Shown piece after piece: positions 1-51,346 of a stretch of 51,346 bases of DNA. The stretch is taken from contig NZ_WSFU01000068.1 of assembly GCF_016820635.1 (NCBI RefSeq), positions 1 through 51,346 of the forward strand, in the 5' to 3' direction. Under the pieces are notes generated by a model. The model saw only the letters and a list, made by a program, of their open reading frames with translations, was not told where the DNA came from and did no database searches. The position numbers and the translations under genes are program-made. Position 1 is the first letter of the stretch; every line of letters begins with the position of its first letter. This DNA comes from Anaeromonas gelatinilytica (GTDB lineage: Bacteria > Bacillota > Clostridia > Tissierellales > SIT17).

Positions 1-51
1 GTATCACTCCATGCTCTTTATGAACATGGGAGGCTGTCAACATTGTAACTG

Positions 52-240
52 TTAGTTACCTCCTGGAATAAAGTGAATATCCATATTATCCTTACCAAGA
101 AGATTTTTGATGTAGGCCTTTGCTTTATTGCTATGTATATCTTCTCCATATCCTATATTTTGCTCAAGATTATATTTCATTAATAATTCTAATATTCTCG
201 GATGAGCCCCTTCGCTATAATCATTCATAAAACTATACAT
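52..240 (-). pseudogene. Threonine aldolase, broken N-terminal fragment
   Basis: The 62 codons match the start of low-specificity L-threonine aldolase (PLP-dependent, beta-eliminating lyase fold), which cleaves threonine or allo-threonine to glycine and acetaldehyde. The N-terminal NDYSEGAHPRIL block, the GYGED block and the IHFIPGGN block are all in the expected order. A good ribosome binding site (GGAGGG) precedes the ATG. Family members run to about 340 residues and continue PGG-x-QTNL, but here a TAA follows GGN directly. In the 51 bases left before the window edge the same frame has more stops, while another frame reads on from T-V-T. The gene therefore looks frameshifted or interrupted near the edge. 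Identity is fairly sure; the nature of the break cannot be settled from this window. Confidence 0.7.
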
Positions 241-292
241 ATATATACCCTCCGTTATTATAAAATTTATTTTTTATTATATCATTATAAAT

Positions 293-1999
293 TTACTTTA
301 TTTTCAAATTTCTAAATCTATTTAACATAGCAGCAATTTCATATTTCCTTGGAAGAACCATATCTCCAGGATTACCTCTATGAAAAGATACCACATCTAA
401 TCCCTTTATATACATATCATCATATACTCTTTCAACTATTTCTGATAAAGTCATCTTATTATCAACTATTTTATTCATAATATATTCTAAAACAAAAGCC
501 ATAGTATTTACTTGATTAGAATCTATTAATTGTTCTAAATCTCTAAGCTCAATATCCAATTTATTATATGTTATTTTATCTAATCCTCTAGGCTTTATTT
601 TAACTCCTTTTTTCCCTTTTAAAAATGAGGATTTCGATACAATTCTTGGACTGTCATCTTTCAAAGATATTTTTGATTCTATTTTTCTTGAATTCTTTAT
701 TTTTTTAACTATGTTTTTTGCCTTTTCTGTTACATCCTTTGGTTTATATTCATCCATCATTATCACATGATCTGCAACTTCAAAATAATCTCCTGAACCT
801 CCAATTACTAAAACTGATGATACTCCTAACTCACTATATAGAGTTCTTACATTGTCAATAAAAGGTGTTATGGGTTCTTTTTCCCTTATAACCAAATTCT
901 GCATCCTTCCATCTCTAATCATAAAATTAGTCGCACTGGTATCTTCATCTATTAATAACAAATCTGTTCCTATTTCTAAAGCCTCCATTATATTTGCAGC
1001 TTGAGATGTACTTCCACTAGCATTCTCTGTAGAAAACCTTCTTGTATCTTCCTTCATAGGTAAATTATTAATAAAAGGAGATATATTCACTTTTTCTACT
1101 CTTCTGCCATCTTCAGCCTTAATTTTTACAGCATCTTCTCTAGTAACAACGTACTCTCTACCATCTTCTGAAATATGGTCATATATCCCTAATTCTAATG
1201 CCCTAAGTAATGTAGACTTCCCATGAAATCCTCCTCCTACTATAAGAGTAACTCCTTCTTTAATTCCCATTCCTTTAATTTTTCCTTTATTAGGTAATTC
1301 AATTTCTATTTCATATTCTTCTGGACTTATAAATGGTACCACATCTTTTTTCATAGGACGTTCTGATACACCACTTTCTCTGGGAAGTACACTTCCATTA
1401 GCAATAAAAGCTATTAAATCCCTTTTTTCTATTTCTTTACGAATGTAATTCTGATCCTCTACTAATTTTACTTGATTAATAAGACCATCACTATCAATAG
1501 CATTATAGAATAAAGAAGATTCTACTATCTTAGGTATAGCTTCAAAAAAAATACTTTTTGCCTTTCTTCCTAAAACTCTTCTACCTGCTGCAGGAAGTCC
1601 TACTGTTAATCTAGCCTCTACTATATTTTCATCTATTATAACATAATTTCTTTCTAAGATTTCTTGACCACAATATCCAATAGAAAGCAATCCACTTTTC
1701 CCTGATCCCTCCACTCCTTTATAGTTTTTATGTATATTTTTAGCCATAGTTCTACTTAAATAATCTACTACAGCTCTTTTCTTGTATTTAGTATCATATA
1801 ACGTTGACTTAAATCCAGCCTTTTTTTCTGGTACAGTTACCCTAATTCTTGATGGAGCAGCAAAGGGATCACCTTGTACATAATCAATAGATAATGTAAA
1901 ATTCATAAAATTATATTGTCCTCGTAATTCTTTATATGCCTTATATCCCTTTCCATCAATTTTATCTAATATTTTCTCTAGTTCTTTAGATGGTTTCAA
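293..1999 (-). CDS. ABC-class predicted ATPase (PF09818/COG3044 type)
   Basis: This 568-residue soluble protein belongs to the family annotated as 'predicted ATPase of the ABC class'. It has a family-specific N-terminal region (about 1-240), then an ABC-like ATPase core. Walker A is GGGFHGKST at residues 255-263, a signature-like ASGSTSQA follows near 327, and Walker B LLLIDED ends near 353. The C-terminal part (about 440-568) is the family's own domain with the FHRGNPGDMVLPR block. There are no membrane segments or signal peptide, so it is not a transporter subunit. The biochemical role is not established; related eukaryotic proteins in kinetoplastids bind nucleic acid. It stands alone, divergent from the small membrane protein at 2188. 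Length and motif order look intact. Confidence 0.85.
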   Translation of the reverse strand: MKPSKELEKILDKIDGKGYKAYKELRGQYNFMNFTLSIDYVQGDPFAAPSRIRVTVPEKKAGFKSTLYDTKYKKRAVVDYLSRTMAKNIHKNYKGVEGSGKSGLLSIGYCGQEILERNYVIIDENIVEARLTVGLPAAGRRVLGRKAKSIFFEAIPKIVESSLFYNAIDSDGLINQVKLVEDQNYIRKEIEKRDLIAFIANGSVLPRESGVSERPMKKDVVPFISPEEYEIEIELPNKGKIKGMGIKEGVTLIVGGGFHGKSTLLRALELGIYDHISEDGREYVVTREDAVKIKAEDGRRVEKVNISPFINNLPMKEDTRRFSTENASGSTSQAANIMEALEIGTDLLLIDEDTSATNFMIRDGRMQNLVIREKEPITPFIDNVRTLYSELGVSSVLVIGGSGDYFEVADHVIMMDEYKPKDVTEKAKNIVKKIKNSRKIESKISLKDDSPRIVSKSSFLKGKKGVKIKPRGLDKITYNKLDIELRDLEQLIDSNQVNTMAFVLEYIMNKIVDNKMTLSEIVERVYDDMYIKGLDVVSFHRGNPGDMVLPRKYEIAAMLNRFRNLKIK

Positions 2000-2187
2000 T
2001 TTTATTTCTCCTTTCTCTGATAACTCTTACTATTATTTTATCCATAGTTAAAGATTTTTTCAAAAAAATTTTATTAAAAAGTAATAATATACATATAAAT
2101 TATTAAATCTTCTAAATTAAATATTTAATATTCATAGTTTTGGATATATTAATAATATACTTATTTTAAAAAGGAGAGTGTAAAATT

Positions 2188-2529
2188 ATGAGTATAGGTA
2201 AATTAATTATTAAAATTATTGTTGCAGCAATTGCAATTGCAATTGCAACATTCTTTACTCCCGGAATGTCTAATCAAGGTGGTATATGGTCTTTAATATT
2301 AGCAGCTATTGTAATCGGAATATTAGACTGGCTTATTTTAAAAGTAACAAAAATAGATGCATCTCCCTTTGGAAGAGGCATTATAGGTTTTATTGTTGCT
2401 GCAGTAATACTTTATATCACTGGATTAATAGTCGATGGTTTTACTGTAACTCTATTAGGAGCTATTATCGGTGCACTAATATTGGGAGTAGTAGATGCGA
2501 TTATTCCTGGAGAAACAACAACAATGTAG
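2188..2529 (+). CDS. Small phage-holin-family membrane protein (PF04020 type)
   Basis: A 113-residue, very hydrophobic protein with four predicted membrane segments (about 6-25, 33-51, 65-84, 88-106) and short loops containing Asp and Pro. The layout fits the 'mycobacterial 4-TMS holin' family, common as single chromosomal genes in Firmicutes and of unknown function outside phage. No lysis genes or phage genes are near, so a true holin role is unlikely. The start has a clear AAGGAGAG ribosome binding site. Bases 2229-2250 are a near-perfect repeat of GCAATT encoding an alternating Ala-Ile stretch, a likely site of slippage. Seen: topology and length. Inferred: family. Confidence 0.75.
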   Translation: MSIGKLIIKIIVAAIAIAIATFFTPGMSNQGGIWSLILAAIVIGILDWLILKVTKIDASPFGRGIIGFIVAAVILYITGLIVDGFTVTLLGAIIGALILGVVDAIIPGETTTM

Positions 2530-2667
2530 CATCATAAAAAGTTCTGTAATCCAAAACAAGCAAAAGAAATTTTAGATAAGACTATAAAAAATAATTAACG
2601 ATAATGAATTATCTAATATTTGAAATAGAACTTAAATCTACAATAAATAAAATCAAATAAAACAAAT

Positions 2668-2716
2668 AAAACTTAGTGTTTATTAATTCTTTTTTATCCT
2701 CTAAACACTAAGTTTT
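2668..2716. terminator. Hairpin between convergent/tandem small genes
   Basis: Perfect 14-bp stem (AAAACTTAGTGTTT at 2668-2681 with its complement at 2703-2716) around a 21-base loop. The stem ends in A and T runs, so it could stop transcription from either side. It lies about 140 bases after the holin-like gene; the bases between hold no convincing gene. Confidence 0.5.
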
Positions 2717-2870
2717 TAATTGCTTCAAATTTTTTACCATCTACTATAAAAAACATATTATATAATTCATATATTTCTTAAAATTTATCATTATTATGTA
2801 TAAAAATTTAAATAAAATTCAAATAATAGTAAATAATAACCAAGAACCCATTATATAGGAGGTGAGTAAG

Positions 2871-3029
2871 ATGAAAAACAACAGAAAAAATAAAAATAAC
2901 AGAAACAATAATCTTAAAAATGAAAATAATAATTTTAATGTAGAAATGGCAGATGAATTTGATTTTAATAACAACAACGAAAATAATAAGAACAACAAAA
3001 ATAACAAAAACAATAGAAACAACAGATAA
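2871..3029 (+). CDS. Asn/Lys-rich small acidic-core protein, spore-type candidate
   Basis: A 52-codon gene that starts at an ATG eight bases after a strong AGGAGGTGAG ribosome binding site. About half the residues are Asn. Basic Asn-Lys-Arg tails flank a short acidic centre (VEMADEFDF, residues 24-32), and the protein ends NNRNNR. There is no membrane segment or Cys. The composition resembles small spore-associated proteins of clostridia, but I cannot name a family. A terminator follows at once (3052-3087). A short decayed stretch at 14345-14384 ends with the same kind of tail. The strong ribosome binding site and terminator argue that this is a real gene; its function is unknown. Confidence 0.6.
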   Translation: MKNNRKNKNNRNNNLKNENNNFNVEMADEFDFNNNNENNKNNKNNKNNRNNR

Positions 3030-3051
3030 TTAAATGAATACACAGTTTCAA

Positions 3052-3087
3052 AAATAGCTCCTATTTATTAATGAATAGGAGCTATTT
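3052..3087. terminator. Bidirectional terminator
   Basis: A 14-bp perfect stem (AAATAGCTCCTATT with complement) with an 8-base loop. It ends the Asn-rich gene on the plus strand. On the minus strand it has a five-base U-tract and overlaps the last codons of the DUF438 gene. Confidence 0.8.
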
Positions 3088-4279
3088 GTATTTTCCAATC
3101 TAATAATCTATTTTCTCCTTCTAATTTTTGTATTTCAGTTATATCTTGACTAACTTCCAATACTCCCTTATATTCCCCATTACTATTTCTCAATGGAAAA
3201 TATTGAATTAATATTTTTCTTCCTTTTAAATCAATCCAAAATCTAGCATTATCCTTCTCTCCACTACGAAAACTTTCTATTATTTTATTTACAATATGTA
3301 CACTATTAGGTGGATGACAATTTTTTACGTCTCGTCCGATTATAGCTGGTGAACGAGAAAAAACTCTATCTTTAGGTTTAGTAAAATATTTAACTTTATT
3401 ATTTTCATCTACAAAAGTTAAATCCACTGGTAATTGATTAAAAATCATCAATACCTGTTCAAGCTCTAATTCTCCAGTTTCTGTTCTAAACAATATTTTT
3501 TCATCATCACTATTTATATATTTAATTTCACTATCGCTATCTCCGATATCTTCTCTCTTCTTATCTATAAATGGAAATCCATATTCTAAACTCTGTTTAT
3601 GCATTTCATACCAATCCTGATTACTTAAAACTTCACTGGCAGATGGAAAAAGTATTAAATTTTCTTTTTTCACTAAACCTAGAATAGCAAAAAATAACTT
3701 TCCTATAGCTATATTGATTTCTTTTTCATTACTTTCCTTATCCTTCAAAATTCTAATCATTTCTTTAACTTTAATTCTTACTTCATCATGAAGTGCCCAC
3801 ATTATTTTCAAGCCTTCAAATCTTTCCATTCTTTTTTCTAAATATGGAAATAGTATATTTTCCTTTTTCAAATAATGTTCATTAAATTCTTGTAATTCTT
3901 TAATTCTAGATAATAATATTTCCTTTTTATTTTCAACTTCTTTATTCTTTAATATTTTTTTGATTATATTAGTTTTCTTTTCTAATGCTTCATTTTCATA
4001 GATTAAGTCCATAAGAAAATTATCATTTTCAGGTTTTTCCCACCTATAATTATATAAACTTTTATAAAATACATTTATAACTTTGTCTAAAAATACTAAT
4101 ATTTCCTCTGAGTCCATTCCTTCTTCTAATAAACTATAAAAAATTTCAAAGGCTTCTTGAGGTTGCACATTCTCAATATCTTCTTTGTATTTTAAGTAAA
4201 GTTCTTTATTATCATCATTATCCCTAATTCCTTGAACGTACTCAATTAATCTATCAACTCTTTTCTTATCTACATTCAT
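3068..4279 (-). CDS. DUF438 / hemerythrin / PAS domain protein
   Basis: A 403-residue cytosolic protein with three modules: DUF438 (about 5-75), a hemerythrin-like HHE four-helix region (about 85-225, with H135, E139 and H164 as visible candidate ligands), and a C-terminal PAS domain (about 270-390) ending in the usual VSQDITEIQKLE linker. The family is widespread in anaerobes and is thought to sense O2, NO or redox state through a di-iron or haem site. There is no output domain such as a kinase, so it probably works by protein contacts. It lies beside a single-domain bacteriohemerythrin, transcribed the same way, which supports an oxygen or iron sensing role. The start is preceded by AGAGGG. 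Domain order is sure; signal and partner are not. Confidence 0.88.
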   Translation of the reverse strand: MNVDKKRVDRLIEYVQGIRDNDDNKELYLKYKEDIENVQPQEAFEIFYSLLEEGMDSEEILVFLDKVINVFYKSLYNYRWEKPENDNFLMDLIYENEALEKKTNIIKKILKNKEVENKKEILLSRIKELQEFNEHYLKKENILFPYLEKRMERFEGLKIMWALHDEVRIKVKEMIRILKDKESNEKEINIAIGKLFFAILGLVKKENLILFPSASEVLSNQDWYEMHKQSLEYGFPFIDKKREDIGDSDSEIKYINSDDEKILFRTETGELELEQVLMIFNQLPVDLTFVDENNKVKYFTKPKDRVFSRSPAIIGRDVKNCHPPNSVHIVNKIIESFRSGEKDNARFWIDLKGRKILIQYFPLRNSNGEYKGVLEVSQDITEIQKLEGENRLLDWKIQIAPIH

Positions 4280-4518
4280 TTTTTCGCCCTCTCTAAATCA
4301 ACTTATTCATATATTTAGAATCACCCAAATAGTATAGAAATTACACAATATATTATTCTTTAATTTGAATTTTCTCCAGTAATTACATAAAATTCATCAT
4401 TCAAATCAATAATCATAATATTACTAAATCCTAAATCTCTCAAACCCTTATAAAAATGTTTAAACTATACTATTCAATTTAGCAATTTATATGATATCGT
4501 ATATTAAGTTAACTAAAA

Positions 4519-4546
4519 AAACAGTTAGAAAATTTCTTAACTGTTT
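4519..4546 (-). terminator. Terminator of the bacteriohemerythrin gene
   Basis: Nine-bp stem AAACAGTTA/TAACTGTTT, extended by weaker pairing, followed on the minus strand by a run of seven T. It sits directly after the bacteriohemerythrin stop. The stretch 4280-4510 upstream of the DUF438 gene shows no other gene. Confidence 0.7.
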
Positions 4547-4555
4547 CTTAGTTAT

Positions 4556-4969
4556 TTAGTATACTCCTTTTTCATTTAACATATCCTTATATTTATGATC
4601 AATTTTTAATATATGTTTTTCTATCCAATCAGCTACAAACATCAATGCATCCATCACAACTTTATCCTGTTTTAAATCTATATCTTCTGTTTGTAATTCT
4701 TTTATTCTTTCAACAAACATAACATGTTGCTTTTTATGTTCTTCTAATTGATCATAATCATACTTTTCCATAAGCTTTTCTTCATAATCAAAATGATATA
4801 TAGTATAATCTTCTAATTCTTTCATTATAGCCATTATCTCATCATAATGGTCTAAATCATCCTTTGAAGTTACTAGAGTATATAAATTTCTTCCGATCTC
4901 AAATAATCTCTGATGTTGTTTATCTATCTCCTCTATATTGCAACTAAAATCATCTTTCCACTTAAACAT
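4556..4969 (-). CDS. Bacteriohemerythrin
   Basis: A 137-residue single-domain hemerythrin that binds O2 at a non-haem di-iron site in the cytosol. All seven expected ligands are visible with classical spacing: H19 (in IDKQHQRLF), H59 and E63 (HFDYEE), H78 and H82 (HKKQH), and H119 and D124 (HILKIDHKY). The length is typical for the family. Known roles of relatives are O2 storage, scavenging or delivery; in an anaerobe, protection of iron enzymes is the likely use. It has its own terminator at 4519 and lies next to a DUF438-hemerythrin-PAS protein. Nothing suggests damage. Confidence 0.95.
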   Translation of the reverse strand: MFKWKDDFSCNIEEIDKQHQRLFEIGRNLYTLVTSKDDLDHYDEIMAIMKELEDYTIYHFDYEEKLMEKYDYDQLEEHKKQHVMFVERIKELQTEDIDLKQDKVVMDALMFVADWIEKHILKIDHKYKDMLNEKGVY

Positions 4970-5081
4970 AAGATTCCTCCTCTAAATAATATATATTTTT
5001 TATACCCTCTCATAACAATTTTAACCTTTTATAATTGATTATAACGACTTTTTTATTTTTAAAATTCTGTAGTAATTTTAA

Positions 5082-5119
5082 AAAATCTCTAGAAGCATAT
5101 CAAAACTCCTAGGGATTTT
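5082..5119 (-). terminator. Terminator of pyruvate carboxylase
   Basis: Eleven-bp stem with one G-U pair (5082-5092 with 5109-5119) and an A-rich upstream side that gives a U-tract on the minus strand, placed immediately after the stop codon. Confidence 0.75.
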
Positions 5120-8100
5120 CTATTGAAGTTTTAATAATAATTCTCCTGATTTAATCTGCTGTCCTTCTTTTACCTCTAGACTTTCAACTATGCCATTATT
5201 TGTAGCCTTTATATTTACTTCCATCTTCATAGCTTCTAATATCATCAAAGTTTGATTTTCCTTTACATTATCTCCTTCATTTACTAATATCTTCGCTATA
5301 ATACCTGGGATATTTGCTCCAATTTCATTTTCATTTGCTGGATCTGCCATTTTACTGATAGATTCTAAATTATTTATCCTAGCAGCCTTATCTAAAATTT
5401 TTATTTCTCTTCTATTTCCATTAACTTGAAAAGCTACAGTAATATATCCATCATTATCTCTAACTCCTATACTTAAAAGCTTAATTATAAGAGTTTTACC
5501 CTCTCCTATTTCAACCTCACAAGTTTCTCCTACTTCTAAACCATGGAAAAATATATCACTTCCCATTCTACTTAAATCACCATATTCTTCTAAATATCTT
5601 AAATAATTCTCAAATACCTTTGGATAAAGAGCATAACTCAACAATTCACTTTTATCAAAGCTTTTATTATATCTGTCAGATAAATATTTATCAGCATCGT
5701 CAAAATTAAAATCATCTAAAAGCTCTCCTGGTCTACACTCAATAGCTTTCTCTTCTTTTAATATAATATTTCTAATATTTTCAGGAAATCCTCCCATTGG
5801 CTGTCCCATCATTCCTTTAAAATAATTCACTGAAGAATCTGGAAATGTAAGATTTTTACCCTTTTCTTCTATGTTCTCTGGTGTTAAATCATTTTGAACC
5901 ATAAATATTGCTAAATCTCCTACTACTTTTGATGATGGAGTAACCTTTATTATGTCACCAAGCATTTCATTTACTTTCTTATACATTTCTTTTACTTCTA
6001 TAAATCTATGCTCTAATCCAAAACTTTCAACTTGAGGCTTTAAATTTGAATATTGACCTCCTGGAATCTCATATTTATATATTTCAGCAGTACCTGATCT
6101 AAGATCAGATTCAAAATCTCTATAAACAGGTCTTACCGCATTCCAATAATTAGATATTTGTTGTAAATTTTCAAGACAAAATCCTGTTTCTCTAGATGTA
6201 TTCTCTAATGCTGCAACTACAGAATTTAATGCTGGTTGACTAGTAAGTCCTGACATACTATCAAAAGCTGTATCTACAATATCTACTCCAGCTTCAGCTG
6301 CCATAAGTAATGTAGCTACTCCATTTCCACTAGTATCATGAGTATGAAGATGTATTGGTATAGATATTTCTTTCTTTAAAGCCTTAACTAAATTATAAGC
6401 AGCATAAGGTTTAAGTAAAGCTGCCATATCTTTTATACCTAATATATGAACTCCCATATTCTCCAATTTCTTTGCTGTTTTTATATAATAATCTAAAGTA
6501 TATTTATTTCTAGTATTATCTAATATATCTCCTGTATAACATATACAAGCTTCTGCTACTTTTCCTGTTTTTAATACCTCATCTATTGCTACTTCCATAC
6601 CTTTTATCCAGTTTTGTGAATCAAATATTCTAAATACATCAATTCCTTTATTTGCAGATTCTCTTATAAATTCTCTTATCACATTATCAGGATAGTTTTT
6701 ATATCCAACACCATTAGAACCCCTTATAAGCATTTGAAATAATATATTTGGTACTCTTCTTCTAAGTTCTTCCAATCTTTTCCATGGAGATTCATTTAAA
6801 AATCTATATGAAACATCAAAAGTTGCTCCTCCCCACATTTCGAGAGAAAATAAATCTTTTGCTAATATAGATGTATCCTTTGCAATCTTTATCATATCTC
6901 TACTTCTCATTCTTGTTGCCATCAGTGATTGATGGGCATCTCTCATAGTTGTATCTGTTAAAAGCAACTTATCCTGATTCTTAATCCATTTTACTAATCC
7001 TTCTGGTCCCTTCTCATCCAATATTTGTTTCGTCCCATTTTCAACTTCACCATTGTTTCTTGGTACTATAGGTATATTAAACTCATTTTTTACTCCCTTT
7101 GTTTCATTTACAACTTTTTCTCCAAGATACTTCAATACCTTAAGTTCTTTATCTTTCTTAGGTTTTATATTAAAAATATCTGGATTATTTTGTATAAAAC
7201 CTGTATCACATTCTCCCTTTATAAATGCATCATGACTTAACACATTGATTAAAAAATCTGAATTAGTTTTAATTCCAGTTATTTTATGTTCTCTTATAGC
7301 CCTAATATTTTTCCTTATTGCATCCTCAAAAGTTCTAGCCCAAGATGTGGTCTTAACTAAAAGACTATCATAATAAGGACTAATATAAGCTCCAGTAAAT
7401 CCATTACCACCATCCAATCTCACACCAAATCCTGAACCTGTTCTATATATATCTATCTTTCCAGTATCTGGAGCAAAATTATGAAATGGATCTTCAGTAG
7501 TAATCCTTGATTGTATAGAATATCCTCTAACCTTTATAGAATCTTGAGAAGGTATACCTATTTCCTTTGAATCTAACGAATATCCTTGAGCAATAAATAT
7601 TTGACTTTGTACTATATCTACTCCTGTAACCATCTCTGTTACCGTATGTTCAACTTGAATCCTAGGATTCATCTCTATAAAATAATGATTACCATAGATA
7701 TCAACTAAAAACTCTACTGTTCCTGCACTTCTATATCCTACATATTTTGCAATTTTCAAAGCATCTTCACATATTTCTTCTCTTTTCTCTTGATTTAAGG
7801 AAAAAGCAGGAGTAAATTCTATAAGTTTCTGATGTCTTCTCTGTATAGAACAATCTCTCTCATGTAAATGAACAATATTTCCATATTTATCTCCTAATAT
7901 TTGTACCTCTATATGCTTTGGTTTTTCAAGATACTTCTCAATAAATATATCATCTCTCCCAAAGGCTTTTTTTGCTTCACTTCTAGCACTATTAAACTCT
8001 TTTATTAATTCGTCTTCCTTCCTCACTATCCTCATACCTCTTCCTCCACCACCGGATGAGGCTTTTAACATTACTGGATATCCACACATTCCTGCAAACT

Positions 8101-8545
8101 TCAAGGCTTCTTCCTCTGAGCCTATAGGTTTTTCAACACCTGGAATCGTTGGTATTCCTGCTTTCTTTGCAATCAGTTTTGAATTGATTTTATCTCCTAA
8201 CATATCCATCATTTTATAATCAGGACCTATAAACTCCATACCTGCTTCCATACATTTCTTTGCAAATTCTACATTCTCAGATAAAAATCCATATCCAGGA
8301 TGTATTGCATCTACGCCCTTATTAATTGCTAATTTTATAATTTCATCTATATTTAGATATGCTTCCACTGGACCCTTATTCTTACCTATTTCATAAGATT
8401 CATCGGCCTTAGTTCTAAAAAGGGAATGTTTATCTTCATTAGTATATATTGCAACAGTTCTTATTCCAAGTTCTTGGCAAGCCCTAAATATTCTAATTGC
8501 TATTTCGCCTCTATTGGCTACTAAAATTCTTTTAAGTTTCACCAT
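5120..8545 (-). CDS. pyc: Pyruvate carboxylase
   Basis: A complete 1141-residue biotin enzyme that makes oxaloacetate from pyruvate, bicarbonate and ATP. Visible modules are: biotin carboxylase (about 3-450, with the KASSGGGGRGMR ATP-grasp loop and the EMNPRIQVEHTVTE block); carboxyltransferase TIM barrel (about 530-810, starting LLTDTTMRDAHQS, with metal site HLHTHDTSGNG); the conserved pyruvate carboxylase C-terminal domain; and a biotinyl domain with AMKM, the biotinylated lysine being K1107. The length is typical for the single-chain form. Its promoter is at 8594-8622 and its terminator at 5082. The role is anaplerotic supply of oxaloacetate. Reading frame and motifs are intact. Confidence 0.98.
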   Translation of the reverse strand: MVKLKRILVANRGEIAIRIFRACQELGIRTVAIYTNEDKHSLFRTKADESYEIGKNKGPVEAYLNIDEIIKLAINKGVDAIHPGYGFLSENVEFAKKCMEAGMEFIGPDYKMMDMLGDKINSKLIAKKAGIPTIPGVEKPIGSEEEALKFAGMCGYPVMLKASSGGGGRGMRIVRKEDELIKEFNSARSEAKKAFGRDDIFIEKYLEKPKHIEVQILGDKYGNIVHLHERDCSIQRRHQKLIEFTPAFSLNQEKREEICEDALKIAKYVGYRSAGTVEFLVDIYGNHYFIEMNPRIQVEHTVTEMVTGVDIVQSQIFIAQGYSLDSKEIGIPSQDSIKVRGYSIQSRITTEDPFHNFAPDTGKIDIYRTGSGFGVRLDGGNGFTGAYISPYYDSLLVKTTSWARTFEDAIRKNIRAIREHKITGIKTNSDFLINVLSHDAFIKGECDTGFIQNNPDIFNIKPKKDKELKVLKYLGEKVVNETKGVKNEFNIPIVPRNNGEVENGTKQILDEKGPEGLVKWIKNQDKLLLTDTTMRDAHQSLMATRMRSRDMIKIAKDTSILAKDLFSLEMWGGATFDVSYRFLNESPWKRLEELRRRVPNILFQMLIRGSNGVGYKNYPDNVIREFIRESANKGIDVFRIFDSQNWIKGMEVAIDEVLKTGKVAEACICYTGDILDNTRNKYTLDYYIKTAKKLENMGVHILGIKDMAALLKPYAAYNLVKALKKEISIPIHLHTHDTSGNGVATLLMAAEAGVDIVDTAFDSMSGLTSQPALNSVVAALENTSRETGFCLENLQQISNYWNAVRPVYRDFESDLRSGTAEIYKYEIPGGQYSNLKPQVESFGLEHRFIEVKEMYKKVNEMLGDIIKVTPSSKVVGDLAIFMVQNDLTPENIEEKGKNLTFPDSSVNYFKGMMGQPMGGFPENIRNIILKEEKAIECRPGELLDDFNFDDADKYLSDRYNKSFDKSELLSYALYPKVFENYLRYLEEYGDLSRMGSDIFFHGLEVGETCEVEIGEGKTLIIKLLSIGVRDNDGYITVAFQVNGNRREIKILDKAARINNLESISKMADPANENEIGANIPGIIAKILVNEGDNVKENQTLMILEAMKMEVNIKATNNGIVESLEVKEGQQIKSGELLLKLQ

Positions 8546-8593
8546 AATAAATTGCCTCCTTACAATATTACTTTATTTAAATGTATCTTTACT

Positions 8594-8622
8594 ATTATAT
8601 CATAAATATTATAATTTTGTAA
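8594..8622 (-). promoter_or_regulatory. Predicted sigma-A promoter of pyc
   Basis: On the minus strand TTACAA (-35, 8617-8622) and TATAAT (-10, 8594-8599) are 17 bases apart, ahead of the pyc ribosome binding site. No operator palindrome was seen. Confidence 0.6.
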
Positions 8623-8641
8623 TAAGTATTGTGTGTTTATC

Positions 8642-8827
8642 TTAATTGGTTCCTAGAGTAATTTCTGAATCAAATACTAATTCATTATCCATATACGTAC
8701 TTCCAATCTCTTCTACTATAGCATTTGAAACTTGTCTAGTAATAAATTTAAACCCATCATCAGTTAATTTTTTCCATGTCAAGTTGTAATAATTTCTTTG
8801 ATACAACACTAGAACTAAAAAAGGCAT
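8642..8827 (-). pseudogene. Short ORF, possible gene remnant
   Basis: Sixty-one codons whose C-terminal two thirds look protein-like (TWKKLTDDGFKFITRQ onward, acidic end with DNELVFDSEITLG). The only ATG lies inside the perfect terminator hairpin at 8817-8858, and no ribosome binding site is usable. The N-terminal residues are therefore unlikely to be real. It may be the tail of a lost gene or chance. I do not recognise a family. Confidence 0.25.
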
Positions 8828-8858
8828 ATTTTTTCTTAAGAAAAAATATGCCTTTTTT
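8817..8858 (-). terminator. Strong terminator after the PPC-domain gene
   Basis: A 19-bp perfect stem (8817-8835 with 8840-8858) with a TTAA loop and six T at the base. Outer bases AACACT/AGTGTT can pair further. It lies 40 bases after the DUF296 stop. Confidence 0.85.
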
Positions 8859-8900
8859 AGTGTTTAGATAAATATAAAAAACTTTTATATTACAAATTTA

Positions 8901-9320
8901 CTAAAACTTTAAGATATTTAGCCCTATATTATCATCATGAATTCTATCTAACTCCCCTTCATATACATCAACAAATATCTCACAAGTAGCAGATATACTA
9001 GCAGAATTTAGATGTCCACCAAACGCTCTATTTTTTTCATCTCCTATAGTTATATGTAAATGTAAATAAGGTTCATTCTCTATAGAAGAAATATTACCTA
9101 TCAATGCTGTAATTTCATATTCTCCTTCATAATCATTAGAAATATATTTTCTTTTATTTACATCATATAATCCTATAGTAACTTTATCTGCTGCACCAAT
9201 ACCTGTAACATTAGCAAGTTTAACATTAGTTTCTTGAATGAATCTTTTAATAGACTCCACTATTTCTTCACCTCTATCCAATCTAATTACATACTTGCTT
9301 CCAAATTTTTTATATTCCAT
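8901..9320 (-). CDS. PPC/DUF296 domain protein
   Basis: A 139-residue stand-alone PPC (plant and prokaryote conserved, PF03479) domain. The family pattern is clear: the N-terminal LDRGEEIVESI, then GIGAADKVTIGLYD, the paired histidines in YLHLHITIGD, and GGHL near residue 102. Prokaryotic members are small trimeric cytosolic proteins with conserved metal-ligand-like histidines. They are usually labelled 'DNA-binding' by analogy to plant AT-hook proteins, although no DNA-binding motif is visible here. It has its own ribosome binding site (AAAGGAG) and a strong terminator. The physiological role is unknown. Confidence 0.9.
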   Translation of the reverse strand: MEYKKFGSKYVIRLDRGEEIVESIKRFIQETNVKLANVTGIGAADKVTIGLYDVNKRKYISNDYEGEYEITALIGNISSIENEPYLHLHITIGDEKNRAFGGHLNSASISATCEIFVDVYEGELDRIHDDNIGLNILKF

Positions 9321-9382
9321 TATAATACATCTCCTTTATAAATATAATAAACTTCTAATATATTTTTAAATAAAGTTCATAA

Positions 9383-10630
9383 TTAAGTTATATTCATCTT
9401 TTTATCTTTCCTAAATTCTTTTAAATAAATTCCATACATTAATATTACACCTAATAATGCAAGAGCAAATATCAAAGGCCATACATTTCCTACACCGTAT
9501 ATCTCAATAAATCCTCCTGTTATGTATGGCGCTGTTGCTGAACCTACTCCTGTTATCAAAGGAATAATGGCATTAACTCTTCCTCTATGGGTCATAGGTG
9601 CATGATTAGCTATGTAAACCCCACTATTTGTAACATTTAAAATCTCTCCAACAGTCCATATAATTGTCGAAACAATGAATAGTGGATATGCTTTTGCAAA
9701 GTATAACATTCCAAACCCTATAGCATAGAAAATTCCAGCTAAAGAAATATTGAGAATTGGCTTGAGTTTCTTTGTAATACTAGTAACAAATAATGTCATT
9801 ATAAGAACCATCAAAGCATTAGTTGTACCTAATGTACCATACATCTTTGTACCCTTATTCATTCCAAATAGTGACTTCATCTGTAATGGTGTAGTATAGC
9901 TATGTTGAGCATATATAAAGGAATATATAATTGACACCATAGCAAATATAATTAGTGCTGGTCTTTTTAATAATATAGTAAATATTGATCCTTCTTCTGC
10001 TCTTTCCTTTGTGCTAAGATTATAAGATTTTTCAACTTTATCCTCTGAAGGCTTAGATTCATCTACAAATTTCACAACTAAAAGCAAAGAAAGTAAGGTT
10101 GTAATAGCATCTCCTAAAAATATCCATTTAGTATGATTGTAGTATAATAAACCAGCAATCAATGGACCTATAGCAAATCCTACATTAATACCAAGATATA
10201 TTAACGAAAAAGCTTCTTTTCTATTAGATTCATCTGTTAAATCTGCAGTAATTGCACTATTAGCTGGATGAGCTGCTCCACCAAAAAAATTAGCTAATAT
10301 CAAAAAATAAGGAATTAATAGTGAATTTCCCAGGAAAGCACAAGGAATAAAAGATAAAGCAGCTAATCCTTGGGAAACTATCAATATCTTTTTTCTTCCT
10401 ATACGATCTGATAAGTACCCACCTAAAAATGATCCTGGTATTGATGAAATAGCTAGCATCATAAAATAAAGACCAGTTTCCTGTTCTCTCATACCCATTT
10501 TATCTGTTAAAAAGAAGGTTAAAAAAGGATAAACAAAAGCTCCCATACTATTTATTATCCTGGCAAAGAAAAGAATATATATACTTCTTGGCAATCCATA
10601 ATAATCACTAAAATATCTTTTAACTCCCAT
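9383..10630 (-). CDS. MFS transporter, drug-efflux type
   Basis: A 415-residue major facilitator with about 12 membrane segments split by a charged central loop (about 203-217). The MFS motif A is seen as GGYLSDRIGRKK (residues 70-81, between segments 2 and 3). The profile fits the YttB/MdtG-like multidrug group, which exports small lipophilic compounds by proton antiport, but the substrate cannot be read from sequence. It is a single gene with no adjoining regulator; the previous gene on the strand is only a remnant oxidoreductase at 10790. Confidence 0.88.
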   Translation of the reverse strand: MGVKRYFSDYYGLPRSIYILFFARIINSMGAFVYPFLTFFLTDKMGMREQETGLYFMMLAISSIPGSFLGGYLSDRIGRKKILIVSQGLAALSFIPCAFLGNSLLIPYFLILANFFGGAAHPANSAITADLTDESNRKEAFSLIYLGINVGFAIGPLIAGLLYYNHTKWIFLGDAITTLLSLLLVVKFVDESKPSEDKVEKSYNLSTKERAEEGSIFTILLKRPALIIFAMVSIIYSFIYAQHSYTTPLQMKSLFGMNKGTKMYGTLGTTNALMVLIMTLFVTSITKKLKPILNISLAGIFYAIGFGMLYFAKAYPLFIVSTIIWTVGEILNVTNSGVYIANHAPMTHRGRVNAIIPLITGVGSATAPYITGGFIEIYGVGNVWPLIFALALLGVILMYGIYLKEFRKDKKMNIT

Positions 10631-10789
10631 AATAGTAATCTCCTTACTACATAATATTTTATTACTTTTATATTATATAGCATTAGCATAGAAAAATATA
10701 GTATTGTTTGAATATTTGATAAACTATCATTTATAACATAATTTAAATATATTTCTTACTTAAACATTTTTTATCATTGTAATATTATT

Positions 10790-10987
10790 TTAAACTTTCA
10801 ATATAGCCCTACCTAAACCGATTAAATCTAATTTACCTTCAGAGGGTAACATTTCAACAATATCAGGATATGTAATTCCACCTGTTAATATCACTGGAAT
10901 AGATATAACTTTTTTAATTTCTTCAGTAAGAGGTAAAAAATGTCCTTGTTTATTCATATCTGGATTATATGTTTTATCACACTTCCT
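10790..10987 (-). pseudogene. NADH:flavin oxidoreductase (OYE family), C-terminal remnant
   Basis: The minus-strand frame from 10987 reads a 65-residue piece that matches the last beta strands of the Old Yellow Enzyme TIM barrel: PVILTGGITYPDIVEML, then DLIGLGRAILKV, the FMN phosphate-binding end. An in-frame TAG stands just upstream, and the first roughly 250 residues are absent, since the next gene ends at 11015. There is no start codon or ribosome binding site. It belongs to a different subgroup from the intact enzyme at 20042 (IGLGRA versus VGFGRG), so it is not a duplicate of it. It explains most of the 384-base gap here. Confidence 0.75.
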
Positions 10988-11014
10988 CTAATTTATTAAA
11001 TTTACATTAAATTT

Positions 11015-11395
11015 TTATAGTATATTTGAAATAGTAAGAACTTCTCGTTCCTTTACTATTTCAAATAATTTTTTTAATACTTCTATCTCTCCAAGAGAAA
11101 GAGCCTCATTATTAATACTTATATATTTATTAGCCTTGGTAATAGATAAATCTATATTATCTATTTTTCGATAATCCAAAATAATACTCCAATATCTTCT
11201 TGTTCTATTCCATTTCTTCTCCACATCTTGAAAATCTTGAATTGCTAAATTCCAATTACCTTTCTCTATTTGAACAATTACTTTATTTAAATCCTTAATA
11301 AAAATATCAATTTGTTTATCTATATAATCTAAAATAAATAACCAACCTACTATTATTATCAAGATTAATATAGCAGAAAATAAAAATATCTTCAT
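11015..11395 (-). CDS. DUF4363 family protein
   Basis: A 126-residue protein with one N-terminal membrane anchor (about 3-23) followed by an alpha-helical extracytoplasmic part containing IEKGNWNLAIQDFQDVEKKW, typical of DUF4363. The ATG overlaps the stop of the DUF421 gene by four bases, so the two are translationally coupled. In clostridia these families commonly occur as such a pair and are thought to act in the envelope or in spores. No catalytic motif is visible. Confidence 0.85.
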   Translation of the reverse strand: MKIFLFSAILILIIIVGWLFILDYIDKQIDIFIKDLNKVIVQIEKGNWNLAIQDFQDVEKKWNRTRRYWSIILDYRKIDNIDLSITKANKYISINNEALSLGEIEVLKKLFEIVKEREVLTISNIL

Positions 11396-12084
11396 TTTGA
11401 ACCCTCACTATGCATGTTTTTCTCTTGAACATATATTTTTTCTCTTCCATCTATATATGCAAATAATACATTTTTTACATTATTTACTCCAAAATTTTTT
11501 AGTTGTTTCTCAAGCCATATCTTGTCCTTTTCTATTATCCGTAAACTTTCAAAATTAATATGTCCATCAACTACTAATGTAATAGGAATTCCTTCATGTG
11601 AACACACTATATTCAAATCATCTAAAGTTGGAATCTTTTTGTTTGCCTTAGGTATTATACTCAAATCACCATTAGTTTCTAAAATAGCATATTCTACATC
11701 ATTTAAAGAAGGATAATTTTTTATTCTTATCTGTTCAACTAAATCATTAATATTTATTCTTAATTTTTTTAATTCTTTTTCATTTATCTTACCTTTACTT
11801 ATTAATATACTAGGTTTTCCACATATTATTTTTCTAGTTTTTTCACTCTTTAAATTAATATAAGATATTAATACCTCTAAAAATAATAATGCACTAATTG
11901 CAATTAAACCATTAATCAGAGGAACTTCTAAATTTTCCATAGGTAAAGTTGCGAGTTCAGCAATCATAAGGGTTACTACAAGCTCAAATGGTTGCATCTC
12001 CGACACCTGACGTTTTCCCATGATTCTCATGCCTATCAGTACAAATACATATACTATGATTGTTCGTATTAAAATTATTATCAT
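11392..12084 (-). CDS. DUF421 (YetF-type) membrane protein
   Basis: A 230-residue protein with three N-terminal membrane segments (about 3-23, 35-52, 58-77) and a soluble C-terminal YetF domain (about 80-215). Family hallmarks are seen: the GMRIMGKRQVSEMQPFE block after segment 1 and YPSLNDVEYAILETNG in the domain. In Bacillus, YetF-like proteins are linked to germination and envelope stress, but the molecular function is unknown. It forms a two-gene unit with the DUF4363 gene downstream (four-base overlap). The frame is intact. Confidence 0.92.
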   Translation of the reverse strand: MIIILIRTIIVYVFVLIGMRIMGKRQVSEMQPFELVVTLMIAELATLPMENLEVPLINGLIAISALLFLEVLISYINLKSEKTRKIICGKPSILISKGKINEKELKKLRININDLVEQIRIKNYPSLNDVEYAILETNGDLSIIPKANKKIPTLDDLNIVCSHEGIPITLVVDGHINFESLRIIEKDKIWLEKQLKNFGVNNVKNVLFAYIDGREKIYVQEKNMHSEGSK

Positions 12085-12165
12085 AAATTAATCTCCTCAA
12101 TGAATATCTATATTATTGAAGTATCACCTTTTTATGATATTTTATTCTACATTATTAAAATCACA

Positions 12166-12199
12166 AAAAACATTTAACCCTAACATCTTAAATGTTTTT
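12166..12199 (-). terminator. Second hairpin after htpG
   Basis: Twelve-bp stem (12166-12177 with 12188-12199) with a 10-base loop, flanked by A and T runs. It may back up the htpG terminator at 12231 or insulate the DUF421 gene. Confidence 0.5.
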
Positions 12200-12230
12200 A
12201 ATTGTTATATTAAATTACCATTAAGAGTAA

Positions 12231-12262
12231 TAAGGCAGAAGGAAATATTTCCTTCTGCCTTA
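12231..12262 (-). terminator. Terminator of htpG
   Basis: A 15-bp perfect, G+C-rich stem (TAAGGCAGAAGGAAA with complement) with essentially no loop, 30 bases after the htpG stop. The U-tract is weak. Confidence 0.7.
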
Positions 12263-12291
12263 TAATTTACTCAAAATAATCATCAATTAAA

Positions 12292-14172
12292 CTAAATCAT
12301 CACTTTACACATATTATTAGTAAATTCTACTGGATCATCAATAGGTAATCCTTCAATCAAAAGAGCTTGATTATATAATAAGTTTGTATATAAATCTAAC
12401 TTATCTTTATCATCTTTTTCATAAGCGTCCTTTAATGACTTAAATATATCATGATTAACATTTATTTCTAAAATCTTATCTGCCTTTACATTTTGATTAT
12501 TAGGCATAGCACTTAATACTTTTTCCATTTCAATTGAAACATCACCTTCATTGGCTAAACATACAGGATGATTTTTTAATCTCTTTGATGCTTTAACATC
12601 CTTAACCTTATCTGATAATATTGTTTTCATATTCTCAAATAATTTATTATCTTCTTCTTCAACAGAACCTACATCTTCATTTTCTTTTGATTCTATACCT
12701 AAATCTCCACTAGATACAGATTTAAATTCTTTATCTTTATATTTCATTAACATTTTTATAGCAAATTCATCTACATCATCAGTAAAGTATAGTATCTCAT
12801 ATCCTCTATCTAATACTACTTCTGTTTGAGGTAATTTTTCTATCCTATCAATAGAATCACCTGTAGCATAATAAATGTACTTCTGTTCCTCTGGCATTCT
12901 AGAAATATATTCATCTAAAGTTACTAGTTTTTTCTCCTTTGAAGAATAGAACATTAATAAGTCTTGTAAAACATCTTTATTATTTCCAAAGTCACTGTAT
13001 ACTCCATATTTTAATTGTCTGCCAAAAGATTCATAAAACTTCTCATATTTTTCCCTTTCATTTTTAAGTAAACCTAACAACTCACTCTTCATCTTATTCT
13101 TAATATTTTTAGCTATTAATTTAAGCTGTCTATCATGTTGCAACATTTCTCTAGAAATATTTAAAGATAAATCTTCTGAATCAACCATTCCTTTAACAAA
13201 ACTAAAATAGTCAGGTAATAGTTCGCTACATTTATCCATAATCAATACACCATTCGAATATAGCTCTAATCCCTTTTCATACTCTTTTGTATAATAATCA
13301 AAAGGAATATTTTCTGGTATATATAATATCGAATTATACCTTACCATACCCTCTGCTTTAATATGAACATATTTAACTGGTTTATCAAATCCATAGTGCT
13401 TTTCTTTATAAAAATTCTCATAGTCTTCTTTTGTAAGTTCATTCTTATTTTTTCTCCATATTGGAATCATACTATTTACGGTTTCTTCTTCTATATACTC
13501 TTCATATTCACCCTCACTGTCCTCTTTAGGCTTATGTTTAGTTAAATCCATTTTTATTGGGTATCGTACAAAATCAGAATACTTCTTAACTATCTCTTTT
13601 AATTTATATTCTTCTAAATACTCATCATAATTTTCATCATCTGTATTTTCTTTTAACTTTAATATAATCTCTGTTCCTATAGAATCTTTATCACATTTTT
13701 CTATAGTATATCCATCTGCCCCTTTAGATTCCCATTTATAAGAATCATCACTTCCTAAAGCCTTAGTTATTACAGTAATAGTATCCGCTACCATGAATGC
13801 TGAATAAAATCCAACACCAAACTGTCCTATTATATCATAACCATCTTTTAACTGATTCATCTTCTTAAAATCAAAAGAACCACTTTTAGCTATAACACCA
13901 ATATTTTCCTCTAATTCTTCCTTAGTCATACCTATACCAGTATCAAAAATCTTTAAAATTCTATTTTCCTTATCTGGTGTGATTTTAATATAATAATCCT
14001 CTTTATTAAACTTTAGTGTAGTATCAGTTAATGCCTTATAATAAATCTTATCTATAGCATCACTAGCATTAGAAATAAGCTCTCTTATAAATATTTCCTT
14101 ATGCGTATAGATTGAGTTAATCATTAAATCTAGTAGTCTTTTAGATTCTGCCTTAAATTCTTTTTTTTCCAC
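12292..14172 (-). CDS. htpG: Chaperone protein HtpG (Hsp90)
   Basis: A complete 626-residue bacterial Hsp90, a cytosolic dimeric ATP-driven chaperone. The GHKL ATPase domain (1-210) shows the helix with [12 protein letters not shown] (N35, D39), the nucleotide loop DTGIGMT, and the lid motif [15 protein letters not shown]. The middle domain (about 225-490) holds [10 protein letters not shown] with the catalytic arginine. The C-terminal dimerisation domain follows. It has a good ribosome binding site (GGGAGGA). It is controlled by its own promoter overlapping the HrcA operator region (14211-14237), so heat-shock derepression is expected. It is transcribed alone, ending at 12231. Confidence 0.98.
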
Positions 14173-14210
14173 TGTAACTCTCTCCTCCCATTAATTTAAA
14201 CTTGCCTCTA

Positions 14211-14237
14211 TTAGCACTCTTATTTAACGAGTGCTAA
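14211..14237 (-). promoter_or_regulatory. CIRCE operator (HrcA site), perfect match
   Basis: TTAGCACTC, nine bases, GAGTGCTAA: identical to the CIRCE consensus in both arms. It lies between the predicted htpG promoter and its ribosome binding site, which is where HrcA repressor normally binds in groE and dnaK operons. Confidence 0.95.
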
Positions 14238-14248
14238 TCCATAATTGA

Positions 14249-14277
14249 TTTTTATCATATTTTCTTTTGTATGTCAA
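14249..14277 (-). promoter_or_regulatory. Predicted promoter of htpG
   Basis: A perfect TTGACA (14272-14277) with TAAAAA 17 bases downstream (14249-14254), immediately before the CIRCE element. The -10 is weak, the -35 is ideal. Confidence 0.6.
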
Positions 14278-14344
14278 TATATATATGTTTTATTTCCTAA
14301 GGTGTATAATAAATAAATAATTATAAAAAGTAAGGGAAATAATA

Positions 14345-14384
14345 GTAGATGACTTCAGCGAAGAATAATAGAAATAACAGATAG
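14345..14384 (+). pseudogene. Decayed tail of an Asn-rich small protein
   Basis: Reads V-D-D-F-S-E-E, then after one extra base N-R-N-N-R-stop. The acidic core followed by an Asn/Arg tail resembles the intact small protein at 2871-3029. No start codon or ribosome binding site remains. It is short, so chance similarity is possible. Confidence 0.3.
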
Positions 14385-14397
14385 TTTATATAAAAAC

Positions 14398-14425
14398 AAC
14401 CCCGTTCAATAAGTTGAATGGGGTT
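14398..14425 (-). terminator. Terminator of the TRAP operon
   Basis: Twelve-bp stem AACCCCGTTCAA/TTGAATGGGGTT with one G-T pair and a 4-base loop. The minus strand continues GTTTTTATA, a U-tract. It lies just after the dctM stop. Confidence 0.85.
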
Positions 14426-14431
14426 TACATA

Positions 14432-15685
14432 TTATAGTAACATTAATGATAAACTAGGTACAAAGGTAATAATCAATAAATCAATTATTAGAACTAATAT
14501 GAAAGGTATAGTACCTTTAATAACATCAGATATTGACATATTACTTATACCCGAGGCTACAAATAGATTCAACCCAAATGGTGGTGATAACATTCCTATA
14601 GCTAGATTTACAATCATTATAACTCCAAAGTGAATTGGATGTACACCTATATTAGTTAATATAGGTAGGAATAATGGTGTCAATATAAGTACAGCCGCAC
14701 TGGAATCCATAATCATACCTACAAATAATAATAATACATTAATAGCTAATAAAATTAGAATTGGTGAGCTTCCTAATCCTAGGACACTTTCTGCTACCTT
14801 TGTAGGAACTTGTTCAAAGGTTAAATACCAACTGAAAATCTTAGAATTGGCTATAACAAACATAATCATAGCCGAAGTTATAACTGATTTTCTTGCGATA
14901 GAAAATATATCACTAAATTTAATCTCTTTATAAATAAATATTGAAATAATTAGACTGTATATTATAGCTACGGCTGCTGCCTCAGTGGGTGTTGCAAATC
15001 CAAAATATATGCCACCTAATATAATAACAGGCATCAGTATACTAAAAAGTGTATCTTTAAAAGAAACAATTACCTCTTTGAACTTTGGAAATGGTAATTT
15101 TTCTTGTCTATTTAGCCTTGAATATATATAACTAAATACTATAAGAGATAGTCCAATAAATATTCCTGGCATAATAGCAGCAATAAATAATTCACTTATA
15201 GATTGTTCTGAAACAACTCCATATGTCATCATAGTAATACTTGGGGGTATTATAATTCCTAGAGAACCAGCAGCACATAATAGTCCCACAGTAAATTTCT
15301 TAGGATATTTATTTTCTATTAAGTTCGGTATCATTACTCCACCAACTCCGGCCACAGTAGCAGGACTTGATCCTGATAGTGCAGCAAAAAACATCGATGA
15401 TATAATTGCTGTGATAGGTAATCCACCAGTAATCCATCCAAATAATTTATTGGCAAAATCAATCAATCTCTTGGATGCTCCACCCTTTAACATTATATCT
15501 CCTGCAAAAACAAAGAAAGGTATAGCCATTAAACTAAAGGAATCCACTCCAGAAAACATCTTTTGAGCTGCAACCTCTAAACTAATATCACTGGCTAACA
15601 TAGCCACTATGGTAGACAATCCTGTTGTTATACTAATAGGAACACCTAATAAAAGTAATATAATAAAATTTACTAATAATATCAT
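14432..15685 (-). CDS. dctM: TRAP transporter large permease (DctM)
   Basis: A 417-residue membrane protein with about 11-12 hydrophobic segments. It shows TRAP large-subunit blocks: FVFAGDIMLKGG, SGSSPATVAGVGGVMIP, GSLGIIIPPSI and FATPTEAAAVA. It couples Na+ flow to uptake of a carboxylate delivered by the binding protein. Its start overlaps the DctQ stop by four bases. It is the last gene of the six-gene operon ending at the 14398 terminator. The length is slightly below the usual 425 but the frame is intact. Confidence 0.95.
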   Translation of the reverse strand: MILLVNFIILLLLGVPISITTGLSTIVAMLASDISLEVAAQKMFSGVDSFSLMAIPFFVFAGDIMLKGGASKRLIDFANKLFGWITGGLPITAIISSMFFAALSGSSPATVAGVGGVMIPNLIENKYPKKFTVGLLCAAGSLGIIIPPSITMMTYGVVSEQSISELFIAAIMPGIFIGLSLIVFSYIYSRLNRQEKLPFPKFKEVIVSFKDTLFSILMPVIILGGIYFGFATPTEAAAVAIIYSLIISIFIYKEIKFSDIFSIARKSVITSAMIMFVIANSKIFSWYLTFEQVPTKVAESVLGLGSSPILILLAINVLLLFVGMIMDSSAAVLILTPLFLPILTNIGVHPIHFGVIMIVNLAIGMLSPPFGLNLFVASGISNMSISDVIKGTIPFILVLIIDLLIITFVPSLSLMLL

Positions 15686-16176
15686 TCCCTCACCTCTTTT
15701 CCATTAACCAGGTCTATTATTCTGTTCACTATACTAAATACATATCTAACTAGCATAAATGATACTCCCACTGGTACTGAAGCATAAGGAATATATAATG
15801 GTAAAGGTATTGATGTTGCTATAGTACCTAAAGATATAGAACTTTGTATCATTTTTACTCCTGCCATTATAGTCAATATACAAAAGGCAATATTTATTAA
15901 ATCTATTATAATACTAATTACTTGACTGATTTTCCCTTTAATTAAATTAGATAATGCATCCATATTAACATGGGCATTCTCTTTGACCGCAATACTACTT
16001 CCTAAAAATATAAACCAGGCGATCATATATCTTGCCACTTCCTCTGTCCAGGATATAGAGTAATTAAACATATACCTCATTAAAACTTGCACAAATACTA
16101 ATAGGGAAGTAATAATTAACAAGCTTGAAGCAGTTAATTCTTCAGTCTTATTAAAAAATTTAAAAACTTTTTTCAT
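15682..16176 (-). CDS. dctQ: TRAP transporter small permease (DctQ)
   Basis: A 164-residue protein with four membrane segments. It carries the DctQ pattern: first segment ending near MRYMFNYSISWTEEVARYM, and a second with FLGSSIAVKENAHVNMD. It forms the membrane complex with DctM, whose start overlaps this stop. A 34-base perfect palindrome (16201-16234) separates it from dctP, which probably lowers its expression relative to the binding protein. Confidence 0.93.
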   Translation of the reverse strand: MKKVFKFFNKTEELTASSLLIITSLLVFVQVLMRYMFNYSISWTEEVARYMIAWFIFLGSSIAVKENAHVNMDALSNLIKGKISQVISIIIDLINIAFCILTIMAGVKMIQSSISLGTIATSIPLPLYIPYASVPVGVSFMLVRYVFSIVNRIIDLVNGKEVRE

Positions 16177-16200
16177 TTAATCCACCCTTACTCTTCTATA

Positions 16201-16234
16201 AATGTATCAAGAGTAAATTTACTCTTGATACATT
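16201..16234 (-). promoter_or_regulatory. Intercistronic perfect palindrome between dctP and dctQ
   Basis: Seventeen bases followed at once by their exact complement, starting AATGTATCAAGAGTAAA. In the RNA this is a long stem just after the dctP stop and before the dctQ ribosome binding site. It has no U-tract. Such stems stabilise the upstream message or attenuate transcription into the membrane genes. Confidence 0.75.
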
Positions 16235-16241
16235 ATCATTA

Positions 16242-17279
16242 TTATTTTGTATATTTATCAACTAAATTAAGTAATTCTTCTCCATCTTCTTTTTCTAAAA
16301 ATTCATCATAAGCTTCTTTAGTAACTTCCTTAAATTCTGCCTTTTCAGCTTCATCAAACTCATCTATAGTTACACCTGCATCTTTAATCTCTTGTAAATA
16401 TTCCTCATCTTTTCTTACTGTTTCTTCCCATTCCCATTCCATTACTTCCTGAGCTACTTCTTTAGTTAATTCTTGTAAGTCTGAAGGCATAGATTCAAAT
16501 TTGTCTTTATTCATAAAAAAGGAATATCCCATAAATCCATGGTCGCTAATTGTCATATAATCCTGTACTTCATAGAATTTTTTAGTTGCAATATTTGCAA
16601 ATGGATTTTCCTGTCCATCCACAGTTTTAGTCTGTAATGAAGAGTATAAGTCACTGAAAGGTACAGATATTCCTCCAGCATTTATAGCTCTAAATTGAGT
16701 AACTAAAAGAGGACTTTGACTAACGCGAATCTTTAATCCATCTAAATCCTTAACTGACTTTATTGGTTTAACAGAATTAGTGATTTGCTTAAATCCACCT
16801 GTCCAATATCCTAGAGACACTAATCCCTTTTCTTCTAAATAACTATCTAATTTTGCTCCAACTTCTCCTTCTAGTGCAGCATATGCACTTTCATTAGAAG
16901 TAAATAGATATGGTAAATCAAATAGCTCAAATTCTTCAACAAAAGATGTAACTGTTGATAAGAAAGGAGCATTCATATCTAGTGTTCCTTCTAATATCTG
17001 TTCATTAATTTCCTGATCGTTACCCATTTGTGAATCAGCATATATTGTAACCTTGATTCTTCCATCACTTTTCTTTTCTATAAGCTTTTTAAATTCTTCT
17101 GCTGCTGCACCCTTTGGAGTTGTAGGTCTGACAACATGGGCAAATTTTAATTCATAAACTTCATCTGTTCCAGCATCTCCTGAAGTATCCTTGTCATTAC
17201 CACAAGCTGCTAGTGGTAAAATCATAGCTACCATTAATACAATCGTTAAAACATTTTTTTTGATTTTAGTAATTTTCAT
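16242..17279 (-). CDS. dctP: TRAP transporter substrate-binding lipoprotein (DctP)
   Basis: A 345-residue extracytoplasmic receptor. It has a signal peptide with lipobox LAAC (C26 is the lipid-bearing residue), a Ser/Asp/Gly-rich linker, then the DctP fold. Blocks seen are ELKFAHVVRPTTPKGAAAEEFKKL, the LPYLF region, and LDGLKIRVSQSPLL, whose arginine normally pairs with the substrate carboxylate. It is followed by SLQTKTVDGQENP. The gene starts one base inside the stop of the flavoprotein gene (TAATG), with its own GGGGAG site. The ligand is probably an organic acid handled by the linked reductases. Confidence 0.95.
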   Translation of the reverse strand: MKITKIKKNVLTIVLMVAMILPLAACGNDKDTSGDAGTDEVYELKFAHVVRPTTPKGAAAEEFKKLIEKKSDGRIKVTIYADSQMGNDQEINEQILEGTLDMNAPFLSTVTSFVEEFELFDLPYLFTSNESAYAALEGEVGAKLDSYLEEKGLVSLGYWTGGFKQITNSVKPIKSVKDLDGLKIRVSQSPLLVTQFRAINAGGISVPFSDLYSSLQTKTVDGQENPFANIATKKFYEVQDYMTISDHGFMGYSFFMNKDKFESMPSDLQELTKEVAQEVMEWEWEETVRKDEEYLQEIKDAGVTIDEFDEAEKAEFKEVTKEAYDEFLEKEDGEELLNLVDKYTK

Positions 17280-19294
17280 TATTTACTCCCCCTATATATA
17301 TTATTTTCTCTGTATTCTTGCCAAACATTTTCAAACCAGGATTTATACTCTGGAATAGGTCTGACTTGAGTCCAATATTGACTAAATTCTATTAAATTAC
17401 TATTTTCTACAATTTGCGTTTCACAAATCTTGTCATTAGTTGTGTTATTTAATGAATACTTCAAGTTAACTCCTTGATAATCTATTTTATAGTCTCCATT
17501 TTCATTATGAACCAAATACGATCCCCTACTATCTCCTCCTTGATTAATATACTCTTTGATAGAACTCAATACTGAAATTTGAGTAATAATCATATCATAA
17601 ATACGAAATACATTAGGTAATTCCTTTAAATCATTTATACGTATTAAATCTGTTAAAGAACTAAATGTCCTATTAAAATTATCAATGGATTTTCTTACTT
17701 CTGAAACTTTTCTTATGAAAGCTCCGTACTTTGACATTTCCTTTTGAAGTTCCCCTTGGAATTCCAGTAAATTAGATTTTTCATTTTTATCAACTTTAAT
17801 AGTTTTAATAAAGTCAATTTTCTTCTCTACTTGACTTCTAACCTTGTCCTCAAATTTATCTACTTCCATGGGCTTTTCAGTATAAACTTTTGAAATATAT
17901 TCTGCTGCCCTATAACTACCTACTTGAGTAGAGTTTAGTGCTGTTCCTCCTGGGCGATATACTCCTAGAGTTCCGTTAACTTCTCCTACTGGGAAGAAAT
18001 GTTTTATATTACTCTCCCACCAAGTGTCTCCAATCAAACCACCATTTTGGTGTTGAGCACATACATCAATTTCTAAAAATTCCTTTTCTATATCAATATT
18101 GTGATCCTTATATAACTTAATAGCCAATGGATTCATCTTCTTTAACCTATCAATAGGAGCTCCAAATAAAGCATTAGAATTAGCTAAATACTCATATGCT
18201 TCTTTACCTAATAGATCAAATTGAAATTCTCTGTCTATATCTGCACAACTTGGATTTCTTCTAAAGTCCATGAAAACTCTTCTACCCTTTATTTGGGTTT
18301 CCACATATATAAGAAGATCTACCATAGAAGATCCATTATTAGCAAGTTTTCGTGAATCAAAGGGCCATTGATAACCCTTTAAGAATACCGCATTTAATAA
18401 ATCTGATGGGTTTTTAAAGTAATCCTCTAAAAACTCCCTTTCATCTTCCATATTCTCATCAGTAGATACATATCTAGGTATTACCTGTTGATATGTTCCT
18501 GAGAGGTTCCATCGGAACTTTGTAGAAGCTATTCCATATTGCCATTCAGTTAAATTATGACCTTTAACTCCAGCTTCTAAGGCAATTCCTGTAGCTCCAG
18601 ACTGGCTTTTAGGATATACAGATCTATAGTAAGTGGAAGCAGGACCTCCAGTACCATAGACAATATTCCTACAATTAAAAAGTGTTAATCCATAGTTTGA
18701 ATCATTTATATTTTTAATATCTATTGCTAGTACTCCTACGGATTCATTTTTATCTGAATCCTTTAAAATTCCTATAACTAGAAATCTATCAAACATATCA
18801 GTACCATTTTTTCTAACTTGTTCTTCAAGTTTTTCAGTCATATACTTTGAAGTCAATGGTCCTACAGAACTGGCTCTGCTGTTCTCATCATGATCCGTCT
18901 TATATCCAATATATTGTCCATATTCGTCATGGGGAAATGGTACTCCTATATTAATTAAATTGTAAAATCCTTTTAAAGATAGTGCAGCTTCTACAAGGGC
19001 AATATCTCCATGAATTGCTCCACCACTATACAATGTATTTGCCATTTTTAATGGACTGTCTTCATCCATTATAGTAGTAGATTGTTTATAATAGGTTTGC
19101 TTATCGGAACCAGTATTTCTTGATGTTCCTTTATTTATTCCCTCAGTTATTATAGCAACATCTTTTTGACCCAATTTATATAATGAATCTGCAGCATTAA
19201 AACTTGCTGCTCCAGAGCCAATAACCACTGTATTGTACTTGTAAACGTCTATTTTTATACCATTTATTTCAACTTGTCCACTAATCATTTTCAC
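17279..19294 (-). CDS. FAD-dependent reductase, fumarate-reductase-like flavoprotein
   Basis: A 671-residue soluble flavoprotein of the FAD_binding_2 type (succinate dehydrogenase, fumarate and adenylylsulfate reductase superfamily). The dinucleotide fold is at the N-terminus (VVIGSGAASFNAA, residues 23-35). The other FAD contact is in FFPVGEVNGTLGVYRPGGTALNSTQ in the last third. There is no signal peptide, FMN-binding domain or haem domain, so it is cytosolic and would take electrons from a soluble partner. The start is a GTG five bases after AGGAGG. It lies between an SDR and the TRAP receptor, so it probably acts on the imported carboxylate or its derivative. The exact substrate is unknown. 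Confidence 0.85.
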   Translation of the reverse strand: MKMISGQVEINGIKIDVYKYNTVVIGSGAASFNAADSLYKLGQKDVAIITEGINKGTSRNTGSDKQTYYKQSTTIMDEDSPLKMANTLYSGGAIHGDIALVEAALSLKGFYNLINIGVPFPHDEYGQYIGYKTDHDENSRASSVGPLTSKYMTEKLEEQVRKNGTDMFDRFLVIGILKDSDKNESVGVLAIDIKNINDSNYGLTLFNCRNIVYGTGGPASTYYRSVYPKSQSGATGIALEAGVKGHNLTEWQYGIASTKFRWNLSGTYQQVIPRYVSTDENMEDEREFLEDYFKNPSDLLNAVFLKGYQWPFDSRKLANNGSSMVDLLIYVETQIKGRRVFMDFRRNPSCADIDREFQFDLLGKEAYEYLANSNALFGAPIDRLKKMNPLAIKLYKDHNIDIEKEFLEIDVCAQHQNGGLIGDTWWESNIKHFFPVGEVNGTLGVYRPGGTALNSTQVGSYRAAEYISKVYTEKPMEVDKFEDKVRSQVEKKIDFIKTIKVDKNEKSNLLEFQGELQKEMSKYGAFIRKVSEVRKSIDNFNRTFSSLTDLIRINDLKELPNVFRIYDMIITQISVLSSIKEYINQGGDSRGSYLVHNENGDYKIDYQGVNLKYSLNNTTNDKICETQIVENSNLIEFSQYWTQVRPIPEYKSWFENVWQEYRENNIYRGSK

Positions 19295-20049
19295 TATAAC
19301 CTCCTTATATGATAACCTCCATCAACATTAATAACTTCTCCTGTTGAATACATCATTTTAGGAGAACTCAATAAACTAACTGCTCCTGCTATATCTTCTG
19401 GATATCCCCATCTCTTTATAGGAAGTATTCCTCCTTCAATTAATTTATCATATTTATCTGTTACTGTTGCTGTCATATCTGTTTTAATGATACCTGGACG
19501 AACTTCATAAACAAAAATTCCATACTCTGCTAATCTATCCGCGAATAGTATAGTTACCATACTTATTCCTGCCTTAGATATACAGTATTCACCTCTATTT
19601 ATTGATGATGTATATGCAGACATGGATGAAATATTGATTATCTTTGGTATAAAATCATTCTTATCTTGATTAATCATGACATTAGCAACTGTCTGTGTCA
19701 TGAAATAAGTTCCTTTAAGATTGATATTCATTACAAAATCAAAGCTTTCAGGAGTTGATTTTAAAATATCATTTCTCTCCTTTGGTGCTACGCCAGCACA
19801 GTTAACTAGTAAGTCAATTCTTCCAAATTCCTCTACTATTTTTTCTACTCCATTTTTAATTTTATCAATTGAACCGATATCAACAGGGATAAATTTAATT
19901 TTACCATCAGAACTTTCAATTAATTCAGCTAATTTATTATTTAATGTTCTACCTAAACATGCTATAGAAAAACCTTCAGAATATAATTCTTTAACTATTC
20001 CTAACCCTATTCCTCTAGTTCCTCCACTAACTACGGCAACTTTATTCAT
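19294..20049 (-). CDS. Short-chain dehydrogenase/reductase (FabG-like)
   Basis: A classical SDR of 251 residues. The cofactor loop is GGTRGIG (9-15), the NCAG motif is near 83-86, catalytic serine is near 141, and Y155 with K159 sit in EYCISKAG. It ends in the usual EVINVDGGYHI. I take ATG 20049 as start because AGGAGG lies nine bases before it; an in-frame TTG three codons earlier touches the ribosome binding site. It overlaps the upstream reductase gene by eight bases and the next gene by one, so the operon is tightly coupled. It probably interconverts a keto and hydroxy group of the operon's substrate using NAD(P)H. Confidence 0.92.
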   Translation of the reverse strand: MNKVAVVSGGTRGIGLGIVKELYSEGFSIACLGRTLNNKLAELIESSDGKIKFIPVDIGSIDKIKNGVEKIVEEFGRIDLLVNCAGVAPKERNDILKSTPESFDFVMNINLKGTYFMTQTVANVMINQDKNDFIPKIINISSMSAYTSSINRGEYCISKAGISMVTILFADRLAEYGIFVYEVRPGIIKTDMTATVTDKYDKLIEGGILPIKRWGYPEDIAGAVSLLSSPKMMYSTGEVINVDGGYHIRRL

Positions 20050-21412
20050 TTGTTTCAACCTCCTTACTTTTCATATCTTTATATATTGGTAAGTAGACTT
20101 TAGAATCCCTTACTACACATCCACAAGTACCAATTTTCGCTTTCATTTCACTGCATTTACTGCATGAAACACAAACTCTATTTAATTTCATTTCTCCACT
20201 TTTAAATATATCTCTTGCAAAATTAGGGTACGAAATACTTCCTCTTCCAAATCCAACTAACTTACATAGTCCCTTTTCTAAACTTCCAGCTCCTACATAA
20301 GGGGCAAGTTGTCTAAACCAGCTATATCCTACCCCGACAATATTAACTTCAGGATTACTCTGCTGAATTTCACCTATTTCTTTAATCAATCTATTACAGC
20401 TAATAATAACCTCTTCATCTGGGACATAGTTTCCCATATCGTAGGGTTTATTTATATGGGGTATGAAGTAAGGATTCCCCATAGTAGTGCTAATTAATCT
20501 TACTCCATCTTCAGCTAGTAATTTTATTAATTTTTTAGGCTCCTCTAAATCAACCTTTATTCCTTTCGTTCTTGAAACTCCCCAACCATCAGGATATGGT
20601 AATGCATCATAAATATTTAATCTGGAAGCTAATAATAATCCTTTACATTCTTTATCAAGTCTTATTCTTTGAACAATATCTCTCATTAATCTGGTTCTAT
20701 TTTCAAAGCTTCCACCATATTTACCTTCTCTATTATAAGCAGATAATATTTCCCCTAATAAATATCCGTGACAAGCCTTTATATCTATACCATCAAAACC
20801 TGCTTTTTTACTCAATCTTGCTGCTTCTACGAATCGTACTACAAGATTGTCTAAATATTCATCTGTCACAGTAGGATAATCTTCTGAAATTCTTATTGCG
20901 TCATCTAATGGATCCTTATGAGTTGCAATAATAGGATTTCTCTTTCCTTTCATTTTACAATAACGCCCTGCATGATTAAGTTGTATTATTGTCTTAGGTT
21001 CATAATCTTCACCAAACTCTTCTTTAGCAGAAGATTTTATTAGATCATTTAATGCCTTAAAGTATTCCCAATTATCCTCTGTTATCCATAACTGTTTATC
21101 ATTAGATCTACCATCTTTACATACACTAACTGCCTCTAACCATATAAGTCCTGCTCCACCTCTAGCCATTCTCTGATATTTTCTAAAGGTTAATTCAGTA
21201 GGTCTTCCAAATTCATCAGAGTCCCCTCCCTCCATTGGATGAGTTGTCAGTAAATTGGGAATTGTATGTTCACCTATTGTAATCGTTTTCTTAAATACAT
21301 CTAAATTATTAGAAATTGCTATATCTAAATCCAATCTTTCAATATCATTTTTTAATTCTTCAATATTTTTATAACTAAAGCTTCCATTACTTCTGACTGT
21401 ATTCCTTGACAA
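20042..21412 (-). CDS. NADH:flavin oxidoreductase, OYE/BaiCD-like with Fe-S motif
   Basis: A 456-residue protein: an Old Yellow Enzyme TIM barrel (about 45-400) plus a Cys-rich end. Barrel blocks include IIQLNHAGRYCK, then GFDGIDIKACHGYLLGEILSAYNREGKYGGS (shown in parts: KACHGYLL, NREGKYGGS), NRTRLMRDIV, and VGFGRGSISYPNF for the FMN phosphate. The Cys cluster C414, C417, C420, C430 and C432 fits a 4Fe-4S site, as in enoate and dienoyl-CoA reductases. It lacks the C-terminal FAD/NAD domain of the roughly 640-residue forms, so another protein must supply electrons, perhaps the flavoprotein encoded two genes on. It starts at TTG, seven bases after AAGGAGG. It is the first gene of the operon and probably reduces an activated C=C bond. 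Confidence 0.9.
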   Translation of the reverse strand: MSRNTVRSNGSFSYKNIEELKNDIERLDLDIAISNNLDVFKKTITIGEHTIPNLLTTHPMEGGDSDEFGRPTELTFRKYQRMARGGAGLIWLEAVSVCKDGRSNDKQLWITEDNWEYFKALNDLIKSSAKEEFGEDYEPKTIIQLNHAGRYCKMKGKRNPIIATHKDPLDDAIRISEDYPTVTDEYLDNLVVRFVEAARLSKKAGFDGIDIKACHGYLLGEILSAYNREGKYGGSFENRTRLMRDIVQRIRLDKECKGLLLASRLNIYDALPYPDGWGVSRTKGIKVDLEEPKKLIKLLAEDGVRLISTTMGNPYFIPHINKPYDMGNYVPDEEVIISCNRLIKEIGEIQQSNPEVNIVGVGYSWFRQLAPYVGAGSLEKGLCKLVGFGRGSISYPNFARDIFKSGEMKLNRVCVSCSKCSEMKAKIGTCGCVVRDSKVYLPIYKDMKSKEVETNE

Positions 21413-21437
21413 TATAATGCCTCCTTGATATTAACAC

Positions 21438-21449
21438 TAATGGCCATTA
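21438..21449. promoter_or_regulatory. Candidate operator between divergent regulator and operon
   Basis: A perfect 12-base palindrome TAATGGCCATTA, 26 bases before the oxidoreductase start, in a 143-base A+T-rich divergent region. It could be bound by the AraC-type regulator, although AraC proteins more often use direct repeats. Confidence 0.3.
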
Positions 21450-21555
21450 TGTTTTATTTGTTTAATTATTATCATTATAATATAATAGTTAATATAGTTA
21501 TATTAAATAATTGCTTGAAAATTGATAAAACTTGTCATTATGGAGGAGTGATCTA

Positions 21556-22374
21556 ATGAATTACCAAAATATTGATATGAATTTCACCACACTTTCATCT
21601 AATAAAAAAGGTCTAAAAGACCACTATCACAATGGGTATGAGTTAATCTTTATTACTGAAGGAAATTCAAAATTTGTGATTAATGGCTCAAACTATGATT
21701 TCTCCAAAAATTGCTTAGTTTTTATAAATAATGTAGAAAAACATAAAATGTATCCTATAAATACTCCTTACTCTAGATATATGATAATTATTGACTCTGA
21801 CTATTTAGATAGTGTTATAAAGGAACATGCCCTACTATCCATATTCAAAATTAGGCCTAAAAATTTTAATCATGGATTTAATATCAGGAATGAAGATGCT
21901 CAAGTAATAAAATCTCTGTTAAATAATCTTTACAACATTTATATTAATAAAAATATACTTTGGCATGTAGAGTTTATATCAATGCTATCTTCTTTATTGA
22001 TTCTGATTTATAGGAATTATACCAAAAAATTCCCCATTATGAATGTTAGAAAGCCTGAGCTGAGAATTTTTGAAATTCAAAGATATATTGATAAAAATTT
22101 CAAAAAAAATATTACCTTAGACTCTATTTCTTCAGATTTTTATATTAATAAGTACTACCTATCCCACTCTTTCAAAGATATTACTGGGTTTACCATAAAA
22201 CAATATATACTATTAAATAGAATTGCCCATGCAAAAAATCAGCTCTATTATACTGATAATGACATTACTACTATTGCATTAAATTCTGGATTCAATAGTC
22301 AAAGTAATTTTATTCGCCTTTTCAAAAAGAAAGAAAATACAACTCCGCTACAATTTAGAAAACATTTTAAGTAA
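21556..22374 (+). CDS. AraC-family regulator of the TRAP/reductase operon
   Basis: A 272-residue regulator with an N-terminal cupin-like sensor (HYHNGYELIFITEG, residues about 24-37) and a C-terminal double helix-turn-helix (about 175-270: KNITLDSISSDFYINKYYLSHSFK, then GFNSQSNFIRLFKKKENTTPLQFRKHF, given here in two pieces of the same domain). I choose ATG 21556 since GGAGGAG lies eight bases before it; an in-frame ATG at 21532 has no such site. It is divergent from the six-gene operon, so it probably activates it when the substrate binds the cupin. Its terminator is at 22429. Confidence 0.9.
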   Translation: MNYQNIDMNFTTLSSNKKGLKDHYHNGYELIFITEGNSKFVINGSNYDFSKNCLVFINNVEKHKMYPINTPYSRYMIIIDSDYLDSVIKEHALLSIFKIRPKNFNHGFNIRNEDAQVIKSLLNNLYNIYINKNILWHVEFISMLSSLLILIYRNYTKKFPIMNVRKPELRIFEIQRYIDKNFKKNITLDSISSDFYINKYYLSHSFKDITGFTIKQYILLNRIAHAKNQLYYTDNDITTIALNSGFNSQSNFIRLFKKKENTTPLQFRKHFK

Positions 22375-22428
22375 CAATAAGATTAAGTATTATAAAGGGA
22401 CTATCATAAAAAAGATATCTAAGAAATA

Positions 22429-22455
22429 ATCTGGTGGTTTCCACCAGATATTTTT
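22429..22455 (+). terminator. Terminator of the AraC-type regulator gene
   Basis: Nine-bp stem ATCTGGTGG/CCACCAGAT with a TTT loop and the U-tract ATTTTT. Confidence 0.9.
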
Positions 22456-22468
22456 ACGCAAAAAAAGA

Positions 22469-22487
22469 GACAGTTAAAATAACTGTC
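22469..22487 (-). terminator. Terminator of the decayed methyltransferase unit
   Basis: Seven-bp stem GACAGTT/AACTGTC with a five-base loop. On the minus strand it continues TCTCTTTTTTTTG. It lies just after the methyltransferase remnant and suggests that this was once an expressed unit. Confidence 0.75.
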
Positions 22488-22497
22488 CCCCTTGTCT

Positions 22498-22800
22498 CTA
22501 CAATTTTTGGGCAAGATATAAGTCTACTGTATCATTAATAATTATTTCATTTCCAAATTCTTCGATTGCTGCTATAATATTGTCAAAGAGCTATAATCTT
22601 ATTGATTTTTCTAAAGCCAGATGGTCTGAATAAGTATTCAACAATTCTATATATTCAACTCCAGTCATTTTCCTAATATTCTCATATAGCTTAAACTCAA
22701 TATTAGTAAACCCACATTGCTCTATTCTATTTATTATCCCTAAATATATTTTTGATTTATCTTCCTGTCCATTCTGATATATATTCCTGTATTCTACGCT
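22498..22800 (-). pseudogene. SAM-dependent methyltransferase, C-terminal remnant with internal stop
   Basis: One frame gives the last third of a class I methyltransferase: IINRIEQCGFTNIEFKLYEN, then EYIELLNTYSDHLALEKSIRL, a TAG at 22591-22593, then LFDNIIAAIEEFGNE and DTVDLYLAQKL before the true stop. The YIELLNTYSDH block is characteristic of the family and the Rossmann part with the SAM site is absent. Upstream it runs, in the same frame, straight into the stop of the Nudix remnant. It is clearly dead: an in-frame amber codon and no N-terminal two thirds. Confidence 0.8.
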
Positions 22801-23049
22801 TTATTCCTCCAGATATTTATCAGGTAGTTCTCTTAAATCAAAAAACTGATATTTTTCAACTTCTCTATTTACTGCTCCTTTAATAACAAAATCATCTGAA
22901 TGAAAAATAACTATACTATCATTTTTAGATTCATAGAAATTATTATATATACCGAACAACTGAAAATCATTTAGAGTCGCTCCAAGTTCTTCTTTAAACT
23001 CTCTTTTTATTCCTTCTTTAAAAATCTCCCCTTTTTTATTAATTATTTT
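22801..23049 (-). pseudogene. Nudix hydrolase, 5'-truncated
   Basis: The frame carries the Nudix box GEIFKEGIKREFKEELGA (compare G-x5-E-x7-R-E-x2-E-E-x-G) and a plausible remainder ending in FFDLRELPDKYLEE. The 40-50 residues before the Nudix box are missing: an in-frame TAA stands at 23050-23052 and no start codon with a ribosome binding site is available. Nudix enzymes hydrolyse nucleoside diphosphate derivatives. With the methyltransferase piece it forms a decayed unit in front of the 22469 terminator. Confidence 0.75.
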
Positions 23050-23097
23050 TTAATCTTTCTAAATATCTTGTATATTATTATACATAGTATCTAACTT

Positions 23098-23266
23098 TCA
23101 TCCATAGGGAGGAAAGTCTATTAAAAAGCACTCTTCTCCCTCCAATCTAACTATTATATAACTTAGGATATCTCTCTTTTTCACTTATGAATTTGTAACC
23201 ATCATATGCTTTTAACCCCTCTTTTTCTAATAATGATCCAATTATTTCAGTCTTTTTATTTTCCAT
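23098..23266 (-). pseudogene. Small hypothetical gene split by a frameshift
   Basis: From ATG 23266 the frame reads 39 residues (MENKKTEIIGSLLEKEGL, AYDGYKFISEKERYPKLYNS) and stops at 23147. A second frame takes over with SYIIVRLEGEECFLIDFPPYG and stops at 23098. Joined by a one-base shift these give a coherent protein of about 60 residues. I do not recognise the family. Confidence 0.4.
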
Positions 23267-23315
23267 GATTTCTCATATAATTCTCAATAAATCTATTTTT
23301 TATCAAAGTTTCTTT

Positions 23316-24113
23316 TTAATAATACTTTTCTATAATTTCTAAAGTAAAGTTGCAAAGCCTACTCCTAAAATCTCCTACCATTAGCTTAGAATTTTCTTTG
23401 TTTAGATAAAATCCATATAGATCTTCAATAGTTAATAATTCTTCCCTTTCTTTAAAAAGTTCTTTTGAAAATCTATATACATCATTCTTATTTATACTTT
23501 CTAATCCGTTAGCAATACATATACACCTAATGGCTTCCCAAGCATTTTTTATCTGAGTTATCCCACCTTTATTTAATTCATAATATGAAATATTTCCCTG
23601 TAAATTTTTCACTGATTTAATGATACGTTCTATGCGAATAGGAACAAAGTATTTAGGTGAAATTTTAGTGTATAATTCTGTCATGTCTTCTCCGTATATA
23701 ACATTATGATATTTAATACTGTCAAAAGCATACAACCATAATTTAGGATAACCAGAAGGAATATTAGATGAATTCCATTCCTGTATTTCCCTATGACCCG
23801 TTTCTCTTACTATTTCCAGATTCTGCCATTGTATATCATATATTAACGGTTTTCTCGGAAATTCTCTTATAGGTAGCTTACTTTCAACCTCTCTAATAGT
23901 TTCTTCTACCCGTTTTTTAATATCTAAGTCTATATTATTATTTGATTTCGTAATAGTAATATCTATATCACTTGAATTCTCAAGAAAATCTTTTCTCACA
24001 ACACTCCCATCAATAATTATACTAATAATTTCATCTTGTATTAATGAATCCATTTTTAATAGTTCCTGTTGTAATAGTTTTATATTTTTTAAAACTATAT
24101 CTATGGTCGTCAT
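23316..24113 (-). CDS. Nucleotidyltransferase domain protein
   Basis: A 265-residue protein with an N-terminal nucleotidyltransferase fold of the aminoglycoside-adenylyltransferase type. G36-S37 in DGSVVRKDF and the metal ligands D49 and D51 in SDIDITI are present. The C-terminal helical half (about 160-265) is of the kind that binds the acceptor. The substrate is not evident; relatives include drug-modifying enzymes and uncharacterised proteins. It is the only intact gene of a strip otherwise made of Nudix and methyltransferase remnants, all on the same strand, which looks like an acquired resistance or modification island now decaying. Confidence 0.8.
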   Translation of the reverse strand: MTTIDIVLKNIKLLQQELLKMDSLIQDEIISIIIDGSVVRKDFLENSSDIDITITKSNNNIDLDIKKRVEETIREVESKLPIREFPRKPLIYDIQWQNLEIVRETGHREIQEWNSSNIPSGYPKLWLYAFDSIKYHNVIYGEDMTELYTKISPKYFVPIRIERIIKSVKNLQGNISYYELNKGGITQIKNAWEAIRCICIANGLESINKNDVYRFSKELFKEREELLTIEDLYGFYLNKENSKLMVGDFRSRLCNFTLEIIEKYY

Positions 24114-24313
24114 TGTGACTACCTCCTGAAAAATTTCTTATCCGTATTACTCATATTCCCTCTCCTTTTTAATAACACTTTTTCTAATTTTATATACATA
24201 TAATTCTACAAATTACTCCCAATAATCACTAATATATTTCTTTTAATTTACCAGCCATGAAACCATTTTTATTTATTATATCAAAAAATATTAACTTTCT
24301 TAATACAATAAAA

Positions 24314-24337
24314 AATAACGAGGACTTCCTCGTTATT
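24314..24337 (-). terminator. Terminator of the coiled-coil gene
   Basis: An 11-bp perfect stem AATAACGAGGA/TCCTCGTTATT with a two-base loop; the minus strand continues TTTTTTATTG. It overlaps the stop codon region. Confidence 0.9.
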
Positions 24338-24782
24338 ACATTTTAGTACTATCTTTTTTTGATTGGATTTTTGCTATTGCTCTCATATTATCTGCAGTAA
24401 CTATTTTAACTGTGGAAAAGTCCTGGTTAAGATCGGTGATTTTATCATGAACATATTGAATCTCATGCTTTGTTTCTTCTCTTGTTATTTCATGTTCTTC
24501 TGTTATTCTATTATTTAATTTTTCTATATCTTCATTTACCTTATTAAAGCCATCAGTCATCTTGTCTTCCACACAGTCAAACCTTTTTTCCACTGCATCA
24601 AATCTTTCATCCATGCCGTCAAGTCTTTTTTCCATCACATCAAATCTTCCGTCCATACCATCAAGTCTTTTTTCCATCACATCAAATCTTCCGTCCATGC
24701 CGTCAAGCCTTTCTTCCATCGCATCAAATCTTCCATCCATGTCATTTAGTTTTTCTGCAATTTGGTTCAATATTTTTTCCAT
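24336..24782 (-). CDS. Coiled-coil protein with 14-residue repeats
   Basis: A 148-residue, highly charged, soluble protein. Residues about 13-68 are four copies of a 14-residue repeat (consensus MDGRFDVMEKRLDG), that is, paired heptads with Met/Phe/Leu core positions. A further coiled coil follows (about 70-130) with no membrane segment. I take ATG 24782, with GGTGA seven bases upstream; a GTG three codons earlier has poor spacing. Similar short clostridial proteins are seen near mobile or phage-like regions, but the function is unknown. The copy number of repeats could easily vary between strains. Confidence 0.75.
   Translation of the reverse strand: MEKILNQIAEKLNDMDGRFDAMEERLDGMDGRFDVMEKRLDGMDGRFDVMEKRLDGMDERFDAVEKRFDCVEDKMTDGFNKVNEDIEKLNNRITEEHEITREETKHEIQYVHDKITDLNQDFSTVKIVTADNMRAIAKIQSKKDSTKM
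24577..24744. repeat. Four tandem 42-bp repeats
   Basis: Units begin at 24577, 24619, 24661 and 24703, each starting TCAA. The two middle units differ at only two or three bases, the outer ones at more. The period keeps the reading frame and encodes the 14-residue coiled-coil repeat of the gene at 24336. Confidence 0.9.
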
Positions 24783-24903
24783 TGACTTCACCGTCCTTTT
24801 ATTATATTATACCATATACTTTTTTTAGATGAAATAGAAGTTTATAATGGACCACAGCAATCCCATGAAAAGTTATCTTAATAAGAACTTAGAATTTAAG
24901 TTT

Positions 24904-25043
24904 TCAAAAAAATGGCTTTTCACCACTTAAAATATGAAATGTAACTATTTTCTTTGTGAAGAGAGCTGAAGCATAAATCTTTACAAGCATGACAAATAAA
25001 CCTTTGTTATCTGTCACTAGGCCAATCTGCCCTCATTATGAAA
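24904..25043 (-). other. Unassigned A+T-rich stretch with a short open frame
   Basis: The 410-base gap 24783-25192 holds no convincing gene. A minus-strand open frame here ends KIVTFHILSGEKPFF and begins after two adjacent stops near GQIGLVTDNKG. It lacks a good ribosome binding site. It looks like a conserved intergenic or repeat-derived stretch rather than a protein gene. Confidence 0.25.
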
Positions 25044-25081
25044 ATGACATTCAAAATTTAAAATATATACGTCTTATAAAT

Positions 25082-25109
25082 AGAAATCTACTAAAAAAGT
25101 AGATTTTCT
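25082..25109 (-). terminator. Terminator of the C39-like gene
   Basis: An 11-bp stem (AGAAATCTACT with near-complement) within a longer pairing CTTATA/TATAAG, 83 bases beyond the gene. The U-tract is modest. Confidence 0.6.
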
Positions 25110-25192
25110 ATCTATAAGGCATAATTTGTTTTCCAGAAATTTTACTACTACTTATATTTTTATATAAGTCATTTAAGCTTGTTATGATTAAC

Positions 25193-25888
25193 TTAACATA
25201 ATGTAAAATACACAAATTTATTTCCTTTAAATGGTTTAAAGTTAAAGGAATACTGCCTACTCCAGCTAGAAGTTTCTATATATTCCTCATTAGTTTTAAT
25301 ATTCTTATAATACTTTGTTATAGTCTGCCAATGCCAGTTAAATCCTTGTTTCCTATAATATTGCAACATTGCAACAGGAGAGTCTAACTTCAAGCCCTCC
25401 TTAACGAATTTTGAAGAATCCATTCTCCAAGGCTTGTAATGAATCTTCAGATTAACACCTTTACTGCGAGCATATGAGGCCATTCCACGACCTAAATTAT
25501 AAACAGTAGGAACTCCTAACAAACAAGGCTTAACAAAAGTAAGTATTTCATTCATATGCTCTGTAAAATTATCCATTGAGATGTCCTCTTTTGTATATAA
25601 AGCTTCGCATCCTGATATATTTTTACTCATATACCAAGCAATATTGGCAGCTGCTACCGTACCACATCCTCTATCCCTATAAAACTCTTTATTAAACCAT
25701 TTCTGATTTCCACCATAGTAGATTTGATTTTGTTCAAATACTGGTACGAAGGTTTTAGTTGTATTTCCTTGTAGCATAACTAATTCATATTCATCTAAGT
25801 TATTTTCCGATACATTACTAGTCTCTGCAGATTTTCTATTCAATTTTTTATTATTTTTATGCCTTTTTACTAAAGAAATTATATTCAT
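25193..25888 (-). CDS. Candidate C39-like cysteine peptidase
   Basis: A 231-residue protein with a basic, disordered N-terminus (1-30) and no signal peptide or membrane segment. The core shows RDRGCGTVAAANIAWYM (C75) and FNWHWQTITKYY (H186), the Cys and His arrangement of papain-like C39/transglutaminase-type folds, where Cys starts a helix and His begins a strand. An Asp or Asn may follow near the SSWSRQY block. No transporter or substrate peptide is next to it. Seen: the Cys/His pattern. Inferred: the peptidase fold. It could instead be an inactive homologue or an effector-like protein. Confidence 0.55.
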   Translation of the reverse strand: MNIISLVKRHKNNKKLNRKSAETSNVSENNLDEYELVMLQGNTTKTFVPVFEQNQIYYGGNQKWFNKEFYRDRGCGTVAAANIAWYMSKNISGCEALYTKEDISMDNFTEHMNEILTFVKPCLLGVPTVYNLGRGMASYARSKGVNLKIHYKPWRMDSSKFVKEGLKLDSPVAMLQYYRKQGFNWHWQTITKYYKNIKTNEEYIETSSWSRQYSFNFKPFKGNKFVYFTLC

Positions 25889-26179
25889 TATCTATTTGCT
25901 CCCTTTATATGGGCTAATCATCATATTTTCTTTTTATTAAATATGGCCTCTTAATACTATAATATGTGCTAAACCCTATGAATATATCATTATTATCCTT
26001 TTATTAATTAAGGAGTAAAATACAACTTAAATCTTTTTGGCTACAAAAATAATTAGATTTACCCTGTTAATAAGTTTATTAAAATTTTATATTTCTTATT
26101 CTTAATCTCATGCTTTAATATTTTATGATAAAATATCTTAGTAAACTAAAATATTAATATACTGATAGGAGACTTTATA

Positions 26180-27142
26180 ATGAATATATTCTTTTACATT
26201 TTAATAAATAACATAATGCCAATATTCTTTCTAATTACTATAGGTTTCATATTAAATAAAAAATTCAACTTTGATATATATACATTAAGCAAGTTGAATT
26301 TCTATGTTTTTGTACCTTCATTTCTCTTAGTAAAACTTTACACTACAGATTTAGAAATAGGAATGGTGAAGGTTTTTTTGTTTGCAATATTATTAATTAC
26401 TATCAATTATCTAATAGGAATATTAATACCCAATATTCTAGGATTTGAAAAGTCCCTAGGAAATGCATTTATTAATTCTATATCTTTCATTAATTCAGGT
26501 AATATTGGCATTCCTTTAATAACTTTAATCTTTAGTAATAATGCCTTTATTGTTAATGGTGTCAATCCTTATCTTGATATAGCATTATCTACTCAAATAA
26601 TTATATATATAACTCAAAATATTTTTACCAATACTATTGGATTTTACAATGCAAGCCGAGGAAGTACCGACTGGAAAAATTCTTTAAAAAGTGTATTTAA
26701 AATACCTGTTATATATATGATACCCTTAGCTATAATACTAAAATTTCTTCCTTATGATATAACTAAAAACCCTATTTGGTCTGGTTTGGTCTATGCTAAG
26801 GAGGGTATGATATCATTTGCTTTAATAGTCTTAGGAGTTCAGTTGTCAAAAACTAAAATAACCTTTAGAAATAATACAGTCTATCTTTCTAATTTTGTCA
26901 GGCTTTTAGGTGGCCCTATCATTGCTTTTGTATTAATTAAGCTTTTAAATATAGATTCTATAATAGCTCAAACCCTTATGGTGTCCTCCGGATTGCCTAC
27001 TGCAGTTAATACTGCTCTAATATCTGTTGAACATAATAATGAACCTGAATTTGCATCTCAAGTTGTTATGACCTCTACAATTTTTAGTGCAATCACATTA
27101 TCAATTGTAGTATATATAGCTGGAATATTATTCCCATTATAA
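26180..27142 (+). CDS. AEC family transporter (auxin efflux carrier type)
   Basis: A 320-residue membrane protein with about ten segments in two inverted halves. Typical features are FINSGNIGIPL near residue 110 (the first broken helix) and SSGLPTAVNTALISVE near 275 (the second). AEC carriers move organic acids such as malate. It has the AGGAG site and stands alone on the plus strand, ending at a terminator shared with the convergent ABC exporter. The substrate is unknown. Confidence 0.92.
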   Translation: MNIFFYILINNIMPIFFLITIGFILNKKFNFDIYTLSKLNFYVFVPSFLLVKLYTTDLEIGMVKVFLFAILLITINYLIGILIPNILGFEKSLGNAFINSISFINSGNIGIPLITLIFSNNAFIVNGVNPYLDIALSTQIIIYITQNIFTNTIGFYNASRGSTDWKNSLKSVFKIPVIYMIPLAIILKFLPYDITKNPIWSGLVYAKEGMISFALIVLGVQLSKTKITFRNNTVYLSNFVRLLGGPIIAFVLIKLLNIDSIIAQTLMVSSGLPTAVNTALISVEHNNEPEFASQVVMTSTIFSAITLSIVVYIAGILFPL

Positions 27143-27147
27143 AAAGA

Positions 27148-27169
27148 CCCCCAGACTTTAGTCTGAGGG
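27148..27169. terminator. Bidirectional terminator between AEC and ABC exporter
   Basis: A ten-position stem (CCCCCAGACT with AGTCTGAGGG, one mismatch). The minus strand continues TCTTTTTATA, a proper U-tract for the exporter; the plus strand U-tract is weak. Confidence 0.8.
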
Positions 27170-27178
27170 AATATATAA

Positions 27179-28782
27179 TTAACCTTGTATATCTCTCTTA
27201 TTATATCCTATAAACCCAATTGCAACTAAAGATGCTGCTATGAGAGTTAATACTGAAATTATAGTAAAATTCATATCATCAATTGGTATTTTAGGAACAT
27301 GCCCAAAAGGTGACAATTTAGTCATCCATTCAGGAACTTGTAATATATCTCCTAGATATACAACAAAGAAGGAATATCCTAGATATAACCAAGTTAAACC
27401 TGTTAATTTAGGTATCAATCCAATCAATAATGCTGCTAAACCAACCATCCCCCACATCGCTGGTAAATAAACCATTGCAGCCTTAAACATAGTACTAAAG
27501 GCAATAGGATCATCCATTACTGCTGATGCCGCAGACCATAACCCTATTACTGCAAGAAACAATGAAATAAAACCAACTATAATAGATATTGCTAAAAAAT
27601 TTCCCATTATATGATTGCGAGATACTGCTCTAGCCAATAGATGTTCAGTTCTATTTCTTTTCTCTTCACCCTTAATTTTTAAAACCATGATTAAAGCAGG
27701 AATAGTACAAATCATGGATATAATTGCCATAAGCATTGTTAAAAATTGTTCTGTTAAGGAAAGTCCTTCTCCAGGAGGTAATATTTGTTGTATCATTTCA
27801 TTAGTCTCAAAAAAAGACTCTAAATCGCCAAATACTGATCCATATGAAACTCCTAGAATAAACATACCAATAAACCAAGAAATTATAGCCGTACGTTGAA
27901 GCCTTAACCCCAAACCAAATAGACTTTGTAAAAATGATGATGCAGTTTTCCTCCCTGGTTTTGCGGGTATAAATCCAGCCTCTAAATCACGAATTGAATT
28001 CAAATAATAAGCGAATGCCAATATAATTAGTGACTCAACTATAACAATTAAAATTGGCCACCAATAGTTATTTACATATACTTCAGTACGTAAAACTAAT
28101 CCTAAAGGTGAAATTCTTGCTAAGGTTTCGCTGCTAATATCACCAATTGCACGTACAAGATAAGCTAATCCTAAAAATGTAAAAGAAAATCCAATTGCTC
28201 CTCTATCACTAGATGAAAGTTGTACAAATAATGCTGTAATAGATGTAAAGAAAATTCCAGTAGCTCCTAATACAACTCCATATAATATTGAACCATTCAA
28301 ATCCATACTTTCAATACCTAAAGCATATAATCCAAATCCTACAATTATGGCTAAAATTATATTAGTAATAATAGAAACAATAGTAGTTGATGCTAAATTA
28401 GACAATCTTCCTACAGGAAGAGAACGAATCATTTCAATACGTCCTTCCTCTTCATCCAATCTAGTATGTCGAGAAACCAATAATATGCTCATAATAGCTA
28501 CAGCTAAAGCAGTAAAAAGAAGCATCATATGAGCCATCATTGCCCCAACTGTATAATTATCTAAGCCATACCCTGGCCCTACCATTGCAGTCATAGCAGG
28601 ATTTTCCATGGTAGCAGCCATTCCCTGTCTTTCTATTTGACTAGGATACATCTCAGAAAAAGCAGGAACAATAATTAATGTAATCAATGTAATTGCAATT
28701 AACCAAATAGGTATACGAATACGATCACGACGTAATATAAAACGGGTAAGTTTTCCTGTATTATAATATAATTCTTTTGGCA

Positions 28783-28783
<1 letters not shown>
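27179..28783 (-). CDS. ABC-2 exporter permease (polyketide/drug exporter type)
   Basis: A 534-residue permease with about 12 membrane segments in two similar halves. It fits the family described as 'putative exporter of polyketide antibiotics' (COG3559). It begins with a short amphipathic stretch (KLTRFILRRDRIRIPIW) and has the RHTRLDEEEGRIEMIRSLPV loop typical of that family after segment 2. It overlaps the ATPase stop by one base and is last in a TetR-ATPase-permease operon, a layout common for drug or bacteriocin efflux. The substrate is unknown. Confidence 0.9.
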
Positions 28784-29676
<893 letters not shown>

Positions 29677-29690
29677 TCTTATACCCCCTC

Positions 29691-30311
29691 CTATTTATAA
29701 TAAATTTTTTTTAATAGCTCTAAAAAATCATCAAACTCATCCCAATAAGGATCCAATTTAACTGATGATAATTTTTGACCTTTAAAATCATTAATTAGAT
29801 GCTTTTCATAACCCTCTATTGTATAATTAATTAATTTAATTATATTATCTGAATCTATATCCTCTCTAAATAAAGATGTATCTATATTTTTAAAGAGTTT
29901 AGAAAAACCTAAATCCCTCAATTTTGTAAATCGTTCTTGTAATTCCTCTGATAACTCTACATCTTTATTTATATAAAAAGTTCCAAAGAAATTGAAAATA
30001 TAAGGATTTTTAGCATATGCTTTCATTTTTATCTTAGCTACTTCCCTATATTTTCCAATGAAATCTGACTGATTTTCATTTATCCGATTTAAATACTCAT
30101 CAATCAAATAATTTATTCCATAATCAATTAAATAATTAAAAAGCTCTTTCTTACTTTTAAAATAATAAAAAAGCATTCCCTTTCCTATACCAGCCTCCTT
30201 TACAATAGTATTTGTTGAAGCACGTTCATAACCTTGATCAGCAAATTCTTTAAATGCTGCATCTAATATTCTCTGTTGTTTCTCAGAATCTAATTTTAGA
30301 AATTTTTCTAT
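29691..30311 (-). CDS. TetR-family regulator lacking a standard start codon
   Basis: The open frame encodes a full TetR protein of about 206 residues only if translation begins upstream of the first ATG (30176). The DNA-binding helix-turn-helix (ILDAAFKEFADQGYERASTN, then KEAGIGKGMLFYYFKSK) is encoded from about 30290 to 30160. In frame after the stop at 30318-30320 come TTC-ACA-ATT-ATA-GAA-AAA, with no ATG, GTG or TTG. AAGGAG lies nine bases before ATT (30312-30314) and 12 before ATA (30309-30311). Either ATA or ATT is used as a rare start, a former ATG has mutated, or there is a small sequence error. It would repress this exporter operon through sites at 30349 and 30385. Confidence 0.75.
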   Translation of the reverse strand: MEKFLKLDSEKQQRILDAAFKEFADQGYERASTNTIVKEAGIGKGMLFYYFKSKKELFNYLIDYGINYLIDEYLNRINENQSDFIGKYREVAKIKMKAYAKNPYIFNFFGTFYINKDVELSEELQERFTKLRDLGFSKLFKNIDTSLFREDIDSDNIIKLINYTIEGYEKHLINDFKGQKLSSVKLDPYWDEFDDFLELLKKIYYK

Positions 30312-30348
30312 AATTGTGAATCACTCCTTAATAGGAATTTCATACTTC

Positions 30349-30361
30349 GACCATGTCGGTC
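30349..30361. promoter_or_regulatory. Candidate TetR operator, downstream copy
   Basis: GACCATGTCGGTC, an imperfect palindrome (GACC/GGTC arms). It lies just after the predicted -10, where bound repressor would block transcription. It is related to the site at 30385. Confidence 0.5.
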
Positions 30362-30369
30362 TATAAAAA

Positions 30370-30399
30370 ATTATACCATCAGTAGACCATATTAGTCAA
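30370..30399 (-). promoter_or_regulatory. Promoter of the TetR/ABC exporter operon
   Basis: TTGACT (30394-30399) and a perfect TATAAT (30370-30375) with an 18-base spacer. It is flanked and partly covered by the two GAC-N7-GTC type sites. Confidence 0.75.
30385..30397. promoter_or_regulatory. Candidate TetR operator, upstream copy
   Basis: GACCATATTAGTC, overlapping the -35. On the minus strand both copies read GACYRAYATGGTC-like (GACTAATATGGTC and GACCGACATGGTC), centres 36 bases apart, which suits two TetR dimers on one face. Confidence 0.5.
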
Positions 30400-30450
30400 G
30401 AAATATTTCCTCATTTTTTATGAATAATTATAAAAAATCTTCAGAAATTC

Positions 30451-30478
30451 AAAGTGTCTAATTTATAAATTACACTTT
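30451..30478. other. Hairpin in the 450-base gap before the feo terminator
   Basis: AAAGTG/CACTTT with inner TAATT/AATTA and a small bulge. Apart from the operators, promoter and this hairpin, the A+T-rich gap 30312-30724 shows no gene. Confidence 0.4.
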
Positions 30479-30724
30479 ATTAAACCTGATGAGTTTTAAA
30501 ATCTCAATTATTTTCATCTGATATAAATATTATGATAACTTCATATTAGTTTTTATTCATATATTTTTTCAACAAATATCTTTTTTATATTTTATATAAT
30601 TATATATCTAATAAAATAGTATGCAACAGAAAAAGCTAGACTAAACGCCTAACTTTACAAAATTTATTTATACTTTTAAAACAAATTGAGATTTTAATTT
30701 CACATTTCCAAAACCTAAATAAAA

Positions 30725-30755
30725 ATACTGAGGACAATAATACTATCCTCAGTAT
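30725..30755 (-). terminator. Terminator of the feo operon
   Basis: Ten-bp stem ATACTGAGGA/TCCTCAGTAT, 11-base loop, with U-rich minus-strand continuation (TTTTATTTAGG). Confidence 0.8.
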
Positions 30756-30764
30756 AAATAAAAT

Positions 30765-30905
30765 CTAACTACACTTATTATGCTTTTCTGAAATACTACA
30801 ACCACTACAGCCTGCACAACCACCTTGATTTTTCTTTTTTCTGATACTATATATAGAAAAAATTAATGCAGTGACTATAATTGCTACAACAATGAAATCA
30901 ACCAT
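30765..30905 (-). CDS. FeoB-associated Cys-rich membrane protein
   Basis: A 46-residue protein: one N-terminal membrane segment (VDFIVVAIIVTALIFSIYS), then a basic turn and the Cys cluster GGCAGCSGCS, ending NKCS. This matches the small FeoB-associated Cys-rich membrane protein found at the end of feo operons in Firmicutes. The ATG has AAAGGATGGG upstream and follows feoB by 14 bases. It probably assists Fe(II) uptake or its assembly, or binds iron; its biochemistry is not established. Confidence 0.9.
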   Translation of the reverse strand: MVDFIVVAIIVTALIFSIYSIRKKKNQGGCAGCSGCSISEKHNKCS

Positions 30906-30919
30906 GTTTCCCATCCTTT

Positions 30920-33088
30920 CTACTTAGAAACAGCTATATGTTTTTTTGAATTTCTTATCTTATTTGTAACTCCTATTGCAATAGCTACTAAAAGAATTAT
31001 CCCAAATACAATAAGTACAATATCACCATTAACGACTGCTGATTCTGATGCTTCTTCCATAGCTGAAATATTAAGAGTTTTTGATGTTGTAACCTGACTA
31101 CCTTTAAATATAATACTACCTATTGCATTAACTAATAATGCTAATATATATGCTAACCCAGTTTGATAGCCAACAGCAAATAATGTCAATTTCCAGTTAC
31201 CAAACTCTCTCCTCATTGCTCCTATTGCTGCAAAACATGGTGCTGCAAAAAGTGTAAATATCATAAATGCAAAAGCAGTTACCTGAGTAAACTGAATTGG
31301 CATAGCATTACCTACAGATGCAAATGTAGCTACTACAACTTCCTTCGCAATAAGTCCTGTCATTGATGCAACAGCTGGTGCCCATGAATCTCCAAATCCA
31401 AGAGGTACAAACACCCATCTAATAGCTTCACCAATTCCTGCTAACATACTTTCAGATACTCTTTCAGGTGGTAAATATTCTAATGAAAAACTAAATGATT
31501 GTAATAACCATATTACAACACTAGATACAAATATTATGGTTCCAGCCTTTTTAATAAAAGACTTTGCCTTTTCCCACATATGAATTGCTACACCTTTTAA
31601 TCTTGGAATTTTATAAGTTGGAAGTTCCATAACAAAAGGCGCGGGTTCTCCTGCAAAAAACTTTGTTTTCTTTAAAAATATACCAGATATAATAACAGTA
31701 AATATTGAAATAATATAAATTGATGGTCCTACCCATGTTTGCTCAGAAAACATCATAGCAATAAACATTGCAAATACAGGAAGTTTTGCTCCACAAGGTA
31801 TAAAAGGTGTAAGCAAAATAGTCATTCGTCTATCTTTCTCATTTTCAATAGTTCTACTTGCCATTATACCTGGTATAGAACACCCTGTTCCTATTAACAT
31901 AGGTATAAATGACTTTCCAGATAGCCCAAACTTTCTAAAAATCCTATCCATAATAAATGCCACACGAGCCATATATCCACTATCTTCTAATAAAGAAAGG
32001 AAGAAAAATAATATCATTAATTGTGGTACAAAAGTAAATATGGCACCTATACTACCTATAATTCCATTACCCACAAGATCAAGCGTCCATTCTGATGCGC
32101 CAAGATTAGTTAAAACAGATATAGAACCATCTTGAATTATTCCAAAAAAGTCTTCAACATATCCTATTGTCCAATCTCCTACTGTAGATATTGATACATA
32201 ATAAATAAGCCATAATATTCCAAAAAATATGGGCAATGCAAGCCATTTATTTGTTACAATAGAATCTATTTTATCTGAATTAGTCATCTCTCTATATACT
32301 TTTTTATAACATTTAAATATAACTTTTTCTATATAATTATATCGTTCAGTGGTAACTATACCTTCTGCATCATCATCAAACTCTTCCTCAAGTTTTTCTA
32401 CTATTTGTTTTATTTTATTTTGCTTAGTTTCGCTCAAATTCAATTTATCAATAATTTTTTCATCTTGTTCAAATAATTTTATCGAATACCAATATTTATT
32501 ACTTTCATCATCAATATCATTTTTAATTAATTCAGAAATTTCGTTTATACTATCTTCTATCTTATCACTAAATATGTTCTTAATGATATTTTCTTTATTA
32601 CTCTTTGCCAGTTCTATAGATTCACTAGCCAAAGCTCTAATACCATTACCTTTAATAGCCGAAGTCTCTATAACTGGACATCCCAATTCTTTAGAAAGTT
32701 CTGCTACATCAATTTTGTCACCATTTTTATTTACAACATCTATCATATTCAATGCAACTACTGTAGGAATACCCGTTTCTACTAATTGTGTAGTAAGATA
32801 AAGATTACGCTCCATATTAGAAGCATCAACTATATTTATAATTACATCTGGTTTCTCATCAATAAGATAATCTCTAGTAATTACTTCCTCCAAAGTATAT
32901 GGCGATAACGAATATATACCTGGTAAATCTATTATAGAAATATCTTTATGCTTCTTAAGTTTTCCTTGTTTCTTTTCAACTGTAACACCAGGCCAATTAC
33001 CCACATATTGTGATGAACCTGTAAGTTCATTGAACATTGTAGTCTTACCACTATTAGGATTACCTACAAGTGCTAAATTAATATTCAA
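30920..33088 (-). CDS. feoB: Ferrous iron transport protein B
   Basis: A 722-residue Fe(II) transporter. The N-terminal G domain has G1 GNPNSGKT (9-16), G3 DLPG (54-57) and G4 NMID (114-117), followed by the helical GDI-like region (about 165-270). The membrane part has two Gate domains (the first with GTGCSIPGIMASR) and FeoB_C. The start is TTG, eight bases after AGGGGGA. It stands after two feoA genes and before the Cys-rich protein, behind a Fur box (33641), so it should be induced by low iron. It is complete in length. Confidence 0.98.
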   Translation of the reverse strand: MNINLALVGNPNSGKTTMFNELTGSSQYVGNWPGVTVEKKQGKLKKHKDISIIDLPGIYSLSPYTLEEVITRDYLIDEKPDVIINIVDASNMERNLYLTTQLVETGIPTVVALNMIDVVNKNGDKIDVAELSKELGCPVIETSAIKGNGIRALASESIELAKSNKENIIKNIFSDKIEDSINEISELIKNDIDDESNKYWYSIKLFEQDEKIIDKLNLSETKQNKIKQIVEKLEEEFDDDAEGIVTTERYNYIEKVIFKCYKKVYREMTNSDKIDSIVTNKWLALPIFFGILWLIYYVSISTVGDWTIGYVEDFFGIIQDGSISVLTNLGASEWTLDLVGNGIIGSIGAIFTFVPQLMILFFFLSLLEDSGYMARVAFIMDRIFRKFGLSGKSFIPMLIGTGCSIPGIMASRTIENEKDRRMTILLTPFIPCGAKLPVFAMFIAMMFSEQTWVGPSIYIISIFTVIISGIFLKKTKFFAGEPAPFVMELPTYKIPRLKGVAIHMWEKAKSFIKKAGTIIFVSSVVIWLLQSFSFSLEYLPPERVSESMLAGIGEAIRWVFVPLGFGDSWAPAVASMTGLIAKEVVVATFASVGNAMPIQFTQVTAFAFMIFTLFAAPCFAAIGAMRREFGNWKLTLFAVGYQTGLAYILALLVNAIGSIIFKGSQVTTSKTLNISAMEEASESAVVNGDIVLIVFGIILLVAIAIGVTNKIRNSKKHIAVSK

Positions 33089-33116
33089 TTATAATTCCCC
33101 CTTATTCATATACATT

Positions 33117-33338
33117 TTATTCTACAACTATTTTGTTCGCATCTTCTTTTCTTAATGATAACTCATATCCTCTTACAGTTACTTCTATAGGATCTCCTAA
33201 TGGAGCAATTTTACGAATAAATATTTTTGTTCCTTTAGTAATTCCCATATCCATAATCCTTCTTCTTACAGCACCTTTACCATCAAGTTTTTTGACTTTT
33301 ACAGTGCTACCAGGCTCTATATTTTCTAATCTTTTCAC
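33117..33338 (-). CDS. feoA: Ferrous iron transport protein A (second copy)
   Basis: A 73-residue SH3-like FeoA domain with the typical SVKVKKLDGKGAVRRRIMDMG and GDPIEVTVRGYELSLRK blocks. The start is GTG, eight bases after AGGAG. FeoA proteins bind the cytosolic side of FeoB. It is more typical in sequence than the 69-residue copy upstream. Confidence 0.95.
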   Translation of the reverse strand: MKRLENIEPGSTVKVKKLDGKGAVRRRIMDMGITKGTKIFIRKIAPLGDPIEVTVRGYELSLRKEDANKIVVE

Positions 33339-33352
33339 ATCATCAACTCCTT

Positions 33353-33562
33353 TTAAATCATAATCCTATTTGCCATAGTTTTATCAATCGCTACTCTCGT
33401 ACCTTTTATATTTACGATAAGATTTCCTTGAAATTTTGATACAATTGTAACCTTCTCATTTACTATGAATCCAAGACTTTCTAAAAAATTTTTTGTTTTA
33501 TTCTTCCCATTTATCTTCTTAATTAAGTTTTGTTTCCCTACTTCAGCAAAGGTAAGTGGCAT
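33353..33562 (-). CDS. feoA: Ferrous iron transport protein A (first copy)
   Basis: A 69-residue FeoA-like SH3 domain (MPLTFAEVGKQNLIKKINGK; LESLGFIVNEKVTIVSKF; MANRIMI at the end). It is the first gene of the feo operon, with GGAGGTGA before its ATG. It is more divergent than the next FeoA. Tandem FeoA genes before FeoB are common in clostridia, and the two copies may bind different faces of the complex. Confidence 0.92.
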   Translation of the reverse strand: MPLTFAEVGKQNLIKKINGKNKTKNFLESLGFIVNEKVTIVSKFQGNLIVNIKGTRVAIDKTMANRIMI

Positions 33563-33640
33563 AATTAATTCACCTCCAACTATATCGTATTAATCAAATT
33601 ATGTATTAAAATCAATAGAAAGTAATAGTAATTTTAATAT

Positions 33641-33660
33641 GATATTGATAATTATTATCA
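33641..33660 (-). promoter_or_regulatory. Fur box of the feo operon
   Basis: GATATTGATAATTATTATC agrees at 17 of 19 positions with the Fur consensus. Bases 33646-33660 are a perfect 7-1-7 palindrome (TGATAAT-T-ATTATCA). It is 80 bases before feoA, in line with iron-dependent repression. Confidence 0.9.
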
Positions 33661-33748
33661 TCATCTAATTATATAGTATCAATTTTTTTTAAATGTGTCA
33701 ATGAAATTAATTAAAATTTTACAAATAAAAAATACCCTCAAACATCAA

Positions 33749-33783
33749 TTTCAAGATAGATATATAATATATCTATCTTGAAA
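33749..33783. repeat. Isolated long inverted repeat
   Basis: Sixteen-base arms starting TTTCAAGATAGATATA, exact complement after a TAA loop. There is no U-tract and no gene within 180 bases upstream. The rest of 33661-34040 shows no gene. Confidence 0.6.
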
Positions 33784-34040
33784 CAGAACTGATATTTATA
33801 AAATCTAATCCTTAAATAAATCTCATTAGCATTTGTTTCTTTATAAATCTAATTGAATCAACTAATTTCATAAAATCCCTTTTTATTTAAAATTAGGTTT
33901 TTATAAAACATCCAAGGAATTTTAAGTTTTACTTTGTTATGATTCTATAAAATTGATATTAAATCATTATATTACTTAGTTTATAAAAATAAAACAGAAA
34001 AAATACTAAGTTGTATAGTATTTAAAAAGGGATTAGAAAA

Positions 34041-34072
34041 GAACACTTACCTGAGATAGCTAGTAAGTGTTC
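34041..34072 (-). terminator. Terminator of the TetR/ABC operon at 34-37 kb
   Basis: Ten-bp stem GAACACTTAC/GTAAGTGTTC with a 12-base loop; the minus strand continues TTTTCTAAT. It is 27 bases after the last permease gene. Confidence 0.85.
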
Positions 34073-34098
34073 CGGAGATATACCTTAGAATTAATGGT

Positions 34099-34815
34099 TT
34101 ATTTAGAATTGGTATTGGATTTACGGCAAAAATTTATTATGATAAAAAGCCATAATCCGTGAATTACCACTGATTTTAGTACTAATATTATATTAGAAGA
34201 ATCATTAACTAATCTTGTTACCCAATAAAAAGGCAACAGTGCTCCTAAAAAACTGGCCCATGGTAATTTTAATAAATCAATAAGTGCTAAGATAGTAAAG
34301 ACACCAAAGCCTTTAGCATAGGTGAGTCCCTTTACTTTATCGTCAGCCACTGTAAATAATAAAAGTCCTATAATTATTGAATCAATACCAAGAAGTATAC
34401 TAATAAGAGCTAAAGTAAATGTGGGAATATAAAATATATTTAAGATATAATATCCTATAAAAGTGTATATTATACTTAATATAAATGGTATTACTAGTCT
34501 ATTACATATATATCCTACAGAACCTAAAGGAGTAACGGACATTAATTCATATATTTTAGCATCCCGCTCATCAATCATTAAGAAAGCTACAACAGCTCCT
34601 AACATATTAGGAGTAAATAGTAGAGACGCAGAAAGAACATATCCATAATAATTTTCCAAATTAAATCCGGTCATATTGTATAGTACGGGAACAAAAAATA
34701 CTATCAAGAGTTTGAATACTACAAAAATAAATATTGGAATGAACATAAATAAAATAAGTAGAGGCTCTCTTATCATCATTTTAAAATCTGCTTTCAAAGA
34801 AGTAGTACTTATCAT
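34099..34815 (-). CDS. ABC exporter permease, second subunit
   Basis: A 238-residue protein with six membrane segments and the ABC-2 pattern DFKMMIREPLLILFMF at the N-terminus. It overlaps the stop of the first permease by four bases. With two permeases and one ATPase in tandem, the set resembles fluoroquinolone-type ABC exporters of Actinobacteria and Firmicutes, but the substrate is unproven. Confidence 0.85.
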   Translation of the reverse strand: MISTTSLKADFKMMIREPLLILFMFIPIFIFVVFKLLIVFFVPVLYNMTGFNLENYYGYVLSASLLFTPNMLGAVVAFLMIDERDAKIYELMSVTPLGSVGYICNRLVIPFILSIIYTFIGYYILNIFYIPTFTLALISILLGIDSIIIGLLLFTVADDKVKGLTYAKGFGVFTILALIDLLKLPWASFLGALLPFYWVTRLVNDSSNIILVLKSVVIHGLWLFIIINFCRKSNTNSK

Positions 34816-35513
34816 TTACTTTCACCTCCATAAACAATTCTATTCTCAAAGACATTTTCAGTATAATTAAATAAAAGTATATTTGTAATAATCCCTGAAA
34901 TAATAAAAAAAGACACATTGGCTGCTGATATTCCATAAAATGCACCAAATATTAATCTAAGTCCCAAAACACTGGGGAAAATATTAAATAACCAGTTATA
35001 AGGGAAGTCTATTAAAGAAAAACAAGGAAGAATACCAATAAACATATACGGTATCATATCGATAAAATATTCATTAACACTATCAGATCTTGTAACCGTT
35101 AGGAATCCTAAAAGAGTAAAAAACACGGAAGATATTAAGATTCCTACCATTAAAAGAAGCCAGTTAATAGATTCTCTGTAGGTGGTAGCACCAATAATAA
35201 TACCAGCAATTTCACCAAGTATGCTAAGTGATATGATTTTTGATAGCAAGTATTCTCGTATTCTAAGAGGGGTTACGACAATGTATTGAAGTACTCCTTG
35301 TATTTTTTCCAACATAACTATTCCACCAATGAAGAAAAATCCTACAATAGAAGGATCCCCAAAAATAATAAGAGGAATAGCAATTTTACTTGCATCGCTG
35401 GGAAGTTGACTGATTATTAGCATATATATAAGAATAAGAACTATATATACAATATAAAAACCCTGCTTTAATTGAAAAAGCACATCCGCTTTAAGCGCTT
35501 TTATAGTTCTCAT
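34812..35513 (-). CDS. ABC exporter permease, first subunit
   Basis: A 233-residue protein with six membrane segments. It includes the IQGVLQYIVVTPLRIREYLLSK coupling region after segment 2, typical of ABC-2 exporters. Both ends overlap neighbours by four bases (ATGA), so ATPase and permeases are co-translated. Confidence 0.87.
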   Translation of the reverse strand: MRTIKALKADVLFQLKQGFYIVYIVLILIYMLIISQLPSDASKIAIPLIIFGDPSIVGFFFIGGIVMLEKIQGVLQYIVVTPLRIREYLLSKIISLSILGEIAGIIIGATTYRESINWLLLMVGILISSVFFTLLGFLTVTRSDSVNEYFIDMIPYMFIGILPCFSLIDFPYNWLFNIFPSVLGLRLIFGAFYGISAANVSFFIISGIITNILLFNYTENVFENRIVYGGESK

Positions 35514-36364
35514 AATAATTCCCTCCCTGTAAGTTTGATAAAAATATCTTCTAAAGTTGCTTCTTGGCTATGTATTGTTTTAATATTTTTTGACTTTAGA
35601 ATTTGAAAGAAGTTTGAATTATGAGAAATGGAATCCATTGGAAATTCTTCTTTTTTTAATACATTATTTTCAACATATTTAACTTTAACCGTATGTTTAC
35701 CGTACTTTAATTTCAAATTATCAGGTCTATCAATAACAGGGATACCGCCATCTACAATAAACGCAACCCTATCACAGAGCTGTTCAGCTACAGTCATATT
35801 ATGAGTAGTTAAAAATACTGTCTTTCCTCTCTCTTTTAATTCTACTATCATATCCTTAACTATTTTTGCATTAATAGGGTCAAGGCCAGAAGTTGGTTCA
35901 TCAAAGAATAGAATCTCTGGATCATGCATAATTGAGCGAATAAAATTAAGCCTCATTTTCATTCCTTTTGAGAACCCTTCTACCTTTTTATCCTTATCTC
36001 CCAACAGTCCCACTCTCTCTAGTAGTTCATCAATATTTAAACAGTTATTTTTATAATAAGAACCTATTAGTTTTAAATTTTCTATAGCTGTCAGTTTCTG
36101 ATATAGATTAGGAAAATCGAATGCAACTCCAATGTTTTCAAAAAAATCCTTACTCAACATCCTCCTTTCTTTTCCCATTATCTCAACACTACCTTGGTAG
36201 CCACGAAGCAGTCCGATAAGAATTCTTTGAGTCGTTGTTTTCCCTGCACCACTGGGACCTAAGAATCCGAATATTTCTCCTTTTTCAATATTAAAGTTAA
36301 TTCCTTTAATTGCCTTTTTCTTAGATTTTTCATATGTAAAATCCATTTCAGAAACTCTAATCAT
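35510..36364 (-). CDS. ABC exporter ATP-binding protein
   Basis: A 284-residue ATPase with Walker A GPSGAGKTT (36-44), a degenerate signature GFSKGMKMRL, Walker B EILFFDEPTSGLDP, and H-loop FLTTHNM. The C-terminal part (about 215-284) is that of drug-export ATPases. It follows the TetR gene by 48 bases and overlaps the first permease gene. Confidence 0.94.
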   Translation of the reverse strand: MIRVSEMDFTYEKSKKKAIKGINFNIEKGEIFGFLGPSGAGKTTTQRILIGLLRGYQGSVEIMGKERRMLSKDFFENIGVAFDFPNLYQKLTAIENLKLIGSYYKNNCLNIDELLERVGLLGDKDKKVEGFSKGMKMRLNFIRSIMHDPEILFFDEPTSGLDPINAKIVKDMIVELKERGKTVFLTTHNMTVAEQLCDRVAFIVDGGIPVIDRPDNLKLKYGKHTVKVKYVENNVLKKEEFPMDSISHNSNFFQILKSKNIKTIHSQEATLEDIFIKLTGRELL

Positions 36365-36412
36365 ATATATCCTCCTTTTAAAATCACGTGTTCTTTTTTG
36401 AGTTAAAAAAAA

Positions 36413-37015
36413 TTACCACTTCCCTATAAGTCCCATAGCTCCGATAAAATAGAATAAAAATAGTTCAGTTATAAGACGCTTTCTAGTTTTTTCATCCTTA
36501 TGTTTTTTTAAGATAGTTATAAGACCGCTTAATAATTGTTCTGAAATTATTTCTGCTAGTAAAGGATCTTTACTAGCAGGATTAAATCGCTCCATATGGT
36601 CAATAAAATGTTCCTTCATTAAGTTAATAGCTTCCAAGCGAGTATTTTCATAAGGAGTTCCTGCACTACATTCGATTAAGAGCACGAAACCATCGGAAAA
36701 AGAAGGCATCATACGGATAATTAATTCTCCTAAAACCTTTCGCCACTGACTAACATCAGAAATATTCCATAGAAAATCTGGTCTTTCTATCTTCTCATGA
36801 TTTTCCATGAAAAACTGAAAGTTTCTATATTCTTTTTCTACCAATAATTTAAATAATGCTCCTTTATTTTCAAAGTAATTATAAAAATTACCTATAGTAG
36901 TTCCTGCAAGTTTAACTATTTTCCTAATAGAAGCATTTTGGTAACCTTTTTCTAAAAATTCTTTTTCGGCTTCTTTTAGAATAGATTGCCTTATTTCATC
37001 TTTTTTTACTTGCAT
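36413..37015 (-). CDS. TetR-family regulator of the ABC exporter
   Basis: A 200-residue regulator with the helix-turn-helix near residues 25-47 (ASIRKIVKLAGTTIGNFYNY) and a ligand-binding C-terminal part. It is the first gene of the operon with the three exporter genes, so it should repress its own operon until a toxic ligand binds. The start has AGGTGA and a good promoter at 37038. Confidence 0.92.
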   Translation of the reverse strand: MQVKKDEIRQSILKEAEKEFLEKGYQNASIRKIVKLAGTTIGNFYNYFENKGALFKLLVEKEYRNFQFFMENHEKIERPDFLWNISDVSQWRKVLGELIIRMMPSFSDGFVLLIECSAGTPYENTRLEAINLMKEHFIDHMERFNPASKDPLLAEIISEQLLSGLITILKKHKDEKTRKRLITELFLFYFIGAMGLIGKW

Positions 37016-37037
37016 TAAAAATCACCTGCTTTTTTTT

Positions 37038-37066
37038 AGTATAATACAATATCTTTTATATGTCAA
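37038..37066 (-). promoter_or_regulatory. Promoter of the TetR/ABC exporter operon
   Basis: Perfect TTGACA (37061-37066), 17-base spacer, TATACT (37038-37043). The operator was not identified. Confidence 0.75.
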
Positions 37067-37085
37067 TATCTATTAAATTTTATAC

Positions 37086-37232
37086 TTAAAATGATTTATA
37101 TACTATATTTAAAGTTCCAATATCTTGATTTTCAATAATTCTACATTCTACTCCATATAATTCATTTATTATTTTTTTAGTAAGGATTTCTTTTGGTGTA
37201 CCATATGCAACTATCTTACCAGATTTCAATAT
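37086..37232 (-). pseudogene. BtuD/FecE-type ABC ATPase, C-terminal remnant
   Basis: The frame reads ILKSGKIVAYGTPKEILTKK, then INELYGVECRIIEN, and a normal stop. This is the end of vitamin B12 or siderophore importer ATPases, which finish with GxIVAxGxPxEVLT and xxVYGVxxxV. An in-frame TAG stands just upstream and all ATP-binding motifs are gone. It lies downstream of a cobalamin riboswitch, so it was most likely the B12 importer ATPase gene. Confidence 0.75.
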
Positions 37233-37405
37233 CTAATATATTAACAGATAGATTATTCTATATAGGATAGTACCACCAATCACTTATAATAAATAATTTA
37301 GTATATCATTTACACCTATAAATTATAAAGATTCTCACTAAATTAAAATAAATAATTATAAGGTATAATTAGCAGATTTTATAATCTAACTGTTAAAAAT
37401 AAAAA

Positions 37406-37427
37406 AATCAGCGAAAATTTGCTGATT
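37406..37427 (-). terminator. Second terminator after the cobalamin riboswitch
   Basis: Stem AAATCAGC/GCTGATTT with a loop of mixed A and T. The minus strand continues TTTTTATTTTT. Confidence 0.8.
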
Positions 37428-37443
37428 TATTACAAAATAAAAA

Positions 37444-37462
37444 CCTTTCTAAAATAGAAAGG
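37444..37462 (-). terminator. First terminator after the cobalamin riboswitch
   Basis: Eight-bp stem CCTTTCTA/TAGAAAGG with a short loop, followed on the minus strand by TTTTTATTTTG. It lies about 70 bases beyond the aptamer, as expected for the expression platform. A weaker hairpin (37480-37497) lies between. Confidence 0.85.
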
Positions 37463-37529
37463 GTATTATCGAATTTAAGCAGGATAATCCTACTTTTTAA
37501 ATGACACTTCCCCATCCTCGTGAGTAATA

Positions 37530-37697
37530 AATAGCGTTGTTAACATTGGCAGGTCTCCTGACTTAGGAATATAACAAACCTTATACCTTCCCATGATTTA
37601 CACAGTGGTTTAAATAAGGTTCTATCCATTACAGTGGCGGGACCGTGTCGGTTTTTCACCAGACTTCCCTTTTAAACAACCTCTTGATAGATTGTAC
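37530..37697 (-). ncRNA. Cobalamin (B12) riboswitch
   Basis: Conserved blocks appear in order on the minus strand: GGGAAGTCTGGTGAAAAACC (around 37650-37670), then GCCACTG (37632-37638), and the B12 box AAGTCAGGAGACCTGCC (37548-37564). The two terminators follow at 37444 and 37406. The aptamer looks complete. It binds adenosylcobalamin in relatives and turns off B12 import or synthesis genes. Downstream, however, only the remnant ATPase (37086-37232) remains, so the switch appears to have lost its operon. Confidence 0.93.
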
Positions 37698-37799
37698 CAA
37701 TAGTCTTCTTATTCAATTTGACTAAAATATATCATCATTCTTTCAAATTGTCAAGTTTCTTATATGAATTTTTTTATCCATGCACAACGCACACAAAAA

Positions 37800-37825
37800 G
37801 CACTTGGAAAATTATATCCAAGTGC
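37800..37825 (-). terminator. Terminator of the hexonate PTS operon
   Basis: Nine-bp stem GCACTTGGA/TCCAAGTGC, 8-base loop, then TTTTTGTG on the minus strand. It lies 27 bases after the HAD phosphatase stop. Confidence 0.9.
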
Positions 37826-37851
37826 CTAAATAATATCTTTAATGGAAAATA

Positions 37852-38706
37852 TTATGTGTCTAATAGTGCATATTTTTCAATTGCAACCGCTACTCCACTC
37901 TCTTCATTCAACAATGTCACAGCATCTGCAGCACACTTTATTGCATCAGTTCCATTTTCCATAGCAATAGCTAGTCCTGCTGCATTTAACATTTCTATAT
38001 CATTATTACTATCACCACAAGCCATAACTTCTTCCATATATAATCCAAGATGTCCTGCCAACCGCCTTAAAGCAAAGCCCTTATTTGCATTTTTGTGATT
38101 AACCTCAAGATTATTATTTAATGAAGAGGTTATAGAAACTTCAGATATACTCTTTAATTTCATCTCTACATGACTTCTCATATTTAAATTTTGGAAAAAT
38201 AGATTTACTTTTTCTATATGTAATTTATCTACCTTTACAAGATCTAAAATATCATCCACACAAGTTCTCGTATCATAAATATATGGAATCATATTATCTG
38301 GAATTAAGAACTCATTAAGCCGTTTTATATTTCTATGTTCTGTAAATATTCTCCCTTCTGCAAATATATCTAAAATAGGATCTAAAGGACGCAAAGCTTC
38401 AATGATTTGAATAACTATTTCCTGCTTTAGATAGCAACTATATAATACTTTATCTTCTCTAAGATTTACCACAGCTGCCCCATTAGAACAGATAGCATAT
38501 TTAATGTCTTCATTCTTTAAGATTTCTTTAGGCATACCTGCCATCGGTCTTCCAGTAGCAGGAACAATAATAATACCTTTATTTATAGCCTGATTTAATA
38601 CTCTCTTGTTCTTTGCTGACAATGTCTTATCATCAGATAATAAAGTTCCATCCATATCAAGTGCTATAAGATTTACCTTTCTACCATTCTGCTTTTGTTC
38701 CATCAT
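37852..38706 (-). CDS. Cof-type HAD-IIB sugar-phosphate phosphatase
   Basis: A 284-residue HAD phosphatase. Motif I is LIALDMDGTLL (nucleophile and acid-base Asp), motif II is in VPATGRP, and the end holds GLYMEEVMACGDSNNDIEML (Lys/Asp motif). I choose ATG 38706 (GGAAG upstream); an in-frame codon 15 residues earlier lies deep inside the dehydratase gene. It overlaps the dehydratase end by 26 bases and is the last gene of the operon. It may remove phosphate from a stalled or excess sugar phosphate of the pathway. Confidence 0.9.
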   Translation of the reverse strand: MMEQKQNGRKVNLIALDMDGTLLSDDKTLSAKNKRVLNQAINKGIIIVPATGRPMAGMPKEILKNEDIKYAICSNGAAVVNLREDKVLYSCYLKQEIVIQIIEALRPLDPILDIFAEGRIFTEHRNIKRLNEFLIPDNMIPYIYDTRTCVDDILDLVKVDKLHIEKVNLFFQNLNMRSHVEMKLKSISEVSITSSLNNNLEVNHKNANKGFALRRLAGHLGLYMEEVMACGDSNNDIEMLNAAGLAIAMENGTDAIKCAADAVTLLNEESGVAVAIEKYALLDT

Positions 38707-39826
38707 AATTCTTCCAATTAGGATTAGACCATTGTAGTCCTTCTGCTGCAACTTCTTTCACCTTTTCCTCATCAATAATTAGACCTAAGCCAGGCTTATC
38801 TGGTAATCCAACAAATCCATCTTTATATTGGAATATCTCTTTATTCTCAACAAAATCAAGAAGATCAAAACCCTTATTATAATGAATTCCTAGTGATTGC
38901 TCTTGAATAAATACATTTGGACTACAAACATCCACTTGTAGAGTTGCAGCCAATGCTATTGGACCATAAGGTGCATGTGGTGCAGCTGCAATATCATAAG
39001 CTTCAGCCATAGCAATGATCTTTCTTGTTTCCAAAATACCACCAGTAAGTGCCACATCAGGCTGTATTATGTCTATATGTCCACTGCTCAATATGTTTTT
39101 AAACTCCCATCTAGTATATAATCTTTCACCAGTTGCTAGAGGAACTGTAACATGATCTGCTACTTGTTTAAAAGCTTCTTGATTTTCACTTAATACTACT
39201 TCCTCTAAGAACATAGGACGATATGATTCTAACTCCTTTGCCAAGACCTTAGCCATTGGTTTGTGTACTCTTCCATGAAAATCAATCCCTATATTTAAAT
39301 CCATACCGAATGTTTCACGAAGTGCTGCTACACGTTCTACAACTTCATCTATCTTTTTAAAGCTATCAATATAGTGTAGCTCTTCAGTTGCATTCATCTT
39401 AATAGAGTCAAATCCCCTATTTACTCTATCCCGTGCGTCATCAACTACATCACTTGGACGATCTCCTCCAATCCAAGAATATACTTTTATTCTATCTCTT
39501 GCTGAACCCCCAAGTAGCTCATAAACAGGTGCATTATAATATTTTCCTTTAATGTCCCATAAAGCCATCTCAAATCCTGAGATGATTGTCATATTAATAG
39601 GACCTCCCTTAAAGAATACACGATATAACTCTTGCCAAAGTTTTTCTATTTCTAATGGGTTACGTCCAATAATTCTTCTTGACATTTCATATGCTCCTGC
39701 TACAACAGTTTCAGTCTTTGTCCCTGACACCATCTCACCCCAGCCTTCAAACCCATTATTGGTAGTGATTTTTACAAATATCCATCTTGGTTTTACAGTA
39801 TATACCTTAACATCTGATATAATCAT
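38681..39826 (-). CDS. D-galactonate-dehydratase-like enolase-superfamily enzyme
   Basis: A 381-residue enzyme of the mandelate racemase subgroup, close in length and blocks to DgoD: GWGEMVSGTKTETV, FKGGPINM, GFEMALWDIKGKYYNAPVYELLGG, the Mg ligands in the region IGIDFHGRVHKPMAKVLAKEL and FLEEVV, the AGG-type LATGERLY, and the end AAPHAPYGPIA with the catalytic His. It removes water from a hexonate to give a 2-keto-3-deoxy acid. No kinase follows, so with a PTS in the operon its real substrate may be a 6-phosphohexonate. It is translationally close to the IIC gene upstream and overlaps the HAD gene. Confidence 0.88.
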   Translation of the reverse strand: MIISDVKVYTVKPRWIFVKITTNNGFEGWGEMVSGTKTETVVAGAYEMSRRIIGRNPLEIEKLWQELYRVFFKGGPINMTIISGFEMALWDIKGKYYNAPVYELLGGSARDRIKVYSWIGGDRPSDVVDDARDRVNRGFDSIKMNATEELHYIDSFKKIDEVVERVAALRETFGMDLNIGIDFHGRVHKPMAKVLAKELESYRPMFLEEVVLSENQEAFKQVADHVTVPLATGERLYTRWEFKNILSSGHIDIIQPDVALTGGILETRKIIAMAEAYDIAAAPHAPYGPIALAATLQVDVCSPNVFIQEQSLGIHYNKGFDLLDFVENKEIFQYKDGFVGLPDKPGLGLIIDEEKVKEVAAEGLQWSNPNWKNYDGTKAEW

Positions 39827-39893
39827 TTTTGACCATTCCTTCCCTAGCTGTAATTATAAAATACAATAAAATATTTACTTAAAATAACTTTCA

Positions 39894-41258
39894 TTATTTA
39901 TCTGATTGCTGTGAAGCTAAGATTTGTGTTCTTTTCTCGCTTAACTTCTTCATAAATACCCAAACACCTATCAATATAATTATAAGAATAGGAATACTGA
40001 TTACTAAATTGCTAATAAATGTTTTATATACAAGATAACTCACTGTCAAACTTGTTGCAGCAAATGAAGTTATTAAACCATCTCCAATATTAACACCTAC
40101 AGATGCGGCTAACTCTGTCAATACAGGTGCTGTTGCTGTACCCGCCAAAAGAACTGCTGCCATCGCAACAAGACCCATTACGATACTTTTAAATATGTTT
40201 CCACGAGCAATTGCCACTACCATTGCAACTCTGAACGTTACAACCGCTAAATCCGCAAATGGTAGTACACGGTTTCCTGGTAGTATTGATGCCATTGCTA
40301 TTGTTAATGGTATAATGATTAATGATGTTGTAATTACTTGCTCATTCCCTACAACAACTGCTGCATCAAGACCAATTAAGAAATTTCTACCTTTGAATCG
40401 AGTTTGCATAAAGTTCTGTGCTGCTTCTGAAATAGGCATTAATCCTTCCATAAACAGAGATGTCATCTTTGGAATCAATACCATTACTGCTGCCATACTA
40501 ACACCTAATCCAAGAATATCTGATATTGGATATTTTGCTAATATCCCAATAGCACCTCCAAGTATTAGCCCAATTACTGCTGGTTCTCCAAAGAATCCAA
40601 GATATTTCTGTACATCTTTAATATCAAAATTAATTTTATTAATTCCAGGAATTCTGTCTAATAGCCAATTTAATGGTGCTGCTATTATAACAGAAGATAA
40701 TGCTGACATGGTTGGAAGGGAAACCCCTGGGATTCCAAAGAAGTCTTCAACAAGTGGTGCTGTCCAGTCAGAGAGTTTAAATGTAACAATAGCCATAACT
40801 ACAGTTGCTAATATCCCCAATATAACGTTTTCCGTTACAAAATAAACCATAATTCCTACAATTGCCATATGATGATAGTTCCAAATATCAACGTCTAACG
40901 TATCAGTTGCTTTTAATAAAAGCATAATAATATTTGTTGCTAATATAGCAAAAATTAAAATTGCTATAATTGGTGAAGCCCATGTAACTGCTGCTATAGA
41001 GCCCCAGCCCACATCTATAATATCTAATTTAATACCAAAATTTTTAACCATTGCTTGTGCTGCTGGTCCAAGATTTTCTTTCATCATGTCAATAATCAAA
41101 AGGATCCCAGCAAAACCAATTCCAACTGTTAAGCCAGAACGAAATGCTCTTGATAATTTCAATCCAAATATCAATCCTACGATTGTAATTATAACTGGAA
41201 GTAAAACAGTTGCTCCAGCATCTAAAAGCAAATTAAATGCGTTATACATAAATTCCAT
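39894..41258 (-). CDS. gatC: PTS galactitol-type permease, IIC component
   Basis: A 454-residue membrane permease with about 10-12 segments, of the EIIC-Gat family. It begins YNAFNLLLDAGATVLLPVII, has GLKLSRAFRSGLTVGIGFAGI after segment 1, and VGVNIGDGLI near the end. It transports a polyol or hexonate that IIA and IIB phosphorylate. The start has GGAGGG. The substrate is probably a hexonate because of the linked enzymes, so the galactitol label reflects family only. Confidence 0.93.
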   Translation of the reverse strand: MEFMYNAFNLLLDAGATVLLPVIITIVGLIFGLKLSRAFRSGLTVGIGFAGILLIIDMMKENLGPAAQAMVKNFGIKLDIIDVGWGSIAAVTWASPIIAILIFAILATNIIMLLLKATDTLDVDIWNYHHMAIVGIMVYFVTENVILGILATVVMAIVTFKLSDWTAPLVEDFFGIPGVSLPTMSALSSVIIAAPLNWLLDRIPGINKINFDIKDVQKYLGFFGEPAVIGLILGGAIGILAKYPISDILGLGVSMAAVMVLIPKMTSLFMEGLMPISEAAQNFMQTRFKGRNFLIGLDAAVVVGNEQVITTSLIIIPLTIAMASILPGNRVLPFADLAVVTFRVAMVVAIARGNIFKSIVMGLVAMAAVLLAGTATAPVLTELAASVGVNIGDGLITSFAATSLTVSYLVYKTFISNLVISIPILIIILIGVWVFMKKLSEKRTQILASQQSDK

Positions 41259-41300
41259 TTGTGCATCCCTCCATATATTTTATTATTTCTATTCATATAA

Positions 41301-41576
41301 TTATTTCAAATAAGATAATATTTTTTCAAATATTTCTTCTTGTCCAATACCTGTTAATAGCGATATAGCTCCTACAATAGGTGTGGATATTTTCCCAACA
41401 TAATTTCCTGTTGTTACCACTAAATCATAATCTTCTGCTTTTGAAGGAACTTCTAATAACTTACATTGTGTTATCGTTGCTTGAATTCCTTCATCTGCTA
41501 ATCTGTCCTTAATCTTACTAGCTACAACTGTTGATGTTGCAATTCCATTCCCACATGCTACTAATACTTTTTTCAT
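41301..41576 (-). CDS. gatB: PTS galactitol-type IIB component
   Basis: A 91-residue IIB of the galactitol type. It begins MKKVLVACGNGIATSTVVA, where C8 is the phosphorylated cysteine, and contains VVTTGNYVGK. It passes phosphate from IIA to the incoming substrate at IIC. The length is typical. Confidence 0.95.
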   Translation of the reverse strand: MKKVLVACGNGIATSTVVASKIKDRLADEGIQATITQCKLLEVPSKAEDYDLVVTTGNYVGKISTPIVGAISLLTGIGQEEIFEKILSYLK

Positions 41577-41605
41577 TTTCTTTTCCTCCTATAATTTAAA
41601 TATTT

Positions 41606-42067
41606 TTATAATAATTGTTCTTTAATCACTTTATAAATTGTTTTTGAATTATTAGATTGAATAATCTCCTTTACTAATTTCTGATTCTGAATTAATTCTA
41701 TAACTTTTTGAAGCATGTTCACATGTCCATGTACTTCTGTTAATGCTAGCATAATAATAAGACTTACATCTATCTTCTTGCCTGGATTATCCATGGCATG
41801 AAATTTTACTGGATTTTCTAAAATCCCTACACAGATAGCTGCTTGGTTCACATGCTGTATATCAGTATGGGGAATAGCTATATTTATATTTCCTGTAAAC
41901 AAACCGGTTGGATATTCTTCTTCACGAGATAGAATTGCATTCTTATAAGTATCCTTTACCAACCCATGTTTACATAAATATTCTGCCAAGGTTGATAACA
42001 CTTCTGTATTGTTTTTTTCTTTATTTAGTTTTAGTATAAGTGATTTGTTAAATTTAATTTCGCTCAT
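41606..42067 (-). CDS. gatA: PTS IIA component, fructose/galactitol type
   Basis: A 153-residue EIIA type-2 domain with INIAIPHTDIQHV, H67 being the phosphorylated residue, and EEEYPTGLFTGN before it. It receives phosphate from HPr. It follows the aldolase gene by 22 bases and precedes IIB by 29 bases. Confidence 0.94.
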   Translation of the reverse strand: MSEIKFNKSLILKLNKEKNNTEVLSTLAEYLCKHGLVKDTYKNAILSREEEYPTGLFTGNINIAIPHTDIQHVNQAAICVGILENPVKFHAMDNPGKKIDVSLIIMLALTEVHGHVNMLQKVIELIQNQKLVKEIIQSNNSKTIYKVIKEQLL

Positions 42068-42089
42068 ATTGTCTCCTTTTCAATATTAC

Positions 42090-42707
42090 TTATTTTAATT
42101 TTGATTCAAAGTACTGAATGGATTCTCTTAATCCTTCTTCATTTTCATTTAATATATCTTCTTTTTTGAAAATACCTGTTCCTATTCCTACAAATTTTGC
42201 TCCTGCATCAAAATACTCCTGGACATTTTCAGCGTTGATTCCTCCAACAGCCATAATTGGAAATTCACCTAATGGTGCTTGAACATCAGAAATATACTTG
42301 CTTCCCAGCCTCGATGCTGGAAAAAGCTTTATAATATCAGCTTTAAGATCAAGAAGTGTTTTCATCTCAGTAGGTGAAAATGCTGCTGGAACAGATAAAA
42401 CATCATTTTTCCTACATAAATCGATTATTTCTTGACTTAACATTATTGGCGATAAGATAAACTTAACACCTTTTCTTATAGCTGCTTCTGCTTCTTGGTA
42501 GGTCATAATAGTACCTGCCCCTACTTGAATGAAATCGCCAAATTCATAATTAATCTTTTCTATTATGCTCAAAGCATTCGGCGTGTTCATAGTAATTTCA
42601 ACAGCTTGAAGTTTAGTACCTATCAGATTTTTTACAACCGTTCTGACTTGAGAATAATGATATCCTCTTAATATAATAGTAATTTTGGAAAATTTATTAA
42701 TATTCAT
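42090..42707 (-). CDS. 2-Dehydro-3-deoxy-6-phosphogalactonate/gluconate aldolase
   Basis: A 205-residue KDPG/KDPGal aldolase. R14 (LRGY), E37 (AVEITMNTP) and the Schiff-base K127 (DIIKLFPASRLG) are in place, with QVGAGTI and MAVGGINAENVQEYF for the phosphate site. It splits the keto-deoxy-phosphohexonate to pyruvate and glyceraldehyde 3-phosphate. It is the first gene of the operon, right behind the sigma-54 promoter. Galactonate versus gluconate isomer cannot be read from sequence. Confidence 0.92.
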   Translation of the reverse strand: MNINKFSKITIILRGYHYSQVRTVVKNLIGTKLQAVEITMNTPNALSIIEKINYEFGDFIQVGAGTIMTYQEAEAAIRKGVKFILSPIMLSQEIIDLCRKNDVLSVPAAFSPTEMKTLLDLKADIIKLFPASRLGSKYISDVQAPLGEFPIMAVGGINAENVQEYFDAGAKFVGIGTGIFKKEDILNENEEGLRESIQYFESKLK

Positions 42708-42736
42708 TTCAAAGCTCCTTCCTTGCCTTATAATAA

Positions 42737-42753
42737 AGCAAGAAAGGTGCCAA
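42737..42753 (-). promoter_or_regulatory. Sigma-54 promoter of the hexonate PTS operon
   Basis: TTGGCAC, five bases, TTGCT: a full match to the -24/-12 consensus, 30 bases before the aldolase ATG and touching the stop of the activator gene. It explains the presence of the LevR-type activator. Confidence 0.92.
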
Positions 42754-45717
42754 CTATTTGACTGGTTTTGTATTTATACACAAAATGTTTAAAATTTCTT
42801 CACTCGATTGGCTACTACGAATTGCAGAAAGTAAAGATTTATTAGAAATTATTGAATATAATTCATCAAAATATTTTTTTGAATTTTCATTAAGAGCCAA
42901 TACAAAAATAATATCTACAAAGTTCACTCCATCCCAAATAATAGGGTTGTCCAGTTTTGTGATAGATATGACTGGTTTTGTAACGAGTTCTGTATAACCA
43001 TGGGGAATAGCAATACCGCCTTCCAAATATGTGGTCATTTGACTTTCTCTTTTGTATACACTAAGTAAAAACTCTGGTTTCACATATCCATCCTTTATCA
43101 ATTTATTAATAGCATTATCTATCACTTCATCTTTATAAGTGTATCTAGGATTCACAAAAATATTTTCTGATTTAATGACTTCATTTAAATGATTTTCTTC
43201 AAATAAATTATGACGTTTAATCATTCTTTGTAATTTATCTAATCCTTGAGACTTAAATATTTCTGTTACAGATATAAAAGGATATCCCATGACTTGTGGA
43301 TCTATGGTCCCAACGACTGCAACAATTCGATAATTTTTTGCAATGGATTCAATAATATTTTCTACTTTTTCTCCTTCTATATATCCTTTGGTCAGTATAG
43401 TAATATTTTTTAAATCCTCTTCCAAATAAGTCCTAATGTGATTTCTTACTGTTTTTGCTACACCTTCTCCCGTGATACAAAGACAGAGGATTACATTTTG
43501 TTTGTCCTTATCTTTAAGCTCTTGATTGTTCTTTTCCTTTGTTTGTAAAGTTCCATTATTTTTTATATCAAGTTCCTCAGCTATTTGATCAAGAGATTTA
43601 GAAGTCCATAGCACTTTTCTAATAGCCTCTATTACCATAAGAGTATCAGCTCTTGCCACTATTCGTACTGAAATTCCAGTTTCTCTCTCAATCTTTCCTC
43701 CCATTGTTGTAAGAGAACCCATGTCTGCCAATATAAGGCATCCCTTTTCCTGGTCAATCTGCTTTACCACGTTTATTACTTTATCGATCATAGAAGAAGG
43801 AGAATCCTGAAAATTCATCTCTAGACCAACAGCATAATCTGTACCCATGATGGTATTTGCCGTTTCAGACATGCCACAAGCCACTTTACCATGGGATACG
43901 ACTAGCAGTCCTATCTTTTCTTTATTCATTTGACTGTGACTTTGAAAATTTTTAAAATACATTGCTAAAAATCCTATTTCCTCTTCTAAAAGATTAATAT
44001 AATATTTTTGTTGGATTATTTTTACTATTTTCTTTGCCACTGTATATTCTTTTGGGGATTGCTCACTAATTGCTTTTAAGTTTAAATTATTAATTCCCTT
44101 GTTACTTCTAACACGTTCCATAGCCATATTAATATGTATTGCTAGTGGGAAAATAATAGTATTTCTTAAAGAAGGTAACGACTTTTTAGCATTTTCATAG
44201 ATTTCTTTTGTAATATTAAGAATCTTATCTCCTACAATACTAGATACTTCTTGAAGACTAAATTTATAATTTTCTACATTCTTTATATATTTGGACAAAG
44301 TCTTTTCTAATTCCTGAGATAACACTCCACTAATTTTTGTTTTCGATATGCCCTGTCTTTTCATTTCCTCATATTTATAGTCTAATTCATCATATATATT
44401 CTTACTTCGCTCTATGGCTGATTGTTCATATACAATATTATCTTCCGGTGAATAGTAAATATCACTATAAATTAAATCATTTATTTCTTTTCTTACTAAT
44501 CTGTCATCATAACTTTCCTTTAATTCTTCTGACAAACTATCTAATCTTACTACAATAGTATCTTTATGTCTAATTTTCGCATCTAAAAATGCCTTAGCAC
44601 AGCATACTTGTATATCAGATTTTAGTTGTCCTAAATTCCCTTGGTACTCTGCATCTAACAGGCATTTAAGTACATCTTCTTTTACTTGAAGTTCGCAACC
44701 AATTCTTCTGCTTTCTGTCATGAAATTATTCTGAGTAAATTGAAGCTTCTCACTTAATGGTCGATCTTTAATTGGAGGAATTTCAATGAGCATAGGAATT
44801 CTTCTTCGAAATGTTAAAAGTAACGTGCTTTCAGGATTTTCTGTAGTAGCTCCAATGATCATCACAGTGCTTTTACGCTGAGTATCTATCTCTCCTAATC
44901 TTCTAAATTTTCCTTTGTCAATTAAATAAAAGAGCATTTCCTGTCCTTTAGGTGTTAATCTATGTATTTCATCTAAAAATAATATTCCTCCGTCACAAAA
45001 TTCTACAATTCCTGGTTTGTCTACTACTGCGCCAGTAAAAGCACCTTTATTGTATCCAAATAATTGAGTCAACAGTAATTGTGGGTTATCTGCATAATCA
45101 GCACAATTGAATTCATAAAAGGGGATATTTTCCCTATAATTACGAATTTTAACAGCATATTTGTACATCATTTCTGCTAAAAAGCTTTTACCTACACCAG
45201 ATGGACCATAAATTAAAGTGTGAAGACCGTAGGGTGGATATAATATAGCAGCTTTTGCTCTACTTATTTGACTTTTCATACTTCCATCGTATCCTATGAA
45301 TGCACTAAATATATCTGAAGCATTCTGAGATTTTTCCTTTAATGCCTTCTCACTGGAAGTCTCATCCTGAATCAAATCTAAATGTTTCTCTTTTTCTGTC
45401 TTTATGGGCTTAAATTCCTGTATTTCTTCTAATTCCTTTTTTAAACTTCCAATTACAAACTTCCCCACATCATAGCCCTGATCATTTAAAAGCCTTGTCA
45501 ATTTGCGCACAGATAGATCCCCATGCTCTTCTATTAATTTCTTAATATCTTGGACTAATAATCTATTTCTTCTTTCCCTAGAATTTTGTATATTATATTT
45601 ATTTCTTATAGTAGTTACATTCTCTCTAAATATACTAAGTTTTTTTGCAATCTGTTCATCACTTAAAGGATTTTTCTTATCTTCATTTTTAATTAATTGA
45701 ATTACCCTTTCTTCCAT
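42754..45717 (-). CDS. LevR-type sigma-54 activator with PRD and PTS domains
   Basis: A 987-residue activator. From the N-terminus: a DNA-binding region (about 1-90), sigma-54 AAA+ domain (about 130-400, Walker A GPSGVGKS near 171-178, GAFTGA near 225-230, Walker B GGILFLDEIH), PRD (about 470-590, with H528), EIIA-Man-like domain (about 600-710, with H609 in VVSHGKV), an EIIB-like region (about 740-840), and a second PRD/EIIA type-2-like end (about 850-985, with H906 in IAIPHG). PTS phosphorylation of these histidines should tie activity to substrate supply. I take the second ATG (45717) as start, with AAAGGA eight bases upstream; the ATG at 45726 abuts it. It activates the operon through the promoter at 42737. 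Confidence 0.93.
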   Translation of the reverse strand: MEERVIQLIKNEDKKNPLSDEQIAKKLSIFRENVTTIRNKYNIQNSRERRNRLLVQDIKKLIEEHGDLSVRKLTRLLNDQGYDVGKFVIGSLKKELEEIQEFKPIKTEKEKHLDLIQDETSSEKALKEKSQNASDIFSAFIGYDGSMKSQISRAKAAILYPPYGLHTLIYGPSGVGKSFLAEMMYKYAVKIRNYRENIPFYEFNCADYADNPQLLLTQLFGYNKGAFTGAVVDKPGIVEFCDGGILFLDEIHRLTPKGQEMLFYLIDKGKFRRLGEIDTQRKSTVMIIGATTENPESTLLLTFRRRIPMLIEIPPIKDRPLSEKLQFTQNNFMTESRRIGCELQVKEDVLKCLLDAEYQGNLGQLKSDIQVCCAKAFLDAKIRHKDTIVVRLDSLSEELKESYDDRLVRKEINDLIYSDIYYSPEDNIVYEQSAIERSKNIYDELDYKYEEMKRQGISKTKISGVLSQELEKTLSKYIKNVENYKFSLQEVSSIVGDKILNITKEIYENAKKSLPSLRNTIIFPLAIHINMAMERVRSNKGINNLNLKAISEQSPKEYTVAKKIVKIIQQKYYINLLEEEIGFLAMYFKNFQSHSQMNKEKIGLLVVSHGKVACGMSETANTIMGTDYAVGLEMNFQDSPSSMIDKVINVVKQIDQEKGCLILADMGSLTTMGGKIERETGISVRIVARADTLMVIEAIRKVLWTSKSLDQIAEELDIKNNGTLQTKEKNNQELKDKDKQNVILCLCITGEGVAKTVRNHIRTYLEEDLKNITILTKGYIEGEKVENIIESIAKNYRIVAVVGTIDPQVMGYPFISVTEIFKSQGLDKLQRMIKRHNLFEENHLNEVIKSENIFVNPRYTYKDEVIDNAINKLIKDGYVKPEFLLSVYKRESQMTTYLEGGIAIPHGYTELVTKPVISITKLDNPIIWDGVNFVDIIFVLALNENSKKYFDELYSIISNKSLLSAIRSSQSSEEILNILCINTKPVK

Positions 45718-45878
45718 ATCATCCATCCTTTCATAATAATAAAACTAAAATATCAGAAAAATGCAATAGATATTGTCGCATATGCCACTATTTTATTATA
45801 TAACAATTTTTCTTTTAAAGACTTTAAAACAATTTGTATATCTAAAAAATTCAATGATAAAAACTCTAGTATAAAAAA

Positions 45879-45926
45879 TACTCCTCCTTGTAGTGACATT
45901 TTAACTATCTACTACAAGAGGAGTAT
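45879..45926 (-). terminator. Terminator of the EcsC gene
   Basis: A long stem (about ATACTCCTC plus TTGTAGT with complement, one bulge) with a 15-base loop. The minus strand ends in TTTTTTA. The rest of 45727-45878 shows no gene. Confidence 0.85.
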
Positions 45927-45936
45927 ATTATTCCTA

Positions 45937-46731
45937 TTAATTTCTACTTTTTTTAAATATATATCTCTTTTTATATTTTAAACTAGCATATTTACCTATT
46001 TTTCTTATAATATTATAATTTACTATTCCCCCTACTGCTCCTGCAATAGGAATCCCTTGAATAAATTTTGCAGTTAACATTGCCTCTGATAATATCTTAG
46101 CTGTAATTTTCATTTGTTCTTCTAAATCTATTTCAGTATGTGTACCACTGTCTATATCATTAGCCAGTTTATCTATCTGTTTACTAAACTCACTCTTTCT
46201 GTCATATTTTACCATAGCTCCACTTATTATAAGAAGAATATAGGCCTTTTCTTCTTTGCTTTCATAAGTATATCCATAACTAAGGGCAATTTCATACATA
46301 TTTTTCATTATAACTGATATGAAAAGAGGAATATCCGGTAGCCCAATTCCCAATAACCCCAGTACTCCTCCCTCTAAAATTGATAAGGATGAATTCATCA
46401 TCTTAGATCTATTAGCTTGTTTATCTAGCTTTTTGAAATATTTTTTTCCTTTTTCTTTATCTATCCTATAGTTATTTAAATCATGTTCTAATTTGATTTT
46501 ATCCTTATCATAGGTTTTCTCAATATATCCAGTACCTTTTTCAAATACTAACTGAAATCCCTTTAAAAAAACAGTTTCTAAAGTGATTTTTAATTTATCA
46601 GGTATTTTACTTTGAATTTTATCCATAACAGGATCTACTTTAGATTTTAATAATTTACTTTCTCTTTTATTTAAAATCCTATTCTCTCGCCTCTTTAGTC
46701 TTTTAAATTGCTTATTTAATTCTTTTTTCAT
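45937..46731 (-). CDS. EcsC family protein
   Basis: A 264-residue protein with a basic N-terminus and the EcsC pattern: LETVFLKGFQLVFEKGTGYIEKTY, then the glycine-rich GGVLGLLGIGLPDIPLFISVI, the SYGYTYESKEEKAYILLII segment, and IPIAGAVGGIVNYNII. Members are membrane-associated and of unknown function; the name comes from a Bacillus ABC operon linked to secretion. It is a single gene here. Some family members resemble stress or phage-response proteins. Confidence 0.9.
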   Translation of the reverse strand: MKKELNKQFKRLKRRENRILNKRESKLLKSKVDPVMDKIQSKIPDKLKITLETVFLKGFQLVFEKGTGYIEKTYDKDKIKLEHDLNNYRIDKEKGKKYFKKLDKQANRSKMMNSSLSILEGGVLGLLGIGLPDIPLFISVIMKNMYEIALSYGYTYESKEEKAYILLIISGAMVKYDRKSEFSKQIDKLANDIDSGTHTEIDLEEQMKITAKILSEAMLTAKFIQGIPIAGAVGGIVNYNIIRKIGKYASLKYKKRYIFKKSRN

Positions 46732-46858
46732 ATTTTCCCCCTTCCTATTGGATATACTATAATTATATTACTTACTTTTAAATAATCAATATCTATAGAT
46801 CATTATTAACCTAATCTATCAGAACATTCATTGTGAACAACTCCATTATACATGATAT

Positions 46859-46972
46859 TTATAAAAATCCTTTGAAGCATAAAACTATCACAATTAAATC
46901 TACATTATCCACCGCTGTAAACTTTCCAAACCTCTTAGTAAGATTTTTTGTTTCAATAATATTTTCACTCAT
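46859..46972 (-). pseudogene. ABC transporter ATPase, N-terminal fragment
   Basis: It starts with a real ribosome binding site (GAGGA) and ATG. It reads MSENIIETKNLTKRFGKFTA and VDNVDL, the usual start of an exporter ATPase, but breaks off before Walker A. The next codons (IVIVLCFKG) look unrelated and stop at 46859. An internal deletion has removed the rest of the gene. Confidence 0.75.
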
Positions 46973-47110
46973 TTTTAATACTTCCTCTATTTCATTACTT
47001 GGACATTATAACTACTCTTTTTCTTCTTTATCATAGTCAATAAAAAAATAAAGCTTTATAACATTTACTGTCATAAAACTTATCTTAAAGTTCTAAAATA
47101 CTACTTAAAA

Positions 47111-48121
47111 CTATTTATTTTTTAGTACCTCACCTTTTCTAAGATTTGCCCTCATCGTATTAATAATATCATCCATCTTTTCTAACTCTTTTAATATCCC
47201 TTTTTCTTCAGCACCTGTGTCTATTACTTTATGAATTCCACCATTTTTTATTACAATTCTTTTATCGGCCATAAGAGTTAAACTAGGATCATGGGTTGCC
47301 ATTAAAACAATTTTTTCTTCATTAACGAGAAGGTTTAGAGCTCTTTTTCTATCTATTCCTGCATTTTCTATTTCATCAATAAGAACTATAGGTGAAGTGC
47401 TTAATATTGCAGTATCTGCTATCATCAATGCTCTAGATTGTCCGCCACTTAAACCTGTAACTTGGGTATCTAAATCAAACTTTTCTCCTGCTAATTCATT
47501 TGCAGCTTCAATTATTTTCTTAATCACTTCTTCTTCGTTGTCTATCATTCTACTCTTTGCATGTAATTCTAAAAATTCTCTTACAGTTAAATCCATTATA
47601 AAATTCATGTTTTGAGATAATTGTGCAACTAGCTTATTACTTGTTGAAAATCTAAGGCTTTTATCAGGTATCTTACCATTTACAAGTATAACTCTCTCTG
47701 TAGGAGTATCTTTATTAGCAGCCCATTCTATATCTGCCAATAACCTACTTTTCCCAGCACCAGTTGGACCAACTATAGATACGATTTCACTCTTATTAAT
47801 AGTCAATTCTTCAAAATTTTCTTTGTTTCCATGTTTATCCTTGCCTGCAATTATGCTTATAGAATCAACTGTATCCTTTTCTAAACCTAAAAATTCAATC
47901 ATCTGATTAATATATGATTCTAAATCTAATTTTATCTTTTCAACATCTATTGCCCACTCTTCAATTTCTTCTTCTGTAAAATGATTTAAATATTCTTTTA
48001 ATGTATACTCTTCATATTCTTCTACATCTAGCTTATTATCTTGAAAAAAAGATAATATAAAAGGATATTGTTTCTCCAAATTTTTTATTTTTATAGATTC
48101 AAGTTCTTTTATTTTAACCAT
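47111..48121 (-). CDS. Soluble ABC ATPase with N-terminal helical domain
   Basis: A 336-residue cytosolic ATPase. The first 80 residues (YPFILSFFQDNKLDVEEYEEY, TLKEYLNHFTEEEIEEWAID) form a helical region resembling DUF1858/ScdA-N-type domains. The ATPase has Walker A GPTGAGKS (118-125), signature LSGGQSRAL (224-232), Walker B IVLIDE (245-250, with E250) and H277 in MATHD. It overlaps the GTPase gene stop by eight bases. No membrane subunit gene is near, so it is unlikely to be a conventional transporter part. It probably drives a conformational change in a partner, perhaps loading or releasing a metal or cofactor. Confidence 0.8.
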   Translation of the reverse strand: MVKIKELESIKIKNLEKQYPFILSFFQDNKLDVEEYEEYTLKEYLNHFTEEEIEEWAIDVEKIKLDLESYINQMIEFLGLEKDTVDSISIIAGKDKHGNKENFEELTINKSEIVSIVGPTGAGKSRLLADIEWAANKDTPTERVILVNGKIPDKSLRFSTSNKLVAQLSQNMNFIMDLTVREFLELHAKSRMIDNEEEVIKKIIEAANELAGEKFDLDTQVTGLSGGQSRALMIADTAILSTSPIVLIDEIENAGIDRKRALNLLVNEEKIVLMATHDPSLTLMADKRIVIKNGGIHKVIDTGAEEKGILKELEKMDDIINTMRANLRKGEVLKNK

Positions 48122-48815
48122 TTTTATCGCTCAACTCCATTTTCCTTACATTTCCCATTTGATACTCTTCTCCTATTCTAGTTTCACCTAAGCAATATGA
48201 GCATAATGCTGATGGCATTGGAAATTTTAATTGTCTATTGTTAACAGTTTCAATATTTTCATCTTCATCATATAAAAGAGTACTAAATTCAAAAGCTCCT
48301 TGTCCAGTTAAACCATTTACATGTATTGTTACTGCTTGTGGATTTACTGAATTAACTTTAGAGCCAAAAACTTCTCTCTCTGCTTGAGATACAATATCTC
48401 CTTTTGTTATAACGATAATATCTGCAGTTTTTAACATAGGTCCTATTTTTTTAGGAGTATTTATACCACTCAAATTATCTATTACACATATGGATTGGAT
48501 TCCTTTTAAATAAGGAGAACATCTATTACACAATCCCGCACTTTCAGTTATTAATAAATCTAAATTCTTTTTATTGCCCCATTTTACAACCTCTTCAATG
48601 TTACTTGCAAAATAATGATCTGGACATAGTGCCCCAGATAATCCCTTTCTAACAGGTACACCTGCCTTCTCATAAAGCTTATCATCATCTGTATATAAAC
48701 AATCAAATTTCACTACTCCTACTGATAATCCTCTTTTTTTAATAGCCTCTATGGTTTTTAATATTACAGAAGTTTTTCCTGAAGAAGGAGGGCCTGAGAC
48801 AGTTACTAAATTCAT
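48114..48815 (-). CDS. HypB/UreG-like GTPase with Cys pairs
   Basis: A 233-residue G3E-type GTPase. It has P-loop GPPSSGKT (8-15), a switch region LLITESAGL with E91, and an NKxD-like TKGD at 137-140. Extra cysteines stand out: C64 (ALCPDH), C96 and C99 (CNRC, directly after the switch), and C205 and C208 (CSYC). G3E proteins such as HypB, UreG and CobW load metals into enzymes. The Cys pairs near the switch suggest metal or Fe-S binding tied to GTP state. It lies between the substrate-binding-like protein (2-base gap) and the ABC ATPase (8-base overlap), so all three are co-translated. Confidence 0.8.
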   Translation of the reverse strand: MNLVTVSGPPSSGKTSVILKTIEAIKKRGLSVGVVKFDCLYTDDDKLYEKAGVPVRKGLSGALCPDHYFASNIEEVVKWGNKKNLDLLITESAGLCNRCSPYLKGIQSICVIDNLSGINTPKKIGPMLKTADIIVITKGDIVSQAEREVFGSKVNSVNPQAVTIHVNGLTGQGAFEFSTLLYDEDENIETVNNRQLKFPMPSALCSYCLGETRIGEEYQMGNVRKMELSDKNG

Positions 48816-48817
48816 AT

Positions 48818-50047
48818 TTATTTATCTCCCTTCACGACATCATTAAATATATTTTCACATTTTACTATTAAACCTGAAATATCATTATTCTCTATATAAT
48901 CCCAGCCTAACCACATATATTTATTTTCATCTGGAATCATATTATCAACATCAGGGTTAATACTTGGAAATTTCCCATTATGAGATAATATCTCTCCTAC
49001 TTCCTTTGAAGCAAAAAAGTTAACGATTGGTTTTAATTCTTCTTTTTTCTCCTTTTTGCTTAACATAAATATTGGACTTATTATAGCTCCATCCTTAGGC
49101 CATATAGGAGTCATAGGACCTCCCCTAGTAGTCATTTTGGTAAAGAAATACGGCATTATAGTAACTACTGGTTTTGCAAATTTCCTTCTATGGGATTTAA
49201 CCATTTCCGATGGATGCATACTTGTTTTTAATATCTTACCTAATTTTTTAATTCCTTCTTCACCATGTAACTTATAAATATTTAATAAGATCGCATTAAA
49301 TAAATCAAAATCTCCTATTGGTAAACTCACACTATTCTCAAATTCTGGTTGCAATAATTCTTCCCAACTTGTTGGTACTTCTCTTCCATTTAATTCTTCC
49401 TCATTTACTAAAAAGACAGCTGGTACAACCCCTAACATGGCATATTGATTATTAGGATCCTTTAAGTTTATATAATCATTATTAAAATCTTTATTATACT
49501 TCGTAAAATCTGTTATATCTTGAAATATATCTTTTCCTTTATATTTACCAAATAAATTTTTATCAAAAAATAAATCAAAACCTGCCGACATAAATATATC
49601 AGGAAGCTCTTTTTCTGTTTTCTCTTTTAAAATATCTTCTAACCAATCAACTCCTGAAGATGCAGCTTTTAGCTCATACTCTAAATTGAAATCCAAGTTT
49701 TTATCCTCTAACCATTTTTCAAAAGCTTCTGTTAAAGGTACTCTAACAGGACAAGGCAATACTCCAGTTATTTCTATAGAATCTTTTTCTTTAGATGATT
49801 GATTAATTTTATCTCCATTATTTTCAATTCTCTCTATTACTTGTGAAACAAAAGTATCAATATTAATTTTTTTTAGTTTTAAAGCATTTTCTAGTGAAAC
49901 GGATTTCCCAAATGATTTTCTCATATTATCATCTTTCATATTGTCAAATCCTACAGAAACTAATAATTCAATTGCTTCATCATATTTCTCAGTAATATCA
50001 TATAAAGTATCTTTTATATCAAAATATTTATTATCCAATCTCGCCAC
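48818..50047 (-). CDS. Cytosolic substrate-binding-fold protein with DUF1858-like domain
   Basis: A 409-residue protein without signal peptide or membrane segment. Residues about 5-70 match DUF1858 in pattern (a helical domain with a KSVSLENALKLKKINIDTF end). Residues about 90-405 look like a periplasmic binding protein of the iron/polyamine type (ELPDIFMSAG, VPTSWEELLQPEF, GDFDLFNAILLNI, SKEVGEIL). C99 in LPCPVRVPL is conserved-looking. Being inside the cell, it cannot be a normal import receptor. I take GTG 50047, with AAGGGAG before it, over GTG 50077, which lies at the transcription start. It is the first gene of the three-gene unit. The ligand is unknown; a metal or metallo-cofactor is a guess. 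Confidence 0.75.
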   Translation of the reverse strand: MARLDNKYFDIKDTLYDITEKYDEAIELLVSVGFDNMKDDNMRKSFGKSVSLENALKLKKINIDTFVSQVIERIENNGDKINQSSKEKDSIEITGVLPCPVRVPLTEAFEKWLEDKNLDFNLEYELKAASSGVDWLEDILKEKTEKELPDIFMSAGFDLFFDKNLFGKYKGKDIFQDITDFTKYNKDFNNDYINLKDPNNQYAMLGVVPAVFLVNEEELNGREVPTSWEELLQPEFENSVSLPIGDFDLFNAILLNIYKLHGEEGIKKLGKILKTSMHPSEMVKSHRRKFAKPVVTIMPYFFTKMTTRGGPMTPIWPKDGAIISPIFMLSKKEKKEELKPIVNFFASKEVGEILSHNGKFPSINPDVDNMIPDENKYMWLGWDYIENNDISGLIVKCENIFNDVVKGDK

Positions 50048-50087
50048 AATCTCCCTTCTCCATAAAATGGATTTCACATCTAATTGT

Positions 50088-50093
50088 ATAATA
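50088..50093 (-). promoter_or_regulatory. -10 element of the three-gene cytosolic unit
   Basis: TATTAT on the minus strand with no good -35 at 17 bases, as in activator-dependent promoters. The inferred transcription start is near 50081. Confidence 0.5.
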
Positions 50094-50114
50094 CCATAAA
50101 TATATTTCTTAGAA

Positions 50115-50130
50115 TGTGATATTCATCACA
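50115..50130. promoter_or_regulatory. CRP/FNR-type site before the three-gene unit
   Basis: TGTGATATTCATCACA: perfect arms fitting TGTGA-N6-TCACA. Its centre (50122.5) is about 41.5 bases upstream of the inferred start, the class II activation position for CRP/FNR-family proteins. Confidence 0.65.
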
Positions 50131-50210
50131 TATATATTTATCCTTATTTACTAATCTTTCCTACCCATTCATAATTATTTTTTATACTATTAAAATATCC
50201 CATAAACAGA

Positions 50211-50242
50211 ATACTTCCTCAAATTGATATTTGAGGAAGTAT
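50211..50242. terminator. Hairpin after the AraC/GyrI regulator
   Basis: A 14-bp perfect stem ATACTTCCTCAAAT with complement and a TGAT loop. It has little U-tract on either side. The rest of 50131-50283 shows no gene. Confidence 0.65.
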
Positions 50243-50283
50243 AAAACATATTATTAAGTTTAATAAAAATACTTAAAGCCAAC

Positions 50284-51156
50284 CTATTTTTTCAAAACTG
50301 GTATCCATATTTCACTTCTAAAATTTGGTGAAGTTAAATCTTTATCTTCATTCCATAAAATTTCTGGTCCCTCTGCTATTTCATAATTAGATGATGGAAA
50401 CCATTCTGAATAGATACGCCCCCATATATTTTGTAGTGTATTAGGAAATGGACCTACAGATTCAAACACTGCCCATGTTGAGGCAGGAACTTCAAGTTGT
50501 TCAAAATCGTCAGGACATTCATGGGTTGTCGCTACTCCTATATATTGATCCAGTTCTCCCTTTTCTTCCATTCTTCCATCAGAAAAATTCGTTGATGCTT
50601 GAATAATTCCTGATGGCTCTACATTAGAGAGCTCTTTAAGTCTGCTAATTTTCTCTTCATTTAAACTCTTCCACATAAATGCAATCTCTGGATTTTCTCC
50701 TTCGAATACAATAGGAACTCTTTTCATAATACCAACTATACTAAATTCTCCTTTTTCTACAATTCGATAATTCATTTCACTTCCTCCTCTAATTGATAAT
50801 TGAAAGGTCATTGATAGATAGGCCTTAAGTGAATGACCATTATTTCTAGCTTCTGAAGGTGTTATGCCATGCAAACTTTGAAAAGCTCTAGTAAAAGAAT
50901 CTGGAGAACTATAACCATATTTAATTGCAATATCAATAATTCTTATATCATTATTGTTTAGTTCAAAAGCTGCAAGAGTAAGACGTCTTCTACGGATATA
51001 CTCAGACAGTGTAACACCTGCTAGAAAAGAAAACATTCTTTGAAAATGATATTTAGAACAACAAGCTAATCTTGCAACTTTTTCAAAATCAATATCATTA
51101 GTAATATTTTCTTCAATATAATTCAATGCTTCATTCATTTTTTTAAGTGAATCCAT
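50284..51156 (-). CDS. AraC-family regulator with GyrI-like effector domain
   Basis: A 290-residue regulator. The N-terminal AraC DNA-binding domain (about 5-105) has [20 protein letters not shown] and [24 protein letters not shown]. The C-terminal GyrI/SOUL-like effector-binding domain (about 125-290) shows [20 protein letters not shown] and the [13 protein letters not shown] block. This is the Rob/SoxS-like layout that senses small lipophilic molecules. The start has GAGGAGGTCATG. No target is adjacent except its own gene and the three-gene unit beyond. Confidence 0.93.
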
Positions 51157-51257
51157 TTTTCATGACCTCCTCTTATCAATAGAATAACAAAGATTCATGA
51201 TACTAATCCGACATTTCTTGCACAATTGTGTAGGGTTAATTTTATTATAGTGAACCT

Positions 51258-51286
51258 CACCCCCTGAATAAAATATTCAGAGGGTG
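51258..51286 (-). terminator. Hairpin near the right edge
   Basis: A stem of CACCCCCTGAATA with TATTCAGAGGGTG (one mismatch) and a three-base loop. It may end a gene entering from the right edge. Confidence 0.45.
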
Positions 51287-51346
51287 CTTCTATTTGCATT
51301 AACAAATAGACTCTCTGACTTAAATACAGCTATGCACACGATTGTT
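51277..51346 (-). other. Possible C-terminal tail of a gene beyond the right edge
   Basis: Twenty-two open codons (ending VFKSESLFVNANRSTL) that stop in the hairpin at 51258. Too short to identify, and chance is possible. Confidence 0.2.

Follow-up and report, generated by a model that had tools for sequence, protein, structure and literature searches.

A PTS-linked operon of Anaeromonas gelatinilytica as a probable kinase-free route of hexonate catabolism

Introduction

The DeLey-Doudoroff pathway for D-galactonate of E. coli (dgoRKADT, locus L011) and an operon of Anaeromonas gelatinilytica have two enzymes in common, a dehydratase recognised by the DgoD model and a Val-type KDPGal aldolase. 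The latter operon differs, however, in lacking a 2-keto-3-deoxygalactonate kinase gene, in carrying a PTS where E. coli has the DgoT symporter and a sigma-54 activator where it has DgoR, and in a dehydratase whose specificity loop is remodelled. How, then, could a phospho-aldolase be supplied with its substrate? An initial annotation of this DNA had proposed phosphorylation on entry followed by the DgoD-like dehydratase, with no kinase. We examined this proposal in the window (the whole analysed stretch of 51,346 nt, contig NZ_WSFU01000068.1), in the genome and in homologous loci. It is supported by the clade that the dehydratases form, by their PTS linkage and by the kinase-free operons, while the chemistry is what we infer: the operon would, with high likelihood, specify an Entner-Doudoroff-like kinase-free route in which a hexonate is phosphorylated on import.

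Results

Organisation of the locus

All genes named in the initial annotation are present and, with the activator, form a single minus-strand block from 45726 to 37852 (Table 1). The activator is of LevR type according to its domains, but the start assigned to it at 45717 is an internal Met and the ORF reaches 45726. The block further includes a Cof-type HAD gene that had been overlooked; its likely ATG (38706) makes it overlap the end of the dehydratase gene by 26 nt.

Table 1. Features of the minus-strand block of A. gelatinilytica, listed in gene order
Feature	Position	Strand	Basis or remark
LevR/DagR-type transcriptional activator	42754..45726	-	Domains: sigma-54 AAA+, PRD, EIIA-man, C-terminal EIIA-2
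Sigma-54 (-24/-12) promoter, TTGGCAC-N5-TTGCT	42737..42753	-	Motif match
KDPG/KDPGal-family aldolase, Val-type (KDPGal) stereo-determining residue	42090..42707	-	PF01081
PTS IIA, galactitol/fructose-type, phospho-His67	41606..42067	-	PTS_EIIA_2
PTS IIB, galactitol-type, phospho-Cys8	41301..41576	-	PTS_IIB
PTS IIC, EIIC-GAT family	39894..41258	-	PF03611; under galactitol-specific cut-off
DgoD-like dehydratase, PTS-linked clade (proposed 6-phosphohexonate dehydratase)	38681..39826	-	NF010624
Dehydratase loop Ser-Gly-Thr-Lys-Thr, codons 34-38	39713..39727	-	Joins capping strand 3 to helix 1; replaces Val-Glu-Gly-Arg-Ala
Cof-type HAD phosphatase, accessory	37852..38706	-	Best equivalog YidA, under cut-off

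The PTS had been described as galactitol-type. This holds at the family level, with an EIIC-GAT IIC (PF03611, 281.9 bits) and the IIA His and IIB Cys of the Gat superfamily, but not for galactitol specificity, since IIC reaches only 439.4 bits with the galactitol-specific model TIGR00827 (cut-off 542.2) and all three subunits score under the galactitol-model cut-offs. The phospho-sites were correctly placed: His67 of IIA is kept in 35 of 36 aligned rows (the remaining one has a gap) and Cys8 of IIB in 35 of 35. The IIA, IIB and EIIC-GAT families are thus common to this PTS and to GatABC, whereas the window's operon carries no gene for galactitol-phosphate dehydrogenase or tagatose aldolase. 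PTS enzyme I is encoded in the genome.

The aldolase, of family PF01081, was also assigned to the right type. It carries Val at the V154/T161 site, whose role in stereo-selection is described in PMC4915726, and it stays under the cut-off of the KDPGal aldolase (DgoA) model NF006600 (128.1 bits against 207). The Val-type residue is present in 37/37 operon aldolases compared, a set without L078, L089 and L143. A Val-type aldolase favours the galacto configuration at C4.

A sigma-54 promoter accompanying a LevR-type activator

The promoter had been called perfect, and it is indeed the only TGGCAC-N5-TTGCW site with zero mismatches in the window. When the pattern is made to end in A, this site has one mismatch, and two mismatches or fewer are seen at 13 sites where 5.25 would be expected. 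It adjoins the activator stop codon, and its TGGCAC starts 45 nt 5′ of the aldolase ATG. With sigma-54 AAA+, PRD and EIIA domains and this -24/-12 target, the activator has the features of LevR/DagR sigma-54 PRD activators; its best equivalog is DagR (NF047795), under the cut-off with 487.1 of 1400 bits. RpoN is encoded in the genome. Among homologous loci, a sigma-54 site accompanies the LevR-type activator in 9/9 cases and a BglG/MtlR-type regulator in 0/23; L143 has a regulator of the BglG/MtlR type and no site. Neither did we see a site in L078, L081, L087 and L089, where the first gene is out of reach, nor in L074, L085 and L086, where no regulator was called beside the first gene. Transcription from the promoter would be under control of the LevR-type activator, and the PTS phosphorylation state is presumably perceived through the EIIA-like and PRD domains of this protein.

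PTS-linked dehydratases form a distinct clade with a remodelled loop

That the dehydratase is DgoD-like was borne out with 602.7 bits to the DgoD model NF010624 (cut-off 311). The PTS-linked dehydratases fall in one clade with support of 100/100 in a careful tree, in agreement with a first tree; support for the placement of this clade, inside or beside the kinase-linked group, is 52/51 in the careful tree, which favours neither. The fragments L089 and L091 were left out of both trees, and twelve long-branch, redundant or partial rows were dropped from the careful one. No dehydratase frame was obtained for L057, which was omitted, or for L147, which entered through its annotated coordinates. 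A galactitol-type IIC lies within 7 kb of the dehydratase in 37/40 clade loci, the three misses being cut by contig ends, and in 0/21 kinase-group loci scored. In one of the 37 (L074) the distance is about 4.9 kb: the IIC lies upstream, next to a Thr-type aldolase and outside the contiguous gene run; L147 gave no result in this count, and its annotation shows no PTS.

Residues D182, H184, E208, E234 and H284 (window numbering), which we take to be the metal ligands and catalytic His, are kept in all rows, PTS-linked (38/38), kinase-group (22/22) and outgroup (21/21). The clade differs in the specificity domain, where Ser-Gly-Thr-Lys/Arg-Thr stands in place of the conserved Val-Glu-Gly-Arg-Ala. 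Gly35, Thr36 and Thr38 are present in 38/38 PTS-linked rows, from which the Glu35-Gly36 loop of kinase-linked DgoD enzymes is absent; kinase-group rows with residues there have Glu35 (20/20), Gly36 (20/20) and Ala38 (19/20), and the outgroup has Glu (18/21) or Asp (3/21) at position 35. Because both groups mostly have a basic residue at position 37 (32 K and 6 R in PTS-linked rows; 18 R, 1 K and 1 H in the kinase group), the change amounts to loss of Glu and gain of Gly, Ser and Thr, with no new basic residue.

In the structure predicted by AlphaFold from a 60-row alignment (pLDDT 90.6; a model from four sequences, with pLDDT 43, was set aside), the loop lies in the capping domain, where strand 27-32 leads through it into helix 38-49; this domain is said, in PMC9795676, to determine substrate specificity. 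Twelve of the 21 switched columns lie within residues 1-105 (hypergeometric 0.003), and the chance of clustering as close as that of residues 34-38 is about 0.01. These two observations disfavour a long stem as the mere source of the switched columns, though such statistics are supportive rather than proof because they concern one clade only. The loop is plausibly a phosphate grip. Fold searches returned 3rr1/3rra on top (Z 53), a classical PRK14017 enzyme whose title gives no substrate, followed by other enolase-superfamily proteins including mannonate dehydratases; a phosphorylated hexonate was named in no title among the best 50 of each search, these titles being incomplete.

Lactonase-like genes and the nature of the substrate

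A relative of phospho-furanose lactonases (phosphotriesterase-like) is encoded in 9/9 loci of one IIC subtype, other than that of the window (L082 and L083 among them), and in 0/28 others. Eight copies are full-length and keep the likely metal residues; the ninth (L079) is an 80-residue stretch. These operons argue for a hexonolactone or another acid (e.g. a pentonate or an oxidised hexitol) as substrate, treated by the same phosphorylate-then-dehydrate logic. The window's operon itself, however, is devoid of a lactonase-like gene, and the single phosphotriesterase homologue of the genome was rejected as a missing lactonase, being located in another cluster. Moreover, a six-carbon substrate is what one expects from the DgoD fold and from KDPG-family aldolases. 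We give such a substrate a small but real chance in A. gelatinilytica. This explanation overlaps the phosphorylated-hexonate route, from which only the substrate distinguishes it.

Candidate kinases and the classical route

The absence of a kinase from the window's operon, as initially annotated, was confirmed among ORFs and family profiles. Similarly, in 40 homologous loci we saw no KDG/KDGal kinase as far as the sequence reaches. Two PfkB genes were not counted as KDGal kinases: that of L092 adjoins a GH32 gene and the upstream one of L084 sits in an apparent ribose-type ABC block. A profile search of the A. gelatinilytica genome gave no DGOK-family match, but a KdgK-like PfkB kinase is encoded elsewhere (C135:829-1851), beside a Thr-type (KDPG-type) aldolase. 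A co-regulated kinase encoded elsewhere had been named as a finding that would overturn the proposal; none was demonstrated. Contig C135, which extends only 175 nt upstream of the operon with this kinase, has zero sigma-54 sites with fewer than two mismatches and ten with two, above every one of 200 shuffles.

Among 35 operon-bearing genomes, DGOK was detected in 2 and a protein related to the local KdgK in 16 (E <= 1e-30), so that a DgoK or KdgK-like candidate exists in 17, A. gelatinilytica included, while 18 have neither. The KdgK model NF052444 was over its cut-off (400 bits) in 0/19 genomes, with weaker PfkB matches of 74-132 bits in 10/19. One such match (108.5 bits) is that of Enterococcus dispar (L104), a genome in which neither DgoK nor the KdgK type was detected.

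These candidates, and the name of NF010624 (galactonate dehydratase), would fit a scenario in which free hexonate enters otherwise, the classical DeLey-Doudoroff route draws its KDG/KDGal kinase from elsewhere in the genome and the PTS imports an unrelated sugar. We find this improbable: a galactitol-type IIC accompanies the dehydratase in every uncut locus, the local KdgK is paired with a separate Thr-type aldolase, and no gene for metabolising another PTS sugar phosphate was seen in the window's operon among ORFs and family profiles. Furthermore, with no match to DgoK or to the local type of KdgK in 18 genomes, these kinases cannot be a general requirement of the route.

That the PTS delivers hexonate 6-phosphate, which the HAD phosphatase dephosphorylates for a dehydratase using the free acid, is very improbable: the overlap of the HAD and dehydratase genes and the histidine-phosphatase gene into which four enterococcal operons run on (L060, L071, L104 and L143) would suit it, but HAD genes resembling the window's or YidA are found near only 3/39 other loci (L081, L086 and L088) and phosphate removal would require a kinase again ahead of the phospho-aldolase. 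The HAD phosphatase may rather be accessory, perhaps a relief valve for surplus sugar phosphate.

Discussion

In the kinase-free route that we favour, the galactitol-type PTS would import a hexonate as hexonate 6-phosphate, the dehydratase would convert this directly to 2-keto-3-deoxy-6-phosphogalactonate, and the aldolase, as known for its family, would yield pyruvate and glyceraldehyde 3-phosphate. Judging from the genes, D-galactonate is the likeliest imported hexonate; D-talonate, D-gulonate and D-idonate are possible because the configuration at C2 and C3 is lost. A 6-phosphohexonate is dehydrated by 6-phosphogluconate dehydratase (Edd), an iron-sulphur enzyme of the IlvD/EDD family; the substrate resembles the one proposed here, while Edd is unrelated to the window's enolase-superfamily enzyme.

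The kinase-free PTS logic has a precedent in the D-glucosaminate (dga) pathway of Salmonella, where import through the PTS yields the 6-phosphate, which a lyase turns into a KDPG-type product for an aldolase, with no kinase step (PMC9529869). Its DagR is the closest named regulator to the window's activator. That system relies on a mannose-family PTS and an ammonia-lyase, in contrast to the galactitol-type PTS and enolase-superfamily dehydratase of the window. Among the matches listed from the open-licence literature, no title or abstract opening describes the pathway proposed here. In an E. faecalis comparison (PMC6042284), dgoD, PTS-Gat-EIIABC and eda are blood-specific genes and the transporter is discussed in terms of galactitol metabolism; we infer that its dgoD belongs to the PTS-linked clade.

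We consider it reasonably probable that this clade would constitute a distinct family of hexonate (galactonate) 6-phosphate dehydratases, deriving phosphate specificity from the Ser-Gly-Thr-Lys/Arg-Thr loop with which the first capping helix begins and served by three PTS front ends: one for free hexonate, one for lactone with a phospholactonase, and a third form accompanied by genes for a UxaA-type dehydratase and a 2-hydroxyacid dehydrogenase.

The kinase-free arrangement with its own dehydratase branch recurs in dozens of bacteria, Trichococcus palustris (L061) and Enterococcus dispar (L104) among them. Both the NCBI model, for the window's enzyme, and a plasmid record (L143) use the name galactonate dehydratase. 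If the proposed route is true, the PTS-linked clade is misnamed as such, a kinase-free branch would be added to galactonate catabolism, and acid-sugar dehydratases within the enolase superfamily would gain a specificity for a phosphorylated substrate. The loop change offers a clean test case for how an acid-sugar dehydratase acquires a phosphate site.

Operon gene content and its conservation

The initial annotation described a hexonate PTS operon without a kinase gene, and this was borne out in the window. The residues named for the PTS, IIA His67 and IIB Cys8, were also correct; across the operons homologous to this one, His67 is kept in 35 of 36 rows, the alignment having one gap, and Cys8 in 35/35.

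Features of the operon, with gene families assigned from Pfam and NCBIfam
Feature	Position	Strand	Remarks
Activator	42754-45726	-	first in transcription order
Sigma-54 site	42737-42753	-	between activator and aldolase
Aldolase	42090-42707	-	
PTS IIA	41606-42067	-	His67
PTS IIB	41301-41576	-	Cys8
PTS IIC	39894-41258	-	
DgoD-like dehydratase	38681-39826	-	
Cof-type HAD gene	likely ATG 38706	-	overlaps dehydratase end; last in transcription order

The best equivalog match of the HAD protein is YidA; a Cof-type phosphatase gene, yidA, lies near the dgo operon of E. coli (L011, 8141-8953). A neighbouring cluster (47111-50077, minus strand) encodes a solute-binding protein–DUF1858 fusion, a CobW-like GTPase and an ABC ATPase that is extended by about 100 residues at its N terminus.

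At E <= 1e-40 the dehydratase was matched in 39 of 398 genomes of the phylum, three besides the window's at 71-76% identity and 11 at 55-61%; no match was found in the 3 other genomes of its genus searched. A contig scan of genomes gave at least 80 loci, at least 35 of them at 66-78% identity, with hosts including Enterococcus, Trichococcus, Streptococcus, lactobacilli, Thermoanaerobacter, Anaerococcus, Fusibacter, Coprothermobacter and Olsenella. The close loci, at least 40, comprise the window, scan loci and L143, the PTS-linked operon of the conjugative Enterococcus faecium plasmid p17-318_1 (NZ_CP065771.1), in whose record the dehydratase is found at two places.

Among the matches listed, 37/40 close loci had a galactitol-type IIC no more than 7 kb from the dehydratase, the other three (L078, L087 and L089) all being cut by contig ends; in L074 the IIC stands apart from the contiguous gene run, some 4.9 kb upstream. 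When these homologous operons were checked for a kinase, a KDG/KDGal kinase was seen in none of the 40 among the matches listed. One close locus, L092, has a PfkB gene within 7 kb, adjoining a GH32 gene, and L084 has one farther up the same gene run. The more distant, kinase-linked relatives (22 rows, 21 scored for neighbours) showed a galactitol-type IIC in 0/21 and a kinase within 7 kb in 11/21, several of those without one having short flanks. Their annotated examples have a symporter, ABC, TRAP or MFS transporter close by, and the kinase-type locus L144 adjoins a lactose-type PTS. L144, on the conjugative plasmid of E. faecium UW8175, has a dgo set of the kinase-linked kind that includes 2-dehydro-3-deoxygalactonokinase; the frame of its dehydratase, which is shorter, is absent from the gene table.

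Kinases elsewhere in the genomes

The alternative, a kinase encoded elsewhere, was examined in 35 genomes: the window's, 3 others and those of 31 of the 35 named loci. The whole window genome gave no DGOK match and seven PfkB matches, one of which (C135:829-1851, on another contig) is KDG-kinase-like and adjoins a KDPG-type aldolase gene. After this intact gene lies a 99-residue PfkB fragment (L059, 2014-2313), apparently the remnant of a second kinase. The window genome also encodes RpoN and PTS enzyme I. Across the survey, DGOK was matched in 2/35 genomes, a gene related to the KdgK of the window genome (E <= 1e-30) in 16, either in 17 and neither in 18. The KdgK model NF052444 exceeded its cut-off in none of 19 genomes (these 18 and the window's); weaker matches of 74-132 bits occurred in 10/19, so an unusual kinase may be encoded elsewhere in such genomes.

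An altered loop in the PTS-linked dehydratases

When 81 dehydratases were placed in a quick tree, all 38 rows linked to a PTS fell into one group (SH-aLRT 100), with a single label change versus 27.2 in shuffles. A careful tree of 69 rows again supported the group (100/100), its placement inside versus beside the kinase-linked group having a support of just 52/51. Columns in which a residue present in 92% or more of PTS-linked rows occurs in at most 10% of kinase-group rows numbered 21, 12 of them within residues 1-105 and four within residues 34-38. This stretch reads Ser-Gly-Thr-Lys/Arg-Thr in PTS-linked rows (Gly and both Thr in 38/38, Ser in 37) and mostly Val-Glu-Gly-Arg-Ala in kinase-linked rows (Glu and Gly in all 20 with residues); the outgroup has Glu (18/21) or Asp (3/21) at the Glu column. 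The basic residue at position 37 is common to both groups; PTS-linked rows differ in having lost the carboxylate and in the small and hydroxyl residues that surround position 37. D182, H184, E208, E234 and H284, which from family knowledge we take to be the metal ligands and acid/base residues, are invariant in all rows. A structure model (pLDDT 90.6), nearest to the classical PRK14017 structure 3rr1/3rra by VIA-align and Foldseek, places the stretch between a capping-domain strand (27-32) and helix (38-49). The active site lies between the domains and the N-terminal domain chiefly determines substrate specificity, as a review states (PMC9795676). We infer that loop 34-38 of the PTS-linked enzymes grips the phosphate.

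Configuration of the hexonate

E. coli DgoA has Val at a site reported to help tell KDPGal from KDPG aldolases (V154/T161; PMC4915726), and each of the 37 operon aldolases that were examined shares it. Val was likewise found at the three loci besides E. coli with a DgoK-type kinase (L053, L144, L151). At kinase-linked loci with a PfkB-type kinase the residue is Thr in 6/7 (L045, L048-L052) and Val in L055. Thr also occurs in the one aldolase copy examined in the kinase-linked locus L148, in the second aldolase of the window genome and in an extra aldolase of L074, encoded 7.7 kb from the dehydratase. Val at this site in the operon aldolases suggests that the product has the galacto configuration. 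The galactitol PTS phosphorylates the end matching C6 of galactose, which fits 6-phosphogalactonate.

Regulation and operon variants

A -24/-12 site precedes the first structural gene in 9/9 loci with a LevR-type activator alongside (the window, L043, L044, whose activator runs past the fetched piece, L063, L064, L066, L068, L069 and L070) and in 0/23 loci with a BglG/MtlR-type regulator. Since only about 0.008 matches to the site pattern are expected per 260 nt of these loci, the association is not due to chance, and it provides an internal control.

A phosphotriesterase-like gene goes with one IIC subtype, in 9/9 loci (L064, L066, L069, L070, L073, L079, L082, L083 and L086) versus 0/28 with other IIC types. 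It is akin to phospho-furanose lactonase, the L082 copy scoring 112.6 of 630 bits, below the cut-off. In the eight full-length copies the expected metal-site residues, whose roles we take from general knowledge, are retained; the L079 match covers an 80-residue stretch only. This gene suggests that these loci take up a lactone as its phosphate. A third variant, with UxaA-type and 2-hydroxyacid dehydrogenase genes, combines the dehydratase with a SAF/UxaA-type dehydratase and the dehydrogenase (L043 4072-10386, L044, L074, L081, L085 and L088) and adjoins a different galactitol-type PTS. In many Enterococcus-type operons the dehydratase is followed by a small, apparently membrane-bound protein (L060 11188-11727 and equivalents), for which a family search gave no match; its gene precedes a histidine-phosphatase gene in L060, L071, L104 and L143.

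A proposed kinase-free route

No published description of this pathway was found in the open-licence papers searched. Blood-specific genes in a comparison of E. faecalis include dgoD, PTS-Gat-EIIABC and eda, that PTS being treated there as galactitol uptake (PMC6042284). The Salmonella D-glucosaminate route, as presented in PMC9529869, is a known case of phosphorylation on entry without a kinase step, with different enzymes. Judged from sequence comparison, the most economical account of the operon is a kinase-free route in which the sugar acid would be phosphorylated on entry by the PTS, the dehydratase would act on the 6-phosphohexonate and the aldolase would cleave the dehydration product directly.
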